From: Gordonia westfalica | GTDB lineage: Bacteria; Actinomycetota; Actinomycetes; Mycobacteriales; Mycobacteriaceae | Reading direction: 5' to 3' | DNA: 64,000 nucleotides | NCBI RefSeq assembly: GCF_900105725.1 | Contig: NZ_FNLM01000036.1 | Coordinates: 496,001 to 560,000, forward strand | Part shown: positions 1 to 64,000 of the stretch, piece by piece | Position numbering within the stretch: the first letter of the stretch is position 1 | How the letters are laid out: every line of letters begins with the position of its first letter | Position numbers and translations under genes: made by a program | The notes under the pieces: generated by a model | Seen by the model: only the letters and a program-made list of their open reading frames with translations | Databases searched by the model: none | Told to the model about the DNA's origin: nothing

Positions 1-732
1 GCGCTCCATCATCTGGAGACAGAGAAGCTCCGCAACGGTGAGAAGACGTACCGTCAGGCCGCGAAGGATCTGCGGGTGATCGGCACCAAGGTCGGCAAGC
101 AGGCCGCCAAGGACTATCTGATCTATCCGGCCCTGGCGGGGCCCCACTGGAAGACGACGATCACCGCGAACTTCACCGCCAACATCATCCGCAACTACTG
201 GGCGTACATGGTCATCTTCTGCGGCCATTTCCCCGACGGCGCGGAGAAGTTCACCGTCGCGGAGTTCGAGAATGAGGACCAGCCGCGCTGGTACCTGCGA
301 CAGATGTTGGGCTCGGCCAACTTCAAGGCCGGCCCGCTGATGCGATTCATGAGTGGCAACCTCAGTCACCAGATCGAACACCACCTGTTCCCCGACCTGC
401 CCAGCAGTCGCTACGAGGAGATCGGCGTGCGGGTGCGGGAACTGTGCGACAAGTACGACCTGCCGTACACGACGGGTTCGATCCTGCACCAGTACTTCCA
501 GTCGTTCCGCACGATCGCCAAACTCGCGCTACCGAATTCGTTGCTCAAGGCGACCGCCGATGATGCGCCGGAGACGGCCTCGGAGCTTCGGTTCGCGATC
601 CGCGAGGGGATGGCCGACAGTTTCCGCGTCGACCCGGCGACCGGTAAGCGTCGCGGACTGCGAACCGCCCTGCGGGAGCTGCGGAACTCGCCTGTGCGGG
701 CGGCGAACGTGGGCCGGGCCGCAAGCGCCTAG
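1..732 (+). CDS. Fatty acid desaturase, DesA3-like, 3' part only
   Basis: The reading frame is open from the first base of the window, so the N-terminal part, with the first two histidine boxes and most membrane helices, lies outside. About 243 C-terminal residues remain. They contain the third histidine box, HQIEHHLFP, a di-iron ligand motif of membrane acyl-lipid/acyl-CoA desaturases, preceded by SGNLS. The charged C-terminal tail after the box is typical of mycobacterial DesA3 (Rv3229c), a stearoyl-CoA delta-9 desaturase that uses an NADPH oxidoreductase as electron donor. The membrane di-iron desaturase family is clear; substrate and regiochemistry are inferred. The gene ends at TAG 730-732. 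A long inverted repeat just downstream (761-805) may terminate it. Confidence 0.85.
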   Translation, partial: ALHHLETEKLRNGEKTYRQAAKDLRVIGTKVGKQAAKDYLIYPALAGPHWKTTITANFTANIIRNYWAYMVIFCGHFPDGAEKFTVAEFENEDQPRWYLRQMLGSANFKAGPLMRFMSGNLSHQIEHHLFPDLPSSRYEEIGVRVRELCDKYDLPYTTGSILHQYFQSFRTIAKLALPNSLLKATADDAPETASELRFAIREGMADSFRVDPATGKRRGLRTALRELRNSPVRAANVGRAASA

Positions 733-760
733 GGGGCATCGGAAACCGCTGTGCCACCGC

Positions 761-805
761 AGATGTCGCGCATCGTGACGAACGGCGCCACGATACGCGA
801 CATCT
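761..805. terminator. 17-bp inverted repeat after desaturase gene
   Basis: Arms 761-777 and 789-805 pair with one mismatch around an 11-base loop. The repeat lies 28 bp after the desaturase stop and 37 bp before the next start. No T-run follows, so it could be an intrinsic terminator of the actinobacterial type or an operator for the downstream gene. Confidence 0.5.
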
Positions 806-842
806 ACGAAACCGTCTCCGGGGCTGCGGAGTCCATGCCAGA

Positions 843-1744
843 ATGGCGGCTGTGCGCATCGGGATGACGATGCCCGTGATGGAGCCGGACCTCGACGCAG
901 GCACCCTCCACTCGTGGGCCACCACCATCGACGACGGTCCGTTCAGCTCCCTGTGCTGGGGTGAGCGGATGGCGTTCGACAACCCCGAGTGCCTGACGTT
1001 CCTCGGTGCGGTGGCCGCGTGGACCCGGCGCGTCCCCCTGGTCATGACCGTCGTCGTACCGCAGTTGCACGACCCGGTGATGCTCGCGAAGTCGCTGGCC
1101 ACCGGAGATCTGTTGTCGGAGGGCCGCCTGACGGTGGCGCTCGGGGTCGGTGGGCGTCATGAGGACTACCGGGCCGTGGGCGCGGACCCGTCCACGCAGA
1201 CGATGCGGCAACTCGCCGAACGAGCCGCCACGATGAAGCGGGTGTGGTCCGGCGAGAAACTGACCGAGTCGGTGCTGCCGGTCGGTCCGCCCCCGCATCG
1301 CAAGGGCGGTCCGGTGCTACACGTCGGCACCACGGGACCCAAGACCATCCGAAGCGCCGTCGACTGGGCCGACGGCATCGCCGGGGTCACCCTCGATCTC
1401 GACGCCGTCGAGCAGAACGAACTGTTCGACGTCGCGCGCTCGGCGTGGGCCGAGGCCGGAAGGCCGGCACCGCATCTCGCGACGTCGTTCTGGTTCGCGA
1501 TCGGTGACGGTGACGGTCCGCGCGTGCAGGTGACGCGGCACCTGCACCACTACATGAACTGGATTCCGTCGGAGTTCGTCGACGCCATCGCACCCACCAC
1601 GGGGTGGGCGGGTACCGAGGCCGAACTCGGGAGGTGCTCCGCCGCTTCGCCGACATCGGTACCGACGAGGTACAGCTCATCCCGACGAGTACGGACCCCG
1701 ATCAGCTCCGACGCGCCGCCGATGTCGTCGCGGCGTTCGCCTGA
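843..1744 (+). pseudogene. Luciferase-like (LLM class) oxidoreductase, frameshifted near its 3' end
   Basis: Residues 1-260 read as a bacterial-luciferase-like TIM-barrel protein: the start RIGMTMPVMEPD, LVMTVVVPQLHDPVMLAKSLATGDLLSEGRL split over the second and third strands, then the phosphate-binding stretch VALGVGGRHEDYRAVG. Family members are flavin- or F420-dependent oxidoreductases. After GTEAELG (about base 1630) the frame turns into Arg/Ser-rich nonsense. The -1 frame instead continues EVLRRFADIGTDEVQLIP and stops sensibly at 1742-1744. Adding one G to the GGG run at 1629-1631 restores a protein of about 300 residues. This is either a real one-base deletion or a homopolymer base-calling error. 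The start ATG 843 is the first in frame; GTG 852 is an alternative. Substrate unknown. Confidence 0.75.
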
Positions 1745-1759
1745 CCGGTCTCGAAAACC

Positions 1760-1809
1760 AGAGATGCGGCAGTTGGTTCCGGATTCCGGAACCAACTGCC
1801 GCAATCTCT
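1760..1809. terminator. Strong bidirectional terminator between convergent genes
   Basis: A nearly perfect inverted repeat. The core arms (GCGGCAGTTGGTTCCGG and its complement) are extended outward by AGAGAT/ATCTCT. It sits between the LLM gene and the convergent MFS gene, where one hairpin can serve both. Confidence 0.8.
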
Positions 1810-1815
1810 GTCTGC

Positions 1816-3363
1816 CTACTGGTGGCCGGCGTTTGCCCTGGGCTTGAGCATCACCATGCACAGCACGGCGGCGGCGGCCGAGAGGACGCCCGAGAAGACC
1901 AGGCACACCTGCATGCCGTCGAGGAAGGCGTCGCCGACAGCGTTCATGACCGTGGGGGTGTCGGCGCCGAGGTCGAGCCCGGCGACCGCACCCAGGCCCT
2001 CGCCGTCCACGGCGTCGACGACGCGGTCGCGCACCTGTTCATCGATGCCGGCGTCGGTGAGCTTGGCCGGGAGCGAGTTGACGGCACCCGCTGTGAGCAG
2101 CGCGCCGAGGACCGCCGGACCGAGCGCGCCGCCGACCTGACGGAAGGCGTTGTTACCCGCCGCCGCCATACCCGCGAGCTGGTAGGGCACCGCGGAGACC
2201 GCGGTCGCGGTCATCGGTGCCATCACGAACCCCATGCCCAGGCCGAGCACGATGAGCCGCCACCCGATCGAGACGAAGGAGGTGTCGGCGTCGATGGTGA
2301 GCAGGGCGAACTGCGCCACCGCAACCGCGGCCAGGCCGCCGCCGATCATGTAGCGCGCCTGGACTCGATGCATCATCTTGCCTGCGAGCGCGCCCACGAC
2401 CATGGAGGCGCCGTTCATCAGCGCGAGTCGCCAGCCGGCCTCGATGGTGCCGAGCTGCTGGACCATGCCCAAGTACATGCTGAGCACGAAGATGAAACCG
2501 ATCAGCGCGAGGAAGCTGATCATCGCCACCAGGGTGGTGACGGTGAAGGCGCGACTGCGGAACAGGTCGAGGTCGAGCATCGGGCTGTCCGAACGACGTT
2601 CGACAGCAACGAAGGCCGCACCCGAGAGAACCGCGATCAGCAGGGCGACGATGACGCGGGGATCGCCCGGTCCGTTGACGCCGGCCTCGATCACGCCGAA
2701 GACCAGGGCCGTGACCGCGACCGCCGCAGTGACCTGGCCGGGCCAGTCGAGGCGCCGGGTGTGCGGGGCACGCGATTCCGGAAGCGCGGCGAATGCGATC
2801 GCGAAGGCGGCGACGGCGAACGGGATGGGCAGCACGTAGATCCAGCGCCAGCCGATGTTCTCGGCGATCGGACCGGCGATCAGCGGGCCGACGGTCAGCG
2901 CCAGCATCAGCGACGACGCCCAGATGCCGATGAACTTGCCGCGTTCACGGAAGTCCGGCACGGCATGGCTGATGAGCGCGAGGGTCGTCGGCAGCAGCGC
3001 GGCGGCGCCGGTGCCGGCCAGGGCCTGGCCGACCCATACGAACGTGATCGACTGCGCGGAGAGCGCGACGACGGAGCCCAGTGCGGACAGCGCGAGACCG
3101 GTCAGGTAGACCTTGCGGCGTCCGTGGACGTCCCCGAACACACCCGCGGTCAGGATGAAGGCCGCCATCGGCAGGACGAAGGCGTCCTGGACCCAGGACA
3201 GCTGCGCCGTCGAGGCGCCGAAGGCGTTGCCGATCGCCGGCAGGCTGACCGCGACGCTCGTGATCGGCAGATACGCCACGAAGACGCCGAGGCAGGCCAT
3301 CACGATGGTGGCGGTCCGGCGCTCCGGCGGAGCGGGAAGCCTGGTGGACGTGGAGGTGGTCAC
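1816..3363 (-). CDS. MFS drug exporter, DHA2/EmrB-QacA type (14 TM)
   Basis: A 515-residue integral membrane protein with about 14 hydrophobic segments, the size and layout of the 14-TM drug:H+ antiporters. The loop between helices 2 and 3 carries the family motif A variant GVFGDVHGRRKV (about residues 76-87). Helix 5 has the antiporter motif C region, SSLMLALTVGPLIAGPIAE. A hydrophilic stretch near residues 440-480 gives the last extracellular loop. Expected role is proton-driven efflux of hydrophobic compounds; substrate not predictable. It is divergent from the Lrp-like gene at 3575, a common arrangement for a local regulator and its target. The start GTG/ATG at 3363 gives MTTSTSTRLPAPPERRT, a short cytoplasmic lead before helix 1. 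Confidence 0.88.
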   Translation of the reverse strand: MTTSTSTRLPAPPERRTATIVMACLGVFVAYLPITSVAVSLPAIGNAFGASTAQLSWVQDAFVLPMAAFILTAGVFGDVHGRRKVYLTGLALSALGSVVALSAQSITFVWVGQALAGTGAAALLPTTLALISHAVPDFRERGKFIGIWASSLMLALTVGPLIAGPIAENIGWRWIYVLPIPFAVAAFAIAFAALPESRAPHTRRLDWPGQVTAAVAVTALVFGVIEAGVNGPGDPRVIVALLIAVLSGAAFVAVERRSDSPMLDLDLFRSRAFTVTTLVAMISFLALIGFIFVLSMYLGMVQQLGTIEAGWRLALMNGASMVVGALAGKMMHRVQARYMIGGGLAAVAVAQFALLTIDADTSFVSIGWRLIVLGLGMGFVMAPMTATAVSAVPYQLAGMAAAGNNAFRQVGGALGPAVLGALLTAGAVNSLPAKLTDAGIDEQVRDRVVDAVDGEGLGAVAGLDLGADTPTVMNAVGDAFLDGMQVCLVFSGVLSAAAAVLCMVMLKPRANAGHQ

Positions 3364-3574
3364 GCACTCTCACATTCTCTTGTCGGGTGGGGCGGGCGCG
3401 GCCCGGTGACCGGACGCGACCGTTGGTCGTCGTCTCGGGGGGCAGGCGATGGATGCCGCGCGAACATGCGCAGGCGTCCATTGTCGGGAGGATCGCCGCG
3501 AAAACCGCAGTCAGCGGTCGAGGGGCGGAACATTTCACGTTGGAGGCGGGGGTCGGCGGTACGATTCCTCCACG

Positions 3575-4612
3575 ATGGACGACACCGATGGCACAATCCT
3601 CCGCGCTCTGCAGGTCCATCCGCGAGCGTCGTTCCGGCGCCTCGGCGAGGCCGCCGGCATCTCGGAGCAGACCGCGGCCAGGCGCTACCAGGCACTGCGT
3701 CGCGCCGGGGTGATGCGAGTGGTGGGAATCGTGCGACCGGCGGTGCGCGGTGATTCCGAATGGGTGGCGCGCGTCCGCTGCCGTCCGGACCGCCTGGAGC
3801 CGCTGGCCGCGTCGCTGTCGCGTCGTCGGGACGTGGGCTTCGCGTACGTCGTCTCCGGCGGGACCGAGATCATCTGCGTGGTCCGGACCCCGATGGGGGC
3901 GGTCGGCGACGATGCCCTGCTGGCGGCACTCTCGTCCCGGGTGGGAGTCCTCGACGTCCGCGTCGACCTCCTGTTGCATGCCTTCAACGTCGGTTCGGCG
4001 TCGAAGTGGACCGGGTTCGGCGGTCATCTCTCCGAGTCCGCCCGGGATCTGGTGACCTCGAACGGATCCGCCCACGGCGCCGGGGACGACGATCCCGAGG
4101 CGGAGGGGGAGGACGCCGGCACCGGTGGTCCGGGGGAGAGTGCGCGTCTGACAGCCGAGGACGCGCCCCTCGTCGACGCGCTGACCCACGACGGTCGGCT
4201 CTCGCACCGGGAACTGGCGCGCATCTGCGGCTGGACCGTCGGACGCGTCCGGCGACGCCTGCGCACGCTCGAACGCAGCGGGGCACTGTACTACGACGTC
4301 GAGATCCTGCCCGAACGTCTCGGTTTCGACCTGAGTGCGACGCTGTGGCTCACCGTGGCGCCGTCGGCGATCGACGAGGTGGGCGCCGAGATCGCCGCAC
4401 ATGACGAGGTGGCGTTCGCGGCGGCGATCAGCGGTGACCACAACCTCATGGTCGCGGTGATCTGCCGCGACACCGACGACTTCTACCGCTATCTGCGCAC
4501 CGGAGTCGGTGCCGTGGACGGGGTTCTCGGCTATTCGGTCAGCATCCGTGTCCGGCGGCTGAAACAGAATGCGTCACTCGTGGTGCAGGGCCGTCTGGTT
4601 CAGCCGGTGTGA
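3575..4612 (+). CDS. Tandem Lrp/AsnC-family transcriptional regulator
   Basis: 345 residues, about twice a normal Lrp protein, with two units. The first HTH is near residues 4-50 (DGTILRALQVHPRASFRRLGEA...), followed by an effector-type half. A second AsnC-type HTH is near 185-240 (APLVDALTHDGRLSHRELARICG...), followed by a second RAM-like domain ending RVRRLKQNASLVVQGRLV. A linker rich in Asp/Glu/Gly (about 160-182) joins them. Two-unit Lrp proteins are known in actinobacteria. The start ATG 3575 places TACGAT nine bases upstream, compatible with a leaderless mRNA. Divergent from the MFS exporter, so it may control that gene; this is inferred from position only. Confidence 0.85.
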   Translation: MDDTDGTILRALQVHPRASFRRLGEAAGISEQTAARRYQALRRAGVMRVVGIVRPAVRGDSEWVARVRCRPDRLEPLAASLSRRRDVGFAYVVSGGTEIICVVRTPMGAVGDDALLAALSSRVGVLDVRVDLLLHAFNVGSASKWTGFGGHLSESARDLVTSNGSAHGAGDDDPEAEGEDAGTGGPGESARLTAEDAPLVDALTHDGRLSHRELARICGWTVGRVRRRLRTLERSGALYYDVEILPERLGFDLSATLWLTVAPSAIDEVGAEIAAHDEVAFAAAISGDHNLMVAVICRDTDDFYRYLRTGVGAVDGVLGYSVSIRVRRLKQNASLVVQGRLVQPV

Positions 4613-4691
4613 CCGCGATTCGCCCATCGGTGACACGGATCCACCGTTCGTCAAGCGCCGGTGTGAACGTCATGCGCGGTAACTTTCACGT

Positions 4692-6008
4692 GTGACCTCG
4701 CCGACGACGGACAATCAGGGCCTGGTGAGGTTGTGCGTGCTCGCCGTCCTCGCGGGATGTGTGACAGGTGTACTCGGCGGGGCCTTCCGTTGGTGCCTCG
4801 ACCATCTCAACCGGTGGCGGTTCGAGATGCTGGACTGGGCCGACGGTCTCGGTGCGCCGGGGTGGTTCATCCCGGTGGCGGTGACGGCTGCGGGAGCCGC
4901 CTTCGGCGCGCTCGTGTCGCATCTCGTACCGACCGCCGCGGGCAGCGGAATCCAGCACGTGGAGGCCGTCGAACGCGGTGAGGCGGAGCCGGCGCCGCTC
5001 CGGGTCGTCCCCGCCCGCTTCTTCGGTGGCCTCGCCGCGATCGGTTCCGGTCTGATCCTCGGCCGCGAGGGACCGACCGTGCACATGGGTGCGGCCGTCG
5101 GTTCCGAGACCGGGCGCCGTGCCAAGCTCGACGAGCACGACGTCCGCGTCATGCAGACCTCGCTCAGCGGGGCCGGTCTGGCGGTCGCCTTCACGGCGCC
5201 GGTGGGCGGCGCGCTCTTCGCGCTCGAGGAGGTGACGCACTCGTTCCGGATCCGGGTGGTGGTGCCGACCATCCTCGCCGTCGCCGCGGCGGTGGCCTGC
5301 GGACACGTGATCCTGGGTGACCGGCCCGACTTCCTCGTCGGAGTGGTGGCCGCGCCCTCGATCACCCTGTTGCCGGTGTTCGTGGTCTTCGGGCTCCTCA
5401 GCGGACTCGTCGGAATCGCCTACGGGCGAGCGGTTCTCGGGGCGATCAACGCGGTTCGTGGGATCACGCGTGTTCCGGCGATCGCCAAGGCGGCGATCAT
5501 CGGTGCGATCGTCGGCGGCCTGATGGCGATCGATGCCGACGCGGCCGGTGGGGGCGACAACCTCGCGCAACAGATCTTCGACGGTTCGGTCGTGCTCCCG
5601 GTGGTGGCCGCGCTGTTCCTGGTCCGGTTCGTCGCCGGTCCGTTGTCGTATGCCGCGGGAACCCCGGGCGGCCTGTTCGCGCCGATGCTCGCGCTCGGCG
5701 CACTGTGGGGGGTCCTGTTCGCCGCGGGCCTCGACGCCGTGCTCCCGCAATCGGATTCGACGCTGCGCGACGCCCTGGTGCTCGCCGGCATGGCCGCGCT
5801 GTTCGGTGCGGTGGTGCGGGCGCCGCTCACCGGCATGGTCGTGGTGATGGAGATGAGTGCGACGACCACGGTGGCGGTGCCCATGCTCGCCGCGACCGCG
5901 GCGGCCGTGCTCGTCGCACATCTCTCCGGAACGCCGCCCGTCTACGACTCACTCCGCGAGCAGATGCTCGCCAACGATGCCGGGCGCGAACGGGGCGCGG
6001 GAAACTAG
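4692..6008 (+). CDS. ClC-family chloride channel / H+-Cl- antiporter
   Basis: 438 residues with the three ClC filter motifs in order: GSGIQ (84-88), GREGP (124-128, with gating glutamate E126) and GTPGGLFAP (323-331). The pair E179-E180 in FALEEVTHSFR matches the internal proton glutamate of the Escherichia coli exchanger, so a 2Cl-/H+ antiporter is likelier than a pure channel. No C-terminal CBS domains. It works in the cytoplasmic membrane in anion homeostasis or acid resistance. The start is GTG 4692 with TAACTT six bases upstream, suggesting a leaderless transcript. Its stop codon overlaps the stop of the convergent ABC ATPase by 4 bp, leaving no room for a separate terminator. Confidence 0.92.
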   Translation: MTSPTTDNQGLVRLCVLAVLAGCVTGVLGGAFRWCLDHLNRWRFEMLDWADGLGAPGWFIPVAVTAAGAAFGALVSHLVPTAAGSGIQHVEAVERGEAEPAPLRVVPARFFGGLAAIGSGLILGREGPTVHMGAAVGSETGRRAKLDEHDVRVMQTSLSGAGLAVAFTAPVGGALFALEEVTHSFRIRVVVPTILAVAAAVACGHVILGDRPDFLVGVVAAPSITLLPVFVVFGLLSGLVGIAYGRAVLGAINAVRGITRVPAIAKAAIIGAIVGGLMAIDADAAGGGDNLAQQIFDGSVVLPVVAALFLVRFVAGPLSYAAGTPGGLFAPMLALGALWGVLFAAGLDAVLPQSDSTLRDALVLAGMAALFGAVVRAPLTGMVVVMEMSATTTVAVPMLAATAAAVLVAHLSGTPPVYDSLREQMLANDAGRERGAGN

Positions 6009-6835
6009 AAGGCCCGCGTGTGCGCGCCGAGCGGCACGATGAGCGGCCCGCCCGCGATCGGGTCCGTCATCACATGCGCGCGCAGGCCGAAGGCGTCGTC
6101 GAGCATCTCGGCGTCGATGACCTCGGACGGGGTGCCGACGGTGACGATCGCGCCGTTCTTCATCACGACCAGCGAATCGCTGTAGCGGGCCGCGAGATTC
6201 AGGTCGTGCAACACCATGACCACGGTCTTGCCGTGCTCGTCGCGGAGGCGTCGGACGAGGTCGAGGACGTCGATCGAATGCGCGAGGTCGAGGTAGGTGG
6301 TCGGCTCGTCGAGCAGGATCAGGTCGGTGCCCTGCGCGAGCGTGAGCGCGATCCAGACCCGTTGCCGTTGACCGCCGGAGAGTGCGTCGAGAGTGCGGTC
6401 GGCGAGTTCGAGGGTGTCGGTCATCTCCATCGCCTCGGCCACCGCGGCCTCGTCGGCGGCGGTTGCCTGCTGGTACCACCGCTGATGCGGATGCCGGCCC
6501 CGGCCGACGAGGTCGGCGACGGTCAGACCCTCGGGTGCGACCGGATTCTGGGGCAGGATCGCCAGGGTCCGGGCCACCTGCTTGGGCCGGACATGCGAGA
6601 TGTCGTCGCCGTCGAGGTAGACCGTGCCTGCCTTGGGCGGCAGCAGTCGTGCGAGGCATCGCAGCAGCGTCGACTTGCCGCAGCCGTTGGAGCCGATGAT
6701 CGTCGTGACCTGGCCGTCGGGGATGTCGATGTCCAGGCCGTCGATGACCACGCGCTGGTCGTAGCCGACGGTCAGCCCGGTGCCGCGCAGCCGCGACGTC
6801 GACTGCAGCTTGTGATCGGTGGGGGAGATGGTCAT
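6005..6835 (-). CDS. Iron-siderophore ABC importer, ATP-binding protein (FecE/FepC type)
   Basis: 276 residues. Walker A GSNGCGKST near 48-56, Q-loop in ILPQNPVAPEG, signature LSGGQRQRVWIA, Walker B LILLDEPTTYLDLAH and H-loop VLHDLNLAARYSD. The combination LDEPTTYLD plus HDLN is characteristic of FecE/FepC/BtuD ATPases of ferric-siderophore and cobalamin importers. The start ATG 6833-6835 overlaps the stop of the upstream permease by 4 bp, so the three importer genes are translationally coupled in the order permease, permease, ATPase. The matching binding protein is probably the lipoprotein at 11411-12436. Confidence 0.93.
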   Translation of the reverse strand: MTISPTDHKLQSTSRLRGTGLTVGYDQRVVIDGLDIDIPDGQVTTIIGSNGCGKSTLLRCLARLLPPKAGTVYLDGDDISHVRPKQVARTLAILPQNPVAPEGLTVADLVGRGRHPHQRWYQQATAADEAAVAEAMEMTDTLELADRTLDALSGGQRQRVWIALTLAQGTDLILLDEPTTYLDLAHSIDVLDLVRRLRDEHGKTVVMVLHDLNLAARYSDSLVVMKNGAIVTVGTPSEVIDAEMLDDAFGLRAHVMTDPIAGGPLIVPLGAHTRAF

Positions 6836-7971
6836 ACGGTCGCCTTCCGGGACATCGTGATCATCAGGTAGATGAGGAACGGTCCGCCGATCGCGGCGGT
6901 GACGATGCCGACGGGCAGCCCGCCGGGTAGCACCGTGCGGCACAACAGGTCTCCGCCGAGCACGAGGGACGCACCGATCAGGCCGGACAGCAGTGGGGTC
7001 GGTACCGCCGTCCGGGCCAGCCGCAGCGCGATCTGCGGTGCGAGCAGGGCGACGAACGCGATCGGTCCGGCGGCGGACACGCACAGCGCGCTGACCAGGA
7101 CCGCCGTCAGCAGCAGCGTGGTGGACACCGCGCCGGTCCGGACGCCGAGTCCGCGTGCGAGATCCGGGCCGAGGCTGAGCATGCCGATCTGCCGGGAGAA
7201 CACGACGATCATGACGACGCCGGCCACGACCCCGCCGACCACCGGCCAGACATTGGACCAGCCGACATTGGCGACCGAGCCCACCAACCACACCTGGGCA
7301 CGCCCGACGTCGCGGATGTCGGCACGGGTGAGCAGGAAGTTGGTGAGCGCCTGCAGCATCCACGTCATGCCGACGCCGATCAGGACGAGGCGGAACGGAT
7401 TGATGCCGCTGTTGGCCTTGCGGCCCGGCCAGGCCAGCACGTACATCAGCGCGGCGGTCAGCAGCGCACCGATCATCGCCGACGCCGGGACGCCGAGGTC
7501 GCCGAACCAGCTGCCCCAGCTCGTGTTCGAGAAGGCGAGGGCCGCGACCGCCGCCGCGCTTGCACCCGCGGTGATTCCGAGGATGTCGGGGGTGGCGAGG
7601 GGGTTCTGTGAGATCAGCTGGGTGATGGACCCCGACATGCCGAGTCCGATGCCCACCAGCAGGCCGACGAGGGCCCGGGGGAGCGCGACGTCGAAGACGA
7701 CGACGTTCTCGATGCGGGTGCCGCCGCCGAGCAGGATGCGTGCGACGTCGACCGGGGTGAGCGGGAAGTCGCTGACGCCGACGCTCGTCAGGAACAGCAC
7801 GACGGCGAGTGCCGCGGAGACGAGCGCGACGATCAGCATGCGCGGACGCACGACGACCGAGACCGGCTCGATCGCGAGGCGGTAGCCGCCGGGATGCGGC
7901 GCGATGCCCCGCGTACGGGTCGCGGGCCCACCTGAAGCCGGCTCGGGCGTCTTCACGTCGGACGTGCTCAT
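6832..7971 (-). CDS. Iron-siderophore ABC importer permease (FecD/FepG type)
   Basis: 379 residues with a hydrophilic N-terminal tail of about 45 residues and roughly nine to ten membrane helices of the FecCD (type II importer) fold. Family signatures include LPRALVGLLVGIGLGMSG, NPLATPDILGI, and the coupling region GLGVR followed by AAGPIAFVALLAPQIALRL. This permease pairs with the one upstream to form the heterodimeric channel. The ATG at 7969-7971 overlaps the upstream stop, giving MSTSDVKTPEPASGG; longer in-frame extensions upstream are out of family and cover the other permease gene. Confidence 0.93.
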   Translation of the reverse strand: MSTSDVKTPEPASGGPATRTRGIAPHPGGYRLAIEPVSVVVRPRMLIVALVSAALAVVLFLTSVGVSDFPLTPVDVARILLGGGTRIENVVVFDVALPRALVGLLVGIGLGMSGSITQLISQNPLATPDILGITAGASAAAVAALAFSNTSWGSWFGDLGVPASAMIGALLTAALMYVLAWPGRKANSGINPFRLVLIGVGMTWMLQALTNFLLTRADIRDVGRAQVWLVGSVANVGWSNVWPVVGGVVAGVVMIVVFSRQIGMLSLGPDLARGLGVRTGAVSTTLLLTAVLVSALCVSAAGPIAFVALLAPQIALRLARTAVPTPLLSGLIGASLVLGGDLLCRTVLPGGLPVGIVTAAIGGPFLIYLMITMSRKATV

Positions 7972-9011
7972 ACGGATGCCAATCTCTGCCGACGGACCAT
8001 GAAGATCAGGAACGGTGCGCCGACGAGCGCCAGCATCACGCCAACCTGGACCTCGCCGGGGCGCGCGACGACGCGGCCGAGGATGTCGCAGCCGACGAGG
8101 AGTATCCCGCCGAACAGCGCCGAATACGGGATGATCCAGCGATAGTCGGAGCCGACGATCCCACGCGCGATGTGCGGCACCACGAGCCCGAGGAAGACGA
8201 TCGGACCGCAGGCCGCGGTGGCCGCGCCGATCAGCAGGGTGATCGTCAGGATGCCGAGCGCGCGGATGAGCACCACCCGGGAGCCGAGCGCCTTGGTCAT
8301 GTCGTCGCCGAGGCTCAACACGTTGAGGAAGAAACCGCTCGCCAGCGCGAAGACGAGTCCGACTCCGATGAACGGCAGGCTCGCCCAGAACACGTCGATC
8401 CCGCGGCCGGCGGTCGACCCGACGCTCCAGAACCGCCACTGGTCGAGCGAGTTGGTGTCGACCAGCACGATCGACGACGTGATCGCGGTGAGCATCGCCG
8501 TGAGACCGGTGCCGGCGAGCACGAGGGTGAGTGGACTCGAGCCGCTCAGGGCGGACAGACCGAAGACGACGGTCGCGGCGATGATCGCGCCGAGCAGCCC
8601 GAAGAACATGAACGCGAGGGGGCTGGTGATGCCGAGCACGTAGATCCCGGCGACCACCGCGCATGCGGCGCCGGCATTGACGCCGAGCATGCCGGGATCG
8701 GCGATGGGGTTGCGTGTGTGCCCCTGCGTGATGGCACCGGCCGCGCCCACGGCCAGACCGGCGAACAGCCCGAGCAGGGTTCGCGGGACGCGGAGGTCCC
8801 AGACGATGCCGTCGACGTCGGTGTCCTTGGGGATCACCGGCATCCGCAGATCGAGGAGGGCCGCCCAGATCTCCGAGACCCCCGTGGCGAAACTCGTCCA
8901 GACCTCGTCGAGCGGAACCGGACGCGTGCCGAAGAGCACCGAGGCGATGACCAGCCCCACCAGGGCCGCGACCAGCACGGGAATGCCGAGGACACGGAGG
9001 GAGCGGCGCAC
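7968..9011 (-). CDS. Iron-siderophore ABC importer permease (FecC/FepD type)
   Basis: 347 residues, FecCD family. RVPRTLLGLFAGLAVGAAGA and NPIADPGMLGVNAGA are the conserved helix 2/3 signatures; ALGSRV followed by ACGPIVFLGLVVPHIAR marks the ATPase-coupling helix and following membrane segment. First gene of the three-gene importer operon, read leftwards. The start is GTG 9009-9011. An IdeR-like iron box abuts it at 9012-9030, so iron-dependent repression is likely. The gene is divergent from the small secreted protein at 9183. Confidence 0.93.
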   Translation of the reverse strand: MRRSLRVLGIPVLVAALVGLVIASVLFGTRPVPLDEVWTSFATGVSEIWAALLDLRMPVIPKDTDVDGIVWDLRVPRTLLGLFAGLAVGAAGAITQGHTRNPIADPGMLGVNAGAACAVVAGIYVLGITSPLAFMFFGLLGAIIAATVVFGLSALSGSSPLTLVLAGTGLTAMLTAITSSIVLVDTNSLDQWRFWSVGSTAGRGIDVFWASLPFIGVGLVFALASGFFLNVLSLGDDMTKALGSRVVLIRALGILTITLLIGAATAACGPIVFLGLVVPHIARGIVGSDYRWIIPYSALFGGILLVGCDILGRVVARPGEVQVGVMLALVGAPFLIFMVRRQRLASV

Positions 9012-9030
9012 AAAGGGTTACCTTACCAAC
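9012..9030 (-). promoter_or_regulatory. Putative IdeR/DtxR iron box before siderophore importer operon
   Basis: Plus strand AAAGGGTTACCTTACCAAC. Against the IdeR consensus TWAGGTWAGSCTWACCTWA about 13 of 19 positions agree, and the right half SCTWACC is intact. It directly precedes the GTG of the first permease gene, where a bound repressor would block a leaderless or short-leader promoter. Confidence 0.5.
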
Positions 9031-9182
9031 GCAGCTCGGCGGCCCGGACAGGGCGGCACCGTGCATGTCGTTCGGATAACGAAAGAACACGACGCCTGAG
9101 TCGAGCCTGTGTATTCGGTAACACTGCGTTGAGCTCGGATCGATATGCCCAATGTTTCCAGGGTTGTGAATCAGGAGGATCT

Positions 9183-9689
9183 ATGAAGTCACTCAAACGG
9201 GCCGTTGTCGGGGTGTTGGCTGCGGGGAGCATCGCAGCGGGCACGCTCGTGGGTGCTGCGCCCGCGCATGCCGCCGTCCCCAATCTTCAGATGACGGGCG
9301 GGGTCTACTGCCAGTTCGGAGCGCCGGGTACGCCGTGGAACCAGGCGTGGAGCATGACCCGGTTCATGCGGGTCACCGCGCGTGACGGCGAGTTCCGCAA
9401 CGTCACCCTGCAGGAGATCAACGGCGCGACGAAGTTCAAGTCGCAGCTGAAGAAGAACGAATCGCTGACGATCAAGACCACCTGGTTCGGGTGCTTCCCG
9501 TCGTCGATCGCCGGATACGCGATCTCCGACTACGCCGAGAACCTGACGGACAACGCCGGCTTCTGGTGGAACGTCCGACGCATCGACAACCCGCTCGACC
9601 GGTTCGGTACGGGCTCGTCCGCGTCGGCGGCGGCCCTGACGGGCGGCGGCACCGACGTCAAGGGAGTGCCCGCGATCCCCGGTCGCTAG
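9183..9689 (+). CDS. Small secreted protein of unknown function
   Basis: 168 residues. A classic Sec signal peptide: MKSLKRAV, a hydrophobic core to about residue 25, then the cleavage site AAPAHA-AVP. The mature part of about 135 residues contains two cysteines (YCQFG and FGCFPSS), possibly a disulfide, and many aromatic residues (WNQAWSMTRFMR, NAGFWWNVRR). I do not recognise the family; similar short exported proteins are common in Gordonia and Rhodococcus. The start ATG 9183 has a strong Shine-Dalgarno, CAGGAGG, 4-5 bases upstream. It lies between the siderophore importer operon and fprA, but nothing in its sequence shows an iron role. Confidence 0.8.
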   Translation: MKSLKRAVVGVLAAGSIAAGTLVGAAPAHAAVPNLQMTGGVYCQFGAPGTPWNQAWSMTRFMRVTARDGEFRNVTLQEINGATKFKSQLKKNESLTIKTTWFGCFPSSIAGYAISDYAENLTDNAGFWWNVRRIDNPLDRFGTGSSASAAALTGGGTDVKGVPAIPGR

Positions 9690-9707
9690 GCCCGGCGCAG
9701 GCGAACG

Positions 9708-9751
9708 AACGACGAGGGGCGACCGGTGAGAACCGGTCGCCCCTCGTCGTT
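9708..9751. terminator. Bidirectional terminator hairpin (20-bp perfect stem)
   Basis: AACGACGAGGGGCGACCGGT, a GAGA loop, then the exact complement, followed by GTTCT. It separates the secreted-protein gene from the convergent fprA. Confidence 0.9.
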
Positions 9752-9767
9752 GTTCTGGCGGTGTCGA

Positions 9768-11165
9768 TCAGGCCGACGGACGCGCCACCTTGGTGGGCTC
9801 CGACGCGGCGAGCATGTCTTCCCGCTCGACGACCTTCACGCGCTCACGGCCTTCGGCGGCACCGAGTGCGCGTTCGTGCTCGTCGAGGCGGTACCAGCCG
9901 TCCCACGTGGTGAACGGGATGTTCTTCGACTCGAGCAGCTCGATGATCGCGTCCTCGCCGGGCGTGGCGGGATCGAGGAGTTTCTCGGCCTCCATGTCCT
10001 TGAAGATGCAGTCGACGGTCTCGTTGGCGTCGCCCTTGGTGTGGCCGATGAGGCCGACCGGTCCGCGCTTGACCCAGCCGGTGGTGTAGACGCCGGTGAG
10101 CTGGCGGCCCTCGTCGAAGACGCGTCCGGCCTCGTTGGGGATGACCCCGGCCTGCGAGTCGAAGGGGATCTCGGGCAGGTTGTCCGAGAGGTAGCCGACC
10201 GCCCGGTAGACCGCGCCGACCTCCCAGTCGGTGATCTTGCCGGTCGGCTTGACGTTGCCGGTGCCGTCGAGCTGGGTGCGCTCGGTGCGCAGGCCGACGA
10301 CCTTGCCGTCTTCGCCGAGGATCTCGATGGGGCTTTCGAAGAAGTGCAGGAACAGCTTGTGGATCGCGCCCTGCTTGGGCTCGCGGATCGCGTAGTTCTC
10401 GATGATCGTCGCGACCTGGTCGGTGATCTTCGAGCCGCGGCGGGCGACGGTCGAACCCTCGTCGTAGTCGATGTCCTCGGGGTTGACGATGACCTCGATG
10501 TTCGGCGAGTGATCGAGCTCCTTGAGCTCGAGCGGGGTGAACTTGGCCTGGGCCGGTCCGCGGCGACCGAAGACGTGCACCTCGATCGCCTTGTTGGCCT
10601 TGAGGCCCTCGTAGACGTTGGCCGGGATCTCGGTCGGCAGCAGCTCGTCGCCGGTCTTGGCGAGAACGCGTGCCACGTCGAGGGCGACGTTGCCGACGCC
10701 GATGACGGCGACCTTCTCCTGCTCCAGCGGCCAGGTGCGCGGGAAGTCGGGGTGGCCGTCGTACCAGGCGACGAACTGCGCGGCGCCGTAGCTGCCCTCG
10801 AGGTCGATGCCCGGGATGTCGAGCGCGCGGTCGTCGGTGGCGCCGGTGGAGAAGATGATGGCGTCGTAGTGCTGCTTGAGCTCGGCGAGCGTGATGTCGG
10901 TGCCGTAGTCGACGTTGCCGAGCAGGCGGACCTGCGGCTTGTCGAGCACCTTGTGCAGCGCGGTGATGATGCCCTTGATGCGCGGGTGATCAGGCGCGAC
11001 GCCGTAACGGATCAGACCGAACGGAGCCGGCATACGCTCGTAGAGGTCGATGCTGACGCCGCGGTCCTTCGCGGAGTCGGACTTCATCAACGCGTCGGCG
11101 GCGTAGATCCCGGCGGGACCAGCACCGACGATCGCAACCCGCAGCGGGCGGCTGTTGTCGCTCAT
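9768..11165 (-). CDS. fprA: NADPH-ferredoxin reductase FprA
   Basis: 465 residues, close to the 456 of M. tuberculosis FprA (Rv3106), an adrenodoxin-reductase-like FAD enzyme that passes electrons from NADPH to ferredoxins. Seen: FAD-binding VAIVGAGPAGIYAADALM at the N-terminus; GVAPDHPRIK typical of this family; NADP-binding VAVIGVGNVALDVARVL near 155-170; C-terminal GWVKRGPVGLIGHTKGDANETV closing the FAD site. The start ATG 11163-11165 (MSDNSRPLR) puts the dinucleotide-binding motif at the usual distance; an upstream in-frame extension has no family support. Such reductases feed P450s and the Rieske oxygenases of steroid degradation. A GTGAGG palindrome lies 140 bp upstream. Confidence 0.93.
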   Translation of the reverse strand: MSDNSRPLRVAIVGAGPAGIYAADALMKSDSAKDRGVSIDLYERMPAPFGLIRYGVAPDHPRIKGIITALHKVLDKPQVRLLGNVDYGTDITLAELKQHYDAIIFSTGATDDRALDIPGIDLEGSYGAAQFVAWYDGHPDFPRTWPLEQEKVAVIGVGNVALDVARVLAKTGDELLPTEIPANVYEGLKANKAIEVHVFGRRGPAQAKFTPLELKELDHSPNIEVIVNPEDIDYDEGSTVARRGSKITDQVATIIENYAIREPKQGAIHKLFLHFFESPIEILGEDGKVVGLRTERTQLDGTGNVKPTGKITDWEVGAVYRAVGYLSDNLPEIPFDSQAGVIPNEAGRVFDEGRQLTGVYTTGWVKRGPVGLIGHTKGDANETVDCIFKDMEAEKLLDPATPGEDAIIELLESKNIPFTTWDGWYRLDEHERALGAAEGRERVKVVEREDMLAASEPTKVARPSA

Positions 11166-11303
11166 GGAGTAGGTGTCTTCCGTTGCTCGGCGCGCCCCGA
11201 CGCAGGAACAGGATTCCGGAACCCTGGATCCTACTGTCGACACGCTTGGATAAGGCCTATCCCTTCTACGGTAGGCGCTTGGTGTCTGCGACCAAAATTA
11301 GCT

Positions 11304-11319
11304 GTGAGGTAATCCTCAC
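11304..11319. promoter_or_regulatory. GTGAGG-TAAT-CCTCAC palindrome upstream of fprA
   Basis: A perfect 6-bp-arm palindrome with a TAAT centre in an A/T-rich stretch upstream of fprA. Aligned one base in, it agrees with the IdeR consensus at about 13 of 19 positions, so it may be an iron box or another operator. Confidence 0.4.
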
Positions 11320-11344
11320 TTCTCGACGTCATCGTGATGGCGGC

Positions 11345-11450
11345 GTCGGCGCGCCCCTCATCGCGAGTCGGCGGCGGTCGCGATTAGTCCGACGGCCGTC
11401 GGCGCGCTCCTCATCGCGAGTCGGCGGCGGTCGCGATTAGTCCGACGGCC
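11345..11450. repeat. 53-bp tandem duplication of the 3' end of the siderophore-binding gene
   Basis: Bases 11345-11397 and 11398-11450 are the same 53-bp unit with one difference. The right copy holds the last codons (LIATAADSR) and stop of the binding-protein gene; the left copy repeats those codons and stop downstream of it. Confidence 0.9.
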
Positions 11451-12436
11451 TGACCGGCCACCCACGGGATCGTGAGCAGCGTCGGTACCGACATGGCGCT
11501 GCCGACTTCCTGCGGCAGGTAGGCGACGCGTCCGGAACGCGCCACCTCGAGACGGGTGAACGCCGGGTTCGAGCGCAGCTTGTCGTTGGAGCCCTGCCAG
11601 TCCACGGCGACGACGATGTCCGCAGAGTCGAGACGGTCGAGGCTCTCGGCGGGCAGTTCGCCGTAGAACCCGCTGGTGATCGCATCCCGCAGAGAGGGCG
11701 GATAGACGAGGCCGTAACCCGCGAGGGTCTGTGCGCGGCCGTCCCCGGGTCCGTACACCGAGACGCCGCCCGTCGGGCTCGCGGTCACGACGACGGCGGT
11801 CTTGCCCGCGAACTGCGGATTCTTCGCCCGGATGCCCGCGAGGAAGGACTCGGTCTCGCCGACCTTGCGCCGGGCGAGGTCGGGTTGCCCGATCGCGGTG
11901 CCGATCTGGATCGTCTGCGCATCCCACGGCACCTGCCAGGGCTCGAACCGCGCCTGCCGGAGGATGGTCGGCGCGGTCTTGCTGAGCAGTTCGAACTGGT
12001 CGCGGGTGGGATCGGCGCCGACCGCGGTGATCAGATCCGGGCGGGTGGCGAGGGCCTTGGGGATCTCGTCACCGAGAGCCGCCGAGGAGTTGGAGAGGAC
12101 CACCGGCTTCGCGTCGCCGATGAGTTCGGCGTTCCACGGCGCGGTGGCCTGGTCGGGATCGGCGAAGGGGGCGATCGTCGTCGGCATGACACCGAGGGCC
12201 AGCAGTGTGTCCCCGTCGCCGACGCCGAGCGCGGCGATCCGCGTGGGTGCCTTCTCCACGATCGCCGGCGCGTAGGCCTGTTGCACCGTCACGGGTATCG
12301 CGCCCGCTTCCGGGGTGGGCACGCGCGCCGAAGCGTCGGCGACGTCCTCCTCGGGTGCCGAGCAGGAGGAGACCACCAGCGCGGCCGCGATCGCCGCGAG
12401 CAGGAGTCCGAACAGTCGATGGGTGAGCGAACGCAT
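11411..12436 (-). CDS. Iron-siderophore ABC transporter substrate-binding lipoprotein
   Basis: 341 residues. A lipoprotein signal peptide with lipobox VVSSC places Cys at about residue 26, so the mature protein is lipid-anchored outside the membrane. It has the FecB/FhuD-type two-lobe fold: IAALGVGDGDTLLALGVMP (lobe 1), RPDLITAVGADPTRDQFELLSKTAPTI, and the C-terminal lobe with ADIVVAVDWQGSNDKL. This class delivers ferric siderophore to FecCD permeases and very likely serves the importer encoded at 6005-9011, from which it is separated by fprA and the secreted-protein gene. A degenerate iron box lies at 12464-12482. The last 40 bases are tandemly duplicated downstream. Confidence 0.92.
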   Translation of the reverse strand: MRSLTHRLFGLLLAAIAAALVVSSCSAPEEDVADASARVPTPEAGAIPVTVQQAYAPAIVEKAPTRIAALGVGDGDTLLALGVMPTTIAPFADPDQATAPWNAELIGDAKPVVLSNSSAALGDEIPKALATRPDLITAVGADPTRDQFELLSKTAPTILRQARFEPWQVPWDAQTIQIGTAIGQPDLARRKVGETESFLAGIRAKNPQFAGKTAVVVTASPTGGVSVYGPGDGRAQTLAGYGLVYPPSLRDAITSGFYGELPAESLDRLDSADIVVAVDWQGSNDKLRSNPAFTRLEVARSGRVAYLPQEVGSAMSVPTLLTIPWVAGQAVGLIATAADSR

Positions 12437-12463
12437 GAGGTCCTCGCCGGTCGGCAGCAGTTG

Positions 12464-12482
12464 TTAGGGCCACCTTACTGAT
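12464..12482 (-). promoter_or_regulatory. Degenerate IdeR-like iron box before the siderophore-binding gene
   Basis: TTAGGGCCACCTTACTGAT. The outer TTAGG and the CCTTAC half fit the IdeR consensus (12 of 19), the centre does not. It lies 28 bp upstream of the start codon. Confidence 0.4.
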
Positions 12483-12572
12483 CGCGGTCGGTGGCGCCCC
12501 CCGCGATTCGGCCGCAGGGCTGCGCCGACGCCGGGCGGAGATCACACCCGGTCGGTCGATACACTTCGCGCC

Positions 12573-13169
12573 ATGGCCAAAGCTGCAGGCGGGGGCCCCG
12601 ACAACAAGCCCTCCGGTAAGGGCGCCGCATCCCGGAACACCTCACGGGGCGCTGCGTCCTCGAAGAAGCCTGCGTCCGGGAAGGTCGGATCGCCGAACGA
12701 GGACGTCGACGCCGCCCTCGTCGAGGAGGCGCCGCCCAGTTGGAAGAACGCGTGGCCGTTCTTCGCCGCGGCGGGATTCGTCGGACTGGTGGTGCTCGCG
12801 ATCGTGCTCTCCAGCATCTCGCGGCCGGCGGAGGAACGGGTCAGCGACGACGCGCGGGTCCAATACGCCATCAACGACCTGTACACGGCCAAGAACGGCC
12901 CGAACTACGTCGAGTACCGCGCGAATACATGTGAGGCCGATCTGAACATGCCAGGCTTCCCCGCCGAGGCGCAGTTCGTCGCCGAGAACCAGGCGTCGCT
13001 GGACAAGAACGGCCACATCGAGATCCCCGAGATCACCGACCTGGTGGTCGACGGTGACCGGGCGACCGTGAAGGTCCATTGGCACTATAAGAACACTCCC
13101 GACGACAAGCAGGTCGTCGAGACGACCGTGATTCGCGAGAACGGCGAATGGAAGGTGTGCTCATCATGA
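12573..13169 (+). CDS. Single-pass membrane protein of unknown function linked to rhodanese and metZ
   Basis: 198 residues. A Ser/Ala/Lys/Gly-rich cytoplasmic N-terminus (about 1-60) is followed by one membrane helix (AWPFFAAAGFVGLVVLAIVL, about 63-82). An extracytoplasmic domain of about 110 residues follows, with two cysteines (ANTCEADLN and KVCSS) and an NTF2/Mce-associated-like strand pattern (DRATVKVHWHYKNTPDD). Function unknown. Its stop overlaps the rhodanese start by 4 bp (ATGA), and rhodanese overlaps metZ, so the three are one operon. In M. tuberculosis rhodanese and metZ are neighbours as Rv0390 and Rv0391; this membrane protein may be a partner in that sulfur operon. Confidence 0.8.
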   Translation: MAKAAGGGPDNKPSGKGAASRNTSRGAASSKKPASGKVGSPNEDVDAALVEEAPPSWKNAWPFFAAAGFVGLVVLAIVLSSISRPAEERVSDDARVQYAINDLYTAKNGPNYVEYRANTCEADLNMPGFPAEAQFVAENQASLDKNGHIEIPEITDLVVDGDRATVKVHWHYKNTPDDKQVVETTVIRENGEWKVCSS

Positions 13170-13579
13170 CCTATGCCGGCGACCTGACCCCCCTCGAGGC
13201 ATGGGAGAAGCTCGAGAACAACCCCGACGCGGTCCTCGTCGACTGTCGGACGCAGGCCGAATGGTCGTTCGTCGGCGTCCCCGACCTCGAGGTGCTGGGC
13301 AAGCGCACGATCTTCGCCGAGTGGACGACGTTCCCCGAGGGCCGGCGCAACGAGCAGTTCGTCGCGCAGCTGCGCGACGCCGGGGTCACCGATGACAACG
13401 AGGTCATCTTCCTCTGCCGCTCGGGCCATCGATCGATCGGTGCGGCCGAGGCGGCGACCGCCGACGGAATCGGCAAGGCCTACAACGTGGTCGACGGGTT
13501 CGAGGGTGCCCTCGACAGCAACGACCATCGGGGCGCGTCCGGGTGGCGTGCCGAGAATCTGCCGTGGAGGCAATCGTGA
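13166..13579 (+). CDS. Rhodanese-like sulfurtransferase (Rv0390-like)
   Basis: 137 residues, a single rhodanese domain. The active-site loop CRSGHRS (catalytic Cys about residue 88) is intact, and the substrate-strand motif VLVDCRTQAEW is present. It transfers sulfane sulfur as a persulfide. Start ATG 13166 overlaps the upstream stop by 4 bp; its own stop overlaps the metZ GTG. Fusion-like coupling to metZ suggests it handles sulfide or persulfide for homocysteine synthesis, an inference from position. Confidence 0.9.
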   Translation: MTYAGDLTPLEAWEKLENNPDAVLVDCRTQAEWSFVGVPDLEVLGKRTIFAEWTTFPEGRRNEQFVAQLRDAGVTDDNEVIFLCRSGHRSIGAAEAATADGIGKAYNVVDGFEGALDSNDHRGASGWRAENLPWRQS

Positions 13580-14793
13580 GTGCTGATCTGTCCGTGGGTC
13601 GTGAACTGCCGGAAGGTCTTTCGCCCGACACCATCGCCGTTCGCGGCGGCCTCGTCCGCTCCGGGTTCCACGAGACCGCCGAGGCGCTCTACCTGACCAG
13701 CGGATACGTCTACGACTCCGCCGAGGCCGCCGAGCGCGCCTTCACCGGCGAGGACCAGCGGTTCGTCTACTCCCGGTACGGCAACCCGACCGTGCACATG
13801 TTCCAGGAGCGCCTGCGTCAGCTCGAAGGTGCGGAGGCCTGCTTCGCGACCGCAAGCGGCATGGCCGCGGTGTTCGTCGCGCTCGGCGCCCTGCTGAAGG
13901 CCGGCGACCGGCTCGTCGCCGCCCGCAGCCTGTTCGGCTCATGCTTCGTGGTGTGTAACGAGATCCTGCCGCGCTGGGGCATCGAGACCGAGTTCGTCGA
14001 CGGCGAAGACCTCGAGCAGTGGGAACGCGCATTGTCGAAGCCGACCGACGCGGTGTTCTTCGAGACCCCGTCGAACCCGATGCAGACGCTCGTCGACGTC
14101 GCCAAGGTGTCCGAACTGGCCCACGCCGCGGGCGCGAAGGTGGTGCTGGACAACGTCTTCGCCACCCCGCTGCTGCAGCGCGGCCTGGAACTCGGCGCCG
14201 ACGTCATCGTCTACTCGGGCACCAAGCACATCGACGGCCAGGGGCGCGTCATGGGCGGCGCCGTCCTCGGCACCAAGGAATACATCGACGGCCCGGTCCA
14301 GCAACTGATGCGTCACACCGGTCCGGCGCTGAGCCCGTTCAACGCCTGGACATTGGTCAAGGGACTCGAGACGATGCGCCTGCGGGTCGACGCCTCGGTC
14401 GCCTCGGCGCTGCGCATCGCGGAGTTCCTGGAAGCCGATCCGCGGGTTCGCTGGGTGAAATACCCGTTCCTGCAGTCACATCCGCAGTACGAACTCGCCA
14501 AGAGCCAGATGTCCGGCGGTGGCACCGTGGTGACCTTCGAGCTCAACGACCACGACGGCATCGACGGCAAGAAGCGCGCCTTCGAGGTGCTCAATGCCCT
14601 GCAGGTCATCGACATCTCCAACAATCTGGGTGACTCCAAGTCGCTGATCACCCACCCGGCCACCACCACGCACCGCGCGATGGGACCAGAGGGACGTGCC
14701 GCGATCGGACTCAGCGACTCGGTCGTCCGGCTCTCCGTCGGCCTCGAGGGCATCGACGACCTGCTCGCAGACCTGGATCAGGCGCTCGGCTGA
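13576..14793 (+). CDS. metZ: O-succinylhomoserine sulfhydrylase MetZ
   Basis: 405 residues, Cys/Met-metabolism PLP enzyme family. The PLP lysine is K217 in VIVYSGTKHIDGQG; other family signatures are VYSRYGNPTV near residue 65 and LVKGLETMRLRV. It joins O-succinylhomoserine with sulfide to give homocysteine (direct sulfhydrylation). The text matches MetZ (Rv0391) more closely than MetB or MetY, but activity cannot be assigned from sequence alone. Start GTG 13576 overlaps the rhodanese TGA. A terminator region follows. Confidence 0.92.
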   Translation: MSADLSVGRELPEGLSPDTIAVRGGLVRSGFHETAEALYLTSGYVYDSAEAAERAFTGEDQRFVYSRYGNPTVHMFQERLRQLEGAEACFATASGMAAVFVALGALLKAGDRLVAARSLFGSCFVVCNEILPRWGIETEFVDGEDLEQWERALSKPTDAVFFETPSNPMQTLVDVAKVSELAHAAGAKVVLDNVFATPLLQRGLELGADVIVYSGTKHIDGQGRVMGGAVLGTKEYIDGPVQQLMRHTGPALSPFNAWTLVKGLETMRLRVDASVASALRIAEFLEADPRVRWVKYPFLQSHPQYELAKSQMSGGGTVVTFELNDHDGIDGKKRAFEVLNALQVIDISNNLGDSKSLITHPATTTHRAMGPEGRAAIGLSDSVVRLSVGLEGIDDLLADLDQALG

Positions 14794-14794
14794 C

Positions 14795-14870
14795 CGGCAA
14801 ACCCACCCTTTTTCCGCAGAATCACCACCCCTCGGGGTGCTGGGTTTGCCGAAAAAGGGTGGGTTTCTGG
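14795..14870. terminator. Terminator region with two alternative long hairpins
   Basis: GGCAAACCCA (14796-14805) pairs with TGGGTTTGCC (14841-14850), and AAACCCACCCTTTTTC (14799-14814) with GAAAAAGGGTGGGTTT (14851-14866). The two pairings exclude each other. Either can close over an inner CACCCC/GGGGTG hairpin. It lies between convergent genes. Confidence 0.75.
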
Positions 14871-14885
14871 CTGGCGGCTAGCCTC

Positions 14886-15830
14886 TCAGCCGTTCCGGGC
14901 CTCCCACGCCCGGCGTACCGCGCTCGGGATACGGCCTTTCGCCGGGACCTCGATGCCTTGGGCGGTCGCCCATGCGCGGATCTGCGCGGGAGTGGCTTCC
15001 GGACCCGCGAGACTCTCGACGACGGCTTCGGTGCCGACCGCCAGTCGCCACTCATGAAGTGCGGCGCCAAGCCAGCGATAGGTCCACTCCTCGGCGAGTT
15101 TTCGGTTGTCGCAGAACACGATCGGCACCGACGGGAACCGAACCTGGGCTTCGGCGACTGCCTCGGCCAGTGGCGAGGCTGCGACGTGTTCGTGGTTGAA
15201 GATCTTGCTGTAGGCCGCTTCGACGACGACCGCCGCACGGTGTAGGCCAGCGAGGTCCGCGAGCTGGTAGGTGAATTTCCCCGACATCAGGCCACCGGCG
15301 AGGTCGTCGATCGATTTTCGTTCGACCGCGGCGACGACGGTGTCCCCCTCGACGATCGCGTAGTCGCCGGCGGACAGCCGGCGCCGGGTGGTGGTCGCCT
15401 GCTGGTGACCGAACGAGTACGCGTACTTCTCGCCGGAGTCGACGACGATCTCGAGAGCCTGTCCGTGGGCCCGGGCTGTGGGTAGGGCTACGTTGGGTCG
15501 AGCTTGTTTGGTGGTACGACGCGATTGCCAGAAGATCATCTCTCGGCCCCGTGCGCGCGTCAGGACGAATTGTGACCGGTTCTCGCGGGCGCGGTCGAGG
15601 ACGAGATCGATGGCGGCGCCGCGTCGTGAGACCGATCGAACCGGATGGGTCTCGACGATCTCCGGTTCCGCGGGCCACTCGAGTGCCCGGTGACAGTAGA
15701 TCTTCGTCGCGCGGGGCCAGGTGTCACGGACCTTGAGCACGATTCCATTGGGGCCGAGGGGAATCCGCACGAGATAGGGCAGCGTCGACCCTTCTTCGGG
15801 GTTTCGCGCCACGACGAAATCGTCGATCAT
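14886..15830 (-). CDS. ERCC4-type nuclease domain fused to an Lsr2-like DNA-binding domain
   Basis: 314 residues. The middle carries the XPF/ERCC4 nuclease pattern: D131, GDY (155-157), then ERK-SID-D (E170 R171 K172, D176), the ERKxxxD core. The last 30 residues (PAQIRAWATAQGIEVPAKGRIPSAV) match the C-terminal domain of Lsr2, whose RGR-type loop inserts into the minor groove of AT-rich DNA. The N-terminal 100 residues are unassigned. No XPF helicase part and no HhH domain. The architecture suggests a nuclease, or nuclease-like protein, directed to AT-rich, possibly xenogeneic, DNA. That role is inferred. The start ATG is 15828-15830. The gene is close to the convergent metZ but in its own unit. 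Confidence 0.85.
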   Translation of the reverse strand: MIDDFVVARNPEEGSTLPYLVRIPLGPNGIVLKVRDTWPRATKIYCHRALEWPAEPEIVETHPVRSVSRRGAAIDLVLDRARENRSQFVLTRARGREMIFWQSRRTTKQARPNVALPTARAHGQALEIVVDSGEKYAYSFGHQQATTTRRRLSAGDYAIVEGDTVVAAVERKSIDDLAGGLMSGKFTYQLADLAGLHRAAVVVEAAYSKIFNHEHVAASPLAEAVAEAQVRFPSVPIVFCDNRKLAEEWTYRWLGAALHEWRLAVGTEAVVESLAGPEATPAQIRAWATAQGIEVPAKGRIPSAVRRAWEARNG

Positions 15831-15846
15831 CGTCGACGATCGTAAC

Positions 15847-16941
15847 TCAGATCGCTCTCATCCCGAGCGCGTTCAGCACAGTCCTCAACTTGAACGCGGT
15901 CTCGTCCAGTTCCGCCTGCGGATCGGAGTGTTCGACGATGCCGCCGCCGGCCCACGTCCGCAGGCTCCGACCATCGGCTGCGAGTTCGGCGCAGCGGATG
16001 GTGACCATCCATTCGCCGTCCCCGGCGGCGTCGCACCAGCCGACGGTGCCGGCATAGAAGCCCCGATCACCTTCGACGTCGCGGATGATCTGGGCGGCAA
16101 CATCACTCGGGGTTCCGCAGACGGCGGGTGTGGGTCCCAGGAGTAGGGCCAGGTCGAGTGCGGTGGTCGCCGGGTCGCGCAGCGTCGCACGGATCGGGGT
16201 GGCCAGATGCCACATCTCCCCGGTCGACTCGAGCTGTGGTGTCGACGGTGCGTCGACGTCGTCGCAGAGGTGCCCAAGGCGTTCGCGAAGATGGTCGACG
16301 ACGAAGGCGTGCTCGGCGAGATCCTTTGCCGAGGATGCCAATTCGTCGGCGGTCGCACGGTCGGCCGCCGGGTCGGCGGACCGCGGTGCCGAACCCGCAT
16401 ACGGGTGGCAGGTCACCGTCGAGCCCGACTTGCGCAGTAGTGCTTCGGGACTCGCGCCGAGCAGCCATGAGCCCGAACCCGTTGCGGCGCCGAGATCGAC
16501 AGCAAACGCGTTGTGTCCGGCGTTTCCGCCGGCGAGTGCGTCGAGGAATTCGGCCGGCCGGATCTGTTCGTCGAGCACCAGGTCCACACTGCGCGCGAGC
16601 ACGACCTTCCCGACGTCGCCGGCGACGATGCGTTTGACCGCGTGCGCGATGCGTTCGCGATGCTCGTCGGCGTCGGGGTGAAGCACGGTCGATACCGCTC
16701 GCCGGGACAGTGGCGCACTCCCGGTCAGGGGAGCCTCGCCGGTCTGCAGGCGGGCGGGGGCGACCAGCGCCGCCGGGTCGCGGACATCGAACGGGATCGC
16801 CCCGGTCAGCGCCTCGACCTCGCCCGCCCGCAGCGCAGCGGACGCCTCGTCGACGTCGGTGAACGACCGGACCACCCCTTCGCCCCGCACGGTGCCGTGC
16901 GGGCGCGACAACACGAAGACCTCACTCGATGTCGGTGACAC
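15847..16941 (-). CDS. Isochorismate synthase (EntC/MenF/DhbC family)
   Basis: 364 residues, chorismate-binding family. Seen in order: GDVGKVVLARS (about 110-120), WLLGASPEALLR, AGSAPR, the core LASSAKDLAEHAFVVDHLRERLG, GEMWHLATPI, LLGPTPAVCGTPSDVA, FYAGTVGWCDAAGDGEW and RCAEL followed by AGGGIVEHSDPQAELDET. It isomerises chorismate to isochorismate, the first step to menaquinone or to salicylate/dihydroxybenzoate siderophores. The strong iron box at 16954-16972 points to the siderophore branch. No other siderophore biosynthesis gene is nearby. Start GTG 16939-16941. Confidence 0.9.
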   Translation of the reverse strand: MSPTSSEVFVLSRPHGTVRGEGVVRSFTDVDEASAALRAGEVEALTGAIPFDVRDPAALVAPARLQTGEAPLTGSAPLSRRAVSTVLHPDADEHRERIAHAVKRIVAGDVGKVVLARSVDLVLDEQIRPAEFLDALAGGNAGHNAFAVDLGAATGSGSWLLGASPEALLRKSGSTVTCHPYAGSAPRSADPAADRATADELASSAKDLAEHAFVVDHLRERLGHLCDDVDAPSTPQLESTGEMWHLATPIRATLRDPATTALDLALLLGPTPAVCGTPSDVAAQIIRDVEGDRGFYAGTVGWCDAAGDGEWMVTIRCAELAADGRSLRTWAGGGIVEHSDPQAELDETAFKLRTVLNALGMRAI

Positions 16942-16953
16942 GACAGCCAGGGT

Positions 16954-16972
16954 ACAGGTAAGCCTGCCCTAA
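16954..16972 (-). promoter_or_regulatory. IdeR/DtxR iron box upstream of isochorismate synthase
   Basis: ACAGGTAAGCCTGCCCTAA agrees with TWAGGTWAGSCTWACCTWA at about 15 of 19 positions, the best iron box in the window. It lies 12 bp before the start codon. Confidence 0.65.
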
Positions 16973-17032
16973 CTTCGAATCACGGTGATCCTAAATTGAC
17001 ACCTCGTGGCGGGATCCGCGAACCTTGTCGCA

Positions 17033-17110
17033 GGTCATGAGTGCCAGTGACAAGCCCCGGCTCGCTGGTCGGCAACCCTCCTCCACGGTGGGGTGCTCCG
17101 GGTGACGACC
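17033..17110 (+). ncRNA. SAM-IV riboswitch
   Basis: The stretch GGTCATGAGTGCCAG at 17033, CAAGCCCCGGC, CTGGTCGGCAACCCTCC, CACGGTGGGGTGC and the closing GGGTGACGACC at 17110 reproduces the SAM-IV aptamer: the outer helix GGTCaTGA/GGTGACGACC-like arms, the GCCAG/CTGGt helix, and the conserved GGCAACCCTCC joined to GGTGGGGTGC. SAM-IV riboswitches are largely actinobacterial and turn off sulfur or methionine genes when SAM is plentiful. It lies 55 bp upstream of the ATG of the class V aminotransferase-like gene, in the same direction. Confidence 0.9.
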
Positions 17111-17165
17111 CGGCTGCGTTCGAACCCGAACGCGGCAAGTGTGGATTTCTCGAGGAGTTCTCGTC

Positions 17166-18515
17166 ATGACTGCTGTGCTCTCGGCACCCGTCGAACCCGC
17201 CCGTCCGGCTCGCGATGCAGTGCTGTCCGACGCCGCCCCGGCACCGTTCATCCCAGCCCTCGCGCCGGTCGTCGGCGCAGAGGCACAGGTCCCCGTCGCC
17301 GCAGGACGCAGCGTCGCCTACGCCAATCTCGACTACGCAGCGAGCGCGCCGGCGCTGGCGTCGGTCGCCGCGCACGTCGCCGGTGCGCTCGGTGAGTACG
17401 CCAGCGTGCACCGCGGCGCCGGGCACCTGTCGCAGGTCACCACCCGCCGATACGAAGCCGCCCGCGAGACCGTCCGCGGGTTCGTCCGCGGCCGGGTCGA
17501 CGACACCGTCGTCTTCACCCGCAACACCACCGACGCCATCAACCTCGCCGCCCACATCACGCCCGGCGACGTCGTGGTCCTGGACATCGAGCACCACGCC
17601 AACCTGCTCCCGTGGTGCGCGCCGAAGAACGGCCGCAATCGGGCGCGCGTCGTCACCGCCCGCGACACCATCGAGGACACCCTCGTCGCGATCGAGGCCG
17701 AACTCGCCTCGAAGCCGGCGTCGCTGCTGGCCGTGACCGCGGCGTCGAACGTCACCGGCGAGGTCCTCCCGATCAGCCGGCTGGCCTCGATCGCCCACCG
17801 TCACGGCGCGCGCATCCTGGTCGACGCCGCGCAGCTCGTCGCGCACCGTCCCATCTCGATCGTCAGCCACGGCATCGACTACCTGGCCTTCTCCGGGCAC
17901 AAGGCGTACGCGCCGTTCGGTGCCGGGGTGCTCATCGGACGGTCGGACTGGTTCGACGCCGCCGACCCGTATCTCGCCGGTGGCGGAGCGACCGCCGACG
18001 TCGATGTCCGCCACGACGACCACACCGCCGGCGCCACCTGGCACACCGGCGCCGCTCGCCACGAGGCCGGCTCACCCAACGTGCTCGGGGCCGTCTCGAT
18101 CGCCGAGGCGTGCGCCGCGCTCGCCGAACTCGGCCCCGAGGCCATCGGCCTTCACGAACTCCGGCTCTGCGAACGGCTCGACGCCGGGCTGGCACGCATC
18201 GACGGAGTGCGACCGCTGCAGATCTTCACCGACTCCGCCGACCGCGTCGGCATCGCCGGATTCACCGTCGACGGAGTAGCGCCGCGGGCCGTCGCCGAAT
18301 ACCTGAGCGACGAACACGGAATCGGCGTGCGCGACGGCAAGTTCTGCGCCCACCCGTTGCTCAAACGGCTCGGTCACCCCGAGGGTGCCGTCCGCGCGAG
18401 CTTCGGCGCCGGCACCACCTCCGACGACGTCGACCGCCTGCTCGACGCACTCGCCTCGCTCTGCGACACCACGACCATCACCCGACCAGAACTCGACGAG
18501 GGGAACCCGGCATGA
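17166..18515 (+). CDS. Cysteine desulfurase-like class V PLP enzyme, SAM-IV regulated
   Basis: 449 residues. A nonconserved N-terminus (1-55) precedes the fold-type I core: NLDYAASAPAL, GYAS-type VHRGAGHLSQVTTRRYEAAR, TRNTTDAINLAA, the cofactor aspartate in ILVDAAQLVAH, and PLP lysine in FSGHKAYAPFGAGVLIG. Near the C-terminus GKFCAHPLLKRLG has a cysteine where SufS-type desulfurases and selenocysteine lyases carry theirs. It probably removes sulfur from cysteine or a related substrate. The riboswitch shows it belongs to SAM/methionine-linked sulfur metabolism, not to iron-sulfur assembly, whose partners are absent. Start ATG 17166 follows GAGGAG. The next gene overlaps by 4 bp. Confidence 0.85.
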   Translation: MTAVLSAPVEPARPARDAVLSDAAPAPFIPALAPVVGAEAQVPVAAGRSVAYANLDYAASAPALASVAAHVAGALGEYASVHRGAGHLSQVTTRRYEAARETVRGFVRGRVDDTVVFTRNTTDAINLAAHITPGDVVVLDIEHHANLLPWCAPKNGRNRARVVTARDTIEDTLVAIEAELASKPASLLAVTAASNVTGEVLPISRLASIAHRHGARILVDAAQLVAHRPISIVSHGIDYLAFSGHKAYAPFGAGVLIGRSDWFDAADPYLAGGGATADVDVRHDDHTAGATWHTGAARHEAGSPNVLGAVSIAEACAALAELGPEAIGLHELRLCERLDAGLARIDGVRPLQIFTDSADRVGIAGFTVDGVAPRAVAEYLSDEHGIGVRDGKFCAHPLLKRLGHPEGAVRASFGAGTTSDDVDRLLDALASLCDTTTITRPELDEGNPA

Positions 18516-18964
18516 CCATCCAACTCGACACCACTCGCGGCGCCGTCACCATCGGGCGCCCCGGCTTCCGGGTCGCGGTCGCGGGAGATGCTGTGGCACA
18601 GACCTTCCCGATAGTCGTGCGTCGCGAGACGCTGCGGGATGCGCAGCGTGCGCGTTCGCTGCTGCGGGCCGGTACCCACGATCAGGCGAACTTTGTGGTC
18701 GCCCTCGAGATCGAGGTGGCCATCGCGCCGCACGCCGCGTCGGCTCGCGCCGCCGTGGAACAGGCCGGCGCCTCCACCGAGGACTCGGAGACCATCCGCT
18801 ACGTCGGCACCACCCACGGTCTGATCACGCTGCTGCGCGACATCTACGCCGCCGAGGTCGCCGACGCCGTGATCCTGGTCCCGATCGACGGTTCGGCCAC
18901 CGATCGTCGTATCCGTGAGCAGGTTCTCCCGGTCTTCGCCGACGTGCGGCACCGGGTGGCCTGA
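18512..18964 (+). CDS. Half-length luciferase-like (LLM) domain protein, unknown function
   Basis: 150 residues. The ATG overlaps the stop of the desulfurase-like gene (ATGA), so the two are co-translated under the SAM-IV riboswitch. The text GRPGFRVAVAGDAVAQTF, VALEIEVAIAPHAASARAAVEQAG and IRYVGTTHGLITLLRDIYAAEVADAVILVPID resembles the C-terminal half of luciferase-like flavin monooxygenases; no N-terminal half is encoded next to it. It might be a non-catalytic partner or a remnant. The open frame, coupling and codon use argue that it is expressed. The LLM assignment is tentative. Confidence 0.65.
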   Translation: MTIQLDTTRGAVTIGRPGFRVAVAGDAVAQTFPIVVRRETLRDAQRARSLLRAGTHDQANFVVALEIEVAIAPHAASARAAVEQAGASTEDSETIRYVGTTHGLITLLRDIYAAEVADAVILVPIDGSATDRRIREQVLPVFADVRHRVA

Positions 18965-19010
18965 GCCTTCGAGGCTCGCTTCGCTCGCACCTCCGGCAGC
19001 GGAGCTGGGT
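18965..19010. repeat. Dispersed repeat copy (CCTTCGAGGCTCGCTTCGCTCGCACCT type)
   Basis: GAGCCTTCGAGGCTCGCTTCG followed by CTCGCACCTCCGGCAGCGGAG, directly after the stop at 18964. Same family as 19203-19253, 50014-50215 and 57313-57349. The stretch from here to 19202 holds no gene I can support. Confidence 0.75.
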
Positions 19011-19202
19011 GCGTTGCGTTCTTTCGGATCAGTGCCCGCGGCCGGTGAACTGGGCGTCGTGGGGGTCGAAGAGGTTCGCTCCCTGAGGAGTGTGGCCGGA
19101 GCCCCGACTGCCGAACCTCAACTCGACCGGCAGACGTCGATCGAAGTCTGCGGGTCGGGTTGACGTCGACCGGTGGTTGGGTGGGCGACGGTGTCTCACC
19201 GG

Positions 19203-19253
19203 GCCTTCGAGGCTCGTCGCTTGCGCTCCTCGCGCCTCAGGCAGCGGAGCTGG
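19203..19253. repeat. Dispersed repeat copy at the broken end of allantoicase
   Basis: CCTTCGAGGCTCGTCGCTTG, then CGCTCCTCGCGCCTCAGGCA, then GCGGAG. Homology of the neighbouring allantoicase fragment stops exactly where this element begins. Confidence 0.75.
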
Positions 19254-19472
19254 TCGTCGGCGGGTCTCCCAGCCGTCGTACACCTGGCCTCTGTGGCCGA
19301 ATGTCGCCGGCTGATACTCCGCGGGCGTCGTCTTGATCAGGTTCTGCGATTCGGCGAAGAGTTCGTCGTTGGTCCAGACGACGGCACCGCCGAGATCCCG
19401 TAATGCCAGGTCAGGCATCGAAGTGAAGTGCGGACGGGTTCCTGCGGGGTTCGGTGGCGGCAGCGGGGTCAC
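19254..19472 (-). pseudogene. Truncated allantoicase (N-terminal 70 residues)
   Basis: From GTG 19470-19472, behind a strong AGGAGG ten bases upstream, the frame reads MPDLALRDLGGAVVWTNDELF, AESQNLI, then FGHRGQVYDGWETRR. These are hallmark N-terminal motifs of allantoicase, which hydrolyses allantoate to ureidoglycolate and urea in purine catabolism. A full enzyme has about 320-350 residues. Here homology ends at WETRRR, where a dispersed repeat begins. The frame stays open to 19029 but that part is repeat and unrecognised sequence. The gene must be inactive. The intact expression signals suggest a recent loss. Confidence 0.8.
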
Positions 19473-19594
19473 GACAGTCGATCCTCCTATCGACGTTTCG
19501 CCGATGCGCAGGCCGGCGAAAGGCGGTCGAAACGCACAGACCGCCGACGACAGCGTGTGTCGTCGGCGGTCCGGGAGCGACTGATCGGGTGGCG

Positions 19595-20107
19595 TCAGCC
19601 GCGCGAGGGCTCGTTGGCCTCGTCGGGGTGTGCCGCGAGACGGTCGATGGCCTCCTGGGCGACCTTCTCGGCTTCCTCCCGGCCGACCCAACCGCCGGGC
19701 TGGACCTCCTTGCCGGGCTCGAGGTCTTTGTAGTGCTCGAAGAAGTGCGAGATCGGACCCAGTTCGTACTCCGACACGTCGGAGATGTCCTTGATGTGGT
19801 CCCAGCGCACGTCACCGGCGGGCACGCACAGCAGCTTGTCGTCGCCGCCCGCCTCGTCGGTCATCGTGTACATGCCGACGATGCGGGCACGCACGATGAT
19901 GCCGGGGAAAACCGACTCGGGCAGCAGGACCATCGCGTCGAGCGGGTCGCCGTCCTCGCCGAGGGTGCCGTCGATGTAGCCGTAGTCGGCCGGGTAGCCC
20001 ATCGAGGTGTACAGGTAGCGGTCGAGGTAGACCTTCCCCGTCTCGTGGTCGACCTCGTACTTGTTTCGGCCACCTTTGGGGATCTCGATGGTCACATCGA
20101 ATTCCAC
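19595..20107 (-). CDS. ppa: Inorganic pyrophosphatase
   Basis: 170 residues, family I soluble pyrophosphatase. Signature [10 protein letters not shown] (with metal-binding aspartates), [13 protein letters not shown] at the N-terminus, [17 protein letters not shown], and [28 protein letters not shown] near the C-terminus. It hydrolyses PPi to two phosphates in the cytoplasm, pulling biosynthetic reactions forward. Start GTG 20105-20107 ([11 protein letters not shown]) follows an AGGAGG; M. tuberculosis Ppa (Rv3628) begins the same way. Divergent from the PBP4 gene, as in mycobacteria. Confidence 0.96.
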
Positions 20108-20325
20108 TGTTCCTCCTGGCAGTTGCGGATCGGGGTGTGATCGCCGGACGGCCCAGATGGCCGCGCGTCGGAACAACGATACTGTTAGTCCGACGACCTC
20201 GGACTTCGTACCCCCGCTGTTCGTGGGTGCATCGGATCCCAGGTCGCTCGAATCCGACATATCGGCCGGTGCAGTACAGGTCGGTGCAGTGTCGGTCAGG
20301 ACAGTGCGAGAGATCCGGAGGCTTC

Positions 20326-21726
20326 GTGGGCGCATCCACCAGACCCGCAGGTCGTGATGGCAGACCCCGTAGTCGCAAACTCCTCTGGTGGACCGTCGCC
20401 GCGGTCGTGATCCTCGCGCTCGCCTCGACCGCCGCGGTGGCCGTGGCACTCCGCCTCGACAAGGAGGCCGAGCTGCCGCCGGGGATTCCGCCGCAGCCCG
20501 CCGCGATCGTCGTCGACCCGCAGATCGACCCGGTCGTCGCGACCGCCCCGGCCCCTACACGCGCCGGCATCTCGCGGGCGATCGCCCCTGAGCTGCGGGA
20601 TCCGGCACTCGGCGTTCTGAGCGGAATGATCTCCGACTCGCTGACCGGCGAGGTCCTCTGGTCGCGCAATCCCGATCGTCCGCGCATCCCCGCGTCGAAC
20701 GACAAGGTTCTCTCGGCCGCCGCCGTCCTGGACGCCATGCCGCACGATGCGCGACTGACCACGACTGTCGTCGCGGGCTCCGACGGCCAGATCATCCTCA
20801 AGGGTGCCGGCGACCCCACCCTGTCGGCGCAGCCGGCCGGCGCGGACACCTTCTACAGCGAGCCCGCCCGCATCGCCGACCTCGCCGAGCAGATCAAACA
20901 GGCCGGCATCCCGGTCACCTCGGTCGCGGTGGATCTCAGCGCCTTCTCGGGGCCGACGATGGACCGGACGTGGGACCGCCGGGACATCCAGGGCGGCGAC
21001 ATCGCGCCGATCGAGTCGCTGATGGTCGACGGAGCCCGGCTCGAACCGCTCGACGAGTACTCACCGCGTTCCGCGACGCCCGGGATCATGGCCGGTGAGG
21101 CACTGGCCGCGGCCCTCGACGTCGACGCGCCGGTGACCGAGGCCTCCGCCCCCGCCGGCGACCGCGTGATCGCGAAGGTCGAGTCCGCCCCGCTGGTGAC
21201 ACGGGTCAACGACATGCTCCGCCACAGCGACAACGTGCTCGCCGAGACACTGTCGATCGAACTGTCCGTGCACCGCGGCGGGCCGGCGACACTGGCGGCC
21301 GGCGTCGACGCCATCGAGCAGGTCCTGTCCTCGACGTTCCCCGAACAGTGGAAGGGCACGACGTTGGCCGACGCGTCGGGCATCTCCTACGCCAACCGCA
21401 CCACGCCCGCACTGCTCGACGCGGTGATGACCGCGGCCAGCGGGCCGTCGCGGCCGGCGCTGCGACCGATGCTCGACGGACTGCCGATCGCCGCCGGTAC
21501 CGGTACCCTCGCCGACCGATTCCCGATCGCCACCACGCCCGGTGCCGGCTGGGTGCGCGCGAAGACCGGAACACTCACCGGGGTCAGTTCGTTGACGGGC
21601 ATAGTGCAAACGATCGACGGCCGCGTGCTGTCGTTCGCCCTGATGTCCGGCGGCACCTCGCCGGCGGACGCGAGACCCGCCCTCGACGCCGTGGTGGGCC
21701 AACTCAGAGAGTGCGGGTGCCGATGA
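20326..21726 (+). CDS. dacB: D-alanyl-D-alanine carboxypeptidase/endopeptidase, PBP4 (S13) family
   Basis: 466 residues. A short basic N-terminus and one membrane segment (about 19-43, [20 protein letters not shown]) anchor or export it. Penicillin-binding motifs are complete: SxxK as SNDK (124-127), SxN as SDN (301-303) and KTG (413-415). Between SxxK and SDN is the long insert typical of peptidase S13. It trims peptidoglycan peptides in the periplasm. Ortholog position of Rv3627c. Start GTG 20326 (VGASTRPAG) follows CCGGAGG. The stop overlaps the next gene by 4 bp. Confidence 0.93.
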
Positions 21727-22820
21727 GCATGTCTGGAATCGACAGCGAGACCGGGGTCGAGCCGGTGGGTGAGGACCATCACCTGAGCATCGGGTCGCAG
21801 ATCGACTGGCCGCTCGCCGCGTCGACCGCGAAACGGCTCGTCCGGCCCGGTCCCAAGACCACGGCCTACACCTACGAGACCGCACAGGCCGAGCTCGCCG
21901 ACGCGGCGACGCGTGCGGAGGCGCCGGTTCGCGAGGTCACGGGTCTCGCCGACGGACTCCGCGTCCCGAATACCCGCATCCTCGATCGGCCGGGCTGGAT
22001 CGACGCGGCATCCGACTCGATGCGCTCGATGCTCGGGTCCGACGCCGGCGGCGTGGAGGCGGGCTCGTCGGGGCTGGCCGCCAAGTTCGGCGGCGTCCAG
22101 GCCGGCGGTCTCCTGGCCTTCCTCTCCACGGCCATCCTCGGCCAGTACGACCCCTTCACCCCGGACCCGGAGACCGGTGAACCCGGTGTGCTGATGGTCG
22201 TGACGCCCAACATCATCAACGTCGAACGCCAGCTCAAGGTCGTGCCGTCGGACTTCCGCCTCTGGGTGTGCCTGCACGAGGTCACCCACCGGGTGCAGTT
22301 CTCGGCCAATCCGTGGCTGCGTGACTACATGCAGGACAACGTCGCCGTGCTCACGTCCGAGACGGGCGAGTCGACCACCGAGATCGTCACGCGGATGACC
22401 AGGGCGCTCAAGGGTTCCGAACCCCGCGAGAAGGGCATCATCGGCGCCATGCAGCTGCTGCAGAGCCCCGAGCAGTTCGAGGCCTTCCGGCGGATGATGG
22501 TTCTGGGCACGCTGCTCGAGGGCCACGCCGACCACGTGATGGACGCCGTCGGTCCGGCGCACGTTCCGTCCGTCGCCCGCATCCGCACCGCGTTCGACAA
22601 GCGCCGCAAGGCGCCGCGGAACCCGGTGCAGCGCATCATCCGCGCGTTGATCGGCATGGACGCCAAGATGGCGCAGTACATCCGCGGCAAGGCCTTCGTC
22701 GACGAGGTGGTGGAGACCGTCGGCATGGAGCGGTTCAACACCGTGTGGACCTCGCCCGAGACGATGCCGCTCCCGGACGAGATCGACACCCCGCAGGCAT
22801 GGATACGACGCGTGCTGTGA
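21723..22820 (+). CDS. Zinc-dependent metalloprotease-like protein, DUF2342 (Rv3626c-like)
   Basis: 365 residues. HEVTHRVQF (about 183-191) is a HExxH zinc motif; a second conserved region LLEGHADHVMDAVGP (about 260-274) likely gives the third ligand. This fits the DUF2342/coenzyme F420 biosynthesis-associated family of actinobacteria, whose substrate is unknown. No signal peptide, so cytoplasmic. Start ATG 21723 overlaps the PBP4 stop; a second ATG at 21729 is possible. It overlaps tilS by 22 bp, giving a tight dacB-DUF2342-tilS-hpt unit. Confidence 0.9.
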   Translation: MSMSGIDSETGVEPVGEDHHLSIGSQIDWPLAASTAKRLVRPGPKTTAYTYETAQAELADAATRAEAPVREVTGLADGLRVPNTRILDRPGWIDAASDSMRSMLGSDAGGVEAGSSGLAAKFGGVQAGGLLAFLSTAILGQYDPFTPDPETGEPGVLMVVTPNIINVERQLKVVPSDFRLWVCLHEVTHRVQFSANPWLRDYMQDNVAVLTSETGESTTEIVTRMTRALKGSEPREKGIIGAMQLLQSPEQFEAFRRMMVLGTLLEGHADHVMDAVGPAHVPSVARIRTAFDKRRKAPRNPVQRIIRALIGMDAKMAQYIRGKAFVDEVVETVGMERFNTVWTSPETMPLPDEIDTPQAWIRRVL

Positions 22821-23755
22821 CGCAGGTGGTCGCGGATTACGCGGCCACCTCTCTCGCCGGTCCGCGCGCATCCGTCTGCGTCGGGCTCTCCGGCGGTGCC
22901 GACTCGCTCGCCCTGACGGCGACGGCGGTCCGCGCGGGACTCGACGTCACCGCGCTGGTCGTCGACCACGGACTGCAGGAGGGTTCCGCCCACGTCGCCG
23001 CCCGAGCCGCCTCCATCGCACGCGAACTCGGCGCCGACGCACGCGTGCTCGAGGTCGGCGTCGGGACCCGCGGGGGACTCGAAGCCGCTGCCCGGGACGC
23101 GCGGTACGCGGCGCTCGACGCCGCGCGGGACGGTCGCCCGGTTCTTCTCGCGCACACCGCCGACGACCAGGCCGAGACGGTGTTGCTCGGACTCGCACGC
23201 GGTTCAGGGTCGCGTTCGATCGCCGGTATGCGTGCGTGGAAGGCCCCGTGGGGGCGGCCGCTGCTGCGGGTGCGCCGGATGCAGACGCTCGCGGTGTGTA
23301 CCGAACTCGGACTGGCCGTGCACCACGACCCGCACAACCGCGACCCCCGGTTCACCCGGGTTCGATTGCGTGCCGAGGTGATCCCGCTGCTCGACGACGT
23401 CCTCCGGGGCGGTGTCGTGGATGCGCTGGGACGCACCGCGGACGGCCTGCAGGACGACAACGATGCGCTCGATGGCTGGGCGGAGGCGGTGTGGGAGAGG
23501 GCCGGCACTCCCGACGGCCTGGAGATCGCGCCGCTGCACGACCTGCCGAGGGCCGTGCGTACCAGGGTCATCCGACGCTGGTTGCTCGACGTCGGGGCCA
23601 CCGAACCGACGCATCGGGTGATCGCCGCGGTCGATCGGCTCGTCGTGGACTCCGGAACGGTGCGCGCGCAGGTGGCGATCGGCGGCGATCCGGACGTGCG
23701 GACCGTCGTGGAACGAAGCGCTGAGACACTGACGGTCCGCCTCACCGAGAGGTGA
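22799..23755 (+). CDS. tilS: tRNA(Ile)-lysidine synthase TilS
   Basis: 318 residues. PP-loop SGGADS (31-36) near the N-terminus, VVDHGLQEGS, then AHTADDQAETVLLGLARGSGSRSIAGM and the family signature region RPLLRVRR. It adds lysine to C34 of the CAU-anticodon tRNA(Ile), changing its codon to AUA, an essential cytoplasmic reaction. Short C-terminal part compared with E. coli TilS, as usual for actinobacteria. ATG 22799 lies inside the end of the preceding gene. A hairpin overlaps its stop codon. Confidence 0.95.
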   Translation: MDTTRAVTQVVADYAATSLAGPRASVCVGLSGGADSLALTATAVRAGLDVTALVVDHGLQEGSAHVAARAASIARELGADARVLEVGVGTRGGLEAAARDARYAALDAARDGRPVLLAHTADDQAETVLLGLARGSGSRSIAGMRAWKAPWGRPLLRVRRMQTLAVCTELGLAVHHDPHNRDPRFTRVRLRAEVIPLLDDVLRGGVVDALGRTADGLQDDNDALDGWAEAVWERAGTPDGLEIAPLHDLPRAVRTRVIRRWLLDVGATEPTHRVIAAVDRLVVDSGTVRAQVAIGGDPDVRTVVERSAETLTVRLTER

Positions 23756-23766
23756 GACGGACCGTC
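23731..23766 (+). terminator. Hairpin overlapping the tilS stop codon
   Basis: GACGGTCCGCCTCACC, GAGA, GGTGAGACGGACCGTC: a 16-bp stem with one mismatch and a GNRA-type loop. It also serves the convergent gene ending at 23783. Confidence 0.85.
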
Positions 23767-23782
23767 GTGTGAATGGTCGGAC

Positions 23783-24502
23783 TTACTTCCTGGGTGGCGT
23801 GAACGGCGAGTTGATCGTGTTGAAGTACTGGATCGCCGTTCCGATCAGAGTGCCGCCGCCGCCGAGGACGAGACCGACGAGACCGCCGACCGCGGCCGCC
23901 GGGGCGACTCCGACGAGACAACCCACGACGGCGGCCGTGATCCCGAAGATGCAGCCGATCATCCCGCCGACGATCGCGCCGATGATCGTGCCGACCAGCG
24001 AAGAGACGGTCGTTCCCGCACTGAGCTGCTGCTGGAAACGGACGAGTGCCTGGTCGTCCCGCTCCTGGCGGGTCTGCGGGGCCGCCACCTGATGCCGTGC
24101 GATGCCGCGGACGTTCTCGACCTCGGTCGGATTGACCTGCACCGATCGCGCAATGTTACGAGAAGGAATGAGCGTTATTTTGTTGCCGGCCTGGCGAGCG
24201 TCGATCGGGAACTGCCGGTACTCATTGCGATATGCAAGAGGCATACGGAAGAGCTCCGCGCCGGCTCGATCGCGAATGGTCAGCTTCCCGTTATCGGTGC
24301 TTGCCGAGGCATTGTGCAGCGTGAGGGTCAGCGACGTCGCATTCCAGGATGCGTCGTAGGTCGACGGCCCGAATTGCTTGGGGGCGGCCTGCGCGGTCCC
24401 GGCGAGGGCTGTGATCGCAACCGTGGCAAGGGAAATGACAACGGCGACCAATGTGCGCGTGCGTATGCGCGACAAGGCCCCGTCCTGTCGTTCAGTTGAC
24501 AT
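23783..24502 (-). CDS. Exported protein with a glycine-zipper membrane region, unknown function
   Basis: 239 residues. Signal peptide: basic start to about residue 18, hydrophobic core TLVAVVISLATVAITALAG, cleavage near AQA-APKQ. The middle (about 45-130) is hydrophilic and rich in Asn/Arg, with strand-like LTLTLHNASASTDNGKLTI. The C-terminal third is a long Gly/Ala/Ile/Val run (SSLVGTIIGAIVGGMIGCIF then GITAAVVGCLVGVAP then AAVGGLVGLVLGG) with GxxxG spacing, the pattern of glycine zippers. Family not recognised; similar proteins occur in Rhodococcus, Gordonia and Nocardia. Upstream 24503-24798 is A/T-rich and may hold a strong promoter. Confidence 0.8.
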   Translation of the reverse strand: MSTERQDGALSRIRTRTLVAVVISLATVAITALAGTAQAAPKQFGPSTYDASWNATSLTLTLHNASASTDNGKLTIRDRAGAELFRMPLAYRNEYRQFPIDARQAGNKITLIPSRNIARSVQVNPTEVENVRGIARHQVAAPQTRQERDDQALVRFQQQLSAGTTVSSLVGTIIGAIVGGMIGCIFGITAAVVGCLVGVAPAAAVGGLVGLVLGGGGTLIGTAIQYFNTINSPFTPPRK

Positions 24503-24798
24503 GAAGGAATTCTTTCCATCGAGGGGAGTTCCCCGAGGGGGGAATAGGGGAACTGGGATCGATCATATTCACAGGTCGAAAAACCCCTGCTGCCCACGTT
24601 GCTGGCGGGTGGTCTAACGTTCACAAACCCGACAAAACAATTGTTTGAAAATGTTTCGCGAGTGACCAATGTTAAACTTCGTTATCTCACTGTTATCTTC
24701 GCGAACGGTTTTGCCCCGTCGGCCGACGCGTACCCGTGGGTAATTTCCGGCCATGGATCCCACCCGTCGGCCATGTGACCCGCGAAACATGACAAGCT
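24503..24798. other. A/T-rich intergenic region, divergent promoters
   Basis: No gene seen. The stretch 24630-24700 is unusually A/T-rich for this genome (TTGTTTGAAAATG, GTTAAACTTCGTTATC) and has several possible -10 and -35 elements in both directions. A GGGGAGTTCCCC palindrome lies at about 24520. Confidence 0.5.
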
Positions 24799-25368
24799 GT
24801 GAAGGTGCAGTCCGCAGACCCCTATGCCGCTGACATCGATGCTGTTCTGATCACCGAGGAACAGATCCGGCAGCGCACCGTCGAACTCGCCCACTCCGTC
24901 GCCTCCCGGTACACCGACATCGAGGACGATCTGGTCCTGATCGGTGTGCTCAAGGGAGCGGTCATGTTCATGACCGACTTCGCCCGGGCCCTGCCGATCC
25001 CCTCCCAGCTGGAGTTCATGGCGGTGTCGAGCTACGGGTCGTCGACGTCGTCGTCGGGTGTCGTGCGGATCCTCAAGGACCTCGACCGCGACATCGAGGG
25101 CCGCGACGTGCTGATCGTCGAGGACATCATCGATTCCGGCCTCACGCTGTCGTGGCTGATGAAGAACCTCGCCACACGCTCGCCGCGCAGCCTCGAGGTG
25201 TGCACGCTGCTCCGCAAACCCGAGGCCGTGCGGTCGCCGGTGCGTGTCGCCGAGGTCGGCTTCGACATCCCGAACGAGTTCGTCGTCGGCTACGGACTCG
25301 ACTACTCCGAGCGTTACCGGGACCTGCCGTACATCGGGCGCCTCAAGCCCGCGGTCTACAGCAGCTGA
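24799..25368 (+). CDS. hpt: Hypoxanthine-guanine phosphoribosyltransferase
   Basis: 189 residues. PRPP-binding signature [14 protein letters not shown] (about 99-112), N-terminal [17 protein letters not shown] and C-terminal [19 protein letters not shown] are all typical. It salvages hypoxanthine and guanine to IMP and GMP. Ortholog of Rv3624c. Start GTG 24799; GTG 24805 is a possible alternative. Confidence 0.95.
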
Positions 25369-25550
25369 CCCCGCCGGGTGCTCCACCCGCCGTGGCCTGC
25401 GCGTCGTGGCGGCAGATCTGCGTCGGGAACGGTTTCACCAGCGTGATCGTTGACCGGTAGCCTCAATGTGTACGTCGATGGGAAGGACATGGGAACGGAG
25501 TGGGCGCCGGGACTCGATCCCGCACGCCGGTCGAACCCCCACCAACTGGC

Positions 25551-27947
25551 ATGAACCGTAAGACAGTCTTCCGCAACCTCGCCATCCTGGCGCTCGTCCT
25601 GCTCGCCCTGTGGGGCTGGAGCGTGATGAGCAACTCCGACCGCGAGTACCGGGGCGTCGACACCTCCGTCGCGCTGGAGCAGCTGAACAAGAAGAACACC
25701 AAGTTCATCAGCATCGACGACCGCGAGCAGCAGCTGCGCATCGAGCTCAACACCCCGATCAAGGTGAACGACGCCGACGCGGACAAGATCAGCACCAAGT
25801 ACCCCGCGCAGGCCGGTGAGCAGATCTTCGACGCGGTCCAGAACACCGGCACGAAGTACACGACGAATGTCAACGAGCAGTCGGTGCTCTGGCAGATCCT
25901 CATCTTCGTGCTGCCGATGATCCTGCTGTTCGGCCTGTTCTTCTTCGTGATGAGTCGCATGCAGGGCGGTGGCCGCGGCGGCGTCATGGGATTCGGCAAA
26001 TCGAAGGCCAAGCAGCTGTCCAAGGACATGCCGAAGACGACCTTCGCCGATGTCGCCGGCGCCGACGAGGCCGTCGAGGAGCTCTACGAGATCAAGGACT
26101 TCCTCCAGAACCCGGCGCGCTACCAGGCGCTGGGCGCGAAGATCCCCAGGGGCGTACTGCTGTTCGGTCCGCCCGGAACCGGCAAGACGCTGCTGGCCCG
26201 CGCCGTTGCGGGCGAGGCGGGGGTGCCGTTCTTCACGATCTCCGGCTCGGACTTCGTCGAGATGTTCGTCGGTGTCGGTGCGTCTCGTGTCCGCGACCTG
26301 TTCGAACAGGCCAAGAACAACAGCCCGTGCATCATCTTCGTCGACGAGATCGACGCCGTCGGCCGCCAGCGTGGTGCCGGTCTCGGCGGTGGTCACGACG
26401 AGCGCGAGCAGACACTCAACCAGCTCCTCGTCGAGATGGACGGTTTCGGTGACCGTTCGGGTGTCATCCTGATCGCGGCCACCAACCGCCCCGACATCCT
26501 CGACCCGGCACTGTTGCGCCCCGGTCGCTTCGACCGCCAGATCCCGGTCGGCAACCCCGACATGGCCGGCCGGCGCGCGATCCTCAAGGTGCACGCCAAG
26601 GGCAAGCCGATCGACTCCACCGCCGATCTCGACGGTCTCGCCAAGCGCACGCCGGGCATGTCCGGCGCCGACCTGGCCAACGTCGTCAACGAGGCCGCAC
26701 TGCTCACCGCGCGTGAGAACAAGCAGACGATCACCGCCGAGGCGCTCGAGGAAGCGGTCGACCGGGTGATCGGCGGTCCGCGTCGCAAGGGCCGGATCAT
26801 CAGCGAGCACGAGCGCAAGGTCGTGGCGTACCACGAGGGCGGCCACACCCTGGCTGCCTGGGCCATGCCCGATCTGGACCCGATCTACAAGGTCACGATC
26901 CTCGCGCGCGGACGCACCGGCGGCCACGCCCTCGCCGTTCCCGAGCAGGACAAGGACCTGATGACGCGGTCGGAGATGATCGCACGTCTGGTGATGGCGA
27001 TGGGCGGCCGGGCCGCCGAGGAACTGGTGTTCCACGAGCCGACCACCGGCGCGTCGTCGGACATCGACCAGGCCACCAAGATCGCCCGTGCGATGGTCAC
27101 CGAATACGGCATGAGCGCCAAGCTCGGCGCCGTGCGATACGGCCAGGATCAGGGTGACCCGTTCCTGGGCCGTTCGATGGGTGCGCAGTCGGCCTACTCC
27201 GCCGAGATCGCCAGCGAGATCGACGACGAGGTCCGTCGCCTCATCGAGGCGGCGCACACCGAGGCGTGGGCGATCCTCACCGAGTACCGCGACACCCTCG
27301 ACGTGCTCGCCACCGAGCTGCTCGAGAAGGAGACGCTCACCCGCAAGGATCTGGAGAAGATCTTCTCCGAGGTCGTCAAGCGCCCGCGGATCACCGCGTT
27401 CAACGAATTCGGTGACCGGACCCCGAGCGACAAGCCGCCGGTGAAGACGCCGGGCGAGCTCGCTATCGAGCGCGGCGAGCCGTGGCCCCCGCCGGAGGAG
27501 GCGAAGGTCGCCGAGCCCGTCGGTGCCGGGTACCCGGGTGGTGCGCAGGTACCGGGTCACGTGCCGAACTACCCGCCGATCTACCCGGAGCCGGGTGCTT
27601 CGGGAGGACCGGTTCCGCCGGCGCCGGGGAATCCGGATCCCCAGTACCCCAACCCCCAGTATCCGAACCCCCAGTACCCGGGACCTCAGGACCAGGCTCC
27701 TCGGTACCCGAACCCCCAGTACCCGAACCCGGGTCAGTCCGCGCCGCCGCCCGGTGGTCCGTACACCGGTGGCTCGCGGCCGGATTACGGTGCGCCGCGC
27801 GACTGGTCGGCACCGGGGTGGCCGCCGGAGCAGTCCTCCACCGATCGTCCCGCCACCAACGGGACCAACGGCTGGGGACGGCCCGGCGACAACGGGAATC
27901 CCGGATCGGACAGTGCCGGTGACGGCGAGAACGGACGAAGCTCGTAA
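25551..27947 (+). CDS. ftsH: ATP-dependent zinc metalloprotease FtsH
   Basis: 798 residues. Two N-terminal membrane helices (about 7-25 and 112-135) flank a periplasmic domain. AAA module: Walker A GPPGTGKT (206-213), pore loop FVEMFVGVG, Walker B IIFVDEID (261-268), SRH with [14 protein letters not shown]41 protease with zinc site HEGGH (428-432). It degrades membrane and short-lived cytoplasmic proteins. After about residue 640 comes a disordered tail rich in Pro, Gln, Tyr, Asn and Gly with PNPQYP repeats, longer than in most FtsH. Start ATG 25551 ([10 protein letters not shown]). First gene of the ftsH-fol cluster, 10 bp before folE. Confidence 0.97.
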
Positions 27948-27957
27948 GGTTTGACGA

Positions 27958-28569
27958 ATGACGATCAGCGAGGGGCGCGACGCCGTGGTGAATGGGCACC
28001 GATCGGAGTTCGATCAGGCGCGCGCCGAGGCCGCGGTTCGGGAGCTGCTGCTGGCCGTCGGCGAGGACCCCGACCGTGAAGGTCTCGTCCGCACGCCGAC
28101 GCGAGTGGCGAACGCCTATCGCGAGATGTTCGCGGGTCTGTACACCGATCCCGACGAGGTTCTCGCGACCACCTTCGACGAGGACCACGACGAGCTGGTG
28201 CTGGTGAAGGACATCCCGATGTACTCCACCTGCGAGCATCACCTGGTGTCCTTCCACGGCGTCGCGCACGTCGGCTACATCCCGGGCACGTCGGGCCGGG
28301 TCACGGGTCTGTCGAAGCTCGCGCGACTGGTCGACCTGTACGCCAAGCGGCCGCAGGTGCAGGAGCGGCTGACGAGCCAGGTCGCCGACGCCGTCATGCG
28401 CAAGCTCGAACCCCGCGGCGTCATCGTCGTGATCGAGGCCGAGCACCTGTGCATGGCGATGCGCGGCATCCGGAAGCCGGGAGCGACCACCACCACCTCG
28501 GCCGTCCGCGGAATCTTCAAGACCAGTGCGGTGTCCCGCGGCGAAGCCCTCGACCTGATCACCCGGTGA
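27958..28569 (+). CDS. folE: GTP cyclohydrolase I
   Basis: 203 residues. Zinc ligands in [10 protein letters not shown] and EHLCMAMRG; substrate loop [21 protein letters not shown] split around the conserved Gly/Ser. It converts GTP to 7,8-dihydroneopterin triphosphate, first step of folate synthesis. TGA 28567-28569 overlaps the folP GTG. Confidence 0.97.
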
Positions 28570-29495
28570 GTCCGGCCGTTCACCAGATGACCCAGGCACG
28601 CGCGATCCCGGTCGGTGGTGGGAACCACCGGACGCTGGTGATGGGTGTCCTGAACGTCACCGCCGACTCCTTCTCCGACGGCGGCCGATACCTCGACACC
28701 GACGCCGCGATCGCGCACGGGCTCCAACTGGTGGAGCAGGGTGCCGACCTCATCGACGTCGGCGGTGAATCGACACGGCCGGGAGCGGTACGCGTCGATC
28801 CCGGGCTCGAGGCGGAGCGTGTCGCCCCGGTCATCGCTGCCCTCGCCTCGCGCGGCGTCGTGGTGTCGGTCGACACCATGCGGGCCGACGTGGCGTCCGC
28901 CGCGATCGACGCCGGTGCCGCGATCATCAACGACGTCTCGGGCGGACGCGCCGACGCCGACATGGCGCGTGTGGTCGCCGACGCCGGTCTGCCGTGGATC
29001 CTGATGCACTGGCGGCCCGCGGGGGAGAGCTCGGACCGCCGGTTCACCCATCGCACCGGCGACGTCGGCGGCTACCGCGACGTGGTCGCCGAGGTGAGCG
29101 GCGAGTTGCTGGCGCAGGTCGACGCCGCGGTCTCGGCGGGTGTAGATCCGGACCGACTCATCCTCGATCCCGGACTCGGCTTCGCCAAGACCGCCGAACA
29201 CAACTGGGCTCTGCTGCATGCGCTGCCGACCTTCATCGGCCTGGGCTTCCCCGTCCTCGTCGGTGCTTCCCGCAAGCGGTTCCTCGGCACGCTGCTCGGT
29301 CACGACGGCATCGACCGTCCGCCGGCGGGCCGCGACGCCGCGACCGCGTCGATCTCGGCGCTGACCGCGGCGGCGGGAGCCTGGGGTGTGCGCGTCCACG
29401 ATGTCGCGAGCAGCTACGACGCCGTGACCGTCGCCGAGGCCTGGCGTGCGGGCGGTTCACGGACAACGTTCGGAGCAGGAGGGTCGCATGGCTGA
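28566..29495 (+). CDS. folP: Dihydropteroate synthase
   Basis: 309 residues. Both signatures present: [16 protein letters not shown] and [16 protein letters not shown] [14 protein letters not shown]; later [23 protein letters not shown] and GASRKRFLG. It condenses p-aminobenzoate with dihydropterin pyrophosphate and is the sulfonamide target. Start GTG 28566 (VSPAVHQM) is preferred over ATG 28587 because M. tuberculosis FolP1 starts MSPAPVQVMG and because of the GTGA overlap with folE. Confidence 0.96.
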
Positions 29496-29859
29496 CCGGA
29501 TCGAACTACGCGGACTGAAGGTCCGGGGCAATCACGGGGTCTTCGACCACGAACGCGCCGACGGCCAGGACTTCTTCATCGACGTCATCCTGTGGCTCGA
29601 TCTGCGTGCCGCCGCCGACTCCGACGACCTCGCCGAGACCGTCGACTACGGTGCACTCGCGCAGCAGGTCGCCTCGATCGTCGGGGGCGAGCCGCGCAAC
29701 CTCATCGAGACGGTCGGGGCGGAGGTCGCGGAGACGATCATGGCCGACGAACGCATCTCCGCATGCGAGGTCACCGTGCACAAGCCGTCGGCGCCGATCC
29801 CGCTGACCTTCGACGACGTCGCGGTGGTGACCCGCCGCTCCAGGAAGGGCATGCGATGA
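29488..29859 (+). CDS. folB: Dihydroneopterin aldolase
   Basis: 123 residues. [21 protein letters not shown] carries the usual catalytic region (split here for length), followed by [15 protein letters not shown] and the C-terminal strand [12 protein letters not shown] with the conserved lysine. It cleaves dihydroneopterin to 6-hydroxymethyl-dihydropterin and glycolaldehyde. Overlaps folP by 8 bp and folK by 4 bp. Confidence 0.95.
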
Positions 29860-30389
29860 GTCGCGCGGTTCTCTCGGCGGGCTCCAATGTCGGTGACTCG
29901 CTCGGTCATCTGCGATCGGTGGTCGAGGGCTTCGCCGACGAACTCGTCGCGGTGTCCGCGGTGTACGCGACACCGCCCTGGGGCGGGGTCGAACAGGACG
30001 ACTTCCTCAACGTCACGCTGGTCGTCGAGGGGCCGCTGAGCGCCCGGGAGTGGCTCGACCGGGGTGCAGGTCTGGAGCAGGCCGCCGACCGTACCCGCGA
30101 AGTCCGCTGGGGCCCAAGAACACTCGACGTCGATGTGATCTCGGTGGCCGAGGCCGGACGCGTCGTCGTCGACGACGATCCGGTTCTGACGCTTCCCCAT
30201 CCACGGGCCGTGGACCGTGCGTTCGTGCTCATCCCGTGGCTGGAGATCGAACCGGATGCCACGTTGTGGACGCCCGAGGGCGAGCGTCCGGTGCGCGAGC
30301 TCATCGATGCGCTCGACCCCGCCGAACGGGACGCGGTGCGTGCCGTCGCGCGGTTGACGGGTGGCCCGGCCGGGGGTGGGGCGTCATGA
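29856..30389 (+). CDS. folK: HPPK, 6-hydroxymethyl-7,8-dihydropterin pyrophosphokinase
   Basis: 177 residues. [15 protein letters not shown] at the N-terminus, signature [12 protein letters not shown] (about 88-99) with the Mg-binding aspartates, and [13 protein letters not shown]. It pyrophosphorylates hydroxymethyl-dihydropterin for FolP. ATG 29856 overlaps the folB stop. Confidence 0.95.
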
Positions 30390-30901
30390 CCCGGCCCGAC
30401 CCGCGCCGCCCGGGACAGGACGACGAGGAGACCGGCCTCGGTCCCACCCGCATCCGCGACCTCCTCGTCATCGCCGTGGTCACCGCGATCGCCGCGTGGA
30501 TCCTGGTGCGGTACAACTACAACGAATTCCCGCCGATGCCTCTCCTGGCCGGGATCGTGCTCTACGTACTCGCCGCGCTCGAGGTCGTCATCGCCTTCGT
30601 CGTGCGGTCGAGGGTCGAGTCCCGCGACGTGGGTCGTGCTCGCGGACAGCTTCATCCGCTGACCGCGGCACGAGTGCTCGCCCTCGCCAAGGCTTCTGCC
30701 ATCCTCGGCGCGATCGCCGTCGGGGTCTGGACCGGTCTGCTCGTCTTCCTTCTCAGCCAGCAGCACGTGGCGGCCGCCGACCAGGACCGGCCCGGTGCGA
30801 TCGTGGGTCTGATCGGAGGCGTGGTGCTGGTGGGTGCGGCCATGTGGCTCGAGTACTGCTGCCGGGCGCCCGACGATCCGCCCCCCGTCGGCGATTCGTG
30901 A
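30386..30901 (+). CDS. DUF3180 membrane protein (Rv3605c-like)
   Basis: 171 residues, four membrane helices (about 25-43, 52-72, 100-122, 133-150). The signature start [15 protein letters not shown] matches the DUF3180 family found after folK in actinobacteria. Function unknown. Its start overlaps the folK stop (ATGA), so it belongs to the folate operon; whether it has a role in folate metabolism is unproven. Confidence 0.9.
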
Positions 30902-31059
30902 CATTCGCGCACCGGTGACCGTGGAAAAGACACCCGCCGGCAGGATCGAGCCGATATCGAAGAGCGGGTCGAATATGCGAGACATAACACGTCGGCGATC
31001 TGAGAAACTCCGCGCCCGGTTGGCCTCTGAATGTACTCACAGCGGGTAAGTTCACGATC

Positions 31060-32184
31060 ATGACGACCTCGAACGGCCGTTCTGCCGACTCGCGACGTTC
31101 CAGTCGGTCGGCGGCGCAGTGGCTGCTCGGTCTGCTGATCGTGCTCGCCCTCGCGGCCAGCGTACTGATGGTCTTCACCGACCGCTTGTCGATTCTCGGT
31201 TCGCTGGCGGTGATCGCGGCCCTGTGGGCGGCGGTCATCGGCGCGATCCTCGTCACCAAGTTCCGGCGCCAGGCCGAGAGCGCGGAGGCGAAGAGCCGGG
31301 ACCTCCGACTGGTGTACGAATTGCAGCTCGAGCGTGAGATCGCGGCGCGCCGTCAGTACGAACTCGACGTCGAGACGACCATCCGCAAGGAGGTCACCGC
31401 CGAGTCCAACGAGGAGCTCTCCGAGCTCAAGGCCCAGGTGCTCGCACTCCGGTCGAGCCTCGAAATGCTTCTCGGGGAACCGCTCCCGGATCAGCGTGCG
31501 GCGCTGTCGAGCGAGAAGATGCGCGAGCTGGCCTCCGGATTGTCCGGCACCAAGCCGGGGTCACCCTTCGGCGGCGAGTTCGGCGGCGTCCCGCCGTACA
31601 GCTCGACCTACGACGACGACGGCCTGCTCGCCGCACGCGACTTCGCGGCCACCGCACCGACCTCGGACGACGGCCGCCACATCGACTCGGTCGACCCGAA
31701 CGAGATGACCGAGGTCATCCCCGTGGTCACCGACGACCCGATCTCCGGTCGCATCGCGACCGAGGTTCCGGTCGAAGAGGTCGACGAGCACGCCGCCGGC
31801 GTCGCCGAGGAAGTGTCCGACGCGGAGGTCGTCGACGATGTGCAGACCGGCGACGACGCATCCGTCTACACCGACGAGACGCCGACCGACGAGTGGGCGA
31901 CCGGTGCGAGTGCCGAGCCCGAATCCGCCGACGCGACCCCGACCCCGGTGGAGGAAACATCCGCGACCTCCGACGTCGACGCTCCTGCGTTCTCCGGTGC
32001 AGGACGTCACGAGGGGAGTGTCGGGCGCCCGGCCTCCACCTACGGAGGAGGTCGTCGCCGACGCGCCTCCGACGACGACTCCGAGTCGGCCCACTCGGCA
32101 GGCCTCCCGGTTTCGGAGTTGCTCAGCCAGTTGCGCCAGCAGACCGGCTCGGCCGGCGGCGGCCGTCGCCGGCGCGAGAGCTGA
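31060..32184 (+). CDS. DUF6779-type membrane protein with coiled coil (Rv3604c-like)
   Basis: 374 residues. Two N-terminal membrane helices (about 20-38 and 45-66), then a charged helical region (about 68-145: RRQAESAEAKSRDLRLVYEL and following) that looks like a coiled coil. A long Asp/Glu/Thr/Val-rich, probably disordered, acidic stretch (about 195-310) leads to a basic C-terminus with GGGRRRRESs-like ends. Ortholog position of Rv3604c. Function unknown. TAAGTT seven bases upstream of ATG 31060 suggests a leaderless mRNA. Confidence 0.85.
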   Translation: MTTSNGRSADSRRSSRSAAQWLLGLLIVLALAASVLMVFTDRLSILGSLAVIAALWAAVIGAILVTKFRRQAESAEAKSRDLRLVYELQLEREIAARRQYELDVETTIRKEVTAESNEELSELKAQVLALRSSLEMLLGEPLPDQRAALSSEKMRELASGLSGTKPGSPFGGEFGGVPPYSSTYDDDGLLAARDFAATAPTSDDGRHIDSVDPNEMTEVIPVVTDDPISGRIATEVPVEEVDEHAAGVAEEVSDAEVVDDVQTGDDASVYTDETPTDEWATGASAEPESADATPTPVEETSATSDVDAPAFSGAGRHEGSVGRPASTYGGGRRRRASDDDSESAHSAGLPVSELLSQLRQQTGSAGGGRRRRES

Positions 32185-32486
32185 CGCGGCCTCTCGCCGG
32201 ACAGGTGTGATTCCCGTATTCGGGGGTATCGCCTTTCTCACCAGTGGGTCAATGACTTCCGGATCGTTTTCGGCCACCTGACTCAAAGGTGCCGGAAACG
32301 ACCACGGGTTATGTGCCCAAAGCGGCACGGATAACGCCTCGGGTCGTTTTTGCATCGGTGATGTCCTGGCCCGGCGCAGACGATTCTTCGAATTCGTATC
32401 AGTTTCGTCATCCGGTCGGATCAGTTCTGTGACGTAAGCTCCTGATTCGCTGAGTAGAAGTTGGACGATCGCCCTACACTTCCCGC
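32185..32486. other. Intergenic stretch, no gene seen
   Basis: 302 bp, A/T-richer than the surroundings. Contains CGTTTTCGG and CCGGAAACG partial inverted repeats near 32265-32300 that might act as a terminator of the folate cluster. TACACT six bases before the next ATG is a likely leaderless -10 element. Confidence 0.4.
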
Positions 32487-33272
32487 ATGAGCGGAGCTCT
32501 GGCGGGTGGTGAGCCCGGTCTGGTCGGCCGGACCGGCACTCCCTATGCGCCGGTCCGCTACACCGACCGGGGCACTTCGATCAAACGGACGATGGTCAGT
32601 GCCGCGCTCTTCCTGCCGCTGCTCGCCTGGTGGCCGATGGTGTTGTGGCTGTTCACCTTCGACCCGCTCAACGAGACCCCGTTCCCCGAGTACTACGCCG
32701 ACTACCTCGCCAACGGGCCGGCGATGAGCCTGATCCTGATCTGGGCGCTCACCGCGCTGATGCCGGTCTACATGGTCCTCGTGCTCGCGTTCTGGTCCCG
32801 AAGTGTGGTCCGCGCGGCGATCGCGGTTCCCCTCGGAGCGATCGGAGCACTGGGATTCTGGGGCGGTCAGATCCCGGTTCTGGTGCGGTCGGGTGAGTAC
32901 GGGATTCTCAATCTCTGTTCCGACCACATGCCGGTCTGGGTGGTGATGCTGATCGTCGCCTGGTCGATCGCACGCCGACGACAATTGTGGTGGGTGCTCG
33001 CGGTTCCGGTGATTGCGCTGCTCGCCATCAATGCCTACGAGGGGTGGGCAGTGAATCCGGTCGACGGCATCGTCGACGGCGCCGGTGATCTGCTGGGCGT
33101 GCCCGCCGCCAAGGTCCTCGATCCGTTCTCACCGCGTTTCCGGTCGCCGTTCGACGATGCCGTCGACATCATCGCCGGCGTGGTGACGCTGTGGATCTTC
33201 GATGCGGTGATCGGTGCGCTCGCAGGCCAGGGGAAACCCGGGCAGTCGCCCTACACGCTCGACGAGCGGTGA
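32487..33272 (+). CDS. Integral membrane protein of unknown function
   Basis: 261 residues with about six hydrophobic segments (about 36-56, 78-98, 105-122, 150-165, 170-185, 228-245). Aromatic-rich loops such as FDPLNETPFPEYYADYLANG follow the first helix. Short N-terminal tail GGEPGLVGRTGTPYAPVRY. I do not recognise the family. It and the kinase next to it interrupt the order otherwise shared with M. tuberculosis (Rv3604c to Rv3603c). ATG 32487 is preceded by TACACT at leaderless distance. Confidence 0.75.
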   Translation: MSGALAGGEPGLVGRTGTPYAPVRYTDRGTSIKRTMVSAALFLPLLAWWPMVLWLFTFDPLNETPFPEYYADYLANGPAMSLILIWALTALMPVYMVLVLAFWSRSVVRAAIAVPLGAIGALGFWGGQIPVLVRSGEYGILNLCSDHMPVWVVMLIVAWSIARRRQLWWVLAVPVIALLAINAYEGWAVNPVDGIVDGAGDLLGVPAAKVLDPFSPRFRSPFDDAVDIIAGVVTLWIFDAVIGALAGQGKPGQSPYTLDER

Positions 33273-33296
33273 CCGCGAGGGGCGTCGGCGGGTACG

Positions 33297-34726
33297 TCAG
33301 AACTGCAGGGCGATCGCCCGGCCGACGGTGAAGCCGAGGAGACCGAAGCTCAACAGCATCCCGAGGACGCACAGGGTCCGGGCCAGTCGCGCGGCCGACG
33401 AGGCGCGCCCGCGGCCGGCCAGGTACCAGCCCGCGATGCCCATGGGCAGGCCGAGGCCGCCGACGACGCTCAGCGGTACCGCGGCGATCCCGCAGGCCAG
33501 CGACGCCGTCGTGAGGCGCTCCGCCTCGGCCCCGGTCGGGGGCGGGTCGATCACGTGGAGGTCGCCGGAGGCCCGGATCATCGTCGACTCGAGTGCGGGC
33601 CCGGGGACCGTCTGCCCCGGGAGTTCCGAGTACGCCGTCGCCGTGTGGAACCCGTGACCGGGTGAGGAGGGCGGCGATGGGTGTCCGGTGTCCGATGTTG
33701 CCGGGGGTGTGGTCGGTACCGCCGTGGTGCGCAACGCCGCGACCTCGGTCGGGGGCGTGGCGCCGCGGGCGCGCATCGTCTGGGTGTGCGGCCGGCTCGG
33801 GGTGTTCGATCCCGTGCGCGTCCGGCTCCCTGCGCGGGGGTGTGCGCCCGGTGCGGGGAAGAAACCGGTGGTGTCGACCGCGTGCCGGAACTCCGCGGCG
33901 AATGCGCCCGCCGAGGGCGGCCGGTCCGCGGGGTTCTTCGCGAGCCCGTGGCGCACCGCCTCGGACACCGCCGGCGGGAGGCCCGGCCGAAGGGAGGAGA
34001 CGTCCGGCGGCGGAGTCGCGAGGTGATGATGGATCAGCATCATCGGTGTCCGTCCGGTGAACGGGACTGTGCCGGTGAGCAACTCGAAGATCGAGCAGGC
34101 CAGCGAGTAGACGTCGCTGCGCGCGTCGAGGGTCTCCGCCGACAGTTGCTCGGGTGATGAATAGGGGAACGATCCGAGGACCAGGTTGGCCGACGTCAGC
34201 GACGTGCTGCCGCCGTCGGTCTGGCGTGCGATCCCGAAGTCGGCGAGTCGAATCCGACGTTCCTCGGGTTCCCCGGTTCCGGATTCGGCGGCGCTGATGA
34301 GGATGTTGGCGGGTTTCACGTCGCGGTGCAGGAGGCCGTGTCGATGCGCATGGTCGAGGGCGGCGCCGATCGAATCGCTTACCGCCGCAACGTCATCGAG
34401 GGGGAGGCCGCCGGGGGACGACTTGACGAGAGCCGCCGCGTCGGTCCCCGCCACGTACTGCATCGAGATCCACAGCCGGCCGTCGACGTCGCCGCGGTCG
34501 TAGACGCTGACGATGCACGGGTGGTCGAGCTGGGCGGCCAGGTCGGCTTCGCGGGTGAAGCGCGCACGGAAGGTCGGGTCGTTGGACACATGCTCGGCGA
34601 GCACCTTGATGACGTCGAGGCGGGGAGCCGGGGGTGTTGCGCGAGATAGACCTCTCCCATGCCACCGGCACCGATCTTGCGCACGATCGTGTAACCGGCG
34701 AATCGTGTACCCGCTTCCAGGCTCAT
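33297..34726 (-). pseudogene. PknB-like Ser/Thr protein kinase, frameshifted after its P-loop
   Basis: ATG 34724-34726 starts [20 protein letters not shown] then [15 protein letters not shown], a proper kinase glycine loop. The frame then breaks. The next frame resumes [17 protein letters not shown] with the ATP-binding lysine and runs on without fault: catalytic loop HRDVKPANIL, ADFGIAR, SSPEQ, SDVYSLACSIFELLTG. Restoring one C in the run at 34622-34625 (CCCC to CCCCC on the coding strand) joins them as [14 protein letters not shown]. The repaired protein has about 476 residues: kinase domain, Pro/Thr-rich linker (about 285-380) and two C-terminal membrane helices. Either a true pseudogene or a base-calling error; the intact 3' part favours the latter. 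Confidence 0.85.
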
Positions 34727-35028
34727 CTGCGGACCCCCTGAGGTCTGGCGTGGAGTGACGAGATGCCTCGGACGGCATCAGCGTACGCCGGTTCGGGCCA
34801 GGTCACAGCTGTCGTCGGTCGCGCAGCGGACCGGACTGCGGTCCGCTCACCACCGGCGGCGGTCGGCGGTGGCGGGTGACACCTGTCACAAGGTTGGCTC
34901 CGACCGCGGTGAGAGTCCTACCCTGGCTCTGCAACGTCTGGTACCCGTGCCGACGCCGTTGTGGAGAGCTCGTTCTTCCACGCGGAGTCCGGCGACGACG
35001 GGACTGGAACGAACCATGGAGGACAGCG
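34727..35028. other. Divergent intergenic region, possible structured leader
   Basis: 302 bp between the kinase and the DUF2520 gene, no protein gene seen. A GTGACA-CC-TGTCAC palindrome at about 34876-34889 looks like an operator. The part 34920-35015 can form several short hairpins (for example GTGGAGAGC/TTCCAC) before the Shine-Dalgarno GGAGG at 35018. Confidence 0.4.
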
Positions 35029-36081
35029 GTGACCTCACCGACCGGTGATCCCGGCGTGCCGTTCGCGCGGCAGACCGGTGGCGACGATGCTGTCGGCAGC
35101 CACGCCGACTCGGCCTTCGGTGATCGTCCGTACCCGGTCCACCCCGATCCGTTCCCCGGAACCTCGAACCTGCCCGCGCCCGCCCGCCTCACCGTCGGCA
35201 TCGTTTCCGCCGGACGCGTCGGGACCGCGCTGGGCGAGGCCCTGGAGAAGGCCGGCCACGTCGTCGGCGCGGTCGTCGCCCGGTCCGCGCAGTCGCGGGA
35301 GCGGGTCGCGCAGCGCCTCCCCGATTCCGAGATCCTCGAACTCGACGCCGTCGTCGCCCGATCGGAGTTGCTGCTGGTCAGCGTGCCCGACGCCGAGCTG
35401 ACCGCGGTGATCGACGAGATCGCGGAGTCGGGTTCGCTGCGTCCCGGCACGATCGTCGCGCACACCGCCGGCGCCCAGGGAGTCGACATCCTCACCCCGG
35501 TGACCGCGCGCGGGGCTCTCGGGCTGGCCCTGCATCCCGCGATGACCTTCGTCGGCACCGCCGAGGACACCGCCCGCCTGACCAACGCATGCTTCGCCAT
35601 CACCGCCGCCGACCCCGTCGGCGAGGCCATCGCGTCATCGCTCGTCCTGGAGATGGGCGGCGAACCGGTCCGGATCGCCGAAGCCGACCGCATGCTCTAC
35701 CACGCGGCCCTTGCACACGGCGCGAATCACCTGATCGCGCTGATCTCCGACGCCGTGGCGTCGCTGAATGCCGCCATCGACCATTCTGGACGCGATGTCG
35801 CGACCGTCGACGGGAGCGGCGCCCGGCTCGCCGAACGAATCCTCACCCCGCTCGTCACCGCGTCGTTGAGCAATGTCCTCGATCTCGGACCGTCGGCGCT
35901 CACCGGTCCGGTGGCCCGGGGCGACGCCGAGGCCGTTCGGAAGCATCTCGTCGCGCTCCGCGCCCTCCCCGGCGGGGCGGGCGACCACGGGATCGCCGAG
36001 GCCTACCGCACGATGGCTCGACGCGCCGCCGAGCGCACCGACGCGCCCGCCGACCTCCTCGACCTCCTGGAGGAGCGATGA
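35029..36081 (+). CDS. Rossmann-like and DUF2520 domain protein (Rv3603c-like)
   Basis: 350 residues. Rossmann motif VGIVSAGRVGTALGEALEKAG (about 57-77, split around GRVG), then the oxidoreductase-like HTAGAQGVDIL, ALHPAMTF and the DUF2520 helical C-terminus with YHAALAHGANHLIALI. The fold resembles ketopantoate reductase or pyrroline-carboxylate reductase. It sits immediately before panC as in mycobacteria. A missing-step ketopantoate reductase in pantothenate synthesis is a reasonable guess, not proven. Start GTG 35029 (VTSPTGDPG) follows GGAGG at six bases. Its stop overlaps an ATG at 36078. Confidence 0.88.
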   Translation: MTSPTGDPGVPFARQTGGDDAVGSHADSAFGDRPYPVHPDPFPGTSNLPAPARLTVGIVSAGRVGTALGEALEKAGHVVGAVVARSAQSRERVAQRLPDSEILELDAVVARSELLLVSVPDAELTAVIDEIAESGSLRPGTIVAHTAGAQGVDILTPVTARGALGLALHPAMTFVGTAEDTARLTNACFAITAADPVGEAIASSLVLEMGGEPVRIAEADRMLYHAALAHGANHLIALISDAVASLNAAIDHSGRDVATVDGSGARLAERILTPLVTASLSNVLDLGPSALTGPVARGDAEAVRKHLVALRALPGGAGDHGIAEAYRTMARRAAERTDAPADLLDLLEER

Positions 36082-36128
36082 GCGAGGCCCGGACCACCCA
36101 TCCGACACCGCCGATCAAAGGAGATGCC

Positions 36129-37076
36129 GTGAGTGTCCAGCCCGACGAGACGCCGACCTACAAGGCCGGTCAGATGACCGTGCACCGCGAACCGGCGACC
36201 CTGTCCCGGGTGACCCGGACGCTGCGCGCTGCGGGCAAGCGGGTGGTCCTGGTCCCGACCATGGGAGCCCTGCACGCCGGACACCTGCAACTGGTCCGGG
36301 CCGCGAAGGCCAAGGGCAACACGATCGTCGTGGTGTCGATCTTCGTCAATCCGCTGCAGTTCGGGGCGAACGAGGATCTCGATGCCTACCCGCGCACCCT
36401 CGACGCCGACCTCGCCTTGCTCGAGCCGCTCGGCGTCGAGCTGGTCTTCGCGCCCAACGCGGCGTCGATGTACCCCAACGGACAGCGGACGACCGTGCAC
36501 CCCGGCGAGGCCGGCGCGATCCTCGACGGCATCTCCCGCCCGACGCACTTCGCCGGGATGCTGACCGTCGTCCTGAAGCTGCTCAACATCGTCGGACCCA
36601 ATTCCGCCTACTTCGGTGAGAAGGACTATCAGCAGCTCGTGCTGATCAAGCAGATGGTCACCGACCTCGATCTCGACGTCGAGATCGTCGGCGTACCGAC
36701 CGTCCGCGAATCCGACGGGCTGGCGATGTCGTCGCGCAACCGCTATCTGAGCCCCGAGCAGCGTGAGCTGGCCACGACGCTGTCGGCCGCGCTGGTCGCC
36801 GGCGCCCATTCCGCCGCGGGCGGCCGGGACGCGATCGTCGCGGCGGCACGGTCGGTGCTCGACACCGTCCCCGAGATCGACGTCGAATACCTGGCTCTTC
36901 GCGGACGTCAGCTGGAGGAGGCGCCGGAGAAGGGAGCCGCCCGGCTGCTCGTCGCCGCGCGCCTCGGCCCCGCCCGCCTCATCGACAACGTCGGTGTGAA
37001 CGTCGGCGGTCTCGCCGCACTCGAAGAAGAAATCGCCTGGAACAACGCCGGCACCACCACGACAGAGGGACGATGA
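36129..37076 (+). CDS. panC: Pantothenate synthetase
   Basis: 315 residues. Adenylate-binding [16 protein letters not shown] (HxGH near residue 46), [34 protein letters not shown] and [16 protein letters not shown]. It joins pantoate and beta-alanine with ATP. GTG 36129 is chosen because AAAGGAG lies just upstream; the in-frame ATG 36078, which overlaps the upstream stop, would add 17 residues without family support. Overlaps panD by 4 bp. Confidence 0.95.
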
Positions 37077-37519
37077 CCATGCTGCGCACCATGATGACCT
37101 CGAAGATCCACCGCGCCACCGTGACCCAGGCCGATCTGCACTATGTCGGCTCGGTGACGATCGACCAGGATCTGCTCGACGCCGCGGGGCTGCTCGAGGG
37201 TGAACAGGTCACCATCGTCGACATCGACAACGGCTCCCGGCTCGTGACCTACGCGATCGCCGGTGAGCGCGGTAGCGGTGTCATCGGGATCAACGGCGCC
37301 GCAGCCCATCTCGTTCACCCCGGCGACCTCGTCATCATCATCGCCTACGGCATGCTGAACGAGGCCGAGCTCAAGGAGTATTCGCCGAACGTCGTCTTCG
37401 TCGACGACCACAACCGCATCCTCGAATCCGGCGACGACCCGGCCCACGCACCCGAGGGCTCGGGCCTGCTCGACCCGCGGCAGCTCGACGGCCCGGTCTT
37501 CGCCGACGCGACGGTCTGA
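37073..37519 (+). CDS. panD: Aspartate 1-decarboxylase (pyruvoyl enzyme)
   Basis: 148 residues. The self-cleavage site Gly-Ser is in HYVGSVTID (about residues 26-27 from ATG 37073); cleavage makes the pyruvoyl group on the new alpha chain. Other signatures: [45 protein letters not shown]. It makes beta-alanine for PanC and is a target of pyrazinoic acid in M. tuberculosis. ATG 37079 (MLRTMMTSK) is an equally good start. Confidence 0.95.
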
Positions 37520-37545
37520 CGCCGGCGAACGACACGGAGCCATCG

Positions 37546-38349
37546 ATGCTGCTCACCGTCGACGTCGGCAACACCAACATCCACCTCGGCGCCTACGCCG
37601 GGGTGGGGGATCACGCACGGCTGGTGCGTGATTGGCGGATCCACACCGACCCGCATTACACCGCCGACGAACTCGCCTGGGTCTTCCGCGGCATGCTCGG
37701 CTCGGACATCGAGCAGGTCACCGGAGTCAGTGCCCTGTCGACGGTGCCGTCGTTGCTGCGCGAGCTGCGGGTCATGTTGCCCCGCTACTTCGGCGACGGC
37801 CCGCACGTCCTGCTCGAACCCGGCGTGCGGACCGGGGTGCCGCTGCTGGTCGACAACCCCAAGGAGGTCGGCACCGACCGCGTCTCCAACTGCCTTGCCG
37901 CACATCACGAATACGGTGGTCCCTGCATCGTGGTGGCCTTCGGGACCGCGACCGTCGTCGATGCGGTGTCGGCGAAGGGCGAATTCCTCGGCGGCGCCAT
38001 CGCCCCCGGCGTGAACCTGGCCGTCGAGGCGCTCTCGGAGCACACCGTGACCGTGCGCAAGGTCGAGTTGATGCCGCCGCGCAGCGTGCTCGGCAAGAAC
38101 ACGGTCGAAGCCCTGCAGTCGGGCATCCTCTACGGCTTCGCCGGCCAGGTCGACGCCCTCGTCGACCGCGTCTGCGACACCGTGCCTGGCTTCGACGGCG
38201 ACGACGTCACCGTGGTCGCGACCGGTTACCTCGCTCCGCTGATGTTCGACGAATGCCGATCACTCACCGACCACCACCCGCACCTCACCCTCGACGGCCT
38301 GCGGCTCGTGCACGAGCGGTCCAAGGCGAATCCGCGCCGGGGTAAGTAG
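37546..38349 (+). CDS. coaX: Type III pantothenate kinase
   Basis: 267 residues. VDVGNTNIHLG at the N-terminus (phosphate 1 motif), PKEVGTDRVSN, IVVAFGTATVVDAV and GGAIAPGVNLAVEAL are diagnostic of CoaX of the ASKHA fold. It phosphorylates pantothenate, first step to CoA, and follows panC-panD in one operon. Ortholog of Rv3600c. Confidence 0.95.
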   Translation: MLLTVDVGNTNIHLGAYAGVGDHARLVRDWRIHTDPHYTADELAWVFRGMLGSDIEQVTGVSALSTVPSLLRELRVMLPRYFGDGPHVLLEPGVRTGVPLLVDNPKEVGTDRVSNCLAAHHEYGGPCIVVAFGTATVVDAVSAKGEFLGGAIAPGVNLAVEALSEHTVTVRKVELMPPRSVLGKNTVEALQSGILYGFAGQVDALVDRVCDTVPGFDGDDVTVVATGYLAPLMFDECRSLTDHHPHLTLDGLRLVHERSKANPRRGK

Positions 38350-38357
38350 CCCGCCCC

Positions 38358-38945
38358 TCACCGCCGGCCCCGCAGCGCCCCTTCGGTATACGCCGCGATC
38401 TGTTCGGCGAGTTCGGTCGCGTCCAGGCCGGTGCCGGCCAGCTGATGGATCTGCGCGTCGAGCGCGGGGAACGTGAGGCGCAGGTCGGCCTCTGCTTCGT
38501 CGGGTGTCCATCCGTCGGCGACGAGGTAGGCGCTCAACCGGGAGACGAGGCGTTGCGCCATGGCGGTGTAGAGGTCGCCGACGACGGCTGTGCTCGCCAG
38601 TTCGCGCAGGCGGCCGTGCGCCCGGCCATGACTCGCGTTCTCCGCCACCGCAACGGCGACGATCTCGCGCAGCACCGTCGGCCAGGCGGTCCCCTCGACC
38701 GGGTGGGCGTCGAGGACGGCCACCATCCGCGCCTCCGCGTCGGCGAGATGTCGTGCCGCCAGCTCGTCGAAGATGGCCTGTTTGTCGCCGAAGTACTGAT
38801 AGACCGAACCGACCGAGACCCCGGCGGTCTCGGCTATCCGGTTGGTGGTCATCGCGGCGCCCTCGGTGTCCAGAAGCTGAGTCGTCGCCTCCAGGATCAC
38901 CTCGACGGTGAACGAAGATCGTTGTTGCCGTGGTCTTTTGCGCAT
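38358..38945 (-). CDS. TetR-family transcriptional regulator
   Basis: 195 residues. N-terminal HTH: TVEVILEATTQLLDTEGAAM followed by TNRIAETAGVSVGSVYQYFGDKQAIFDEL (recognition helix SVGSVYQYF). Divergent from the alpha/beta hydrolase at 39006 with 60 bp between, so it probably represses that gene and itself. Ligand unknown. Convergent and 8 bp from coaX, with no separate terminator. ATG 38943-38945. Confidence 0.88.
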   Translation of the reverse strand: MRKRPRQQRSSFTVEVILEATTQLLDTEGAAMTTNRIAETAGVSVGSVYQYFGDKQAIFDELAARHLADAEARMVAVLDAHPVEGTAWPTVLREIVAVAVAENASHGRAHGRLRELASTAVVGDLYTAMAQRLVSRLSAYLVADGWTPDEAEADLRLTFPALDAQIHQLAGTGLDATELAEQIAAYTEGALRGRR

Positions 38946-39005
38946 GTCCGAGGTTCTGCGTGAACGCGAGTTGTGCCGGTCTCGCCGGCGCCCGACGATT
39001 GATGG

Positions 39006-39992
39006 GTGACTTCCGAATCGTACATACGCTTCCTGCCCGAACCCTGGCGTTCGGCCGCCGCGGGCGTCGAGGCCACGTCGTCGTGGTGGAGGTGGCCGGC
39101 GAGCGAGACCCGCCCGTCGGGACCCGTCGACGTCCACATCCTGCGTGCGTCACGGCCGGCGGCACCGCTACGGGTGCTCCTACTGCACGGGGGCGGCGGA
39201 CACAGCGAACTGGTCTGGCCGCTGGGGGCGGTGCTGGCGGGGGAGGGTTACGACGTGCTGGCCCCCGACCTTCCCCAGTACGGGAGGACGCGCGTCGCCG
39301 ATCCCGGTCGCGTGCGCTATCGGGACTGGGTCGATCTGGTCGGCGATCTGATCGCCGCGGAGACCGAGGACGATCCGCGACCGATCGTCGTGTTCGGCGC
39401 GAGTCTCGGCGGCATGCTGGGTTACGAGGTCGCGGCACGGGGTGCGCGGGTCGCCGCGGTCGTGGCCACGTGTTTCCTCGACCTTGCCGGTGATCCCGCG
39501 GCACGACGAGCAGCTGCCCGGCCCCCCGCGTTGGCGCGCCTGCTCCCGCTGATGTCGTCCGCTGCCCGAGTCGGGGTTCTCGGCCGACTGCGCTTCCCGA
39601 TCCGCTGGGTTGCGCCGATGTCGAAGATCAGCCTGAACCCGGAACTCGCGCAGGCCTGCATCGACGACGCCCGCGGGGCAGGTGCTGTTGTCTCCCTGGG
39701 ATTCCTGGCTGACCTCATGACCCACGAGGTGCCGGTGCCGGAGAACTACCGGGGGCCGCGGGTGGTGCTCGTCCACCCGGCCGCGGACACCTGGACCTCG
39801 CCGGAGGTCAGTGTCCGCTTCGCCCGCCGGATCGCGGCGAGAGCCGACATTCATCTGCTGACCGGATGCGGGCACTTCCCGGTCGAACAACCCGGCGTCG
39901 ACGAACTCGCGCGGCATCTGCGTGCACTCGGCGAGGACCTGCTTGCCGAATCGGGTTCTGCGCAGCCGGATTCAGCGGAACGCGCCCAGTAG
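39006..39992 (+). CDS. Alpha/beta hydrolase
   Basis: 328 residues. Oxyanion region VLLLHGGGGHSELVWPL, nucleophile elbow GASLGGMLGY (Ser about residue 135), acid in VVLVHPAADTWTS and histidine in LLTGCGHFPVEQPG. A standard serine esterase/lipase-like fold with no signal peptide. Substrate unknown; control by the divergent TetR is likely. GTG 39006 start. The 3' end overlaps the convergent second TetR gene by 21 bp. Confidence 0.85.
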   Translation: MTSESYIRFLPEPWRSAAAGVEATSSWWRWPASETRPSGPVDVHILRASRPAAPLRVLLLHGGGGHSELVWPLGAVLAGEGYDVLAPDLPQYGRTRVADPGRVRYRDWVDLVGDLIAAETEDDPRPIVVFGASLGGMLGYEVAARGARVAAVVATCFLDLAGDPAARRAAARPPALARLLPLMSSAARVGVLGRLRFPIRWVAPMSKISLNPELAQACIDDARGAGAVVSLGFLADLMTHEVPVPENYRGPRVVLVHPAADTWTSPEVSVRFARRIAARADIHLLTGCGHFPVEQPGVDELARHLRALGEDLLAESGSAQPDSAERAQ

Positions 39993-40475
39993 ACGCGTCG
40001 GATCGTGGTCGGCGTCGGTGCCGTCCGAGTCGCGCAGCAGGGCGTCGAGAACCAGTCCGTCGAGTGCCGCGACGAGCTGCCGGGCGTCGGTTCGCAGCAT
40101 CCCACGGTCGACAAGGCGCTCCACGAATCGGTCGCGGCCGGCGACCATGCGGACGCGCATGTCCTCGTCGCGGGTGGCCATCAGCATCAGCTCATAGCGG
40201 GCGCGGGTGCGGACGCGGCCGGCGCCCAGCCAACGCGCCATAACGTCGTGGGTCGACTCGCCGTCCACCGGGACGTCGCGGACGAAGACGTGTTCGACCA
40301 GCGCGCCGAGAAAGCCGTCCTGACCGCCGAAGTGATGCCGAATGCTGCCGTGGGGGACTCCGGACGCGTCCTCGACGGCGCGGGCCGACGCCTGCCTGAT
40401 CCCGACCGTCCCGATCAGTTCGAGACCGGTGTCGAGCAAGGTCTCGCGCGTCGATCGTCCGACTGATTTCTCCAC
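39972..40475 (-). CDS. TetR-family repressor of the adjacent monooxygenase
   Basis: 167 residues from GTG 40473-40475 (VEKSVGRSTRETLLDTG). HTH ASARAVEDASGVPHGSIRHHFGGQ with recognition helix PHGSIRHHF. Two copies of a 16-bp palindrome (TTCTCCAyGTGGAGAA) cover its start and the start of the divergent FAD monooxygenase. TACACT seven bases upstream suggests a leaderless transcript, and the palindrome then covers the start codon itself. Autorepression and repression of the monooxygenase are expected. Confidence 0.88.
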   Translation of the reverse strand: MEKSVGRSTRETLLDTGLELIGTVGIRQASARAVEDASGVPHGSIRHHFGGQDGFLGALVEHVFVRDVPVDGESTHDVMARWLGAGRVRTRARYELMLMATRDEDMRVRMVAGRDRFVERLVDRGMLRTDARQLVAALDGLVLDALLRDSDGTDADHDPTRLLGAFR

Positions 40476-40516
40476 GTGGAGAAGTGTATCTGCTATCGTT
40501 TTCTCCATGTGGAGAA
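40468..40516. promoter_or_regulatory. Paired TetR operator: two TTCTCCAyGTGGAGAA palindromes
   Basis: 40468-40483 is a perfect 16-bp palindrome TTCTCCACGTGGAGAA; 40501-40516 is the same with one change (T for C). Centre-to-centre spacing is 33 bp, about three helical turns, so two repressor dimers could bind on the same face. Both divergent promoters lie within. Confidence 0.85.
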
Positions 40517-40523
40517 GATGGGC

Positions 40524-41645
40524 ATGAGGGCCGTTGTCGTCGGCGCGGGCATCGGCGGACTGTGCACCGCCGCCGGGCTGTCGTCGCTGGGAGCGGACGT
40601 CATCGTGCTCGAGCGTGCGCCGGAGGTTCGTGGGGGAGGCTCGGGCCTCAGTCTGTTCGGCAACGGGCTTCGAGCGCTCAAATCGCTCGGGCTCCGATCT
40701 GCGGTTCCCGACGCCGTCAGGGTTTCACCCACCCTGAACGGAACCCGTCGCCCCGACGGCCGATGGCTCACTCGCTTCGATCAGTCGGCCATCGAGCAAC
40801 TCCGGGTGGTGCGTCGCCGGGACCTCCACGAGGCACTCGTGGCCCGGCTCGGTGCCGGCGTCGAGATCCGGACGGGAACCGGCGTGCGTGAAGTCCGCGA
40901 TGCGACCGTCCAGCTCGACGACGGCACCACGATCGACGACTGCGACCTGATCGTCGGGGCCGACGGTCTACGGAGTCGGGTGCGTCCCGCGGTCACCCGC
41001 GACCCGGGTGCGGCCTATGCCGGTTACGTCGCCTGGCGGGCCATCACCGCGCGGCCCGTCGACCTCGACGCCGCGGGCGAGACGATGGGGCGCGGGCATC
41101 GGTTCGGCATCGCGCCGCTTCCGGATGGGCACGTCTACTGGTTCGCCGCCGTCAGCTACGACGAGGGCGTCGAAGTAGGCGGAATCGACGAAGTGCGAGA
41201 ACGTTTCTCGGGATGGCATGCGCCAATCGAGGAGATCGTCGACGCGACCGATCCGAAGGACGTCGGGGTGCTGCCCATCGAAGAACTGGCACGGCCGTTG
41301 GCCGGCTTCGTGCGGGGTCGAAGCGTGCTCGTCGGCGACGCCGCTCACGCCATGACCCCGAACCTCGGGCAGGGCGCGAACCAGGCCATGGAAGATGCGG
41401 CGACGCTCACCGCGCTACTGGGTCGTGCGGGGGCGGATGTCGACGACGCCCTGCGTTCCTACAACCAACTGCGGCGGCGGCGTACCCAGAGCATCGCGCG
41501 TCAGGCGTCGGCGATCGGAAAGGTCGGTCAGTGGCGGTCGGCGCCCACGGTCCGGCTGCGCGACCTGGCCATGCGGGCGGTGCCCGATGCGGCGCTCAGC
41601 GCGCAGTTGCGTCGTATTCAGGACTGGCAACCCCCGATGCGGTGA
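40524..41645 (+). CDS. FAD-dependent monooxygenase (PHBH-like)
   Basis: 373 residues. FAD-binding VVVGAGIGGLCTAAGLSSLG at the start, DG-type motif DLIVGADGLRSRVRP (about 150-164), and the second FAD motif GDAAHAMTPNLGQGANQAME (about 275-294). This is the group A flavoprotein monooxygenase family, which hydroxylates aromatic or polyketide-like substrates with NAD(P)H; substrate unknown. ATG 40524 has GGAG nine bases upstream; ATG 40518 and GTG 40509 are alternatives. Controlled by the divergent TetR. Confidence 0.88.
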   Translation: MRAVVVGAGIGGLCTAAGLSSLGADVIVLERAPEVRGGGSGLSLFGNGLRALKSLGLRSAVPDAVRVSPTLNGTRRPDGRWLTRFDQSAIEQLRVVRRRDLHEALVARLGAGVEIRTGTGVREVRDATVQLDDGTTIDDCDLIVGADGLRSRVRPAVTRDPGAAYAGYVAWRAITARPVDLDAAGETMGRGHRFGIAPLPDGHVYWFAAVSYDEGVEVGGIDEVRERFSGWHAPIEEIVDATDPKDVGVLPIEELARPLAGFVRGRSVLVGDAAHAMTPNLGQGANQAMEDAATLTALLGRAGADVDDALRSYNQLRRRRTQSIARQASAIGKVGQWRSAPTVRLRDLAMRAVPDAALSAQLRRIQDWQPPMR

Positions 41646-41695
41646 TCGTCACTCGACTCTGGTCCCGTGCGCGGAGCTGTGGCATACTCGTCGCC

Positions 41696-41731
41696 GTGAT
41701 CAAGAGCTGTCAGGAGTGTTGTCAGGGCTAG
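41696..41731 (+). CDS. Cys-rich leader peptide (11 residues), probable cysteine attenuator
   Basis: GTG ATC AAG AGC TGT CAG GAG TGT TGT CAG GGC TAG codes M-I-K-S-C-Q-E-C-C-Q-G. Three of eleven codons are Cys, two adjacent. A -10-like CATACT ends eight bases before the GTG, so the mRNA probably starts at this codon (leaderless). Short leaderless polycysteine ORFs upstream of sulfur genes are known in mycobacteria to sense cysteine supply by ribosome stalling. The next gene, a rhodanese-like protein, starts 67 bp downstream, and CCGCA-TC-TGCGG can form a hairpin right after the stop. Too short for routine gene finding. Confidence 0.75.
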   Translation: MIKSCQECCQG

Positions 41732-41798
41732 TACCGCATCTGCGGCTGCCCTCCTTCGCGCTCCCCGCTCGTTTTCGATCACTCGAGGATTCCCTCTC

Positions 41799-42254
41799 AT
41801 GACCGCTTCGGTTGTTTCCCCTGTTCTTTCCCGCACCGTCTTCGCCGCGACCGCGCCGACCGTTGCGCCGGCACCGGCCGCACCCCTGTCGCTGCAGGTC
41901 AGCGACTACGCGACGGCCGTCGCCGAAGGTGCCACCCCGGTCGACGTCCGCTCCCACCGTCGACGCCAGGTCGACGGCGCACTGTTCGGCGCACTCGCCA
42001 TCGACGCCGTCGAGGTCCTGGATCGGCTGACCCCCGGCACCTCCGAGTCGCTCCGCGCGGCCCGCACCGACTCCCGCTGGATTCTCGTCAGCGAAGACGG
42101 CCACGAGGCCGAATGGCTCGCCTGGCACCTGCAGGCGCGCGGCGTCCGGGGCGCGGTGTTCGTCGTCGGCGGTCATCGCCGGATGCGCCGGGCCAAGGTG
42201 AACGGGCGCATCCGCCCGGACGAACTCGCCGTCATCTCCGCACACGAGAGCTGA
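41799..42254 (+). CDS. Rhodanese-like protein without catalytic cysteine
   Basis: 151 residues. [29 protein letters not shown] gives the usual rhodanese start (VDVR), and the second half has [23 protein letters not shown] where active rhodaneses have a Cys-x5-Arg loop. Here the position is occupied by SEDGHE, with no cysteine anywhere in the protein, so sulfur transfer is unlikely. The N-terminal 35 residues are Ala/Pro/Thr/Val-rich. It may bind or sense a sulfur compound. It sits behind the Cys-rich leader peptide, which ties it to cysteine supply. Position before lysS corresponds to Rv3599c territory. ATG 41799. Confidence 0.8.
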
Positions 42255-42342
42255 GCCGACCCCGCCGGCGGTCGGTGTCACCGCTGTCACAGCAGGTGCG
42301 GCGAGTTGGGAGTCGGTGATCGGCCCCGATAGTGTGCGTGGG

Positions 42343-43899
42343 GTGAGTGACAGCCCGACCAGTGCCGCCTCCACCGCGGCCGAGAAGACCACGGACGCCG
42401 ACGACCAGACTCCCGAGCAGCTGCGAATCCGACGTGAGAAGCGCGAGCGCATCCTGTCCGAGGGTCGCGAGGCGTACCCGGTCTCGATTCCGCGCACCCA
42501 CTCGCTCGGCGAGATCCGCGCCGCCTACCCCGATCTCGAGGCCGGCACCGAAACCGGTCAGCACGTCGGTGTCTCCGGGCGCGTCATCTTCCTGCGGAAC
42601 AAGGGCAAGCTGTGCTTCGCGACCCTCCAGGAGGGCGACGGCACGCAGCTTCAGGCGATGATCAGCTTCAACGGTGTCGGCGAGGATGCGCTGACCCGCT
42701 GGAAGTCCGACGTCGATCTCGGCGACATCGTCTTCATCTCCGGTGAGGTGATCAGCTCGCGCACCGGTGAGCTGTCGGTGATGGCCGACGGCTGGCAGAT
42801 GGCATCGAAGTCGTTGCGGCCGTTGCCTGTTGCCCACAAGGACATGAACGAGGAAACTCGGGTCCGGCAGCGCTACGTCGACCTCATCATGCGTCCGGAG
42901 GCCCGCGACACCGCCCGCACCCGCATCAAGGTGATGGCCGAACTCCGTGCGGCACTGGATCGTCGGGGATTCCTCGAGGTCGAGACGCCGATGCTGCAGA
43001 CCCTGCACGGTGGTGCCGCTGCACGTCCGTTCGTCACGCACTCCAACGCCTTCGACATGGACCTGTTCCTGCGTATCGCGCCGGAGCTGTTCCTCAAGCG
43101 GTGCGTCGTCGGCGGTATCGAGCGCGTCTTCGAGATCAACCGCAACTTCCGCAACGAGGGCGCCGATTCCACGCACTCGCCGGAGTTCGCGATGCTCGAG
43201 ACCTACCAGGCCTACGGCACCTACGACGACTCCGCCAAAATGATCCGCGAACTGGTGCAAGAGGTTTCGCAGGCCGCGCTGGGCACCCAGACCCCGACCA
43301 TGCCCGACGGTTCGACCTACGACCTGTCCGGCGAGTGGACCGCCCTCGAGATGTACCCGTCGCTGTCGGAGGCGCTCGGCGAGGAGATCGTGCCCGCCGG
43401 CAACCCGGGCGAGACCACCGTCGAACAGCTGCTCACGATCGCGAAGCGCGTCGGCCTGGAGGTCCCCAAGGACAAGGGGTACGGCCACGGCAAGCTCGTC
43501 GAGGAGCTGTGGGAGCACATGGTCGGCCAGAAGCTGAGTCAGCCGGTGTTCATCCGCGACTTCCCGGTCGAGACCTCGCCGCTGGTGCGCTCCCACCGGT
43601 CGATCAAGGGCGTCGTCGAGAAGTGGGACCTCTACGTCCGCGGGTTCGAGCTGGCCACCGGCTACTCCGAGCTCATCGACCCGGTCATCCAGCGCGAGCG
43701 GTTCGTCGACCAGGCGCGTCTCGCCGCCGCCGGCGACGACGAGGCCATGGTCCTCGACGAGGAGTTCCTCGCCGCGATGGAGTACGGCATGCCGCCGACC
43801 ACCGGCACCGGCATGGGCATCGACCGCCTGCTGATGGCCCTCACCGGCCTCGGCATCCGCGAGACCATCCTGTTCCCGCTGGTGAAGCCCCGCACCTAG
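42343..43899 (+). CDS. lysS: Lysyl-tRNA synthetase, class II
   Basis: 518 residues. N-terminal OB-fold anticodon domain (about 60-165: [22 protein letters not shown]), class II motif 2 [24 protein letters not shown] [15 protein letters not shown], and motif 3 [15 protein letters not shown]. It charges tRNA(Lys) in the cytoplasm. The start is GTG 42343 with TAGTGT seven bases upstream, a probable leaderless start. Ortholog of Rv3598c, but the lsr2 and clpC1 genes that follow it in mycobacteria are absent here; conserved gene order ends at this gene. Confidence 0.96.
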
Positions 43900-43904
43900 C
43901 CGTT

Positions 43905-43945
43905 TTATAGCTCGAAACCGCGGTCGTCGCGGTTTCGAGCTATCG
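43905..43945. terminator. Hairpin between lysS and the DUF559 gene
   Basis: ATAGCTCGAAACCGCG, a GTCGT loop, and CGCGGTTTCGAGCTAT form a 16-bp perfect stem. It includes the stop of the DUF559 gene and probably terminates both convergent genes. Confidence 0.85.
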
Positions 43946-44801
43946 ATGCGCGCACGTTGGCCAGCACCGACGCCGGTTGGCCGGTGATGTCCTGCCAGGT
44001 GAACCGCAGCACGGTCCATCCGTTCGCGATGAGAGCATTCTGTCGAGTGCGGTCGTGCTGGAACGACGCCGCGTCGCTGTGGAATGCGAAGCCGTCGATC
44101 TCGACGGCGACCTTCTGCTCGATGAAGGCGATGTCGACCAGATAGCCGCATACCTTCGCGTTGGCAGTCCAGCCGGTGATATCTGCGGACCGGAGCAAGG
44201 CGAGCGCTTTCCGCTCGGCCTCTGAGCGGGAGCCGTCCGTGATGGCGGCGACCATCTCGCGAGATCTGGTGGAGCCCCGACGCCCGCTGTTGCGGATCTG
44301 AGCGTCGACGACGTCGGCAACCTTCGTGTGCTCGCGCAGCAGGGCGGAGTCCAGCAGTCGGGACCCACCGTCGACGGCCGCGTCGAGAACTGTCAGCGCC
44401 TTCGTCGTGACCCGGAGGCCGTCGACGTCGGTGAGGTCTTGAGGTGCGACCGTTCGATGCCAGATGCGGACGCCGTCGATGGCGCGTCCGTGGCGCCCCT
44501 GCGGCGTGACCACATGGATCTGCTTGGGTGCCTTCGTCGTGAGGCCGTGCCACCAATAGGCGGATTCGGAACACAACGCGGCGCGTGGCGACGTCGACAA
44601 CACAGCGATGCGTGCGCGCATGCGGTCATCGAGGCGACGGTCTCCGACGTGGAAGACGCCGCGCGAGACCCGAACCCACTCGCCCGACTTCACCCGGCAG
44701 AACGCGGCGTCGGAGCTGATGGCGCAGGCACTGACGTCGGCGGCGGTGAACACGCCGTCGCGAGCGGCGACCAGCTCGCGGAATTTGACGAAGTCGGGCA
44801 C
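43905..44801 (-). CDS. DUF559 (Vsr-like endonuclease fold) protein with AbiEi-like N-terminus
   Basis: 298 residues from GTG 44799-44801; an ATG at 44837 would add 12. The N-terminal region (about 1-70) VKFRELVAARDGVFTAADVSA resembles the winged-helix AbiEi antitoxin-type domain. The C-terminal region (about 200-285) KVAVEIDGFAFHSDAASFQHDRTRQNALIANGWTVLRFTW is a DUF559 domain, related to very-short-patch-repair endonucleases (EIDG...D...R..L...GW.VLRFT). Such proteins are frequent and variable in actinobacterial genomes; role unknown. The gene is bracketed by two related hairpins, and its last codons form part of one of them. Confidence 0.82.
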   Translation of the reverse strand: MPDFVKFRELVAARDGVFTAADVSACAISSDAAFCRVKSGEWVRVSRGVFHVGDRRLDDRMRARIAVLSTSPRAALCSESAYWWHGLTTKAPKQIHVVTPQGRHGRAIDGVRIWHRTVAPQDLTDVDGLRVTTKALTVLDAAVDGGSRLLDSALLREHTKVADVVDAQIRNSGRRGSTRSREMVAAITDGSRSEAERKALALLRSADITGWTANAKVCGYLVDIAFIEQKVAVEIDGFAFHSDAASFQHDRTRQNALIANGWTVLRFTWQDITGQPASVLANVRASIARNRDDRGFEL

Positions 44802-44846
44802 GCAACTTCGACGCGGCAGCCCGGCGGCCGGTTCCACCGCCCCGTC

Positions 44847-44887
44847 TTATAGCCCCAAGCCGCGTCCACCGCGTGTTCGAGCTATAG
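44847..44887. terminator. Related hairpin between DUF559 gene and fadD3
   Basis: TTATAGCCCCAAGCCGCG, then TCCACCGCGTGTTCGAGCTATAG. Reverse-complemented it aligns with the hairpin at 43905-43945 (shared TATAGCTCGAA, CGCGG and CGCGG). The stem is imperfect. It contains the fadD3 stop. Confidence 0.65.
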
Positions 44888-46462
44888 ATCGCGCTTGAGG
44901 ATCTTGCCCGAGGCATTGCGCGGGAAGGCGTCCACGAACACCACCGATCGGGGCACCTTGAAGTTCGCGAGGTGCTGCTTGGCGTAGGCGATGACCGTCG
45001 CCTCGTCGAGGTCGGCGCCGTCCTGGACGGTGAGGTAGGCCCGGCCCACCTCGCCGAGCCGGTCGTCGGGGACGCCGACGACGGCCGATTCGGTGACGCC
45101 GTCGAGGCGTGCGAGGGTCTGCTCGATCTCGGCGGGATACACGTTGAAGCCGCCGCAGATGTACATGTCCTTGAGGCGGTCGGTGATCTTGAGGTTGCCG
45201 TGTTCGTCGAGGGTGCCGATGTCGCCGGTGTGCAGCCAGCCGTCGGCGTCGATGGCCTCGGCGGTCGCCTGCGGGTCGTCGAGGTACCCGACCATCACAT
45301 TCTCGCCGCGGGTGAGGACCTCGCCGACATCGGACAGCTTGATCTCCATGCCGGGGAACGCCCGGCCGCAGGTGTTGGCGACGGTCTCGTCATCGTCGTC
45401 GGGGGTGCACGTGGAGACGAACCCGCTGGCCTCGGTCAGCCCGTACGCGGTGATCACGGTGTCGACGCCGAGGTCCTTCTGTAGTCGTTCGACGAGGACG
45501 ACGGGCACGATCGACGCCCCGGTGATCACGATGCGCAGGGAGGAGAGGTCGTATTCGGAACGCCTCGGGTCGTCGAGGATGGTCTGGAAGATGGTCGGCG
45601 CGCCGGGGAAGACCGTCGCGCGTTCGTCGGAGACGAGCTTGCACGCCTCGGTCGGCGAGTACACCGCGAGCGGCAGCATCGTGACGCCGAAGAGCACGCT
45701 CGGCAGGATGCCCGCCTTGTAGCCGAAGGTGTGGAAGTACGGGTTGACCATCAGGTATCGGTCGCCGGGGTGCAGGCCCGCGTTGGCCCCCCACCCGTGC
45801 GACCCGTTGAGCGTCTGGCGGTGGGTTGCCAACACGCCCTTGGACTTTCCGGTCGTCCCGGAGGTGAACAGGATGTCCGAGATGTCTTCGGGGGAGACCG
45901 CGTCGGCACGACGATCCGCCTCGGTCAGTGTCTCGGGGGTCTCGCGCTCGAGGAAGTCGTGCCAGTCCACCGCGCCCTCGGGTGCCGGCGCCCCGCGCGT
46001 CAACGGGACACGTACGACGAGGTCGGGCATCGAGTCGCGATGGTCGCGCAGGAGCTCCGTCGCGTGGTCGGCGCCGAGGAACTCGCCCGACACGACGAGG
46101 CCGCGCGCCCCGGAACGTTCGATGATCTCCACGGCCTCGCCGGCGGTGTAACGCGTGTTGAGGGGGACCAGCGTCGCACCGGCGTAGTGGACGCCGAGCG
46201 CGGCGATCGGCCAGTGGAAGCTGTTCGGCGACCAGATCGCCACCCGGTCGCCGGGCTCGATCCCGGAGGCGACCAGCGCGGCCGCGAAGGCGCGCACCAC
46301 GCCGTGGAACTGCGCCCACGTCAGTTCGAGGCGCGGATGTGACGAAGGGTGCCACTGGCCGTCGACGATGGCGATACGGTCGGGCCAACTGCGCGCTGCG
46401 TGACGCAGTGCAGCCGGCGTCGTCGTCGCGGAGAGAGTCCCGGTCCGGGAGGTCTGCGGCAT
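44882..46462 (-). CDS. fadD3: Acyl-CoA synthetase FadD3 (HIP-CoA ligase)
   Basis: 526 residues, ANL superfamily. P-loop FTSGTTGKSKG (about 198-208), AYGLTEASG, YLDDPQATAEAIDADGWLHTGD, the hinge KDMYICGGFNVYPAEIE and C-terminal lysine NASGKILKRDL. In M. tuberculosis FadD3 activates 3aalpha-H-4alpha(3'-propanoate)-7abeta-methylhexahydro-1,5-indanedione (HIP) to its CoA thioester, opening degradation of steroid rings C and D. The assignment rests on family plus the surrounding KstR2 regulon. It is divergent from fadE30 across a KstR2 box. TAGGTT six bases before the ATG suggests a leaderless start. Confidence 0.88.
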   Translation of the reverse strand: MPQTSRTGTLSATTTPAALRHAARSWPDRIAIVDGQWHPSSHPRLELTWAQFHGVVRAFAAALVASGIEPGDRVAIWSPNSFHWPIAALGVHYAGATLVPLNTRYTAGEAVEIIERSGARGLVVSGEFLGADHATELLRDHRDSMPDLVVRVPLTRGAPAPEGAVDWHDFLERETPETLTEADRRADAVSPEDISDILFTSGTTGKSKGVLATHRQTLNGSHGWGANAGLHPGDRYLMVNPYFHTFGYKAGILPSVLFGVTMLPLAVYSPTEACKLVSDERATVFPGAPTIFQTILDDPRRSEYDLSSLRIVITGASIVPVVLVERLQKDLGVDTVITAYGLTEASGFVSTCTPDDDDETVANTCGRAFPGMEIKLSDVGEVLTRGENVMVGYLDDPQATAEAIDADGWLHTGDIGTLDEHGNLKITDRLKDMYICGGFNVYPAEIEQTLARLDGVTESAVVGVPDDRLGEVGRAYLTVQDGADLDEATVIAYAKQHLANFKVPRSVVFVDAFPRNASGKILKRDL

Positions 46463-46469
46463 GCGCCCA

Positions 46470-46483
46470 ACCTAGCACTTGCT
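46470..46483. promoter_or_regulatory. KstR2 operator between fadD3 and fadE30
   Basis: The minus strand reads AGCAAGTGCTAGGT, one mismatch from the KstR2 consensus AnCAAGnnCTTGnT. It overlaps the predicted -10 of fadD3 and lies 9 bp upstream of the -10 TATGCT of fadE30, so one dimer could silence both. Confidence 0.8.
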
Positions 46484-46503
46484 TGGTGGGTTATGCTAGC
46501 GCC

Positions 46504-47763
46504 ATGACCTCGATCAATCTCGCGGATCGTGGCGTCGACCTGGGTGAATGGGCCAAGTCGACGCCGAATGCCGCCGACGAGTTCGCCACCGCGGTGCGGT
46601 CCTGGCTCGACGAGAACCTGACGGGCGCCTTCGCTGATCTGAAAGGTCGCGGGGGACCGGGCAGCGAGCACGAGTTCTTCGCCGAGCGCCTCGAATGGGA
46701 CCGGCACCTCGCGCAGGCCGGCTGGACCTGCATCGGCTGGCCCACCGAATACGGCGGCCGTGGGGCGACGCTGGAACAGCGCATCATCTTCCACCGCGAA
46801 TACGCCCGCGCCAACGCGCCCGCGCGCGTGAACCACCTCGGCGAGGAACTCCTCGGCCCGACGCTGATCGAGTACGGCACCGAAGAGCAGAAGAAGCGGT
46901 TCCTGCCAGGCATCGTCGACGTCACCGAACTCTGGTCACAGGGCTACTCCGAACCCGGCGCCGGCTCCGACCTCGCCGGCGTCTCGACCAGCGCCCGTGT
47001 GGAAGACGGCAAGTGGATCATCAACGGACAGAAGATCTGGACCTCCCTCGCCCATGTCGCGCAGTGGGTGTTCGTGATCGCGCGAACGGAGAAAGGGTCG
47101 ACGCGGCACGCCGGCCTCAGCTTCCTCCTGGTCCCGCTCGATCAGCCGGGCATCGAGGTTCGTCCGATCCAACAGCTCACCGGCACATCGGAATTCAACG
47201 AGGTCTTCTTCGACGACGCGGTGACCGACGCCGGTCTGATCGTCGGCGAACCCGGCGACGGCTGGAAGGTCGCCATGGGGTTGCTGCAGTTCGAGCGCGG
47301 TGTATCGACGTTGGGCCAGCAGGTCGGTTTCGCCCGTGAGCTGGAAAATCTCACCGAGGTGGCCCGGGCAAGCGGCGCGGTCGACGACCCCGAACTCGCC
47401 TCCCGGCTGGCTCGAGCCGACATCGGGCTGAAAGTCATGCGGGCCCATGCCCAGCGGACGCTCGACGGTGACGTCACCTCGCAGGCGGGCGCGGCATCGG
47501 TGTCGAAGCTGCTGTGGGCCAATTGGCATCGCGACCTCGGCGAACTGGCGATGGACGTCGTCGGGGCGTCGTCGCTGATCGGGCCCGCCGCCACCGCCGA
47601 GGGACAACCCAACGATATCGCCGACCCCGAACACGTCGAACTCGACGAATGGCAACGGCTCTACCTCTTCACCCGCGCCGACACCATCTACGGCGGCTCG
47701 AACGAGGTGCAGCGCAACATCATCGCCGAGCGGGTGCTCGGCCTTCCCCGAGAGGCACGCTGA
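46504..47763 (+). CDS. fadE30: Acyl-CoA dehydrogenase FadE30
   Basis: 419 residues. WPTEYGGRGATLEQ, LWSQGYSEPGAGSDLAGV (FAD/substrate region), INGQKIWTSLAHVAQW and the C-terminal YGGSNEVQRNIIAERVLGLPR are typical. Catalytic base not assigned with certainty. Position and order (fadE30-ipdF-fadA6) match the KstR2 regulon, where FadE30 oxidises the propionyl side chain of 5-hydroxy-HIP-CoA. ATG 46504 has TATGCT six bases upstream (leaderless). Next gene starts directly after the stop. Confidence 0.88.
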   Translation: MTSINLADRGVDLGEWAKSTPNAADEFATAVRSWLDENLTGAFADLKGRGGPGSEHEFFAERLEWDRHLAQAGWTCIGWPTEYGGRGATLEQRIIFHREYARANAPARVNHLGEELLGPTLIEYGTEEQKKRFLPGIVDVTELWSQGYSEPGAGSDLAGVSTSARVEDGKWIINGQKIWTSLAHVAQWVFVIARTEKGSTRHAGLSFLLVPLDQPGIEVRPIQQLTGTSEFNEVFFDDAVTDAGLIVGEPGDGWKVAMGLLQFERGVSTLGQQVGFARELENLTEVARASGAVDDPELASRLARADIGLKVMRAHAQRTLDGDVTSQAGAASVSKLLWANWHRDLGELAMDVVGASSLIGPAATAEGQPNDIADPEHVELDEWQRLYLFTRADTIYGGSNEVQRNIIAERVLGLPREAR

Positions 47764-48588
47764 ATGACCGCAACGGACGCAGGTACCCAAGTGATCTCAC
47801 CGCTCGCCACCCCGCCCGCCGAGACCCCCGGGCACGACCTGCTGCTCGGCAAGAAGGTCGTGGTCACCGCCGCCGCCGGAACCGGCATCGGATTCGCGTC
47901 GGCGCGTCGCGCGTTGCTGGAGGGCGCCGACGTCCTCATCAGCGACTGGCACGAACGCCGCCTCGGCGAGGCGGCCGAGAAACTCGCCGCCGAATTCCCC
48001 GAGCGGACGATCGCCCAGCGCACCTGCAACGTCCAGGTGACCGCCGAGGTCGACGCCCTGATCGCCGACGCCGCAACCCAACTCGGCCGCATCGACGTCC
48101 TGGTCAACAATGCGGGGCTCGGCGGCGAGACCCCGGTTGCGGAGATGACCGACGAGGAGTGGGACCGCGTCCTCGACATCACCCTGACCGGCACCTTCCG
48201 TGCCACGCGGGCCGCCCTGCGGTACTTCGGGTCGGTCGAGCACGGCGGCGTCATCGTCAACAACGCCTCGGTCCTCGGCTGGCGCGCCCAACGCGGACAG
48301 GCCCACTACGCCGCCGCGAAAGCCGGCGTCATGGCGCTGACCCGCTGCTCGGCACTGGAAGCCGCCGACGTGGGCGTGCGCATCAACGCGATCGCACCGT
48401 CGATCGCGAAGCACCCGTTCCTCGCGAAGGTCACCAGCGACGACCTGCTCGACGAACTCGCCTCGCGCGAGGCGTACGGCCGCGCAGCCGACGTGTGGGA
48501 GGTCGCCGCGACCGTCGCCATGCTCGCCAGCGACTACACCACCTACCTCACCGGCGAGGTCGTCTCGATCTCCAGCCAGCGTGCCTGA
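47764..48588 (+). CDS. ipdF: SDR-family dehydrogenase IpdF-like (Rv3559c-like)
   Basis: 274 residues. Cofactor motif VVVTAAAGTGIGFASAR, a variant with AAAGTGIG in place of TGxxxGIG, NNAG (about 116-119), and active site tetrad with YAAAK (about 180-184) and a serine in VNNASVLGW. In M. tuberculosis IpdF oxidises the hydroxyl on the C ring of the HIP-CoA intermediates. A 20-residue hydrophilic lead precedes the core. No intergenic space from fadE30. Confidence 0.85.
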   Translation: MTATDAGTQVISPLATPPAETPGHDLLLGKKVVVTAAAGTGIGFASARRALLEGADVLISDWHERRLGEAAEKLAAEFPERTIAQRTCNVQVTAEVDALIADAATQLGRIDVLVNNAGLGGETPVAEMTDEEWDRVLDITLTGTFRATRAALRYFGSVEHGGVIVNNASVLGWRAQRGQAHYAAAKAGVMALTRCSALEAADVGVRINAIAPSIAKHPFLAKVTSDDLLDELASREAYGRAADVWEVAATVAMLASDYTTYLTGEVVSISSQRA

Positions 48589-48623
48589 GTAAGACTCACC
48601 CGAAACACCAAGGAGTACCGACC

Positions 48624-49781
48624 ATGTCCACACCGCAGGCCTACATCGTCGACGCGATCCGCACCCCGGTCGGCAAGCGCAACGGTTCGCTCGCCAAGAC
48701 CCACCCGGCCGACCTCGGCGCCCACATCATCTCGGCTCTCGTCGAGCGCACCGGCATCGATCCGGCCGTCGTCGACGACGTCGTCTTCGGCTGCCTCGAC
48801 ACCATCGGCGGCCAGGCCGGAAACGTCGCCCGCACCGCATGGCTCGCCGCGGGTATGCCGCTCGAGGTGCCCGGCACCACCGTCGACCGCCAGTGCGGCT
48901 CGAGCCAGCAGGCCATCCACTTCGCCGCGCAGGGCGTCATGAGCGGTACGCAGGACATCGTCGTCGCCGGCGGCCTGCAGAACATGAGCGCGATCCCGAT
49001 CTCGCAGGCCATGATCTCCGGCAAGGAGTTCGGATTCACCACGCCCACAGCCGAATCCAAGGGCTGGCAGGAACGCTTCGGTGATTCGCAGATCTCGCAG
49101 TTCCTCGGTGCCGACATGATGGCCAAGAAGTGGGACATCAGCCGCGAGGACATGGAGGAGTGGGCGCTGCAGTCGCATGAGCGCGCCCGCGCCGCCATCG
49201 CCGCCGGCAAGTTCGACAACGAGAACGTCGCACTCGGCGACTGCGTCGTCGACGAATGCCCGCGCGAGACATCGCTGGAGAAGATGGCCGGCCTGCAGGT
49301 CCTCGCCGAGGGCTCACGCCTCACCGCCGCCGTCGCCTCACAGATCGCCGACGGCTCGTCCGCGACCCTCGTCGTCTCGGAGCGCGCTCTCAAGGAACAC
49401 AACCTGACCCCGCGCGCCCGCATCCACCACATGTCCGTCCGCGGCGACGACCCGGTGATGATGCTGTCCGCACCGATCCCCGCCACCAAGTACGCCCTCG
49501 ACAAGACCGGCCTGTCGATCGACGACATCGACGTCGTCGAGATCAACGAGGCGTTCGCGCCCGTGGTGCTGGCCTGGCTCAAGGAGACCGGCGCCGACCC
49601 CGCCAAGGTCAACCCCAACGGCGGCGCCATCGCCCTCGGTCACCCGCTCGGCGCCACCGGCGCCAAGCTGTTCGCAACCCTGCTCAACGAACTCGAGCGC
49701 ACCGGCGGCCGCTACGGCCTCCAGACGATGTGTGAGGGCGGCGGGACCGCCAACGTCACGATCATCGAGCGCCTCGGCTGA
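48624..49781 (+). CDS. fadA6: Thiolase FadA6
   Basis: 385 residues. N-terminal nucleophile VDRQCGSSQQA (Cys about 91), IVDAIRTPVGKRNG, the NEAFAP loop (VEINEAFAPV), GGAIALGHPLGATGAK and the second cysteine in MCEGGGTANVTII. In the KstR2 regulon FadA6 carries out the thiolysis steps after ring opening, yielding acetyl-CoA and shorter CoA esters. Shine-Dalgarno AAGGAG before ATG 48624. The gene ends 5-15 bp before a tandem repeat array. Confidence 0.9.
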   Translation: MSTPQAYIVDAIRTPVGKRNGSLAKTHPADLGAHIISALVERTGIDPAVVDDVVFGCLDTIGGQAGNVARTAWLAAGMPLEVPGTTVDRQCGSSQQAIHFAAQGVMSGTQDIVVAGGLQNMSAIPISQAMISGKEFGFTTPTAESKGWQERFGDSQISQFLGADMMAKKWDISREDMEEWALQSHERARAAIAAGKFDNENVALGDCVVDECPRETSLEKMAGLQVLAEGSRLTAAVASQIADGSSATLVVSERALKEHNLTPRARIHHMSVRGDDPVMMLSAPIPATKYALDKTGLSIDDIDVVEINEAFAPVVLAWLKETGADPAKVNPNGGAIALGHPLGATGAKLFATLLNELERTGGRYGLQTMCEGGGTANVTIIERLG

Positions 49782-49785
49782 GCTG

Positions 49786-50012
49786 ACCCCTCGCTCCCTC
49801 TCCGCGCGGGAGTTGAACCCCTCGCTCTCCGCGCGGGAGTTGAACCCCTCGCTCTCCGCGCGGGAGTTGAACCCCTCGCTCTCCGCGCGGGAGTTGAACC
49901 CCTCGCTCTCCGCGCGGGAGTTGAACCCCTCGCTCTCCGCGCGGGAGTTGAACCCCTCGCTCTCCGCGCGGGAGTTGAACCCCTCGCTCTCCGCACGGGA
50001 GTTGAACCCCTT
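49786..50012. repeat. 27-bp tandem repeat array, eight units
   Basis: The anchor GGGAGTTGAACCCC occurs at 49808, 49835, 49862, 49889, 49916, 49943, 49970 and 49997, exactly 27 bp apart. Each unit is CTCGCTCTCCGCGCGGGAGT plus TGAACCC. Inner units are identical; the first and last diverge. There are no spacers. On the minus strand each unit contains GGTTCAACTCC, the T-arm pattern of tRNA. All frames are open across it because 27 is a multiple of three, so the translated repeats are not evidence of coding. Confidence 0.95.
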
Positions 50013-50013
50013 G

Positions 50014-50215
50014 CTCCCTGAGGTGCGAGGAGCGTAAGCGACGAGCCTCGAAGGGCTGGTGAGATGACGTCGCCAGGCCCTTCGTGGCTCGCTGCGCTCG
50101 CACCTCAGGGAGCGGAGGATGGCTCGCTGCGCTCGCACCTCAAGGAGCGGTGGCTCGCTGCGCTCGCACCTCAAGGAGCGGTGGGTGGTTGCGCTCGCAC
50201 CTCAGGAAGCAGAGA
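50014..50215. repeat. Cluster of dispersed repeats (inverted pair plus truncated direct copies)
   Basis: An inverted copy at 50014-50055 (CTCCCTGAGGTGCGAGGAGC, then CGACGAGCCTCGAAGGG) faces a direct copy at 50078-50116 (CCCTTCGTGGCTCGCTGCGC, then CACCTCAGGGAG). Three further partial copies of GGCTCGCTGCGCTCGCACCT follow at about 50120, 50151 and 50186. No gene is seen from 50013 to 50412; the last 190 bp should hold the promoter of the aldehyde dehydrogenase (GCATACTAT near 50313). Confidence 0.85.
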
Positions 50216-50412
50216 CCTCCCCGAAGATCCCCCGGGCGAGGTCTCGACCTTTCGGCGTACCGGTCGTACCATTCTGACAACGGACGTACCCACATCCAGT
50301 TGTGATCTGGCGCATACTATGGTGTGGGACAAGCGGAGCATTTCGTTCCAAGCGACCTGTTTCACGACGCCGCACGACCCAGATGCAGCACGAACTACCT
50401 GAGGGGATCTCG

Positions 50413-51942
50413 ATGACCAAGCCTGCTGAGCACACCAGCGCCGGGGCGACGACCGCGAAGCGTGGCGTCTCGTCGGAAGAGCACACACTGACCGAGCTGG
50501 TCGAGATCCAGCGCGCTGCGTTCCTGCGTGACGGCATCCCCGACGCCGACACCCGCATCGACCGCATCACCCGTCTCGCCGCGCTGCTGCTCGACCACTC
50601 TGACGAGATCGCCGCCGCACTGACCGAGGACTACGGCTCACGTCCGCGCGAGCTGTCGCTCGCCGCCGACGTCGCGGGCTGCATGATCGACCTCGCGCAC
50701 CAGCGTCGTGGCGTCAAGGAGTGGATGGGCGAGACCAAGTACGCCAAGTTCCAGGGCCTCATCGGCTACAAGCAGAGCCTTCGTCACGACCCCCTCGGCG
50801 TCGTCGGGATCATGGGCCCGTGGAACTTCCCGCTGCAGCTGACCATCGTTCCGGCCGGCTCCGCCTTCGCCGCGGGTAACCGCGTCGTGATGCGTCCGTC
50901 GTCGATCACCGCGAAGACCACGGATGTCCTCGCCAAGTACGCACCCGACTACTTCTCCATCGAAGAGCTGGCCATCGTCACCTCCAAGCACGGCTCGGGC
51001 TCGGACTTCGCGAAGCTGAAGGTCGACCACATGTTCTTCACCGGCTCGCCCGAGGTGGGCGCCTCGGTGGCCCAGGAGGCCGCGAAGAACCTGATCCCGG
51101 TCACCCTCGAGCTGGGCGGCAAGAACCCGGCCATCGTCGACGTCGACGCCGACATCGACAAGGCCGCCAACATGCTCGCCGACGCCCGCCTGGTCAACGG
51201 CGGCCAGGTGTGCCTGTGCCCCGACTACGTCTTCGTCCCGGAGGCCAAGCTCGGCGAGTTCACCGACAAGGTCGTCGCGCGCTGGACCGAGCACTTCCCG
51301 ACGATCTTCGACAACGACCAGTACACCGCGACGATCAACCAGAAGAACTTCGACCGCATCGTCGGCCTCATCGACGACGCCGTGCAGCTCGGCGCCGAGA
51401 AGCGCCAGGTGATCCCCGGTGGCGAGCCGCTGCCGAGCGCCGAGCGTCGCAAGATCCCGCCGACGCTGCTCACCGGCGTCAAGGCCGGCATGAAGATCGA
51501 AGAGGACGAGGTCTTCGGCCCGGTGCTGACCGTGTACCCGTACCGCGAGCTGTCCGAGGTCATCAGCCACATCTCGTCGCACCCGCATCCGCTGACCATG
51601 TACTGGTGCGGCGATCGCAACGACCGCTTCGAGAAGCTGGCCGACAATACCCGCAGCGGCTCGATCAACGGCAACGACTTCGCGATCCACCTGTTCAGCG
51701 GCGACCTGCCGTTCGGTGGTGTCGGACGCTCCGGAATGGGTGGCTACCACGGCAAGACCGGTTTCGAGACCTTCAGCCACGCACGCGCGGTCGCCTTCTC
51801 GACGCTGCCGCTCACCGTGGCCGAGATGATGTCGCCGCCGTTCCTGCCCAAGGACACGAAGATGACCGATCAGCAGCTCAAGCTGTTCAAGTTCTTCAAC
51901 ACCCGCGCCATGAAGAAGGTGCGCAAGCGCCTGGGTGCATAA
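50413..51942 (+). CDS. Aldehyde dehydrogenase, class 3 / coniferyl aldehyde dehydrogenase-like
   Basis: 509 residues. VVGIMGPWNFPLQLTIVPAG (NAD-binding side), FTGSPEVGASVAQEAAKNL, catalytic Glu in TLELGGKNPAIV (about 236) and catalytic Cys in NGGQVCLCPDYVFVP (about 268). The GQxCxxPDYV form groups it with class 3 and CalB-type enzymes that oxidise medium-chain or aromatic aldehydes with NAD(P). The C-terminal tail of about 50 residues is basic. It is not a known member of the mycobacterial KstR2 regulon and follows the repeat cluster, so it may have entered the cluster later. ATG 50413 behind CTGAGGGG. Confidence 0.9.
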   Translation: MTKPAEHTSAGATTAKRGVSSEEHTLTELVEIQRAAFLRDGIPDADTRIDRITRLAALLLDHSDEIAAALTEDYGSRPRELSLAADVAGCMIDLAHQRRGVKEWMGETKYAKFQGLIGYKQSLRHDPLGVVGIMGPWNFPLQLTIVPAGSAFAAGNRVVMRPSSITAKTTDVLAKYAPDYFSIEELAIVTSKHGSGSDFAKLKVDHMFFTGSPEVGASVAQEAAKNLIPVTLELGGKNPAIVDVDADIDKAANMLADARLVNGGQVCLCPDYVFVPEAKLGEFTDKVVARWTEHFPTIFDNDQYTATINQKNFDRIVGLIDDAVQLGAEKRQVIPGGEPLPSAERRKIPPTLLTGVKAGMKIEEDEVFGPVLTVYPYRELSEVISHISSHPHPLTMYWCGDRNDRFEKLADNTRSGSINGNDFAIHLFSGDLPFGGVGRSGMGGYHGKTGFETFSHARAVAFSTLPLTVAEMMSPPFLPKDTKMTDQQLKLFKFFNTRAMKKVRKRLGA

Positions 51943-52022
51943 CACCTGGTTGCATTACGCCGGGGCGCACGACCTGTGCGTATGATTCTCCGCTTGGCCG
52001 GGTTCGTCTGATGACGTTCCCG

Positions 52023-52036
52023 GCCAAGCGCTTGCT
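52023..52036. promoter_or_regulatory. KstR2 operator before kstR2
   Basis: GCCAAGCGCTTGCT fits AnCAAGnnCTTGnT with one mismatch (first base). It abuts a -10-like TAGGGT at 52036-52041, as expected for autorepression. Confidence 0.8.
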
Positions 52037-52066
52037 AGGGTGATGGCAGACTCTCCAGGAGGATGC

Positions 52067-52717
52067 GTGTCACCACGTGGTCAGACCAGGACCAAGGACA
52101 AAGCCGGGACCGACGCGAAAGCCGGCGCCGACACCGGCGTCCGTTCGTCGCGCCGCGACGAGTTGCTCGCCACCGCCGGACGGATGTTCGCCGAGAACGG
52201 CCTGCGTTCGACGACGGTCCGCGACATCGCCGACGCCGCGGGCATCCTGTCCGGAAGCCTCTATCACCACTTCGACTCCAAAGAGTCGATGGTCGACGAG
52301 ATCCTGCGGCGGTTTCTCGACGACCTGTTCGCCCGCTACCGCGAGATCGCCGGAGCCGGGCTCTCGGCTTCCGAGACGCTCCGCGGTCTCGTCGTGGCGT
52401 CGTTCGAATCCATCGACGCCGAACGCAACGCGGTCGCGATCTACCAGGACGAGGCCAAGCGGTTGTCGGGGCAGGAGCGGTTCGGCTACATCTCCGAGCT
52501 GAACGTCGAATTCCGTCAGTTGTGGCATGCGGTGCTGCAGCGGGGCGTCGACGACGGTGAGTTCCGTCCCGACCTCGACGTCGAACTGGTCTATCGCTTC
52601 ATGCGCGACACCGTGTGGGTCGCCGTCCGTTGGTACCGGCCCGGCGGCGCGATGACGGTCGAGGCGATCGCCGACCAGTATCTGTCGATCGTGCTCGACG
52701 GCATCCTGCCGCGCTGA
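52067..52717 (+). CDS. kstR2: TetR-family repressor KstR2
   Basis: 216 residues. HTH RDELLATAGRMFAENGLRST then TVRDIADAAGILSGSLYHHF; the piece GILSGSLYHHF and the C-terminal YRFMRDTVWVAVRWYRPGG are closely similar to KstR2 of M. tuberculosis (Rv3557c). KstR2 represses the HIP catabolic genes and is released by HIP-CoA, the FadD3 product. GTG 52067 is chosen because AGGAGG precedes it and the -10 element at 52036-52041 would start the mRNA near 52048, which excludes the GTG 52040 and ATG 52043 starts. Its first 25 residues are hydrophilic and not conserved. Confidence 0.9.
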   Translation: MSPRGQTRTKDKAGTDAKAGADTGVRSSRRDELLATAGRMFAENGLRSTTVRDIADAAGILSGSLYHHFDSKESMVDEILRRFLDDLFARYREIAGAGLSASETLRGLVVASFESIDAERNAVAIYQDEAKRLSGQERFGYISELNVEFRQLWHAVLQRGVDDGEFRPDLDVELVYRFMRDTVWVAVRWYRPGGAMTVEAIADQYLSIVLDGILPR

Positions 52718-52731
52718 CCCCGCGCGAAGTT

Positions 52732-52750
52732 AGGGTACCTTTCCTTCGCG
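52732..52750 (+). promoter_or_regulatory. Degenerate IdeR-like iron box before the ABC pair
   Basis: TTAGGGTACCTTTCCTTCG keeps the left half TTAGG-TA of the IdeR consensus (12 of 19 in all). It lies 26 bp before the start of an IrtA-like gene. Confidence 0.4.
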
Positions 52751-52775
52751 TGTCCGCGGCCGATAAGGTGCGGCT

Positions 52776-54698
52776 ATGACTATTGGCGGAACCGATGTGG
52801 CCGCACCTGCACCGACTCGGGAGCCCGACGAGGTCCCGGAGGACCCGAAGGCGGCCAGGACCAAGGCCCGCGCGGAGGCCAAGGCCAAGTCGGCGGCCCT
52901 CGCCGACGTGCTGGCGCCGGTGAAGGCGCGGACCACCCTCGCGCAGATCGTCCAGATCTTCGCCTCGGCCGCGACCGTGGTGCCGTTCATCGGCATCGTC
53001 GAACTCGGTCGCACACTGCTGGAACCGGGGCCGGTCGACACCGGCCGGGTGTGGCTGGTGGTGTGGCTGGTCGTCGGCGGTCTCGCGGCGCGCGCCGGAT
53101 TCGCGTTCCTGGCGCTGGCGATCACCCATTTCGCCGACCTCGATCTCCAGGCGCAGCTGCGAATCCGCATCGCCGACAAGCTCGGCCGGCTACCACTCGG
53201 CTGGTTCAGCCGGACGAGTTCGGGCGCGGTGCGTAAATCGGTGCAGAACGACGTCGCCGACTTGCACTACCTGGTTGCGCACGCGCAGGTCGAGGCGACC
53301 GCCGCGGTGCTGTCGCCGATCTTCGCGCTGATCTACTGCTTCATCCTCGACTGGCGCCTGGGTCTGCTGGCCATCGCCACGGTGCCGCTGTACGCCCTGA
53401 CCTACTCCTACATGGCGCGGGATCTGACCGCCGAGATGGAGAAGATGGACAAGGGCGTGGCACGCATCAGCGCCACCATCGTCGAGTTCATCGCCGGTGT
53501 CGCCGTGGTCAAGACGTTCGGGCAGACCGGAAAGGCGCACCGGCGCTTCATCGATGCCGCCGACGAGTTCAACGACGACTTCGCCGGCTACATGGGGCCG
53601 ATGCTGCGCGTCCAGGCCGTCACCACGGTCCTCATCTCGGCTCCGCTGATCCTGCTGGTCAATCTCGGCGTCGGTTACTGGCTCGTCGACTCCGGCTGGG
53701 TGTCGCCGATCGAGCTCGTCGGTTCGACGCTGATCGCGATGATCCTGCCGACCGCGCTGCTCACCGTGTCGACCGCCGTGCACACCCGTCAGCAGGCCTC
53801 GGCCGCGGCGCTGCGCATCGCGGACCTGCTCGCCGAACCCGAGCTGACCGTCCCGGAGAACCCGAAGGTGCCCGCCGGTCACGACGTCAGCATCGACGAT
53901 GTGCACTTCACCTACCCGCCGCGACTCGGCGTCCCGTCCGGCGTGAAGGCGCTCGACGGCGTCAGCGTCGAACTCCGCGAGGGAACCGTCACCGCACTCG
54001 TCGGACCGTCGGGCAGCGGCAAGTCGACGCTGGCGACGATGCTGCCGCGCTTCGGCGACCCCGACTCCGGTGCGGTGCGCATCGGCGGCGTCGACGTCCG
54101 CGACATCGTCCCGACCGAGCTCTACCGTCACGTCGGTTTCGTGCTGCAGGACGTGCAGCTGCTGACGATGTCGGTGCGCGACAACATCCGTCTCGGTCGC
54201 CCCGAGGCCTCCGACGAACAGGTCTACGACGCCGCGCTTGCCGCCCAGATCCACGAGCGCATTCTGGAACTGCCCGACGGTTACGACACCGTCGTCGGCG
54301 ACGGCGCGCACTTCTCCGGCGGTGAGGCACAGCGTGTCTCGATTGCACGGGCGCTCCTGGCCGACACCCCGATCCTCGTGCTCGACGAGGCGACCGCCTT
54401 CGCCGACCCGGAGTCGGAGGCCCAGATCCAGCAGGCCATCGGCGCACTGATGGTCGGTCGCACGGTCCTCGTCATCGCGCACCGGCTCGGATCGATCACG
54501 CACGCCGACAACATCGTCGTGCTCGACCGGGGACGCGTCGTCGAACAGGGGCGTCACGAGGAACTCCTCGCGCGCGGCGGTCTGTATTCGACGATGTGGG
54601 CCAGCTACGAGGCCGGCACGACCCGGCAGGACGAGAAGATCGCGCGTGGCGTGGTCGCGACGGACAGCAACACCGAAACCGAGGAGGTGGCACGGTGA
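52776..54698 (+). CDS. ABC transporter, exporter fold, IrtA-like half
   Basis: 640 residues. A hydrophilic, Lys/Ala/Glu-rich N-terminus (1-45) without the FAD-binding siderophore-interaction domain of mycobacterial IrtA. Six-helix membrane domain (about 50-345), then the nucleotide-binding domain: Walker A GPSGSGKST (about 409-417), signature FSGGE in place of LSGGQ, Walker B ILVLDEATAFADPESE and H-loop VIAHRLGSI. The DEATAFAD form is also typical of IrtA/YbtP-type ferric siderophore importers with an exporter fold. It pairs with the next gene. Siderophore import is inferred from family and the weak iron box. Confidence 0.85.
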   Translation: MTIGGTDVAAPAPTREPDEVPEDPKAARTKARAEAKAKSAALADVLAPVKARTTLAQIVQIFASAATVVPFIGIVELGRTLLEPGPVDTGRVWLVVWLVVGGLAARAGFAFLALAITHFADLDLQAQLRIRIADKLGRLPLGWFSRTSSGAVRKSVQNDVADLHYLVAHAQVEATAAVLSPIFALIYCFILDWRLGLLAIATVPLYALTYSYMARDLTAEMEKMDKGVARISATIVEFIAGVAVVKTFGQTGKAHRRFIDAADEFNDDFAGYMGPMLRVQAVTTVLISAPLILLVNLGVGYWLVDSGWVSPIELVGSTLIAMILPTALLTVSTAVHTRQQASAAALRIADLLAEPELTVPENPKVPAGHDVSIDDVHFTYPPRLGVPSGVKALDGVSVELREGTVTALVGPSGSGKSTLATMLPRFGDPDSGAVRIGGVDVRDIVPTELYRHVGFVLQDVQLLTMSVRDNIRLGRPEASDEQVYDAALAAQIHERILELPDGYDTVVGDGAHFSGGEAQRVSIARALLADTPILVLDEATAFADPESEAQIQQAIGALMVGRTVLVIAHRLGSITHADNIVVLDRGRVVEQGRHEELLARGGLYSTMWASYEAGTTRQDEKIARGVVATDSNTETEEVAR

Positions 54699-56431
54699 TC
54701 CGCGGCTTCTACACGATCCTGGGCTCCGAGCGTGCCCGCATGGTCGTCTTCCTCAGCTGGGTCTTCCTCTACGGCGTCGCGCAGGGACTGGCGATGCTGA
54801 CACTGGTCCCGATCTCGGAGAACCTGCTCACCGGTGACTACTCCGGTGCGGCGAAGTGGCTGTGGCCGTTGGGAATCCTGGTCGCGATCTGCGCCGTCAG
54901 TGCCTACATCCAGTCGCTCAAGGGCATGACGATGGCCCTGTACGCGATGCGCATGCTGCATCACCGCCTCGGCGATCACATGGTCACGCTGCCGCTCGGC
55001 TGGTTCACCCGCGAACGCATCGGCGATGTCTCGCAGATCGCGGTCAAGGGCACCATGTTCGTGGGAAGTACCGGCGCGCACTACATCACGCCGGTCGTCG
55101 TGAACACGGTGAGCTCGGTGGTCGTCGTGCTCGGCATCTGCTTCTTCGACTGGCGGATCGGCCTGCTGATGGTCGCCGGGACCCTGGTCCTGATGTACGT
55201 CGGCAAGCTGTCGAGCAAGTTCCTCGCGAAAGCCGAGGGCCGCAAACGTGCCGAGGCGGTCAAGGTCAACAACCGGGTGCTCGAATACGCGCGCTGCCAG
55301 GCGGTCCTGCGTGCCTTCGGCGATGCCGACTCGGCGCACGCGCCGCTCGCCGATGCGCTGAAAGACCAAGCGCGGGTGGGCAAGGCGATGCTGTGGCGCT
55401 CGATCCTCGGCATCCTGCTCAACGGCCTGTCGGTGCAGGTCGTGTTCAGCGCGGTCCTCGCCTTCGGTGCGTGGCTCGCCGTCTCCGGCAACGTCGAACC
55501 GGCGCTGCTCATCGCGGTCTTCGGTCTCGCGGCCCGCTTCTTCGGACCGATCGGTGAACTCGCCGAACTCGGTTCGACGCTGCGCATGTCGACCGACGAG
55601 ATCAACCGCATCACCGGCGTTCTGGACACCGACCGGATGCCGGCTCCCGCCGAACCCAAGCCGATCGCCGAGCCGGGCGCCGTCGAACTGTCGAAGGTCG
55701 CCTTCGGCTACGAGAACGGCACCCCCGTCCTGCGCGAGGTCTCGCTGCGTGCGCAGCCTGGCACGATGACCGCGCTCGTCGGACCGTCGGGTTCGGGCAA
55801 GTCGACCATCTTCCGTCTCATCGCCCGGTTCTACGACGTCGACGGCGGCGTGGTGAAGGTCGGCGGCGTCGACGTCCGCGACCAGGAGACCGGCCAGCTG
55901 ATGGGCCAGCTGTCGCAGGTGTTTCAGGACGTCTACCTCTTCGACGACACCCTGTGGGAGAACATCAAACTCGGCCGTCCCGACGCCACCGACGCGGAGA
56001 TCCGCGCGGCCGCCGGGACCGCCGGTGTCACCTCGATCGTCGAGCGTCTGCCCGACGGTTGGGACACCGTCGTCGGCGAGGGCGGATCGGCCCTGTCCGG
56101 TGGTGAGCGGCAACGCGTCTCGATCGCCCGTGCCCTGCTCAAGGATGCCCCGATTGTGCTCTTCGACGAGGCCACCAGCGCCCTCGACCCGGAGAACGAA
56201 GCGCATGTCGCCGAATCGATCCGGCGCCTGTCGGACCGCAGCACTGTGCTCGTCATCGCACACAAGCTGTCGACGGTGGTCGCGGCCGACCAGATCGTCG
56301 TCCTCGACGACCAGGGCGGCGTCGACGACATCGGCACCCACAACGAGCTCATCGCGCGCGGTGGCCGCTACACCGAGTTCTGGCAGCAACGCACCGCCGC
56401 TGCCGGTTGGACGCTGGCTGCGTCGTCGTAG
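54695..56431 (+). CDS. ABC transporter, exporter fold, IrtB-like half
   Basis: 578 residues. Membrane domain with six helices (about 15-310), NBD with Walker A GPSGSGKST (about 364-372), signature LSGGERQRVSIARALL, canonical Walker B IVLFDEATSALDPENE and H-loop VIAHKLSTV. GTG 54695 overlaps the stop of the first half by 4 bp, so the two are made as a heterodimer. The first half carries the degenerate signature and this one the canonical, a common asymmetry in heterodimeric ABC proteins. Confidence 0.88.
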   Translation: MIRGFYTILGSERARMVVFLSWVFLYGVAQGLAMLTLVPISENLLTGDYSGAAKWLWPLGILVAICAVSAYIQSLKGMTMALYAMRMLHHRLGDHMVTLPLGWFTRERIGDVSQIAVKGTMFVGSTGAHYITPVVVNTVSSVVVVLGICFFDWRIGLLMVAGTLVLMYVGKLSSKFLAKAEGRKRAEAVKVNNRVLEYARCQAVLRAFGDADSAHAPLADALKDQARVGKAMLWRSILGILLNGLSVQVVFSAVLAFGAWLAVSGNVEPALLIAVFGLAARFFGPIGELAELGSTLRMSTDEINRITGVLDTDRMPAPAEPKPIAEPGAVELSKVAFGYENGTPVLREVSLRAQPGTMTALVGPSGSGKSTIFRLIARFYDVDGGVVKVGGVDVRDQETGQLMGQLSQVFQDVYLFDDTLWENIKLGRPDATDAEIRAAAGTAGVTSIVERLPDGWDTVVGEGGSALSGGERQRVSIARALLKDAPIVLFDEATSALDPENEAHVAESIRRLSDRSTVLVIAHKLSTVVAADQIVVLDDQGGVDDIGTHNELIARGGRYTEFWQQRTAAAGWTLAASS

Positions 56432-56440
56432 TTCTCAAGG

Positions 56441-56504
56441 AATCGCCACTTCGGGCCAGAAGCGCTAGCTGTAAGTAGCGCGCCTGTGCGGGAAGTGGCG
56501 ATTC
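56441..56504. terminator. Hairpin after the ABC pair (AATCGCCACTTC arms)
   Basis: AATCGCCACTTC (56441-56452) pairs with GAAGTGGCGATT (56492-56503), with an inner GCGCTA/TAGCGC stem. It lies between convergent genes. A related, longer hairpin lies at 57358-57425. Confidence 0.75.
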
Positions 56505-56508
56505 TGGT

Positions 56509-57294
56509 TCAGGCGCCTCGCGCCGACCACCGCCCGTCTCGGTAGTCGATCTCGATCGGGTAGTCAAAGCAGCGGGTGACCAGCTCGGTGGTGAGCACGT
56601 CGTGCACGGGACCCGCGGCGAGGACGCGACCGCCGCTGACCAACACGGCGTGTGTCGTGGTCTCCGGCAGCTCCTCGAGGTGGTGCGTGACGAGCACCGT
56701 GGCCAGGTCGGGATGTGAACGGTGCAGGGTGTCGACGGTGCGCAGGAGTCGTTCGCGCGCAGCCACATCCAACCCCGTCGACGGCTCGTCGAGTAGTAGC
56801 AGCCGGGGGCTCGGGAGCAATGCGCGGGCGATGAGTGTGCGCCCTCGCTCGCCCTGCGACAGATTGGTCCACGGTGCCGAAGCGAGCGCGCTCAGGCCCA
56901 ACGTCTCGATGAGTTCGTCGGCGCGGGCCAGCGTCTCGTTGTCGGGCGTCCAGTGGTCCATCACCTCGGTCGTGCCGGTGGCACCGGTGAGCACGACCTC
57001 GCGGATCGTCAACGGTGACCGCAGCGGGTGGCGTGGGTTCACGTGCCCGATCGACTCCCGCAACCGCCTGATCTCGACGCGACCGAGGCGGTGGCCCAGG
57101 ACGTCGACGGTGCCGCGGGTCGGGAACTGTTCTGCTCCGCACAGACTCAGGATCGTCGACTTTCCTGCTCCGTTCGGCCCGATCAGTGCCCACCGTTCGC
57201 CGGCGCGGACCGTCCAGTCGACGTCGGAGAGTATCGAGCGTCCCTGCCGGACGAAGTCGACCGAATCAAGGCGCAGAACATCGGGAGTCGTCAC
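56509..57294 (-). CDS. Stand-alone ABC ATPase
   Basis: 261 residues. Walker A GPNGAGKST (about 39-47), signature LSQGERGRTLIARALL, Walker B LLLLDEPSTGLDVAARE and H-loop VTHHLEELPE. The form HHLEELP and the text around it resemble ModF/YlmA-type ATPases, which are encoded without a permease; transport function is therefore uncertain. No permease gene is adjacent. Start GTG 57292-57294. The gene lies between two related hairpins and next to a dispersed repeat. Confidence 0.85.
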   Translation of the reverse strand: MTTPDVLRLDSVDFVRQGRSILSDVDWTVRAGERWALIGPNGAGKSTILSLCGAEQFPTRGTVDVLGHRLGRVEIRRLRESIGHVNPRHPLRSPLTIREVVLTGATGTTEVMDHWTPDNETLARADELIETLGLSALASAPWTNLSQGERGRTLIARALLPSPRLLLLDEPSTGLDVAARERLLRTVDTLHRSHPDLATVLVTHHLEELPETTTHAVLVSGGRVLAAGPVHDVLTTELVTRCFDYPIEIDYRDGRWSARGA

Positions 57295-57312
57295 GGTGCG
57301 GAACTTACCGGA

Positions 57313-57349
57313 CCCTTCGTGGCTCGCTTCGCTCGCACCTCAGGGAGCA
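57313..57349. repeat. Dispersed repeat copy
   Basis: CCCTTCGTGGCTCGCTTCGC, then TCGCACCTCAGGGAGCA. Same family as the copies at 18965, 19203 and 50014-50215. It lies just upstream of the ABC ATPase start. Confidence 0.8.
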
Positions 57350-57357
57350 TGAGATCG

Positions 57358-57425
57358 GAATCGCGACTTCGGGCACAGAAGCGCTGGTTGGAAATAGCGA
57401 TTCTGTGCCCGAAGTAGCGATTCTG
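57358..57425. terminator. Long hairpin downstream of ipdC
   Basis: GAATCGCGACTTCGGGCACA plus GAA (57358-57380) pairs with TTCTGTGCCCGAAGTAGCGA plus TTC (57401-57423) with one mismatch. It follows the ipdC stop (minus strand) by 5 bp and shares its arm sequence with the hairpin at 56441-56504. Confidence 0.85.
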
Positions 57426-57429
57426 CGAA

Positions 57430-58518
57430 TCAGCCCAGCGACCCGAGCGTCTTCAGCCGTTCGTGCGCCTGATGCATGATCGACTGGACGAGCTCGTCGC
57501 AGCTCGGCAGGTCGTCGATCATCCCGACGACCTGGCCCGACGCGAGAACGCCGGCCCGGGTGTCACCCTCGACGAGGCCGGCCTTCAGCAGCATCGGGGT
57601 GTTGCCGGCCATGATGACCTGCTGCCAGGTGCGCTCGCCCGACTTCTTCATCGTGCGACCGTCTTTGAGCATGGTCGTCCAGCGCATGCCGGTCATCTGC
57701 TTGAACTCGTTGGCATTTCGGGCCGCGGCGAACAGCGCTTTCACCGGACTGCCGCTCTCGAGTGCCTCGACGAGCGGGGTGCGCAGCACGCGGTGGGGCA
57801 TGCCGTCGACCTTGACGGAGACGACGGTGTCGTTGAGGCCACGACCCAGGTACTCCTGTTTCACCGAGTCGGGGACCGCGCTGTCGGAGGTCAGCAGGAA
57901 GCGGGTTCCCATGGCGACACCCTGGGCGCCGTACGCCAGTGCCGCCGCCAGGCCGCGACCGTCGAAGAAGCCGCCGGCTGCGACCACCGGCATGTCGATG
58001 TTCCTGGCCGCCAGGGCATCCAGCACCGACGGGAGCAGCAGGGTCGTGGCGACCGGGCCGGTGTGACCGCCGCCCTCGCCGCCCTGCACGATCACCGCGT
58101 CGGCGCCCCAGGAGGCGACCTTGACGGCGTGCTTGGCCGCACCGATCGACGGGATCACCACGATGCCGTGGTCTTTGAGCTTCGCGATCAGTTCAGGCTT
58201 CGGTGCGAGCGCGAACGACGCGACCTTGACCCCTTCGCGGATCAGCAGATCGATCCGCTCCGGAGCGTCGGTGGCGTCGGCGCGCATGTTCACGCCGAAC
58301 GGCTTGTCGGTCAACGACTTCGTCTTGGCGATGGCGGTCTCGAGTTCGGCGAACGTCATCGTCGCCGACGCCAGGATGCCGAGACCGCCGGCGTTCGACG
58401 TCGCCGAGGTCAGCGACGGCCCGGACACCCAGCCCATACCCGTCTGCACGATCGGGTACTCGACCCCGACCAGTTCGGTGAACGACGTGGACAGGCCGGC
58501 CGCCCTGGCCGGACTCAT
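57430..58518 (-). CDS. ipdC: IpdC, NMO/enoyl-reductase-like flavoenzyme of HIP degradation
   Basis: 362 residues. FMN-dependent TIM barrel of the 2-nitropropane dioxygenase/NMO family: YPIVQTGMGWVSGPSLTSAT, GLGILASATMT, FGVNMRADAT, VIVQGGEGGGHTGPV (phosphate loop) and GGFFDGRGLAAALAYGAQGVAMGTRFL split around GARG-like glycine. In M. tuberculosis IpdC (Rv3553) is a flavin oxidoreductase in the ring C/D pathway. ATG 58516-58518 overlaps the ipdB stop. Last gene of echA20-ipdA-ipdB-ipdC, read leftwards. Confidence 0.9.
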   Translation of the reverse strand: MSPARAAGLSTSFTELVGVEYPIVQTGMGWVSGPSLTSATSNAGGLGILASATMTFAELETAIAKTKSLTDKPFGVNMRADATDAPERIDLLIREGVKVASFALAPKPELIAKLKDHGIVVIPSIGAAKHAVKVASWGADAVIVQGGEGGGHTGPVATTLLLPSVLDALAARNIDMPVVAAGGFFDGRGLAAALAYGAQGVAMGTRFLLTSDSAVPDSVKQEYLGRGLNDTVVSVKVDGMPHRVLRTPLVEALESGSPVKALFAAARNANEFKQMTGMRWTTMLKDGRTMKKSGERTWQQVIMAGNTPMLLKAGLVEGDTRAGVLASGQVVGMIDDLPSCDELVQSIMHQAHERLKTLGSLG

Positions 58519-59306
58519 CGGACTTCCTTGTTGCGAACGCCCTTGGGATCGAGGACGTCTCGGATGAGGCCGAGTTCCTCGGCGGTGGGCTGCCGTGTCT
58601 CCGGGGCGTCGGCGAGGCCCTCGATCTCGAAGCCGGTGTTCTCCGCGACCTCGTCGGCGGTGACCCCGGGATGCAGCGACAGCGCCCGCATCGTGTGCCC
58701 CTCGCCGCCGAAGTCGAAGACGCCCAGGTTGGTGACGACGCGATGGATGTTCAGGTCGTCGTACGCCGGGTTGTCGGGGTCGACCTTGTCGTATCCGATG
58801 CCGGACACGATGTCGACGGTCTTCCCGAAGACGCGTGCCGTGTGACGCGGCACCCAGTAGCTCGTCGGGTGGTTGATGGTGTTGCCGGGTGCGCCGCGGA
58901 CGCCGAACATCTGGCGCGTCGGGTGCTGCAGCGGTCCGAACGCCGACAGGTTCTGGTTTCCGTGACGATCGATCTGGTTGGCGCCCATGACCACATGGCG
59001 ACGGCCCGACGCCACGACGTCGAACACCTTGCGGAACGGCATCCAGCCCTCGATGGGACCGGTCTTGCCGATCGGCGGGGTGTCGGCGAGGATCAGTGCC
59101 TCGCCGTCGGTGATCAGCAGGTCGGGCTCGGTGGTGAGGCGTGCCAGGCGGGCTCCCAGCAGGGGAGTGGGCGCCATCGGCGACGCCATGATCTCGCCGG
59201 CACCGGCGAAGATGCCGGCGCACGAGATGACGCAGTACTCGGCGCGCGTGGCTTCGACAGGCTCAGCCGGCGGGATATTCGTTGCCTGGGTCTCTGTGGT
59301 GCTCAC
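58515..59306 (-). CDS. ipdB: IpdB, beta subunit of COCHEA-CoA hydrolase
   Basis: 263 residues, CoA-transferase family I beta-like fold (EYCVISCAGIFAGAGEIMAS, DLLITDGEALILAD, VVMGANQIDRHGNQN, GAPGNTINHPTSYWV). IpdAB resembles a CoA transferase but hydrolyses the last ring of COCHEA-CoA. The conserved active-site glutamate of true CoA transferases is not obvious at the expected place, in line with the hydrolase role. GTG 59304-59306 overlaps the ipdA stop by 4 bp. Confidence 0.92.
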   Translation of the reverse strand: MSTTETQATNIPPAEPVEATRAEYCVISCAGIFAGAGEIMASPMAPTPLLGARLARLTTEPDLLITDGEALILADTPPIGKTGPIEGWMPFRKVFDVVASGRRHVVMGANQIDRHGNQNLSAFGPLQHPTRQMFGVRGAPGNTINHPTSYWVPRHTARVFGKTVDIVSGIGYDKVDPDNPAYDDLNIHRVVTNLGVFDFGGEGHTMRALSLHPGVTADEVAENTGFEIEGLADAPETRQPTAEELGLIRDVLDPKGVRNKEVR

Positions 59307-60196
59307 TGTGCGTTCTCCTCCTGCTCGGCCTGCCATGCGGTCACCTCTCGCTGGTAGGTCGCCTCGTCGACCTGAAGGAATCGACGCGAGAACGCTTCCC
59401 AGGTGTCGGGTTCCTTGGCGCTGGCGACATAGAACTGCTGGAACTTCTCGTCGCGTCCGTAGTCACCCGCAAAGGTGAAGTGGGCACCGTTGGGGGTGTG
59501 CACCACCCGGTCGACGTTCATCCTGTTGAGCAGGAGTCGCTGATGCGGAACGGTTTTCACCAGTACCTCGGTCGAGACGAGCTGGTCTGTCTCCAGGTAG
59601 CGACGTTCGGCGGCCGCGCAGTAGAGGTCGTCGAAGTACGGGTCGACGCCGGTGTAGGCGGCGTTGCCGTGGGCGTCGGCCAGATCCAGGTGGACGAAGG
59701 CCGCGTCGAGCTTCAGGGCCGGCATCGCGACCAGTGTCTGGGTCCGTCCGTCGGCGTCCGGGTACGGCGATTCGACGGTCTTCAGTTCGCCCTCCCAGAA
59801 GTTCAGGACGTCGGAACCGAGTCCGGCGCGGATCGGGAGGAACGGCAGGCGGGCTGCCGCGGCCTCGAGCCCGCACTTCACCATTCCCTCGTCCATCTCG
59901 CGCACCTCGATCTCGCCGTTGGTGCGCGCCTTGGCGAACCACGGGTCGTAGAAGGGTGCGGAGTCGAGGGAGACGAAGCCGTAGTAGGCGCGGCGCACCT
60001 TGCCTGCGGCACAGAGCAATCCGAGGTCAGGGCCGCCATAGGTGACGACGGTGAGGTCCTTGACGTCCGAACGTGCGATCGCGCGCACGAGCGCCATCGG
60101 CTTGCGGCGCGAACCCCAGCCGCCGATGCCGATGGTCATCCCGTCGCGGAGTTCCGCGACGACGTCGTCGAGTGTGCTTGTCTTGTCGGTCGGCAT
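59303..60196 (-). CDS. ipdA: IpdA, alpha subunit of COCHEA-CoA hydrolase
   Basis: 297 residues, close to the 292 of Rv3551. CoA-transferase alpha-like: LRDGMTIGIGGWGSRRKPMALVRA (glycine-rich CoA loop), VVTYGGPDLGLLCAAGKV, LEAAAARLPFLPIRAGLGSDV and DLADAHGNAAYTG. With IpdB it opens ring C. ATG 60194-60196 one base after the echA20 stop. Confidence 0.93.
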   Translation of the reverse strand: MPTDKTSTLDDVVAELRDGMTIGIGGWGSRRKPMALVRAIARSDVKDLTVVTYGGPDLGLLCAAGKVRRAYYGFVSLDSAPFYDPWFAKARTNGEIEVREMDEGMVKCGLEAAAARLPFLPIRAGLGSDVLNFWEGELKTVESPYPDADGRTQTLVAMPALKLDAAFVHLDLADAHGNAAYTGVDPYFDDLYCAAAERRYLETDQLVSTEVLVKTVPHQRLLLNRMNVDRVVHTPNGAHFTFAGDYGRDEKFQQFYVASAKEPDTWEAFSRRFLQVDEATYQREVTAWQAEQEENAQ

Positions 60197-60197
60197 C

Positions 60198-60983
60198 TCA
60201 GGCGTGTCCTCCGTTGTGCGAAGCGTTCGAGGCGAGCGGCTTGCCGGTCGAGACGAAGGCATCACGATGCTCATCGGCGACGCCGGCCAGGTTCAGTTCG
60301 AAGGTGAAGCCCTGTTCGAGGCGATAGCTGGCCTTAACATCGACCGGGTCGATGTGGTTGATGGCTTCCTTGGCCGCACGGATCACCCGGGTGTCCTTGG
60401 CGGCGATGGCCTCGGCGACCTCGAGCGCAGCGTCGAGCAGCTCTTCCCGCGGTACGACGCGGTAGACCGAGCCGAAGTGCTCCAGCTGCTGGGCGGTCAC
60501 GTTCTTCGCGGTGAAATACAGGGTCCGCATCATGTGCTGCGGCACCAGACGCGCGAGATGCGTTGCGGCGCCCAGCGCTCCGCGATCCACCTCGGGCAGG
60601 CCGAAGACCGCGTCGTCGGAGGCGACGATGACGTCGGCGTTGCCGACCAGCCCGATCCCGCCGCCGACGCAGAAGCCGTTGACCGCGACGATGACCGGGA
60701 CCGCGCAGTCGTAGACCGCGCTGAATGCGGCCGCACAACCCCGGTTGGCGCCGATCAGGGCGTCGAAGCCCTCGGTGGCCTGCATCTCCTTGATGTCGAC
60801 GCCGGCATTGAAGCCGCGTCCTTCAGCGCGCAACACCACGACGTGCGTGGCCGGATCGTCGCCCGCCGCGGTGACGGCGTCGGCGAGTTCGAACCATGCG
60901 GCCGATGGCAGCGCGTTGACCGGCGGGTAGTCGACCGTGATGGTCACGATGCCGGATTCGGTACGTGTCGTGGTGATCGGCAC
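60198..60983 (-). CDS. echA20: EchA20, crotonase-family ring-D hydrolase
   Basis: 261 residues. Crotonase oxyanion regions GRGFNAGVDIKEMQ (about 62-75) and NGFCVGGGIGLVGNADVIVAS (about 105-125, split here by its length), then GLPEVDRGALGAATHLARL. In M. tuberculosis EchA20 (Rv3550) hydrolyses ring D of HIEC-CoA. GTG 60981-60983 (VPITTTRTESG) has GAGGAG five bases upstream. First gene of the leftward ipd operon, divergent from the SDR gene across a KstR2 box. Confidence 0.92.
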   Translation of the reverse strand: MPITTTRTESGIVTITVDYPPVNALPSAAWFELADAVTAAGDDPATHVVVLRAEGRGFNAGVDIKEMQATEGFDALIGANRGCAAAFSAVYDCAVPVIVAVNGFCVGGGIGLVGNADVIVASDDAVFGLPEVDRGALGAATHLARLVPQHMMRTLYFTAKNVTAQQLEHFGSVYRVVPREELLDAALEVAEAIAAKDTRVIRAAKEAINHIDPVDVKASYRLEQGFTFELNLAGVADEHRDAFVSTGKPLASNASHNGGHA

Positions 60984-61041
60984 GCGTGCTCCTCTCGTGG
61001 CTGCGTTGGGCAACCGCGGGGGCTGCACAAGCATTGAACCA

Positions 61042-61055
61042 AGCAAGTGCTTGGT
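61042..61055. promoter_or_regulatory. KstR2 operator between echA20 and the SDR operon
   Basis: AGCAAGTGCTTGGT matches AnCAAGnnCTTGnT at every fixed position, inside the longer palindrome ACCAAGCAAGTGCTTGGT (61038-61055). It lies 8 bp before the -10 TAGGGT of the rightward gene. Confidence 0.9.
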
Positions 61056-61075
61056 TGTTTGGTAGGGTAGCACCC

Positions 61076-61864
61076 ATGCAGACGCAGTCACAGGTCGAGC
61101 TGGGCCTGGTCGGGAAGGTTGTCCTGGTCACCGGAGGTGCGCGCGGTGTCGGAGCCGGTATCACCCGGGTGTTGTCGTCCCTGGGGGCCAGGCCGGTGAT
61201 CTGCGGCCGCAGCGCCGACAACCTCGTCGACGACCTCCGCGAGATCGACTTCTTCTCCTGCGACGTCCGCGACGCCGCTGCTGTGGAGGCGATGATCGAC
61301 GGCATCGTCGGTCGCGCCGGACGCATCGACGGGGTGGTCAACAACGCCGGCGGGTCGCCCTTCGCGCTCGCCGCCGATACATCCGTCCGGTTCGCGAGCA
61401 AGATCGTCGACCTGAATCTCCTGGCCCCGCTCGCCGTGGCCAAGGCCGCCAACGCGGTCATGCAGAGCCAGCCGGACGGCGGCGCGATCGTCAACGTCTC
61501 GAGCGTCAGCGGGCACCGGCCGTCGCCCGGGACGTCTGCGTACGGCGCCGCGAAGGCCGGCCTCGACAATCTGATGACCTCACTGGCCGTCGAATGGGCC
61601 CCGAAGGTGCGGGTCAACTCGGTCGTCGCCGGTCCCGTGGAGACCGAGCAATCGCACCTCCACTACGGCGACGACGCCGGGGTCGCAGCCGTCGGCGCCA
61701 CCATCCCGCTGGGCCGGATGGCGACGCCCACCGACGTGGGCAACGCCGTCGCCTTCCTGCTGTCACCGCTGGCCGGTTACATCAGCGGTTCGACGCTCAC
61801 CGTGCACGGCGGTGGCGAGAAGCCCGCTTTTCTCGACGCCGCAACCGCAGGCAACGCCGTCTGA
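61076..61864 (+). CDS. SDR-family oxidoreductase (Rv3549c-like)
   Basis: 262 residues. VVLVTGGARGVGAGITRVL (cofactor loop), NNAGG, the catalytic Ser in VNVSSVSGHRPSPG and YGAAK (Tyr-xxx-Lys, about 162-166), and PLGRMATPTDVGNAVAFLLSP. Ortholog position of Rv3549c in the KstR2 regulon; its step in HIP degradation is not fixed. ATG 61076 has TAGGGT seven bases upstream, leaderless. Confidence 0.9.
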   Translation: MQTQSQVELGLVGKVVLVTGGARGVGAGITRVLSSLGARPVICGRSADNLVDDLREIDFFSCDVRDAAAVEAMIDGIVGRAGRIDGVVNNAGGSPFALAADTSVRFASKIVDLNLLAPLAVAKAANAVMQSQPDGGAIVNVSSVSGHRPSPGTSAYGAAKAGLDNLMTSLAVEWAPKVRVNSVVAGPVETEQSHLHYGDDAGVAAVGATIPLGRMATPTDVGNAVAFLLSPLAGYISGSTLTVHGGGEKPAFLDAATAGNAV

Positions 61865-61908
61865 CCCAGCTGATCCCCGAGTCTTTTGCAGTTCAGAAAG
61901 GAAACACC

Positions 61909-62804
61909 TTGAGTAGCAAGTTGAATGAGGGCCGCGTCGCCATCGTGACCGGTGCCGGACAGGGTATCGGACGCGCCCACGCCCTCGCCTTCGCCGCCGA
62001 CGGCGCCAAGGTCGTGGTCAACGACTACGCGGAGAACCTGGCTGCCGGGGTCGTCGACGAGATCCGCGCGTCCGGGGGGAAGCCGTCGCATCCGTGGGTG
62101 ACGTGGCGGACTGGAAGAGCGGGGAGGCCATGGTGGCCACGGCGATCGACACGTTCGGTCAACTCGACATCCTCGTCAACAACGCCGGTTTCGTCCGCGA
62201 CCGGATGCTGGTGTCGCTCTCCGAGGACGAGTGGGACGCCGTCATCCGCGTGCACCTGAAGGGGCACTTCGTCGGACTGCGCCATGCCGCGGCGTACTGG
62301 CGTGCCGAGGCAAAGGCGGGCCGCACGCGCCAGGCGCGGATCATCAACACGAGTTCCGGTGCCGGACTGTACGGTTCGGTGGGCCAGGGCAACTACGTCG
62401 CCGCGAAGGCGGGGATCTCCGCGCTCACCATCCAGGCGGCCGCCGAGCTGGGCGGCTACGGCATCACGGCCAATGCCATCGCGCCCGCGGCCCGCACCCA
62501 GATGACGATGGGCGCCGGCGACGAGATGGCCGCGCAGATGGCCGCACCTGCAGACGGCTCCTTCGACGCGATGGACCCGGCGAACATCTCGCCGCTCGTC
62601 GTGTGGCTCGGCTCGCCCGAGGCCGCGTCGGTGACCGGTCGGGTCTTCGAGGTCGAGGGCGGCAAGATCTCGGTGACCGACGGCTGGCAGCGAAGCGTCG
62701 AGCAGGACAAGGGATCTCGCTGGGAGGTCGCGGAGCTCGGCCCGGTGGTCGAGGAGATCCTGGCGAAGGCGCCCGTCCCGATGCCGGTCTACGGCGCGCG
62801 GTGA
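61909..62804 (+). pseudogene. SDR-family oxidoreductase (Rv3548c-like), apparent one-base deletion
   Basis: TTG 61909 behind AAAGGA starts LSSKLNEGRVAIVTGAGQGI then GRAHALAFAADGAKVVVND. The frame fails after EIRASGG, at a run of six G (62074-62079). The next frame continues VGDVADWKSGEAMVATAID, LVNNAGFVRDRM, the Ser of INTSSGAGLYGSVGQGNY and VAAK, to the end at 62804. One more G gives SGGEAVASVGDVADW and a normal SDR of about 298 residues. Everything else is intact, so a sequencing error is at least as likely as a pseudogene. The family corresponds to Rv3548c. The stop overlaps the next GTG. Confidence 0.85.
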
Positions 62805-63178
62805 CCTCACCGGACAGAGACCCGCAGCGGGTCGCGGCGGCCCGGGCATATGTCGATGCCCTGGTCAGCCACGACCCGTCGGCGGTGTCGTTGCATCCGG
62901 ATTGCACCCGCGTCGAATTCGGTGTGCGGACCGGTCGCAACGGACCGCACATCGCCCGCAGCCTCGCGAAGGGTCCGCAGTTCCGCCTGATCCACCGGGT
63001 CTCGGATTTCACCGCGACGGTCGACGGGCACAGCGTCACCACGCGATATGTGGTGCACGTCCGGCCGCGGGTCCTCCGGCTCGGTGCTCCGGTGTCGGAG
63101 ACCTTCGTCGTCGACGAGGAGAACCGGATTCGCGCGATCGTAGCGCGGTTCGGGCTGCCGCGCCGTCAGCCCGCCTGA
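62801..63178 (+). CDS. NTF2/SnoaL-like small protein at the end of the SDR operon
   Basis: 125 residues. An N-terminal helix (PQRVAAARAYVDALVSHDPS) followed by strands with LHPDCTRVEFGVRTGRNG, FRLIHRVSDFTATVDGHSVTTRYVV and SETFVVDEENRIRAIVARF gives the cone-shaped NTF2/SnoaL pattern. Such domains act as hydratases, isomerases or accessory subunits. The GTG overlaps the preceding stop (GTGA), so it is probably KstR2-controlled and may act on a HIP intermediate; this is inferred. Family assignment is by pattern only. Confidence 0.75.
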   Translation: MTSPDRDPQRVAAARAYVDALVSHDPSAVSLHPDCTRVEFGVRTGRNGPHIARSLAKGPQFRLIHRVSDFTATVDGHSVTTRYVVHVRPRVLRLGAPVSETFVVDEENRIRAIVARFGLPRRQPA

Positions 63179-63187
63179 CCCGCGAGT

Positions 63188-63844
63188 TCAGGCGCCGGGG
63201 GCGCGCACGACCATCGGCACCCCGGGGAAGTAGGCGGCCATCTCCGAGCGCGACTTGCGCAGTGCGGCGGTGCCGTAGCCGGACTTGCGGAACTGCGGGT
63301 GAATCCAGATGCGGAGGTCCACCTCGCCGTCCTTGAGCTCGCCGAACACGAAGCCGACCTTGGAGTCCCCTTCAACGGCGACGAGCCACACGGCCTCCTC
63401 GGCGTCGACGCGGTCGGTGGCGGCGCTGATCTCGGCGGCGACGTCACCGGCCGGTGCGCCGGAACCGTCGCCGGCGGTTCCGAGTTCATCGGTGCGGGCG
63501 GCGAAGAGTTCGGTATCGGCTTCGGGGTCGAACGGACGCAGGTCGAGGGTGTCCCCGCTGCTGGCCGGACGCTCCGCGAGTGTGAAGGTCAGGGCCTTGT
63601 TCAGGTCGTCGAGCTCGGCCTGGTTCTTGCGGCGCTCGTCCTTGGTCAGCTGGTCGAGCTTCATGTCCAGGATGGCCTTGGCGCCCAGCTGCGACTTGCC
63701 GAGCAACTCCACGATCGCGGTCACCGCTTCGTCGTGGTCCTCCGCGTCGACGATGGCGTCGAGGACCTCGTGTCGACGCTCCAGGGCGGTCAGCAGGGCA
63801 TCGGCGATGTCGCGGCGAGTGGTGGCCAGGTCCAGATCAGTCAT
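63188..63844 (-). CDS. GNAT acetyltransferase fused to a GyrA-like helical segment
   Basis: 218 residues. Residues about 12-80 (ALLTALERRHEVLDAIVDAE, then AIVELLGKSQLGAKAILDMKLDQLTKDER) closely follow the helical region of DNA gyrase subunit A around LSE-Q-AQAILDMRLQRLT. After a linker, residues about 100-218 form a GNAT fold: EAVWLVAVEGDSKVGFVFGE, DLRIWIHPQFRKSGYGTAAL, with the acetyl-CoA loop in RKSGYG. Acetylation target unknown. ATG 63842-63844 has TACGAT six bases upstream, a leaderless pattern. Convergent with the NTF2-like gene. Confidence 0.8.
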   Translation of the reverse strand: MTDLDLATTRRDIADALLTALERRHEVLDAIVDAEDHDEAVTAIVELLGKSQLGAKAILDMKLDQLTKDERRKNQAELDDLNKALTFTLAERPASSGDTLDLRPFDPEADTELFAARTDELGTAGDGSGAPAGDVAAEISAATDRVDAEEAVWLVAVEGDSKVGFVFGELKDGEVDLRIWIHPQFRKSGYGTAALRKSRSEMAAYFPGVPMVVRAPGA

Positions 63845-64000
63845 GCTTCGATCGTAGACACGATGGTCGTTCCGCGCGCCGACATTGCGAGTGCGCTGCG
63901 GGCGTCATCGGCGGAATAGTGGAACAGGTTCCAATGTCGTTAACCGCCTTTTTCGTGGACCTTCTTTCCTAAATCTGTAACACGTCCTAGTCTTGTGGAA

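Follow-up and report, generated by a model that had tools for sequence, protein, structure and literature searches.

Why should a gene beside a steroid-degradation cluster encode what looks like a piece of DNA gyrase joined to an acetyltransferase? The gene in question lies near the end of a 64,000-nucleotide stretch of the Gordonia westfalica genome (the window), and its main parts are as follows:

63188..63844, minus strand: gene for the C-gate-like module and GNAT fusion, ATG start, 218 aa.
63575..63838, minus strand: GyrA C-gate-like module, residues 3-90 (profile matches, predicted model).
63191..63547, minus strand: GNAT domain, residues 100-218 (Pfam, model); the model ends after strand 5.

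Our preferred answer, which we hold at about 50% probability, is that the product is a dimeric, CoA-binding GNAT protein with a GyrA-derived dimer module, serving steroid catabolism in Gordonia as well as in sister lineages, with a more general role elsewhere. A protein database search recovered 2866 homologues at E ≤ 0.001 from 4990 candidates, and the 120 homologues listed were 217-237 aa long and covered 99-100% of the query. A search of the genome itself revealed a single high-scoring copy of the fusion protein, with the organism's own GyrA as the second-best match (residues 7-82, 36% identity, E 0.016). Gene calls throughout come from a crude heuristic applied to open reading frames. A structured RNA at the locus was rejected, as an Rfam scan of 62700-64000 was empty at E ≤ 0.1.

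The C-gate, made up of a globule and coil ends, is the primary dimer interface of gyrase, and it is to this segment that the N-terminal module corresponds. Residues 3-86 matched positions 330-411 of PF00521 (E 8.1e-7 and 28.7 bits for the whole protein, slightly below the Pfam cut-off of 31 bits), residues 1-91 alone reached E 1.3e-7 and 31.3 bits, and positions 362-444 of the NCBIfam GyrA model were matched with E 2.8e-9 by residues 1-91 and 3e-8 by the whole protein. PF00521 was also matched by 11 of 13 diverse fusion members at E ≤ 0.01. Coverage of this model was confined to the C-gate segment (330-411 of 432), and the full breakage-reunion domain, with its catalytic Arg-Tyr, DNA-gate and tower, is absent from the 218-aa protein. 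An AlphaFold2 model, in which the module has five predicted helices (residues 3-22, 24-33, 37-48, 52-61 and 68-90), superposes on M. tuberculosis GyrA 381-466 at 2.0 Å over 86 residues. When the whole model was submitted to Foldseek, the 50 matches listed were GNAT folds only, and the gyrase fold appeared in a separate VIA-align list.

We also assembled a profile, A5, whose 16 rows are modules taken from proteins other than gyrase, with no GyrA row among them. Against the PDB it matched 49 distinct sequences at E ≤ 0.001, of which 47 were GyrA or ParC (best E 8.5e-16) and two were designed TIM barrels (E 7e-4 and 9e-4). Within the phylum it matched 375 of 396 genomes at E ≤ 1e-5, and the matches listed, fusion and solo modules aside, were mostly GyrA-sized open frames of ~800-1280 aa. 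Chance coiled-coil resemblance was rejected because a profile without GyrA rows recovers both GyrA-sized frames phylum-wide and GyrA in the PDB. A5 is not fully independent of GyrA, since its row L056 is placed beside GyrA by the tree described below; the query protein by itself also matches GyrA, by Pfam, NCBIfam and alignment, independently of A5. Judged from sequence, the N-terminal module is homologous to the GyrA C-gate, with a resemblance far above chance. A sequence-only reading of the gene had claimed a GyrA-like helical segment fused to a GNAT domain, which is borne out by PF00521, NCBIfam GyrA, A5 against the PDB and the GNAT models, and the profile comparison that it proposed upheld the relation to GyrA in PF00521, in NCBIfam GyrA and, through A5, in the phylum and the PDB. 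Several details were revised: that reading gave no strand for the gene, which is on the minus strand; the segment is gyrase-like but runs over residues 3-90 rather than 12-80; and the supposedly conserved Gln is not supported, as the residue opposite GyrA Gln417 (S. pneumoniae numbering) is Gly54 and not Gln52. The ILDM...LxxLT pattern is present in the query protein, but the consensus of 23 sequences is A-V-L-x-M-S-F-D-Q-L-T.

The second half of the protein belongs to the GNAT superfamily and carries a short motif:

63272..63289, minus strand: acetyl-CoA-binding motif R186-K-S-G-Y-G191 (sequence).

Three Pfam GNAT models were matched with E from 1e-5 to 4e-4, namely PF13302 (26.6 bits, cut-off 25.4), PF00583 (21.2 bits, cut-off 20.7) and PF13508 (26.2 bits, slightly under its cut-off of 27), and PF13508 and PF13302 were matched by all 13 diverse members at E ≤ 0.01. 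R186, G189 and G191 are invariant in the same 13 members, and we take R186-K-S-G-Y-G191 to be the GNAT acetyl-CoA motif Q/RxxGxG/A in the form RxxGxG. The domain stops early: the Pfam models were covered just to positions 105/138, 53/84 and 84/116, and of 207 fusion rows all but one have a tail of 26-32 residues beyond GxG, the exception having 46. Because the model ends after strand 5, the tails are short and the Pfam coverage is partial, helix 4 and strands 6-7 have apparently been lost family-wide.

The fusion is widespread among relatives of the host. At E ≤ 1e-6, all 37 genomes of the genus were positive and none of 24 genomes from other families of the order. Across the family, 228 of 401 genomes were positive, with 20 of 31 genera represented. 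Two of the 20 genera (g151 and g159) were matched solely by other module proteins and a third (g136) through its GNAT part, with a degenerate module; removing these three leaves the GNAT fusion in 17 of the 31 sampled genera. In the g136 locus L082 (G353), the GNAT half is kept and the module is shortened and diverged. Named hosts, drawn from 366 relatives in 566 stretches of which the best 80 of 366 were used, include Gordonia, Williamsia, Jongsikchunia, Aldersonia, Mycobacteroides, Mycolicibacterium and Mycolicibacillus.

In the window the gene lies beside steroid-catabolism genes:

57430..62804: steroid ring-degradation cluster (IpdC, IpdB, IpdA, EchA20, two SDR genes), adjoining the fusion gene.
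62801..63178, plus strand: small gene convergent with the GNAT fusion gene, SnoaL-like by eye only.
63920..63933: KstR operator-like box TGGAACAGGTTCCA, between the fusion gene and a divergent fadD8-like gene.
61042..61055: KstR2 operator-like box AGCAAGTGCTTGGT, flanked by the first SDR gene and echA20.

The cluster genes are presumed to be those named, by their order and their resemblance to Rv3548c-Rv3553. The small gene had no match in Pfam or NCBIfam. The fadD8-like gene likely starts just beyond the window edge, and the divergent fadD of this genome scores 1044 bits against the NCBIfam equivalog model for FadD8, whose cut-off is 875. Across Gordonia, a fadD gene is adjacent to and divergent from the fusion gene in all 29 loci, the second SDR gene lies on the opposite flank in 25 (the contig ends first in the other four), and FadA5, Ddn or P450 genes follow beyond fadD in 22; past the second SDR gene, the first SDR, EchA20, IpdA, IpdB and IpdC come next in order in most loci that reach that far. 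Steroid-cluster genes flank the fusion in eight further distinct loci (L171=L098, L189, L198=L101, L210, L091, L092, L093 and L102). In the set of 100 context loci (45% identity, E ≤ 1e-15, with at least four same-contig pairs: L097/L174, L098/L171, L101/L198 and L108/L199), the other loci examined, including all mycobacterial ones, had none of these cluster genes adjoining, with the exception of L099, which has a SnoaL-labelled gene only. Neighbours vary among the mycobacterial loci looked at, and a universal partnership with fadD was rejected, since a divergent fadD accompanies the fusion in 29 of 29 Gordonia loci and this fadD was found in no mycobacterial locus.

Three smaller observations concern these neighbourhoods. 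The second SDR gene (Rv3548c-like, 61594-62804, plus strand) appears to be divided between two reading frames near 62.09 kb, with its N-terminal part in one ORF, the remainder in another and the family profile beginning at position 71, by a real break or an assembly error. Outside the window, at L005 12476-13594, a transposase-like gene that is presumably IS110-like lies within the same steroid cluster between a TetR-like gene and ddn. At the mycobacterial-type locus L103 (3949-8922, genus g23), the fusion gene sits between RNase HII-like and ComM/DprA-like genes, assigned by eye, a DNA-processing neighbourhood that differs from that of Gordonia.

PMC1995591 gives the KstR operator as TnnAACnnGTTnnA. 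Boxes of the TnnAACnnGTTnnA type were detected upstream of the fusion gene in 27 of 29 Gordonia loci. Over the first 34 loci there were 29 such boxes in a total of 331 kb, 27 of the 29 being upstream of the fusion gene, and shuffled regions contained a box in 0.15% of cases. None was found in the five other loci scanned alongside Gordonia (three Williamsia, Jongsikchunia and Aldersonia) or in 46 further loci, some of them mycobacterial loci with <350 bp of upstream sequence. The KstR2-type box of the window matches in position the site reported for mycobacteria, between Rv3549c and Rv3550, in PMC3068626, which is also the source of the motif.

We suggest that the protein begins with a domesticated GyrA C-gate of 90 residues, and that this module would form a homodimer in which two GNAT domains, each ending after strand 5, are held next to each other. 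What the GNAT fold apparently lacks at its C-terminal end may be contributed or substituted by the other chain of the dimer. The enzyme would belong to the steroid-catabolism programme of Gordonia and its sister lineages, where its expected action would be acylation of a pathway protein on lysine, perhaps the one encoded by the divergent fadD8-like gene. The analysis shows homology for both domains, a predicted fold, a conserved RxxGxG motif, the early end of the GNAT domain, linkage to the steroid cluster and the KstR box; the dimerisation, catalysis and substrate of the fusion protein are what we infer from its domains and setting.

The alternative that survives best, though we regard it as doubtful, is an acyl-CoA sensor, in which the short GNAT domain would bind CoA thioesters without catalysis and a C-gate-like dimer would open or close on binding, regulating a steroid-pathway partner. 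The early end of the domain fits this, both in the 26-32 residues past GxG in 206 of 207 fusion rows and in the incomplete coverage of the Pfam models, as does the linkage to the steroid cluster and the KstR box. The CoA-binding motif and the acidic residues of strands 3-4 are nevertheless highly conserved, as expected for an enzyme, short active GNATs exist, and no partner was identified. It is unlikely that the protein is an acetyltransferase for a small molecule, such as an amine, a polyamine or a drug, whose extra domain serves dimerisation and has no part in steroid regulation. SpeG and AAC(6') enzymes are among the closest solved folds of the GNAT half, but such matches reflect the generic GNAT fold, with 9-23% identity among the matches listed, and the C-terminal part of SpeG is apparently absent in the fusion protein (the structure alignment spans SpeG 7-127 of 167). 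The steroid-cluster linkage in Gordonia would also go unexplained.

Two sites bear on whether the module might instead act on gyrase itself:

63767..63778, minus strand: family signature R23-R24-H25-E26, at S. pneumoniae GyrA His386-Ile387-Asp388-Glu389 (alignment).
63644..63661, minus strand: residues 62-67, K-L-D-Q-L-T, at the site of the GyrA basic patch R425/R427/R428 (alignment).

According to PMC8368997, the basic residues R425, R427 and R428 of S. pneumoniae GyrA cluster close to the dimer interface, in a patch important for supercoiling. These residues correspond to K62, D64 and Q65 of the query in the alignment. Among unique rows, positions 427 and 428, whose arginines in GyrA steer DNA through the gate, are both basic in all 23 true GyrA rows, in 44 of 47 solo rows (the fusion fragment P0159 was sorted among the latter) and in 2 of 207 fusion rows; 24 rows had been sorted as GyrA, of which one (L086) was barstar-type, leaving 23 that are all actinobacterial. 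A further nine fusion rows were sorted among 16 'mid' rows, and none of the nine keeps both basic residues (by eye), while fragment rows, counted separately, have both in 3 of 73. Other positions have changed as well: Asp388, unvaried in the 23 GyrA rows, is His in all 207 fusion rows; Gln417, likewise unvaried in GyrA, is Gly in 170 of the 207; and position 387 (Ile/Leu in GyrA) is Arg in all 207 fusion rows and in 43 of 47 solo rows.

As the fusions have kept the fold and shed features of DNA passage, we argue for self-association rather than mimicry, and consider it likely that the module acts as a self-association domain. The dimerising role that the sequence-only reading suggested for the segment finds support, by reasoning from sequence. 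Its other suggestions, that the protein docks on GyrA/GyrB or competes with inhibitors of gyrase, are not supported, given the near-loss of the 427/428 pair (2/207), the replacement of Asp388 by His (207/207) and the lack of gyrase-linked context in the loci examined. A gyrase-directed protein, whose module would pair with the GyrA C-gate so that the GNAT domain acetylates gyrase or a gyrase inhibitor, is in our view improbable. Genuine C-gate homology, a similar fold and the DNA-processing neighbours seen by eye at L103 would favour it, but positions invariant in GyrA are replaced in the fusions, the Gordonia neighbours are metabolic and GyrA frames were not found in fusion loci (with the module profile on six-frame ORFs of the loci examined, the only loci with long GyrA frames were those retrieved for their GyrA gene). 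Moreover, if every genome of a genus encoded a protein that traps GyrA, harm to gyrase would be expected. We give still less credence to mixed pairs with the GyrA C-gate that bring a CoA-dependent acyltransferase to the gyrase exit gate and make supercoiling respond to the acyl-CoA (steroid/lipid) status of these actinobacteria. A role as decoy against CcdB-like toxins was set aside, because the main CcdB contact on GyrA presumably lies past the end of the module.

Both parts of the protein are of known kinds, and the domesticated C-gate module, joined here to a shortened GNAT, looks like a new variation on them; no description of such a fusion was found among the matches listed in the literature searched, which covers subscription literature in part. 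With the GyrA C-gate region (GyrA14 fragment) the protein shares sequence homology and a five-helix C-gate fold over residues 3-94, but GyrA has the full domain, H-I-D-E (S. pneumoniae) and the basic T-segment patch, whereas the fusion has RRHE, has lost the patch and carries an attached GNAT. With the GNAT superfamily (Acetyltransf_1/3/7) it shares the order of elements to strand 5 and RxxGxG, and differs in apparently stopping there, without helix 4 and strands 6-7 (in 206 of 207 rows by tail length), and in having an N-terminal C-gate module. The mycobacterial lysine acetyltransferases Rv2170 and PatA-type Rv0998, compared by description only, are likewise actinobacterial GNATs, and Rv0998, unlike the fusion, carries a cAMP-binding domain. 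Rv2170 acetylates isocitrate dehydrogenase; identity with it was provisionally set aside by description, as it is described as 206 aa and gyrase goes unmentioned in the text of PMC5428333. The findings indicate that a C-gate can depart from an essential topoisomerase and persist as a protein module, and they suggest a dimerisation job for hundreds of proteins named 'GNAT family N-acetyltransferase' or, when solo, 'DNA gyrase subunit A'. They also point to an unstudied acyltransferase-like gene at the Gordonia steroid cluster with a KstR box in front.

We detected the module in four architectures: fused to GNAT, alone, after an N-terminal domain without Pfam assignment and after barstar. Solo modules of ~90 aa, several of them annotated 'DNA gyrase subunit A', occur in Arthrobacter, Pseudarthrobacter, Aeromicrobium and others (for example L046/L115, proteins P0154-P0244). 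They share the module and its predicted fold with the fusions but have no GNAT, and because they mostly keep the GyrA basic patch (44/47) their role may differ from that of the fusions. In a module/GyrA tree of 59 rows and 83 columns, the 23 GyrA rows formed one side of a branch (97/89) with modules outside it. The fusions and P0159 grouped at only 64/0, and the tree does not settle the order among the modules. Since some solo modules (L056 and the Arthrobacter group) join the GyrA side, the tree does not show one origin for all modules.

In the two remaining architectures the module is C-terminal. At L086 (G391) it follows barstar (PF01337, E 1.4e-11). Proteins of ~280-300 aa at L058, L083 and L087-L090 carry it after an N-terminal domain for which no Pfam model passed its cut-off, PepSY coming closest at E 0.17, and eight such proteins were found in a database search that scored the 7995 candidates sharing most words. 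One of these loci, L090 (G358), has two genes, both with a C-terminal module.
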